Assembly (NCBI GenBank): GCA_004294465.1
Contig: REAV01000172.1
Span: forward strand, 1-13,119
DNA from: Sphingobacteriia bacterium
GTDB lineage: Bacteria; Bacteroidota; Bacteroidia; Chitinophagales; Chitinophagaceae
Length of the DNA stretch: 13,119 nt
Reading direction: 5' to 3'
Translations under genes and position numbers: made by a program
In this document: in pieces, positions 1 to 13,119 of the stretch
Layout: every line of letters starts with the position of its first letter
How positions within the stretch are numbered: the first letter of the stretch is position 1
Notes under the pieces: generated by a model
What the model was told of the DNA's origin: nothing
What the model saw: only the letters and a program-made list of their open reading frames with translations
Databases searched by the model: none

Positions 1-180
1 TATGTCCGTTTGCTTTTAAAATTTGCGCCACCGAATAACCTAATAAATTATTACGGATATGTCCGAGGTGCAAAGGTTTGTTGGTGTTTGGGGAAGAGTA
101 TTCCAACATGATGGTTTTTCCGGAACTTTTTTCTTTTTTAAATCCAATGCTTGAAACATCCTTTACTGCATTAAAATAGT
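1..180 (-). other. argS: argS-derived segment (arginyl-tRNA synthetase, HIGH-motif region)
   Basis: Read on the minus strand, this stretch encodes the start of the class I catalytic domain of arginyl-tRNA synthetase: [20 protein letters not shown] followed by [12 protein letters not shown]. The [13 protein letters not shown] block is an ArgS hallmark, and HLGH (bases 59-70) is the ATP-binding HIGH motif. A normal ArgS has roughly 110-120 residues before this point, including the tRNA D-loop-recognising N-terminal domain. Here a TPR protein replaces them. The switch is near bases 165-190, where GNYFNAVKD could belong to either parent. The exact boundary is approximate, and the rest of ArgS lies outside the window. 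Confidence 0.8.
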
Positions 181-664
181 TACCACTATAATTAGGATCT
201 TGCTGAATGCCTTTCTCCCATTGAATAATCGCTTCTTTCAGATTTTTATCTAATGCCAGACTTTCGCCATATTCATTATAAATAACTCCACCATTGGGAA
301 ATTTTTTCAATGCTGCTTTGTACATTTTATTGGCTTCCTTATAGGAGGCAATCGATTTATAAGACAAGCCGAGAACCTGAAAAGCTTTTTGATCTGCATC
401 ATCCATGGCAATAGCCACTTTACCTGTTTCAATAGCTTTGGAAAAATCTCTTTGTAAAAAATAAGCGAAAGATAAATTGGTAAGCAAGCCCATATTTAAA
501 GGAGCTTGTTGTCTCGCTTTTTGAAGACTGGCAACTGCTTTTTCGTAATCACCTTGCTGCATGTATTGCTGTGCATTCTCTTGTAATTGATTCACAGTAA
601 GCGTTTGAGCTGTAATATCTGCAGCAAAAAAACATACCATCAAACTAAACAATACATACTTCAT
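1..664 (-). CDS. TPR-repeat secreted protein running in frame into an ArgS fragment (chimeric, open at left edge)
   Basis: The frame starts at ATG 664, 9 nt after the DUF1015 stop, and stays open for 221 codons to the window edge. Residues 1-20 ([20 protein letters not shown]) are a typical signal peptide. Residues about 22-157 form four consecutive 34-residue tetratricopeptide-like units, with lines such as [13 protein letters not shown] and [16 protein letters not shown], so this part is probably a periplasmic or surface protein-interaction scaffold of unknown partner. From about residue 162 the protein stops looking like TPR. Residues 184-221 read [20 protein letters not shown] and onward, which is the arginyl-tRNA synthetase catalytic core with its HIGH motif as HLGH (199-202). 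A signal peptide plus TPR joined to a cytoplasmic tRNA synthetase that lacks its N-terminal domain makes no obvious biological sense. The TPR call is good; the intact natural C-terminus is not visible. Confidence 0.75.
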
Positions 665-673
665 GAATAGCAA

Positions 674-1909
674 TTAATCTGTAACCAGATTGGTAATCAA
701 CCCATCGCGTAATTTGGGTTCGAACCAGGTGCTCTTTGGTGGCATTACATTTCCGCTATCGGCAATGGCAAAAAGCTGGTCAATAGTTACTGGATACAAG
801 CTAAATGCAGCAGCCATCTCACCACTATCAACTCTTTGTTCCAAAGCAGTTAGTCCGCGAATTCCCCCAACAAAATCAATGCGTTTATCAGTACGCTGAT
901 CCATTATTCCTAATATGGGGGCTAATATTTTTTCTTGTAAGATGCTTACATCCAATACTCCAATTGGGTCATTGGAATAACTGCCTTCTTTAGCAATCAA
1001 GCAATACCATTGCCCGGCTAAATACAAGCCAAATTGATGCAGCAATGCTGGGCGGAAAGATTGTTTTCCGATTAAGCTCACTTCAAAATTGAGCTTTAAT
1101 TTTTCTAGTAATGCTTCTGGACTTAATCCATTCAAATCTTTTACCACACGGTTATAATCCATGATGTATAATTGATTGGAAGGAAACAAGGTGGTTAGAA
1201 AATAATCAGTTGCTGGAGTGGCTTTTGCCCCTAATTCTGCACGCACTTTTGCAGCAGATGCCGCACGATGATGTCCGTCTGCGATATAGGTATTGGCCAC
1301 TTCCTCTTTAAATAAACGCGTAATTTCTGCGATCACTTCTGAGTCGCTTACTATCCAAATAGTATGTTGTACCCCATCATCAGCAATAAAATCGTAGGCC
1401 TCCGATTTAGTGGCTTTCCATTTATCAATTAAAGCATCTATTGAGTCATTATTTCTATAGGCTAAAAAAACATTACCCGTTTGAGCTCCCGAAATTTTAA
1501 TATGATTGATGCGATCTAATTCTTTTTCAGGACGAGTGAATTCATGTTTTTTAATCACATCATTTTCATAATCATCTACACTGCTTACACAAACCAAACC
1601 AGACTGGCTTCTTCCATTCATGATCAATTGATAGATATAATAACAATCTTTTGATTCACGAAACAATACATCTCTTTTAATGAAAGCATCTAAATTGTCT
1701 TTTGCTTGGAGGTAAACCTCTTTAGCATGAACATCTATTTTATCAGACAGATCAATTTCACTTTTAGTGATATGTAAAAAAGTAAAAGTATTTCCTTGCG
1801 CTTCAATTTTTGCTTCTGCACTACTTAATACATCATAAGGTAAACTAGCCACTTGCTTTGCCAGTTGAGGCTGAGGCCTTAATGCCTTAAAAGGTTGGAT
1901 TTTTGCCAT
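674..1909 (-). CDS. DUF1015 family protein
   Basis: This 411-aa protein matches the DUF1015 family (PF06245), a conserved cytoplasmic family with no established biochemical role. Visible family landmarks are an N-terminal IQPFKALRPQPQ followed by LPYDV (23-27), KKHEFTRPEKELDRINHI (120-137), and the highly conserved ADGHHRAASAA block (210-220), whose Asp/His/His/Arg cluster looks like an active or ligand site. The length is normal and the frame intact. It lies 53 bp downstream of serC on the same strand. In many Bacteroidota, DUF1015 genes sit beside serC and serA, which has led to a suspected link with serine metabolism, but serA is absent between them here. The ATG at 1909 is preceded by a possible promoter rather than a Shine-Dalgarno sequence. 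Family assignment is confident; function is unknown. Confidence 0.9.
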   Translation of the reverse strand: MAKIQPFKALRPQPQLAKQVASLPYDVLSSAEAKIEAQGNTFTFLHITKSEIDLSDKIDVHAKEVYLQAKDNLDAFIKRDVLFRESKDCYYIYQLIMNGRSQSGLVCVSSVDDYENDVIKKHEFTRPEKELDRINHIKISGAQTGNVFLAYRNNDSIDALIDKWKATKSEAYDFIADDGVQHTIWIVSDSEVIAEITRLFKEEVANTYIADGHHRAASAAKVRAELGAKATPATDYFLTTLFPSNQLYIMDYNRVVKDLNGLSPEALLEKLKLNFEVSLIGKQSFRPALLHQFGLYLAGQWYCLIAKEGSYSNDPIGVLDVSILQEKILAPILGIMDQRTDKRIDFVGGIRGLTALEQRVDSGEMAAAFSLYPVTIDQLFAIADSGNVMPPKSTWFEPKLRDGLITNLVTD

Positions 1910-1913
1910 GCTG

Positions 1914-1946
1914 CAAATATCGGAATTAAATCATAAAAGAAAGCAA
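1914..1946 (-). promoter_or_regulatory. Possible Bacteroidota promoter for the DUF1015 gene
   Basis: On the minus strand, GATATTTG (1914-1921) resembles the -7 element TAnnTTTG with one mismatch, and TTGC (1943-1946) lies 21 nt upstream as a possible -33 element. The -7 element ends only 4 nt before ATG 1909, so a transcript from here would have almost no leader. Weak call based on motif match only. Confidence 0.3.
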
Positions 1947-1962
1947 CTGCTTAAAAGCCTTA

Positions 1963-3033
1963 CTAGCCGTGCTTTTGAGCGAAAGAATGCATTAAATCGC
2001 AGAAAATCTGCACACTTTCCAAAGGCAGGGCATTGTACATACTTACCCTCACTCCTCCAACGGTTCTGTAACCTTTTACGCCAATCATTCCTTCTTGTTT
2101 ACACAAATCTAGGAATGGTTCTTCTAATGCAGGATCATTTAGAAAAAATACTGCATTCATTTCACTCCTATCTTCTTTAACAACAGGTGCATTGAAAATA
2201 GGCAATGCATCGATGGTATTATAGAGTAAAGTAGATTTTTGCAAACTGTTTTTTCCCATTTCAGCCAAACCTCCATTTTCAATGATCCAACGAAGGGTAA
2301 GCATACTTACATACACTGCAAAAACAGGAGGAGTATTCATTAAAGAACCAGCATCAATATGTTTCTGGTAATTCATGATTGTAGGTATAGGCCTTGCAAT
2401 TTTTCCTAAAATATTTTTTCGAACAACTACCAAATTCACTCCAGCAGCTCCCATATTTTTTTGGGCACCAGCATAGATCAGATCAAATTGATTAAAATTG
2501 GTTGGCCTGCTAAAAATATCACTGCTCATATCAGCAATCAATGGAATATCAATTGTAGGATATTGATTCCATTGAGTTCCTTCTACGGTATTATTCGAAG
2601 TAATATGCAAATAACTTGCTCCATCAGGGATGGAGAAATCTTTATTGATATATCTATACTGTTTGTCGCTGCTATCCGCCACCACAGCCACATTTCCGAA
2701 ATGCTTGGCTTCTTTCCAGGCCTTATTTCCCCAAATTCCATTGTCGCAATAAGCTGCTGTTGCATTGCTGTCTAATAAATTCATAGGCACTTGCATAAAC
2801 TGGGTAGTAGCGCCTCCATGTAAGAACAATACTTCATAAGAATCATCTAATTGCATCAACTGTTTGACCGATGCAATGGCTTCTTGTAAAATTTCCTGAA
2901 ACCAATTGGTACGATGACCTATTTCCAATAAAGACAGTCCTGTATTGTTGTAATTAATAATGGCTTCTGCAGCTTGTTGCAAAACAGGCTGGGGTAAAAT
3001 CGAAGGTCCTGAATTAAAATTATGCAGCTTCAT
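1963..3033 (-). CDS. serC: Phosphoserine aminotransferase SerC
   Basis: SerC is a PLP-dependent class V aminotransferase that converts 3-phosphohydroxypyruvate and glutamate to 3-phosphoserine in serine biosynthesis; it can also act in pyridoxal phosphate synthesis. The protein opens with HNFNSGPSILPQ, the normal SerC N-terminus. It contains GLSLLEIGHRT (substrate-binding His/Arg), HGGATTQF, the LHITSNNTVEGTQW block, and YAGAQKNMGAAG, whose Lys (about residue 192) is the Schiff-base lysine. The C-terminus GVKGYRTVGGVRVSMYNALP is also typical. I place the start at ATG 3033 (356 aa), giving MKLHNF; a TTG two codons upstream at 3039 would give MNMKLHNF and is less likely. serC is divergent from recR and leads into DUF1015. 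The length is normal and no key residue is missing. Confidence 0.95.
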   Translation of the reverse strand: MKLHNFNSGPSILPQPVLQQAAEAIINYNNTGLSLLEIGHRTNWFQEILQEAIASVKQLMQLDDSYEVLFLHGGATTQFMQVPMNLLDSNATAAYCDNGIWGNKAWKEAKHFGNVAVVADSSDKQYRYINKDFSIPDGASYLHITSNNTVEGTQWNQYPTIDIPLIADMSSDIFSRPTNFNQFDLIYAGAQKNMGAAGVNLVVVRKNILGKIARPIPTIMNYQKHIDAGSLMNTPPVFAVYVSMLTLRWIIENGGLAEMGKNSLQKSTLLYNTIDALPIFNAPVVKEDRSEMNAVFFLNDPALEEPFLDLCKQEGMIGVKGYRTVGGVRVSMYNALPLESVQIFCDLMHSFAQKHG

Positions 3034-3041
3034 ATTCAAAT

Positions 3042-3072
3042 CTTGAATGGCAAAGTAAACCGATTATCTTTA
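3042..3072 (+). promoter_or_regulatory. recR promoter (near-leaderless)
   Basis: CTTG (3042-3045), 19 nt, then TATCTTTA (3065-3072) fits the Bacteroidota sigma pattern TTTG-N19-TAnnTTTG with one mismatch in each box. The -7 box ends 4 nt before the recR ATG at 3077, so initiation would fall at or next to the start codon. The -33 box lies only 9-12 nt upstream of the serC ATG on the other strand. Confidence 0.5.
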
Positions 3073-3082
3073 CATTATGCAA
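3051..3082 (-). promoter_or_regulatory. serC promoter candidate, overlapping the recR promoter
   Basis: On the minus strand, TTACTTTG (3051-3058) is a close -7 match, with TTGC (3079-3082) 20 nt upstream as the -33 element. Initiation would give a leader of about a dozen nt before ATG 3033. The -33 element overlaps the recR start codon, and the -7 element lies inside the recR promoter spacer, so the two promoters are interleaved. Confidence 0.4.
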
Positions 3083-3691
3083 CTCCCTTCTACCTTACTG
3101 GAAAATGCAGTGGCTCAATTTTCAAAATTACCGGGAATCGGTAAAAAAACGGCACTGCGATTGGTTTTACACTTGCTCAAACAAGATGTAGATGAAGTGC
3201 AATTATTTGGGGAAACCATCGCTAAAATGAGGCGCGACAGCAGATTCTGTCAAAGATGCCATAATATTAGTGATGGAGATATTTGTGCTATTTGCGCCAA
3301 TTCGGCTCGTAATCAAAAAGTAATTTGTGTAGTAGAAAATATTCGGGATGTTATTGCCATTGAATCTACCCAGCAATTCAATGGAACTTACCATGTTTTA
3401 GGAGGAATCATTTCTCCCCTGGATGGAATAGGACCAGATCAATTAAGCATAGAATCTTTGGTCAACCGAATTGAGGCTGAATCAGTGGAAGAACTGGTTT
3501 TTGCTTTAAGCCCCAATATTCAGGGAGATACCACCATTTATTATATTCAAAAAAAGATGGCTCATTTGAGCTGCAGAGTCACTACAATTGCCCGTGGTAT
3601 TGCTTTTGGGGGAGAATTGGAATATGCCGATGAAATGACTTTGGCAAGAAGTATTGCCAATCGTTTACCCGTGCAGCAATATGTAAAATAG
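3077..3691 (+). CDS. recR: Recombination mediator protein RecR
   Basis: RecR works with RecF/RecO in loading RecA onto single-stranded DNA at gaps. This 204-aa protein has the standard family length and layout. It has an N-terminal helix-hairpin-helix with FSKLPGIGKKTALRLVLHLL (15-34). A four-cysteine zinc motif follows with Cys58, Cys61, Cys70 and Cys73 in FCQRCHNISDGDICAIC. The Toprim domain then starts around VICVVENIRDVIAIE (82-96) and includes YHVLGGIISPLDGIGPDQL. The C-terminal ARGIAFGGELEYADEMTLAR is the conserved RecR Walker-B-like/Toprim end. The ATG at 3077 is the first in frame and no Shine-Dalgarno is seen. The gene is transcribed away from serC and may be near-leaderless. An OB-fold gene follows after 29 nt. 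Confidence 0.96.
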   Translation: MQLPSTLLENAVAQFSKLPGIGKKTALRLVLHLLKQDVDEVQLFGETIAKMRRDSRFCQRCHNISDGDICAICANSARNQKVICVVENIRDVIAIESTQQFNGTYHVLGGIISPLDGIGPDQLSIESLVNRIEAESVEELVFALSPNIQGDTTIYYIQKKMAHLSCRVTTIARGIAFGGELEYADEMTLARSIANRLPVQQYVK

Positions 3692-3720
3692 CTTATCTTT
3701 ATTGTTTAAACATCGAATCA

Positions 3721-4140
3721 ATGACAAACTGGAAAAAAATCATTTTAGTGCTGGTATTAATTGGAGTAGTTACCGGGGGAATTATGATTTACCGCACTTT
3801 TACCAAACCGCATAGAGATGTAACCACCGAAAAAGCGGTCAGCATATCTGCCCAGGCGATTTTTGATGCATTTAAAACCGATGAAGCTGCTGCCAATAAA
3901 TTATACCTCGACAAAGCCATTCAGTTGAGTGGAGAAGTGCTCGATATCAGTACCAATCAAGAAGGAAAAACAGTGGTGAATTTTAAAACCAATGATCCAT
4001 TATTTGTAATCAATTGTACTTTTAAAACCAATCCAGGAACCCTGAAACCCGGTGATACCATCAATTTCAAAGGAATTTGTACAGGTTATATTCCAGACGC
4101 TAACGTAGTAATAAACGAGGGAGTTTTAGTAGAATTATGA
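3721..4140 (+). CDS. tRNA_anti-like (OB-fold) membrane-anchored protein
   Basis: This 139-aa protein has an N-terminal hydrophobic segment (about residues 6-24, IILVLVLIGVVTGGIMIYRTF) after a short basic start, so it is probably anchored in the inner membrane facing the periplasm. The rest matches the tRNA_anti-like OB-fold family (PF12869) common in Bacteroidota: AIFDAFKTDEAAANKLYLDKAIQLSGEVLDI, then beta strands ending in PGDTINFKGICTGYIPDANVVINEGVLVEL. Despite the name, no nucleic-acid role is established for these short anchored versions. It lies 29 nt after recR and is followed, after a purine-rich spacer, by a YceI gene; these two families often neighbour each other in Bacteroidota. TATCTTTA at 3694-3701 could be a -7 box for its own promoter, but no clear -33 element goes with it. 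Family fairly sure, function unknown. Confidence 0.8.
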   Translation: MTNWKKIILVLVLIGVVTGGIMIYRTFTKPHRDVTTEKAVSISAQAIFDAFKTDEAAANKLYLDKAIQLSGEVLDISTNQEGKTVVNFKTNDPLFVINCTFKTNPGTLKPGDTINFKGICTGYIPDANVVINEGVLVEL

Positions 4141-4181
4141 GATAAGAATTAAGAGATATAAGATAAGAATTAGGAGAGATG
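4140..4181 (+). repeat. Tandem 21-nt purine-rich intergenic repeat
   Basis: Two 21-nt units at 4140-4160 and 4161-4181 share 18 of 21 positions and both begin AGATAAGAATTA. The first unit begins with the last base of the OB-fold gene stop codon. A degenerate AATTAAGACTTAAAAG continues after them. A similar purine-rich repeat appears between the ABC and HlyD genes (12691-12710), so this may be a lineage-specific spacer element; see findings. Confidence 0.7.
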
Positions 4182-4216
4182 AATTAAGACTTAAAAGAAA
4201 TTTAGAATAAATAGTT

Positions 4217-4741
4217 ATGAAAAAAATAATTAGCGTTTCAATCGGGTTGATGTTGATCTTCGGCACTATCAATGCCCAAAAAGTATATAGCACCAGAAAT
4301 GGAAAAATCAGTTTTATTGCTCCAAACGACGAAGACGTTAAGGCAGTAAATAACGAAGTAACCAGCCGCCTTTCCGACAATGGCGCTATGAGTTTCAGTT
4401 GCCTGATTAAGGGCTTTAAATTTGGCTATGCCGAAATGCAGGACCATTTCAATACCGAATACCTACAAAGTAATACCTACCCAAGGGCTGACTTCAAGGG
4501 CACAATAACCAATCTAAAAGAAGTGGTTTTTACTAAAAATGGCACTTATAAAGCCACAGTAAAAGGCGATCTTACACTCCATGGAGTTACCAAAAACATT
4601 ACAGTCAACGGCACCATCACTGTAAAAGATGGTAAAATGACCGCCATTGCTAGCTTTCCGATCATCATGAAGGACTTTAAAATTGATGCATCTAGCGTTA
4701 CAGAGAAGGTGAAAGCCGAAATCAACTGTATCTATCAATAA
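4217..4741 (+). CDS. YceI-like secreted protein
   Basis: This 174-aa protein has a signal peptide (MKKIISVSIGLMLIFGTINA, cleavage near residue 20) and a mature part that fits the YceI lipocalin-like fold (PF04264). Visible features are an N-terminal strand KVYSTRNGKISFIAP, a central YLQSNTYPRADFKGTITNL, then GDLTLHGVTKNITVNGTI (the VKGDLTLHGVTK line is the family's best hallmark) and a C-terminal FKIDASSV strand. YceI proteins bind long-chain isoprenoids or other lipids in the periplasm; the ligand here cannot be told. It lies 76 nt after the OB-fold gene on the same strand. No clear intrinsic terminator follows it before the methionine synthase promoter. Confidence 0.85.
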   Translation: MKKIISVSIGLMLIFGTINAQKVYSTRNGKISFIAPNDEDVKAVNNEVTSRLSDNGAMSFSCLIKGFKFGYAEMQDHFNTEYLQSNTYPRADFKGTITNLKEVVFTKNGTYKATVKGDLTLHGVTKNITVNGTITVKDGKMTAIASFPIIMKDFKIDASSVTEKVKAEINCIYQ

Positions 4742-4742
4742 T

Positions 4743-4773
4743 TTTGTTGAACACCATTCTAGGCTTATCTTTG
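4743..4773 (+). promoter_or_regulatory. Consensus Bacteroidota promoter for methionine synthase genes
   Basis: TTTG (4743-4746), exactly 19 nt, then TATCTTTG (4766-4773) is a perfect match to the Bacteroidota housekeeping promoter TTTG-N19-TAnnTTTG. Initiation would be expected near 4779-4781, giving a leader of about 147 nt before ATG 4928. The -33 element starts 2 nt after the YceI stop codon. This is the best promoter match in the window. Confidence 0.7.
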
Positions 4774-4780
4774 CAGTCAA

Positions 4781-4928
4781 TTCAGGCAGATTTGTTTATT
4801 GTTCAGCCTGGGTTTACCGATTCGTTCGGTACCATAGAACTAATAAACGCCTCGAGGTGACATTCCATACATTTCCTGCGTTTATTGGTTGATTATTCAT
4901 TCCAAACCTAGTTTGGTAAAGGAACCAA
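4781..4928 (+). promoter_or_regulatory. Structured 5' leader of metH (riboswitch-like, class unassigned)
   Basis: Hairpins readable in order: 4781-4787/4806-4812 (five Watson-Crick pairs CAGGC/GCCTG plus two G-U); 4815-4820/4826-4831 (TACCGA/TCGGTA, 5-nt loop); a 13-bp stem 4838-4850/4878-4890 (AACTAATAAACGC with GCGTTTATTGGTT, one G-U) with a 27-nt apical loop; and 4902-4907/4911-4916 (CCAAAC-CTA-GTTTGG). The last competes with TTGGT/ACCAA at 4913-4917/4924-4928, which holds a Shine-Dalgarno-like AAAGGA in its loop and pairs the first base of the start codon. TTTACC (4813-4818) can also pair with GGTAAA (4915-4920). I could not match it to the SAM-I, SAM-II, SAH, cobalamin or THF riboswitch consensus. 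The mutually exclusive pairings are what a ligand-controlled translation switch would need; the function is inference. Confidence 0.45.
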
Positions 4929-5947
4929 TGTATATGCAAATTAGAGAAGAACTTAAAAAGAGGATTTTGGTGATCGATGGGGCCATGGGCACCATGATCC
5001 AGCGCCATAAATTAACGGAGGCCGATTATAGAGGAGACCGTTTTAAAGACTGGCACAGCGATGTAAAAGGCAATAATGATTTATTGTGCATTACACAGCC
5101 TGACATTATTGTAGGCATTCACAAAGAATATTTAAGTGCAGGTGCAGATATCATCGAAACCAATACATTTAGCAGTACTACCATTGCAATGGCCGATTAT
5201 GATATGCAATCTTTGGCATATGAATTAAATGTTGCCGCAGCCAAATGCGCCAAAGAAGCAATCAGACAGTTCATGGCAGAAAACCCTGGCACACCTCCCA
5301 AATTTGTTGCAGGTGCAATTGGTCCATTAAATAAAACATTGAGTCTTTCTCCTGATGTAAATAATCCAGGATTCAGGGCAGTCACTTTTGATGAAGTAGC
5401 AGCTGCTTATTATGAGCAAATAGGAGGCTTAGTAGATGGAGGCGTTGACATTATTTTGATTGAAACCATTTTTGATACACTTAATGCTAAAGGTGCGATT
5501 TACGCAACCAAAAAATATTTTCGCGATAAAGGAATTCCTGAATTACCGATCATGATCAGCGGCACTATTACCGATGCATCGGGCAGAACATTGAGCGGAC
5601 AAACACTCGAAGCATTTTATACTTCAGTGATGCATGCCAACCCATTGAGTATTGGATTGAACTGCGCATTGGGTGCTGCAGAAATGAGAAGTCATATAGA
5701 AGAACTCTCACAAATTGCAGCTTGTTATACTTCAGCATATCCGAATGCAGGATTGCCAAATGCCATGGGCGAATACGATGAGCAACCTCATGAAACAGCA
5801 CATTTTATTGAAGAATGGGCAGAACAAGGTTTTGTAAATATTGTAGGAGGCTGTTGCGGTACTACGCCTGATCATATCAAACATATTGCAGATAACGTTC
5901 GTAAAATTCAACCAAGACAATTACCTGTTTTGGAAGCAACCATATAA
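4928..5947 (+). CDS. metH: Methionine synthase, homocysteine S-methyltransferase chain (split MetH, N-terminal part)
   Basis: This 339-aa protein equals the first domain of cobalamin-dependent methionine synthase, which activates homocysteine on zinc and takes the methyl group from methylcobalamin to make methionine. It has [18 protein letters not shown] near the start, [17 protein letters not shown], and the three zinc-ligand cysteines: Cys246 in GLNCALGA and Cys309/Cys310 in [10 protein letters not shown]. It ends where the pterin-binding domain would begin in the 1,227-aa E. coli enzyme. The start is ATG 4928, preceded at 4918-4923 by AAAGGA; ATG 4934 two codons later is also possible, while an upstream in-frame TTG (4889) would run through the leader hairpins and is unlikely. 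The second chain starts 2 nt after this stop, so the two are surely co-translated. Split MetH genes are known in Bacteroidota. Confidence 0.95.
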
Positions 5948-5949
5948 TC

Positions 5950-8673
5950 ATGACGATCATTAAACCATACTTACGTCTTGCAGGATTAGAACCATTAGTG
6001 GTTCGTCCAGAAACCAATTTCATTAATGTTGGAGAAAGAACCAATGTTACCGGATCAAAAAAATTCGCAAGACTTATAAAGGAAAATAAATACGAAGAAG
6101 CATTATCAGTTGCACGTCAGCAAGTAGAAAGCGGTGCGCAGGTATTGGATGTAAACATGGATGATGCATTGCTGGAAGGCGTTAGCGCAATGACTACTTT
6201 TCTGAATCTCTTACAAAGTGAACCAGATATTGCACGCATTCCTATTATGATTGATAGCTCTAAATTTGAGATCATTGAAGCAGGATTAAAATGTGTGCAA
6301 GGAAAATGTATTGTGAATTCTATTTCAATGAAAGAGGGCGAAGCCAAATTCATTGAACAGGCACATATCTGTAGGGCTTATGGAGCAGCCGTTATTGTAA
6401 TGGCTTTTGATGAAGTAGGTCAGGCAGATACCAAGGCAAGAAAAGTAGAGATCTGTCATCGTGCATACAAAATTTTAGAAGAGCAAGTCGGCTTTGATCC
6501 GCAGGATATTATTTTCGATCCGAATATTTTTGCGGTTGCAACAGGTATTGAAGAACACAATAATTATGCAGTAGATTTTATAGAAGCTACCAGAGAAATT
6601 AAAAAATTAATGCCACTTACCAAAGTAAGTGGTGGGGTATCGAATGTGTCTTTTTCTTTTAGAGGAAATGACCATGTGCGTGAAGCCATTCATTCGGTGT
6701 TTTTATTTCATGCCATCAAAGCAGGCATGGATATGGGTATTGTGAATGCAGGTCAGTTGGTAGTGTATGATGAAATAGAACCTACTTTACGTCAATTATG
6801 CGAAGATGTATTGTTGAATAAAAACAATGATAATAACGAGGCCACCGAAAAATTAATTGTTCATGCTGAAACAGTAAAAGCAAAAGGCAAGGTAGAAGTA
6901 AAGGATGAAAAATGGCGCAATGAACCTGTTGAAAAAAGATTGGCGCATTCACTCATTAACGGCATTACAGAATACATTGATGCAGATACTGAAGAAGCGA
7001 GACAAAAATATCCTCGTCCTTTGGATGTAATTGAAGGGCCATTGATGGATGGAATGAATATAGTGGGCGATCTATTTGGTGCAGGTAAAATGTTTTTACC
7101 TCAGGTAGTAAAGAGTGCTCGTGTGATGAAGAAAAGCGTGGCCATTCTTACACCATACATCGAAAAAGAAAAAGAAGATAGAAAAAATGCCCATATTGCT
7201 GCAGGTACTACCAATGAAGAAACAGCAGGTGCTGCAAAAATTTTATTGGCTACTGTAAAAGGCGATGTGCATGATATTGGAAAAAATATTGTAGGCGTAG
7301 TATTGGGTTGTAATGGATATGATATTGTTGATCTAGGGGTGATGGTACCAGCAGATAAAATTTTAGAAGCAGCCCAAAGAGAGAACGTAGATATTATTGG
7401 ATTGAGTGGATTGATTACTCCATCACTCGATGAAATGGTTCATATAGCCAAAGAAATGAAGCGCCGTAATATGAAGCAGCCTTTATTGATTGGTGGTGCT
7501 ACTACTTCCAGAATGCATACCGCCGTTAAGATTGCTCCTGAATACGATTTGGGGGTTGTGCATGTATTGGATGCATCAAGAAGTGTTACAGTAGCAGGTT
7601 CATTATTGAACAAAGAATTAAAGCAACCTTTTTTAGGTGAGTTAACATCGGAATACACCAAATTGAAATTTGATTTCGATAATAAGAAAGTAGTCAAACA
7701 ATATTTGCCTTACCAGGAAGCATTGCAAAATAAAGTGTCGATCAATTGGGATAATTATCAACCTGTTGCTCCTAGTTTTACCGGAGTGAAAGTTTTAGAC
7801 AATTATGATTTGAATGAATTAAGAACATTCATTGATTGGAAGCCATTCTTCATTACCTGGGAAATGCATGGAAATTTTCCGGAGATCTTAACCGATAATG
7901 TAGTTGGAGCAGAAGCCACTAAATTGTACAACGATGCCAATGCATTATTAGATAAAATTGTTTCAGAAAAATGGTTAACAGCTAAAGGAGTAATAGGATT
8001 CTGGGAAGCAACTGCTGAAAATGATTCTGTTACAGTACAATCTGAAAAGGGTACTGTACAATTAGAGTTCCATCGCCAGCAAATTAAAAAAGCAGCAGGT
8101 CAGCCGAATTTATCTTTAGCAGATTTTATCAGACCAATAGGTGCGAGCGGATCTTCTGCTACGGTCAAAGATTATATGGGTGCATTCGCTGTAAGCATTC
8201 ATGGAATAGAACCTCATTTAGAAAGATTTGAAGCGGCGCATGATGATTATAATAAAATCATGTTACAAGCACTAGCAGATAGATTTGCAGAAGCATTTGC
8301 AGAAGTATTGCATTTGCGCACCAGAAAAGAATTCTGGGGCTATGATGCCAATGAGCAATTAAGCCCAGAAGAATTAATCAAAGAACAATACACGGGCATT
8401 CGTCCAGCACCAGGCTATCCTGCTTGCCCCGATCATACAGAGAAATACAAATTATTTGATTTGTTAAGTGCCCAAGACAATGCAGGCATTAGCTTAACTG
8501 AAAGCTTGGCCATGTATCCAGCATCATCTGTTTGTGGTTGGTATTTTTCTCATCCACAATCTCAGTATTTTGGAATCGGGAAAATTCAGCGTGATCAATT
8601 AGAAGATTATGCTAGAAGAAAAAGCATGGATATTCTAACAGCAGAGAGATGGTTAAGCCCTATTTTAGAATAA
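5950..8673 (+). CDS. metH: Methionine synthase, pterin/cobalamin/reactivation chain (split MetH, C-terminal part)
   Basis: This 907-aa chain carries the other MetH modules. The methyltetrahydrofolate (pterin-binding) domain begins with [18 protein letters not shown] (about 26-43) and includes [28 protein letters not shown]. The helical cap follows. The cobalamin-binding Rossmann domain has [12 protein letters not shown] (438-449), where His441 is the lower axial cobalt ligand, then [13 protein letters not shown] and LLIGGATTS. The C-terminal S-adenosylmethionine-dependent reactivation domain spans about residues 600-907, with [36 protein letters not shown], the SAM-binding [15 protein letters not shown] (818-832) and [19 protein letters not shown]. 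All modules look intact, so together with the upstream 339-aa chain a complete enzyme is encoded, needing B12 and flavodoxin-type reductant. A secreted barrel gene, not metF, follows after 17 nt. Confidence 0.96.
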
Positions 8674-8690
8674 TTGACGAAATTTGTAAG

Positions 8691-9500
8691 ATGAGAAGTT
8701 TATTTATAGTTGTGTTCTGTTCATTATTATTTTCAACAAACACAAAGGCTCAAGACAAAACAGCTAAGAAAGAAAGAAAAGGAGAATTTTATTTTTCTTG
8801 GGGTTATAATAAAGAATGGTATACCAATTCGAATGTTCGAGTAAATCAACCATCCCTCAATAATAACTACACTTTAAAGAATGTTACTTCGCACGATAAT
8901 GTGGGTTGGGATCAGGGCATTTTTAATGTACCCCTAAGTATTCCACAATACAATTACCGCATTGGTTATTTTTTTAACAAGAAAAAAGGATTGGCTTTCG
9001 AAATTAATTTCGATCATACCAAACATATTTTAACCGATGGTCAAACAGCTCGTTTAGTGGGCACATTGGGTGGAAGAAATGTAGACACCAGTATTTTGTT
9101 TGCTAAAACCAATGGCTTTAATTATTATTTAAACAATGGCGCCAATTTTTTGCTCTTCAATATTGTGAAGCGTTGGACTTGGTATGAAAGCAAGAGCGAA
9201 AAATTTAAATTAGACTTTTTAGGAAAAGCTGGGATTGGCCCAGTGATTCCACATGTGGAGAATACTTTTTTTGGCAAAGCCAATCAAGATGGATTTCAAT
9301 TAGGTGGTTGGAATATTGGAACAGAAGGCGCTTTGAAAGCAACATTCTATAAAAAAGTGTTCCTGGAATTTTCTCAAAAACTCGACTACGCCCGATACAG
9401 TGGTTTAAAAGTATACGAAGGAACCGCCAAAGAAGCATTCTTATCGTATCAACTTATTTTAAGTTTGGGCTATACTATTCCGATGGGGAAGAGAGAGTAG
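8691..9500 (+). CDS. Outer-membrane beta-barrel-like protein, function unknown
   Basis: The 269-aa product starts with a signal peptide (MRSLFIVVFCSLLFSTNTKAQ), then a short basic linker (DKTAKKERK) and a mature part made of alternating polar/aromatic strands: GEFYFSWGYNKEWYTNSNV, PQYNYRIGYFFNKKKGLAFEINFDHTKHIL, GFNYYLNNGANFLLFNIVKRWTW, FKLDFLGKAGIGPVIPH, and a last strand FLSYQLILSLGYTIPMG. This pattern is that of an outer-membrane barrel of the kind Bacteroidota encode in large numbers; I do not recognise a named family or a substrate. ATG 8691 is chosen because it begins the signal peptide; an in-frame ATG at 8649 lies inside metH. It follows metH by 17 nt and could be co-transcribed, although ATTTG just before the ATG hints at its own start. 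It converges with the oxidoreductase gene, the stops only 4 nt apart. Confidence 0.75.
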   Translation: MRSLFIVVFCSLLFSTNTKAQDKTAKKERKGEFYFSWGYNKEWYTNSNVRVNQPSLNNNYTLKNVTSHDNVGWDQGIFNVPLSIPQYNYRIGYFFNKKKGLAFEINFDHTKHILTDGQTARLVGTLGGRNVDTSILFAKTNGFNYYLNNGANFLLFNIVKRWTWYESKSEKFKLDFLGKAGIGPVIPHVENTFFGKANQDGFQLGGWNIGTEGALKATFYKKVFLEFSQKLDYARYSGLKVYEGTAKEAFLSYQLILSLGYTIPMGKRE

Positions 9501-9504
9501 TTAT

Positions 9505-10845
9505 TTAATTTTGGTCAATCAACTTCATCAAAAGTCCTTGCAACCCTTTGGAATTAGGGGGCAGCGCATTCAGGTTAACTATTTTGAATGCTTTGTCAAT
9601 CAAAATCATTCTTGGTATAGAAACAATATGATAATCCTGAAGATTATTTCTATCCACTATATACTCGTATTTATAAATATTTTTTTTCTTTAGATAAGCC
9701 ATCCATTGATCTTTGTCATCGTCAATTGAAATGGAGAGAACCACTAGATCTTTATTATCCTTGAATAAATGTATCATACTATCTAAATAAGGCCTGTTTT
9801 GTATACATGGCCCACACCAAGTAGCCCAAAAATCAAGATAAATAACTTTATTCTTAAAAGCTGAAAGAGAAACTTTATTGCCAGTAAAATCTGTTAAAAT
9901 AAAATCTTTTGCTTTATCCCCCACATTGATCTTTGTAAGCTCATCGATCGTTTTAATTAAAGCGTTTTTATAGGTGATTGTTTTTACTTGAATAGCCTCT
10001 TTTTTAAGTGCATTTATCTCATTTTTATTTTCTAATGAAAGGGCTTTGTCTTTAATCTCATTACATTTTATCCAATCCTGAATTTTTTTTTTTTTTTTAG
10101 TTCCATTAGGTTGATACTTAATTAGTATACCCAAAATATTTCGATACACAACCAACTGCAAATTTTCTGCTTGCAAAAAATTAATAGAATACTTTTTAAT
10201 TAATGGAACAGTTAAAGAATCAATTTGCTTTTTATAATAGGGTAAACTATCTTTTCTGATTTTCTTGACATAAGTGTAATAAAAAGATATATTTGACAAA
10301 CTATTAATTAAATCTGCATTACATCTAGCTAATTCAAGACGAAAGAATTTACTATCTACTTCCTCTTTAATAGCTAAAAGCTCTTTATTTCGATTATTAT
10401 ACTGTTTTAATACATATTCAATTGTTGATGGAATAGTTGACTGAATTCCATCTTCAGCTTCGAGGTAAGAACCTTGTTTTGGATATGGAGTATTTTTTAG
10501 ATAGGTGTTTTCAATAGAGTGTGTGCCATCAAATAATGCTTTTTGTGGATTGAGATAATCTATTGTTAGCCTAATTTGATCACTGGGTGATAAATAAAGG
10601 ATGTTTCTTCCAATTCGAAAATAATTAGCCTGGCTTAATGGAAAACTAATTTTAAATGAGGAATTACTATCAGTAACTATTTTTCTTTGCCCATCTTCAA
10701 TATTTATACCTTCAAAATCAGATTTATCTTCAACTAATACAGCATTATTAAAGTTATATAGATAACCGTTTAAATGAACAGAACTCTTTTTTTGTCCATA
10801 AATAACATTTGAAATAAATAATAAAAAGAAGAAAAGTTTTTTCAT
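9505..10845 (-). CDS. Secreted TlpA-like thioredoxin-fold oxidoreductase
   Basis: This 446-aa protein has a signal peptide (MKKLFFFLLFISNVIYGQ) and a C-terminal thioredoxin domain of the TlpA/ResA/AhpC-TSA type from about residue 308: GDKAKDFILTDFTGNKVSLSAF, then YLDFWATWCGPCIQNRPY with the redox pair Cys344/Cys347, LSISIDDD, and the cis-proline in VSIPRMILID (Pro411). The first ~300 residues are a helical/strand region typical of the N-terminal parts of large Bacteroidota TlpA proteins and are not assigned. It should work in the periplasm or outer envelope as a thiol-disulfide enzyme. It lies directly downstream of the six-cysteine double-glycine peptide, suggesting a role in oxidising or isomerising that peptide, though generic redox work is possible. 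A run of 16 A residues in the coding strand encodes Lys250-254. The gene looks more AT-rich (sampled lines about 30-32% GC) than metH. Confidence 0.88.
   Translation of the reverse strand: MKKLFFFLLFISNVIYGQKKSSVHLNGYLYNFNNAVLVEDKSDFEGINIEDGQRKIVTDSNSSFKISFPLSQANYFRIGRNILYLSPSDQIRLTIDYLNPQKALFDGTHSIENTYLKNTPYPKQGSYLEAEDGIQSTIPSTIEYVLKQYNNRNKELLAIKEEVDSKFFRLELARCNADLINSLSNISFYYTYVKKIRKDSLPYYKKQIDSLTVPLIKKYSINFLQAENLQLVVYRNILGILIKYQPNGTKKKKKIQDWIKCNEIKDKALSLENKNEINALKKEAIQVKTITYKNALIKTIDELTKINVGDKAKDFILTDFTGNKVSLSAFKNKVIYLDFWATWCGPCIQNRPYLDSMIHLFKDNKDLVVLSISIDDDKDQWMAYLKKKNIYKYEYIVDRNNLQDYHIVSIPRMILIDKAFKIVNLNALPPNSKGLQGLLMKLIDQN
10083..10098 (-). repeat. 16-nt homopolymer inside the oxidoreductase gene
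   Basis: Sixteen consecutive T on the plus strand (A in the coding strand) encode Lys250-Lys254 and the first base of Ile255. A one-base gain or loss would shift the frame before the CGPC active site (344-347), switching the thioredoxin domain off. Such tracts are prone to replication slippage and also to sequencing error. Confidence 0.9.
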
Positions 10846-10854
10846 AATAATTTT

Positions 10855-10892
10855 TAAAAAATTGGTTAGCTAATTAAAATAGCTAACCAATT
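10855..10892 (-). terminator. Intrinsic terminator/attenuator between peptide gene and oxidoreductase gene
   Basis: A perfect 13-bp stem, AATTGGTTAGCTA (10860-10872) with TAGCTAACCAATT (10880-10892), encloses a 7-nt loop. Read in the minus direction it is followed by a run of about six T, the form of a Rho-independent terminator. It begins 7 nt after the peptide stop codon and ends about 10 nt before the oxidoreductase ATG. With no other room for a promoter between them, partial read-through would make much more peptide mRNA than oxidoreductase mRNA. Confidence 0.75.
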
Positions 10893-10899
10893 GATGATT

Positions 10900-11106
10900 C
10901 TAAAATCTAAAACAAGCCTTTATTGTTTTTGAGGTATCAGTTCCACATACACCTGTTCCACAATATCTATCTACAGGACAATCTGCATGAGATGAACAAC
11001 TATCGTTACATGGATCAATTTCATCAGTTTTACCTTCTCCACCAATTAATTTTTTCTGAGCATTTCTACTCAAAACAACTCCAAGTTTTTCAAATTTCTG
11101 TTTCAT
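10900..11106 (-). CDS. Double-glycine leader peptide with six-cysteine core (bacteriocin-like, undescribed)
   Basis: This 68-aa product splits into a 23-residue leader MKQKFEKLGVVLSRNAQKKL then IGG, and a 45-residue core. The leader has the Bacteroidota double-glycine pattern (LSxxxxKKLxGG) cut by C39 peptidase domains of ABC exporters. The core begins EGKTDEIDP and has six cysteines spaced C-x3-C-x5-C-x5-C-x4-C-x10-C, ending KACFRF, enough for three disulfides. The central SSHADCPVDRYCGTGVCG resembles small cysteine-knot-like or WAP/EB-type repeats in pattern only. It has no long hydrophobic stretch, unlike pore-forming class II bacteriocins. Upstream are an HlyD adaptor and a peptidase-type ABC exporter; downstream is a thioredoxin-like enzyme. 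It has its own promoter and a structured leader RNA. Function could be antibacterial, signalling or protease inhibition; I cannot choose among them. Confidence 0.8.
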   Translation of the reverse strand: MKQKFEKLGVVLSRNAQKKLIGGEGKTDEIDPCNDSCSSHADCPVDRYCGTGVCGTDTSKTIKACFRF

Positions 11107-11162
11107 AATAATAGTTTAAGCCATCCATTTATCATGTATGGCGGTTAATAATAATTGATCCT

Positions 11163-11275
11163 ACAGCTTTAAGCATCAGCAGGTTTTTGGCTCGCCCAAC
11201 CACTTAATCGTCACCAAGTGTAGAACCGTTAGACTTTTCTTTTGGGTTCTATGCAAAAGAATTCATTAAAGCTGT
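11163..11275 (-). ncRNA. Multi-hairpin leader RNA upstream of the double-glycine peptide gene
   Basis: On the minus strand a perfect 10-bp closing stem, ACAGCTTTAA (11266-11275) with TTAAAGCTGT (11163-11172), encloses three consecutive hairpins. They are TAGAACC/GGTTCTA (11245-11251 with 11221-11227), CACTT/AAGTG (11216-11220 with 11201-11205, 10-nt loop) and TTGG/CCAA (11196-11199 with 11187-11190, loop GCGAG). The first and second hairpins abut directly, and a single nucleotide separates the second from the third. TTCTTTTG with CAAAAGAA (11254-11261 with 11237-11244) can form instead of the first. A further hairpin GCCAT/ATGGC (11138-11142 with 11120-11124) lies between this element and the ATG at 11106. 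The layout is that of a four-way-junction cis-regulatory RNA about 57 nt upstream of the gene. I cannot place it in any known class. Confidence 0.45.
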
Positions 11276-11285
11276 TAAGTATAAA

Positions 11286-11316
11286 GAAATATACAAAATT
11301 TGCAAGGGGGTACAAA
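11286..11316 (-). promoter_or_regulatory. Promoter of the peptide gene
   Basis: On the minus strand, TTTG (11313-11316), exactly 19 nt, then TATATTTC (11286-11293) matches the Bacteroidota TTTG-N19-TAnnTTTG promoter with one mismatch. Initiation near 11279 would put the whole leader RNA (11163-11275) at the start of the transcript and give an untranslated leader of about 170 nt. The promoter sits just after the HlyD stop codon, so the peptide gene can be expressed independently of the exporter. Confidence 0.6.
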
Positions 11317-11326
11317 TGTCCCTTTT

Positions 11327-12682
11327 TTATCTCTTCCATAATCCTCTCCATTGATATAGTAGCCGATCGGCAAGTGAAGCATTTTCAGTAATGATTTCAG
11401 CTATGCCAGATAAATTGTTGCTAAATAAAATTTGTTTTTTATAATTTGTAACTAACCCATTTGGTAATACAACCTTAATTAAGAAGGCTGTATCTCTATA
11501 GGGCACAGCAGGTATGTTAGTGATGATTCCATCGAGTACGCCAAACTCATTGCGCTGATAACTGTTGAGTGCAATATGTACTTGCTGCCCTTTACTGATT
11601 TTTCCAAAGTTTTGTTGCGATGCCAATACCTCTGCAAAATAACTGGGCTGCGACGGAATGATGTAAAATAGTTCCTGACCTGCTTTGATCCAACTATTGG
11701 TTTGATAATAACTCGCCATTTGTATCTTACCTGTTTCCGCAGCGATGATCATATATCGGTTCTTCCATTCTGTGATGGCCGTTTTTGCATTGAATAGTGC
11801 TGTAATAAAATTCTGCTGTATATCATTAGCAGTTTTAGCAATCTCAATTAATTCTTTATGTTTAGAGATTGCACTATTGTTTTGATTGATAGTACCTGCG
11901 TCTACTTGCACTAATTGCTGTTGTTTGGCAATAACGGCAGATTTGTCTTTGTTTAGTTCAAGCGGGGCTATTACTTTTTCTTTTACCAATCCTTCGTTGA
12001 TGGTAAGTAAATGCTGCTGCATCTGTAAATCTTGTTCTATGAGTTGCTTTTGCGTTTGAGCATTTTGATTGAGTGCTTGAATGGTGTTTAATTCCTTTGC
12101 TATGGTTTGCTTCTTTTGTTCAAAATACCCTTTGGGTGTAGACCACCCTAATTGATAGACCTGTTGAGTCAGCTCTTGATAATTTTTTTGTATATCACCT
12201 AAAATATTGAGTGCTGGTAGTGTTTGTGCATTGCTCCACCATGCATTAGTTGAAGAGTTATTGGAAGTTTTTAGATTCTTCAACTGTGCTTCTATCCATT
12301 TGTCTAAAAGCAAAACTTGTTCGTAATCTGCACTGCTCTGTATAATTCCTAGTAGCGCTCCTTCTTGTACTTGATCGTTATCTTTCACAAACAATGCTAC
12401 CAGTTTGCCTTCTGATTTACTCATTACCTGTTTGGGTAAATTATTACCCACTATTCTTACAGGGGCTTTGATGATATCAGGGTATTGAATAAAAAAGCTT
12501 CCTGTAAACAATAATGCAATGATGATGAAGAATAATGCAATACCATTTCGTACCATCCATGCAGGCCTGGTGCTGATGATCTCTCTTACCTCACTACTGT
12601 AAATCCGATCTGCCTCATCCAATCTTTCTACATTGGCTGCTTGTAGCATATCATCTAAACTATATGTTTGATCTGTTGGCAT
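11327..12682 (-). CDS. HlyD-family adaptor protein of a peptide exporter
   Basis: The 451-aa protein is a membrane-fusion (HlyD-type) adaptor that links an inner-membrane ABC exporter to an outer-membrane channel in type I-like secretion. A ~43-residue cytoplasmic N-terminus (SLDDMLQAANVERLDEADRI) is followed by one transmembrane segment (about 44-66, VRNGIALFFIIIALLFTGSFF). Then comes the first half of the lipoyl-like domain (about 85-118, KSEGKLVALFVKDNDQVQEGALLGIIQ), a long Gln/Asn-rich coiled coil (about 125-300), and the returning lipoyl half and beta-barrel (GKIQMASYYQTNSWIKAGQELFYIIPSQ, ISKGQQVHIALNSY). This topology matches HlyD partners of bacteriocin exporters. It starts 20 nt after the ABC gene stop, clearly one operon. 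A long coiled coil is as expected for reaching a TolC-type partner, which is not in the window. Confidence 0.92.
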   Translation of the reverse strand: MPTDQTYSLDDMLQAANVERLDEADRIYSSEVREIISTRPAWMVRNGIALFFIIIALLFTGSFFIQYPDIIKAPVRIVGNNLPKQVMSKSEGKLVALFVKDNDQVQEGALLGIIQSSADYEQVLLLDKWIEAQLKNLKTSNNSSTNAWWSNAQTLPALNILGDIQKNYQELTQQVYQLGWSTPKGYFEQKKQTIAKELNTIQALNQNAQTQKQLIEQDLQMQQHLLTINEGLVKEKVIAPLELNKDKSAVIAKQQQLVQVDAGTINQNNSAISKHKELIEIAKTANDIQQNFITALFNAKTAITEWKNRYMIIAAETGKIQMASYYQTNSWIKAGQELFYIIPSQPSYFAEVLASQQNFGKISKGQQVHIALNSYQRNEFGVLDGIITNIPAVPYRDTAFLIKVVLPNGLVTNYKKQILFSNNLSGIAEIITENASLADRLLYQWRGLWKR

Positions 12683-12690
12683 ATCTTTTA

Positions 12691-12710
12691 TTAATCTCTT
12701 ATTTAATCTC
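12691..12710 (-). repeat. Short purine-rich direct repeat at the ABC/HlyD gene junction
   Basis: On the minus strand GAGATTAA occurs at 12703-12710 (spanning the ABC stop codon) and again at 12691-12698, 12 nt apart. Its composition and position right after a stop codon resemble the 21-nt repeat at 4140-4181. Confidence 0.5.
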
Positions 12711-13119
12711 CTAGTTCTAATTGATTTTTTACCAAGGTAAAATACTCTCCCTTCATCGCTGCCAACTCTGCATGGGTACCGCTTTCTACTATAGCTCCGT
12801 TGTGTAGCACCACAATTTGATTAGCATGTTTTACCGTACTTAATCTATGTGCTACAACTACCACTGTTTTGCCTTCAAAGAAAGTTTGTAGGTTTTTAAT
12901 GATGGTGCTTTCATTATTAGCATCCAGTGCATTGGTAGCTTCGTCCAGTAAAATCATATTGGGGTTCTTGTAAACCGCCCTTGCAATGAGTATTCGTTGC
13001 TTTTGGCCTGCACTCACTCCAGTACCTTCAGCACCTATCTTGGTATTATAACCTAGTGGCAAGCTTTCAATAAAAGGGGTTATATTGGCAATGCTTGCTG
13101 CATACCTTAATCTTTCTCT
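12703..13119 (-). CDS. ABC exporter ATPase domain, peptidase-containing type (5' part outside window)
   Basis: Only the last 138 residues are visible; the frame is open at the right edge. They are the C-terminal half of the nucleotide-binding domain: the ABC signature in the form VSAGQKQR (residues 35-42 of the fragment, standard LSGGQ altered to VSAGQ), Walker B MILLDEAT (55-62) with the catalytic Glu60, D-loop NALD, and the switch His91 in VAHRLST. The wording ILIARAVYKNPNMILLDEATNALDANNE is characteristic of Bacteroidota C39-peptidase ABC transporters that cut double-glycine leaders while exporting the peptide. The peptidase and membrane domains would lie beyond the edge, so that assignment rests on resemblance and on the HlyD and double-glycine peptide neighbours. 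The altered signature is common enough in this group not to imply inactivity. Confidence 0.88.
   Translation of the reverse strand, partial: RERLRYAASIANITPFIESLPLGYNTKIGAEGTGVSAGQKQRILIARAVYKNPNMILLDEATNALDANNESTIIKNLQTFFEGKTVVVVAHRLSTVKHANQIVVLHNGAIVESGTHAELAAMKGEYFTLVKNQLELGD

Follow-up and report, generated by a model that had tools for sequence, protein, structure and literature searches.

Introduction

RNAs of the downstream-peptide motif and glutamine riboswitch group sit upstream of short open reading frames, contain a pseudoknot and have glutamine as their ligand. The structures that stabilise or process mRNA between two cistrons, those of the puf operon for example, are simple hairpins, and the viral intergenic IRES is a compact pseudoknotted domain placed at a set distance 5' of an internal start codon. 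Among the Bacteroidota, translation is initiated largely without Shine-Dalgarno pairing. The downstream-peptide motif is catalogued as Rfam family RF01704 and comes from cyanobacteria, as given in PMC2864571. Surveys of intergenic regions have also yielded orphan riboswitch candidates, which were recognised when the sequences 5' of particular genes were compared; the function of many of them is unproven (main texts of PMC11109978 and PMC8632094).

Here, we analyse an RNA element of about 107 nucleotides (nt) that lies between the genes of peptide-export loci in the Chitinophagaceae. As with the orphan candidates presented in those two main texts, it was found by comparative sequence analysis 5' of particular genes. 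It resembles the downstream-peptide motif in being a structured RNA 5' of short open reading frames, and differs from it in the lack of an Rfam match, in its phylum and in its association with exported Cys-rich peptides. Like the puf-type structures, it stands between cistrons of an operon that must supply its products in unequal amounts, but it has an interlocked fold, conserved loops and covariation. The likeness to the viral IRES is one of layout, with no homology claimed; the element is bacterial and lies about 30 nt from the ATG.

The first-pass annotation of this DNA had remarked that the RNA fitted no known riboswitch class, and the comparison with Rfam agrees with this: 4227 families, at gathering score, gave no match in the window or in 16 relative loci, and a permissive search of positions 10880-11400 returned three snoRNA matches only, all far below gathering and all on the other strand. 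Searches of the open literature turned up no account of an element of this kind. The main texts of PMC11109978 and PMC8632094 contain no words beginning with Bacteroid, Chitinophaga, bacteriocin or Flavobacter, and the part of PMC2864571 covered here makes no mention of Chitinophaga or bacteriocin.

The Peptide-Export Locus

The window, the whole stretch of 13,119 nt that was analysed, carries on its minus strand a gene for a double-glycine-leader peptide of 68 residues with six cysteines (10900-11106; leader MKQKFEKLGVVLSRNAQKKLIGG...), the leader of which ends in ...KKLIGG. The 3' neighbour encodes a TlpA/AhpC-TSA-like thioredoxin protein (9505-10845, minus strand; Pfam Redoxin and AhpC-TSA), and the 5' neighbour of the element encodes an HlyD-family adaptor (11327-12682, minus strand; Pfam HlyD_3 above cut-off, TIGR01843 below it). 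The components of a double-glycine, C39-processed peptide export locus, namely a C39 ABC transporter, an HlyD adaptor and a GG or AG leader, were all found: HlyD_3 is in the window, and the Peptidase_C39 and ABC domains are in the relative L018 (Pfam), from which the transporter was read, the window's own ABC gene being cut by the window edge. The peptide has no NCBIfam match at E 1 and no Pfam match above cut-off. There is a weak match to a conotoxin family of Pfam (10900-11106, E 0.0019, below cut-off), which probably reflects Cys spacing only.

Between the HlyD gene and the peptide gene lies the intergenic region considered here (11107-11316, minus strand). Directly 3' of the HlyD stop codon there is an inverted repeat, AAGGGGGTACAAATGTCCCTTT (11304-11325), that is terminator-like on the plus strand; similar repeats were seen by eye 5' of the element in L002, L008, L009, L050 and L055.

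A Pseudoknotted Fold

A structured RNA does precede the peptide gene, as first proposed, but the structure then drawn for it is wrong. The drawing spanned some 113 nt, with a 10-bp closing stem around three hairpins; the conserved fold occupies about 107 nt (11266-11160). The intergenic region of the window folds at -42 kcal/mol (z -3.04), as good as which none of 200 shuffles was found, and the element core alone has z -2.26, with 3 of 200 shuffles as good. The covariance model R1 matches 11160-11266 on the minus strand with 115.3 bits (E 2.9e-23); the window copy is among the 15 from which R1 was built.

The element consists of three interlocking helices, a, b and c, which form pseudoknots, and two hairpins, d and f, all first proposed by eye from the earliest copies. 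Read from 5' to 3', its strands run a, b, a', c, b', d, d', c' and are followed by GCCAA and hairpin f; helix b crosses both helix a and helix c. In the window all parts are on the minus strand, and the percentages given here are the proportions of alignment cells that are paired (alignment A4, described below). The 5' strand of helix a, UUCUUUUG (11254-11261), pairs with 11237-11244 (95.7%, with double-sided change in 8 of 9 pairs). Within the loop of helix a, UAGAACC (11245-11251) forms helix b, a pseudoknot, with GGUUCUA (11221-11227; 92.0%, 28 double-change cells). Helix c, the second pseudoknot, is formed within the loop of b by GUCUAAC (11228-11234) and GUUGGGC (11194-11200; 98.0%, with double-sided change in 6 of 7 pairs) and encloses hairpin d (11201-11220; 94.8%, 5 of 5 pairs). 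There follow a conserved GCCAA (11187-11191), unpaired in the model and 96-98% identical in all five columns over 50 sequences, and hairpin f (11161-11182), which has a 4-bp stem (11182-11179 with 11164-11161; 95.5%, 3 of 4 pairs) and a conserved loop, UGAUGCUUAAAGCU. A further hairpin had been placed just before the ATG and is present there (11120-11142, minus strand), both in the window copy and in most copies with a long spacer; once it is removed, 30 nt remain between element and ATG in the window copy.

How the original drawing came to differ can be followed stem by stem. Its 10-bp stem (11266-11275 with 11163-11172) is perfect, and no other Watson-Crick stem between the two genes is longer, but it is not the conserved structure. 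It had been thought unlikely to arise by chance, yet a stem that long occurs in 8 of 300 dinucleotide shuffles. Across 55 rows of A4 (its 56 rows minus one with too little upstream sequence), ten base pairs are found in the window row only, nine in one row, seven in three rows, which are one copy read in three overlapping loci, and three to six in fifty. The 8-bp pairing of 11254-11261 with 11237-11244 exists; it had been taken for an alternative that competes with the first hairpin, but it is the conserved helix a and crosses that hairpin (b) as a pseudoknot. The third hairpin (UUGG/CCAA) has no covariation in either register tested: 66.3% of cells are paired in the window's register, with one double-change cell, and 64.3% one column off, with none, both proportions being about as in shuffles. 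Helix c (11234-11228 with 11200-11194), the strongest of all, was absent. In the predicted minimum-energy fold the closing stem and the third hairpin take the place of the pseudoknots, a kind of structure that this type of folding is unable to represent.

Compensatory Change and the Selected Strand

Covarying pairs in homologues had been named beforehand as the test of the proposal, and they were found, above both shuffled and slid controls. Alignment A3 (40 rows) was modelled on c, d and f only. In it, 90.3% of the cells of the unmodelled helix a were paired and 5 of its 9 pairs showed double changes; the two parts of helix b were 98.0% and 87.5% paired. Alignment A4 (56 rows, 50 of them distinct) was fitted to a, c, d and f; helix b was never part of any model. 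Its 50 distinct sequences have 95.2% of their pair cells paired; double-sided change is seen in 27 of 32 pairs, and double-change cells number 242. None of 500 shuffles was as high on any of five measures, and the slid controls reached at most 49.5% paired. For helix b alone, no shuffle among 500 was as high in paired cells or in double-change cells, while its number of double-change pairs (5) and its pair types were equalled in 28 and 277 of the 500.

On a tree of the 50 sequences we counted about 63 pair-to-pair double changes (16 in a, 4 in b, 22 in c, 15 in d and 6 in f) against 2-9 for slid partners, a count that is only rough because the tree was built from the same alignment. Over all helices, G·U or U·G occupies 101 cells and A·C or C·A 21, an excess which indicates that the selected molecule is the RNA of the peptide's strand. 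Helix b taken alone is reversed (6 G·U against 10 A·C) and is the weakest part of the fold, for which misalignment of divergent copies may be partly to blame. By compensatory change above the shuffled and the slid controls, the element is a conserved structured RNA.

Copies and Their Distribution

We count 50 full copies. They come from 24 genomes of the Chitinophagaceae, which belong to 8 genera: the window's genus contributes 33 (14 of 147 genomes searched), and seven other genera contribute 17 (ten genomes). When 100 genomes, among them that of the window, were searched by nucleotide sequence, 16 copies were found in 6 genomes, five of which have two to five copies, most of them just 5' of a different small peptide gene. 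Within the genus, R1 returned 35 rows from those 14 genomes, comprising the 33 full copies, one half-copy and one fragment. In wider samples, R1 matched 9 of 294 genomes of the family, the window's own among them, and a second covariance model, R2, matched 13 of 396 genomes of the order and 2 of 395 of the phylum, one being the genome of the window and the other, G214, a member of its family; the filters in these large searches were stricter, and weak matches are lost by them. Phages and plasmids gave no match to the window's copy.

Two of the R1 matches in the family, G237:C9 and G327:C61, we judge to be due to chance, since they have no double-glycine peptide behind them and lack the helices; fitting copies stand elsewhere in both genomes (R2). 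A pattern applied to genome contigs proved too loose, with at least 118 stretches found; among the 80 loci listed for it, six hold eight strong R2 matches (E 3e-12 or better). The count of 50 excludes two weak hits, L201:9219 and L196:7648 (E about 0.04), the fragment in G114, the half-copy in G058 and the divergent candidates L215, L216, L217 and L229.

The half-copy (L021:3321-3405, G058:C129) carries, in place of its left half, the terminal part of a different double-glycine peptide gene, and the peptide gene 3' of it is intact, a structure that suggests exchange inside the element. In genome G036 (L017, L018) a single region holds five cassettes, each made of a VKOR fusion or TlpA-like gene, an element and a different Cys-rich peptide; an ORF which we take to be transposase-like (L017:13057-14354) lies between two of them, and another, presumably of the same kind to judge by eye, is near a copy in L023 (4676-5503).

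Flanking Genes and the Distance to the Start Codon

The 50 copies were sorted by reading the flanking sequence. Intact peptide genes of 59 to 89 residues with 4 to 8 cysteines follow 39 of them, and the leader ends in GG or AG in all but one (38/39). In two more copies the peptide gene that follows is broken, by an early stop in one and by the loss of its ATG in the other, and in four the next gene is itself TlpA-like, the peptide gene being missing (L022:6357-6464, L035, L043 and L053), which may represent peptide loss or a second target. Of the rest, one precedes an insertion sequence, two precede nothing recognisable and two are at contig ends. This context bears out the early suggestion that the RNA is attached to peptide-export loci.

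On the 5' side, 28 copies begin between -25 and +26 nt from the stop codon of an upstream ORF on the same strand; for the other 22 the nearest such stop is further off, masked or not found. The upstream gene is often a Peptidase_C39-VKOR-thioredoxin fusion (Pfam, one example) or a TlpA-like protein; in the window this place is taken by HlyD, at a distance of 60 nt. The UAG stop of the upstream gene forms the first three bases of strand b in L194, L195, L196, L197 and one of the copies in L200. The first-pass annotation had given the element its own promoter. As a general feature this finds no support, since those 28 of 50 copies sit at the junction of two open reading frames and start no more than 26 nt from the upstream stop, which leaves little room for a promoter there. 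The putative promoter in the window is a 9-of-12 match, of which 6 occur in 10700-11500 against 3.9 +/- 2.0 expected in a scan whose motifs do not cover Bacteroidota promoters.

From the end of the element to the ATG, the 39 intact cases measure 26-36 nt in 20 copies, 42 and 45 in two, and 49-74 in 17. One of the 20 short spacers (L019) could also start at 53, and in the 42- and 45-nt cases the earlier ATGs are out of frame or soon meet a stop. The spacers are A/T-rich, and the 20 of 26-36 nt fold at -3.8 kcal/mol or weaker. The longer spacers mostly contain a hairpin, and when it is subtracted 12 of the 17 come to 30-34 nt, eight of them to exactly 30; the other five come to 2, 2, 2, 10 and 23, partly because the program folds these spacers differently. 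Eight short spacers have weak hairpins (-0.1 to -3.8 kcal/mol), and if these too are subtracted 8-20 nt are left, so that the procedure has little meaning there.

VKOR-Fusion Loci and Divergent Candidates

A search of 244 genomes of the family for the VKOR fusion gave 49 matches in 36 genomes. Thirty of these loci were examined: five have an R2 match right after the gene, four hold divergent candidates and 21 have neither, from which it follows that the element is not essential to the peptide system. The candidates were sought with a descriptor, a home-made layout of the crossing helices a-d that has no sequence content. Directly after the VKOR-fusion gene it scores 24 in L216 (1 of 1000 shuffles as high), 25 in L217 (0 of 1000) and 27.5 in L229, the last without a shuffle control. 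R2 has no match on these three at E 10 or better. L215, which is very like L217, was missed by the descriptor and has a weak R2 match (E 0.01). Nine VKOR-fusion loci from other families gave no descriptor hit of 22 or more.

The background of the descriptor weakens these candidates. Over L194-L233, 16 of 7365 windows outside the R2-matched copies score at least 24, and 13 of the 16 have no relation to the element, although one of them scores as high as 26.0; of the 28 R2-matched copies themselves, only 18 reach 24. The scores of L216 and L217 are thus not outstanding by themselves, and what favours these two and L229 is that they are positioned exactly where an element is expected. We regard L215, L216, L217 and L229 as candidates for further divergent members.

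Other structures were noticed after VKOR-fusion stops. In L233, L237, L238 and L214, from other genera or families, a small hairpin and then a possible H-type pseudoknot come before the peptide gene; the arms differ in sequence from one locus to another and nevertheless pair. When ten regions were tested for this pseudoknot, in four of them 9, 1, 15 and 18 of 100 shuffles were as good and in six there was nothing or worse, and we treat it as only a lead in other genera. By eye, a palindromic hairpin stands immediately after the stop in L206, L212, L230, L231, L233, L234, L237 and L238, with a self-complementary centre (for example CGCG, GGCC, GCGC or GUAC).

Discussion

On the comparative evidence, the element is a previously uncatalogued class of RNA whose fold is interlocked. 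So far it is known from a single bacterial family, where it goes with secreted Cys-rich peptides of a bacteriocin-like kind. The reading of its role that we favour, with somewhat better than even confidence, is that of a new class of cis-acting pseudoknotted intercistronic elements of Chitinophagaceae peptide-export loci, which would act on the next cistron, normally the double-glycine Cys-rich peptide gene, through translation initiation or mRNA stability. The intergenic place, the short A/T-rich gap and the RNA-strand signature together favour these two routes; a control of translation, which was among the options of the first-pass annotation, would fit the spacing data best, and the element probably sets the amount of peptide that is made. 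The domain would act after transcription: its rigid fold would keep the ribosome-binding region of the peptide gene open at a set distance, or shield the peptide part of the mRNA from decay, or both. A small substrate peptide could then exceed the enzymes or the transporter encoded by the same transcript, and such an excess is a plausible reason for the element to exist. In the five copies where the upstream stop falls within strand b, one would expect the ribosome that terminates there to unwind helices a and b, and the two genes could be coupled in this way.

The conservation of GCCAA and UGAUGCUNAAAGCU implies that something is recognised, the possible partners being the RNA itself, the ribosome, a protein and a ligand, and the conserved loops would be equally compatible with the binding of a ligand or of a protein. 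One could imagine a riboswitch or protein-binding aptamer in which these two motifs form a pocket, for a redox or envelope-stress signal for example, that alters access to the peptide start; the first-pass annotation had suggested that a cell-density or envelope signal may be what the RNA senses. Strong conservation outside the modelled helices, while the helices themselves vary, is as in aptamers, and some copies have the further hairpin near the ATG. We nonetheless consider this reading doubtful, since we see no conserved expression platform (20 of the 39 spacers being the short, weakly folding ones), and the one alternative pairing that was tested, the third hairpin, fails. A transcription-attenuating leader or terminator riboswitch would have an intrinsic terminator before the gene; the scan of 10700-11500, made in the window only, found no terminator-like site on the minus strand, and the sole one is on the plus strand.

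The rigid domain might also be a bacterial IRES-like element that docks beside the 30S at a set distance, brings ribosomes to an internal cistron with no need of a Shine-Dalgarno sequence and is switched open or shut by the ribosome finishing the upstream gene; we think this unlikely. Less likely still is a self-cleaving ribozyme, or a structure for processing or for blocking exonucleases, that would part the peptide mRNA from the upstream cistron. Interlocked pseudoknots of this kind occur in small ribozymes and in decay-blocking RNAs, the element places about 107 nt of them between cistrons, and a 5' leader of about 30 nt would remain; but Rfam, its ribozymes included, gave no match, no cleavage site can be assigned and the strand order presumably differs from those of the HDV-like and pistol folds. 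That the element is a trans-acting small RNA lying upstream of peptide genes by happenstance would suit a compact folded RNA with conserved loops, but is very improbable given that 39 of 50 copies precede a peptide gene, several in one genome, and that 28 of 50 have little room for a promoter of their own. A DNA-level site, either a single-strand fold or a recombination hotspot that shuffles peptide cassettes, might be read from the several copies per genome in repeated cassettes, the half-element in L021 that is joined on behind a different peptide gene, a pair of copies from one genome whose sequences diverge directly 3' of the element and the transposase-like ORFs near some copies, but it is the least credible reading of all, as the predominance of G·U over A·C shows that selection acts on the RNA of the peptide strand and the spacing to the start codon also speaks against it.

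The element has two uses for the biology of this group. As a sequence tag, it points to small peptide genes that annotation may miss. And with a conserved fold about 30 nt before the start codon within operons, the control of expression at the level of the single cistron in the Bacteroidota would become directly testable.
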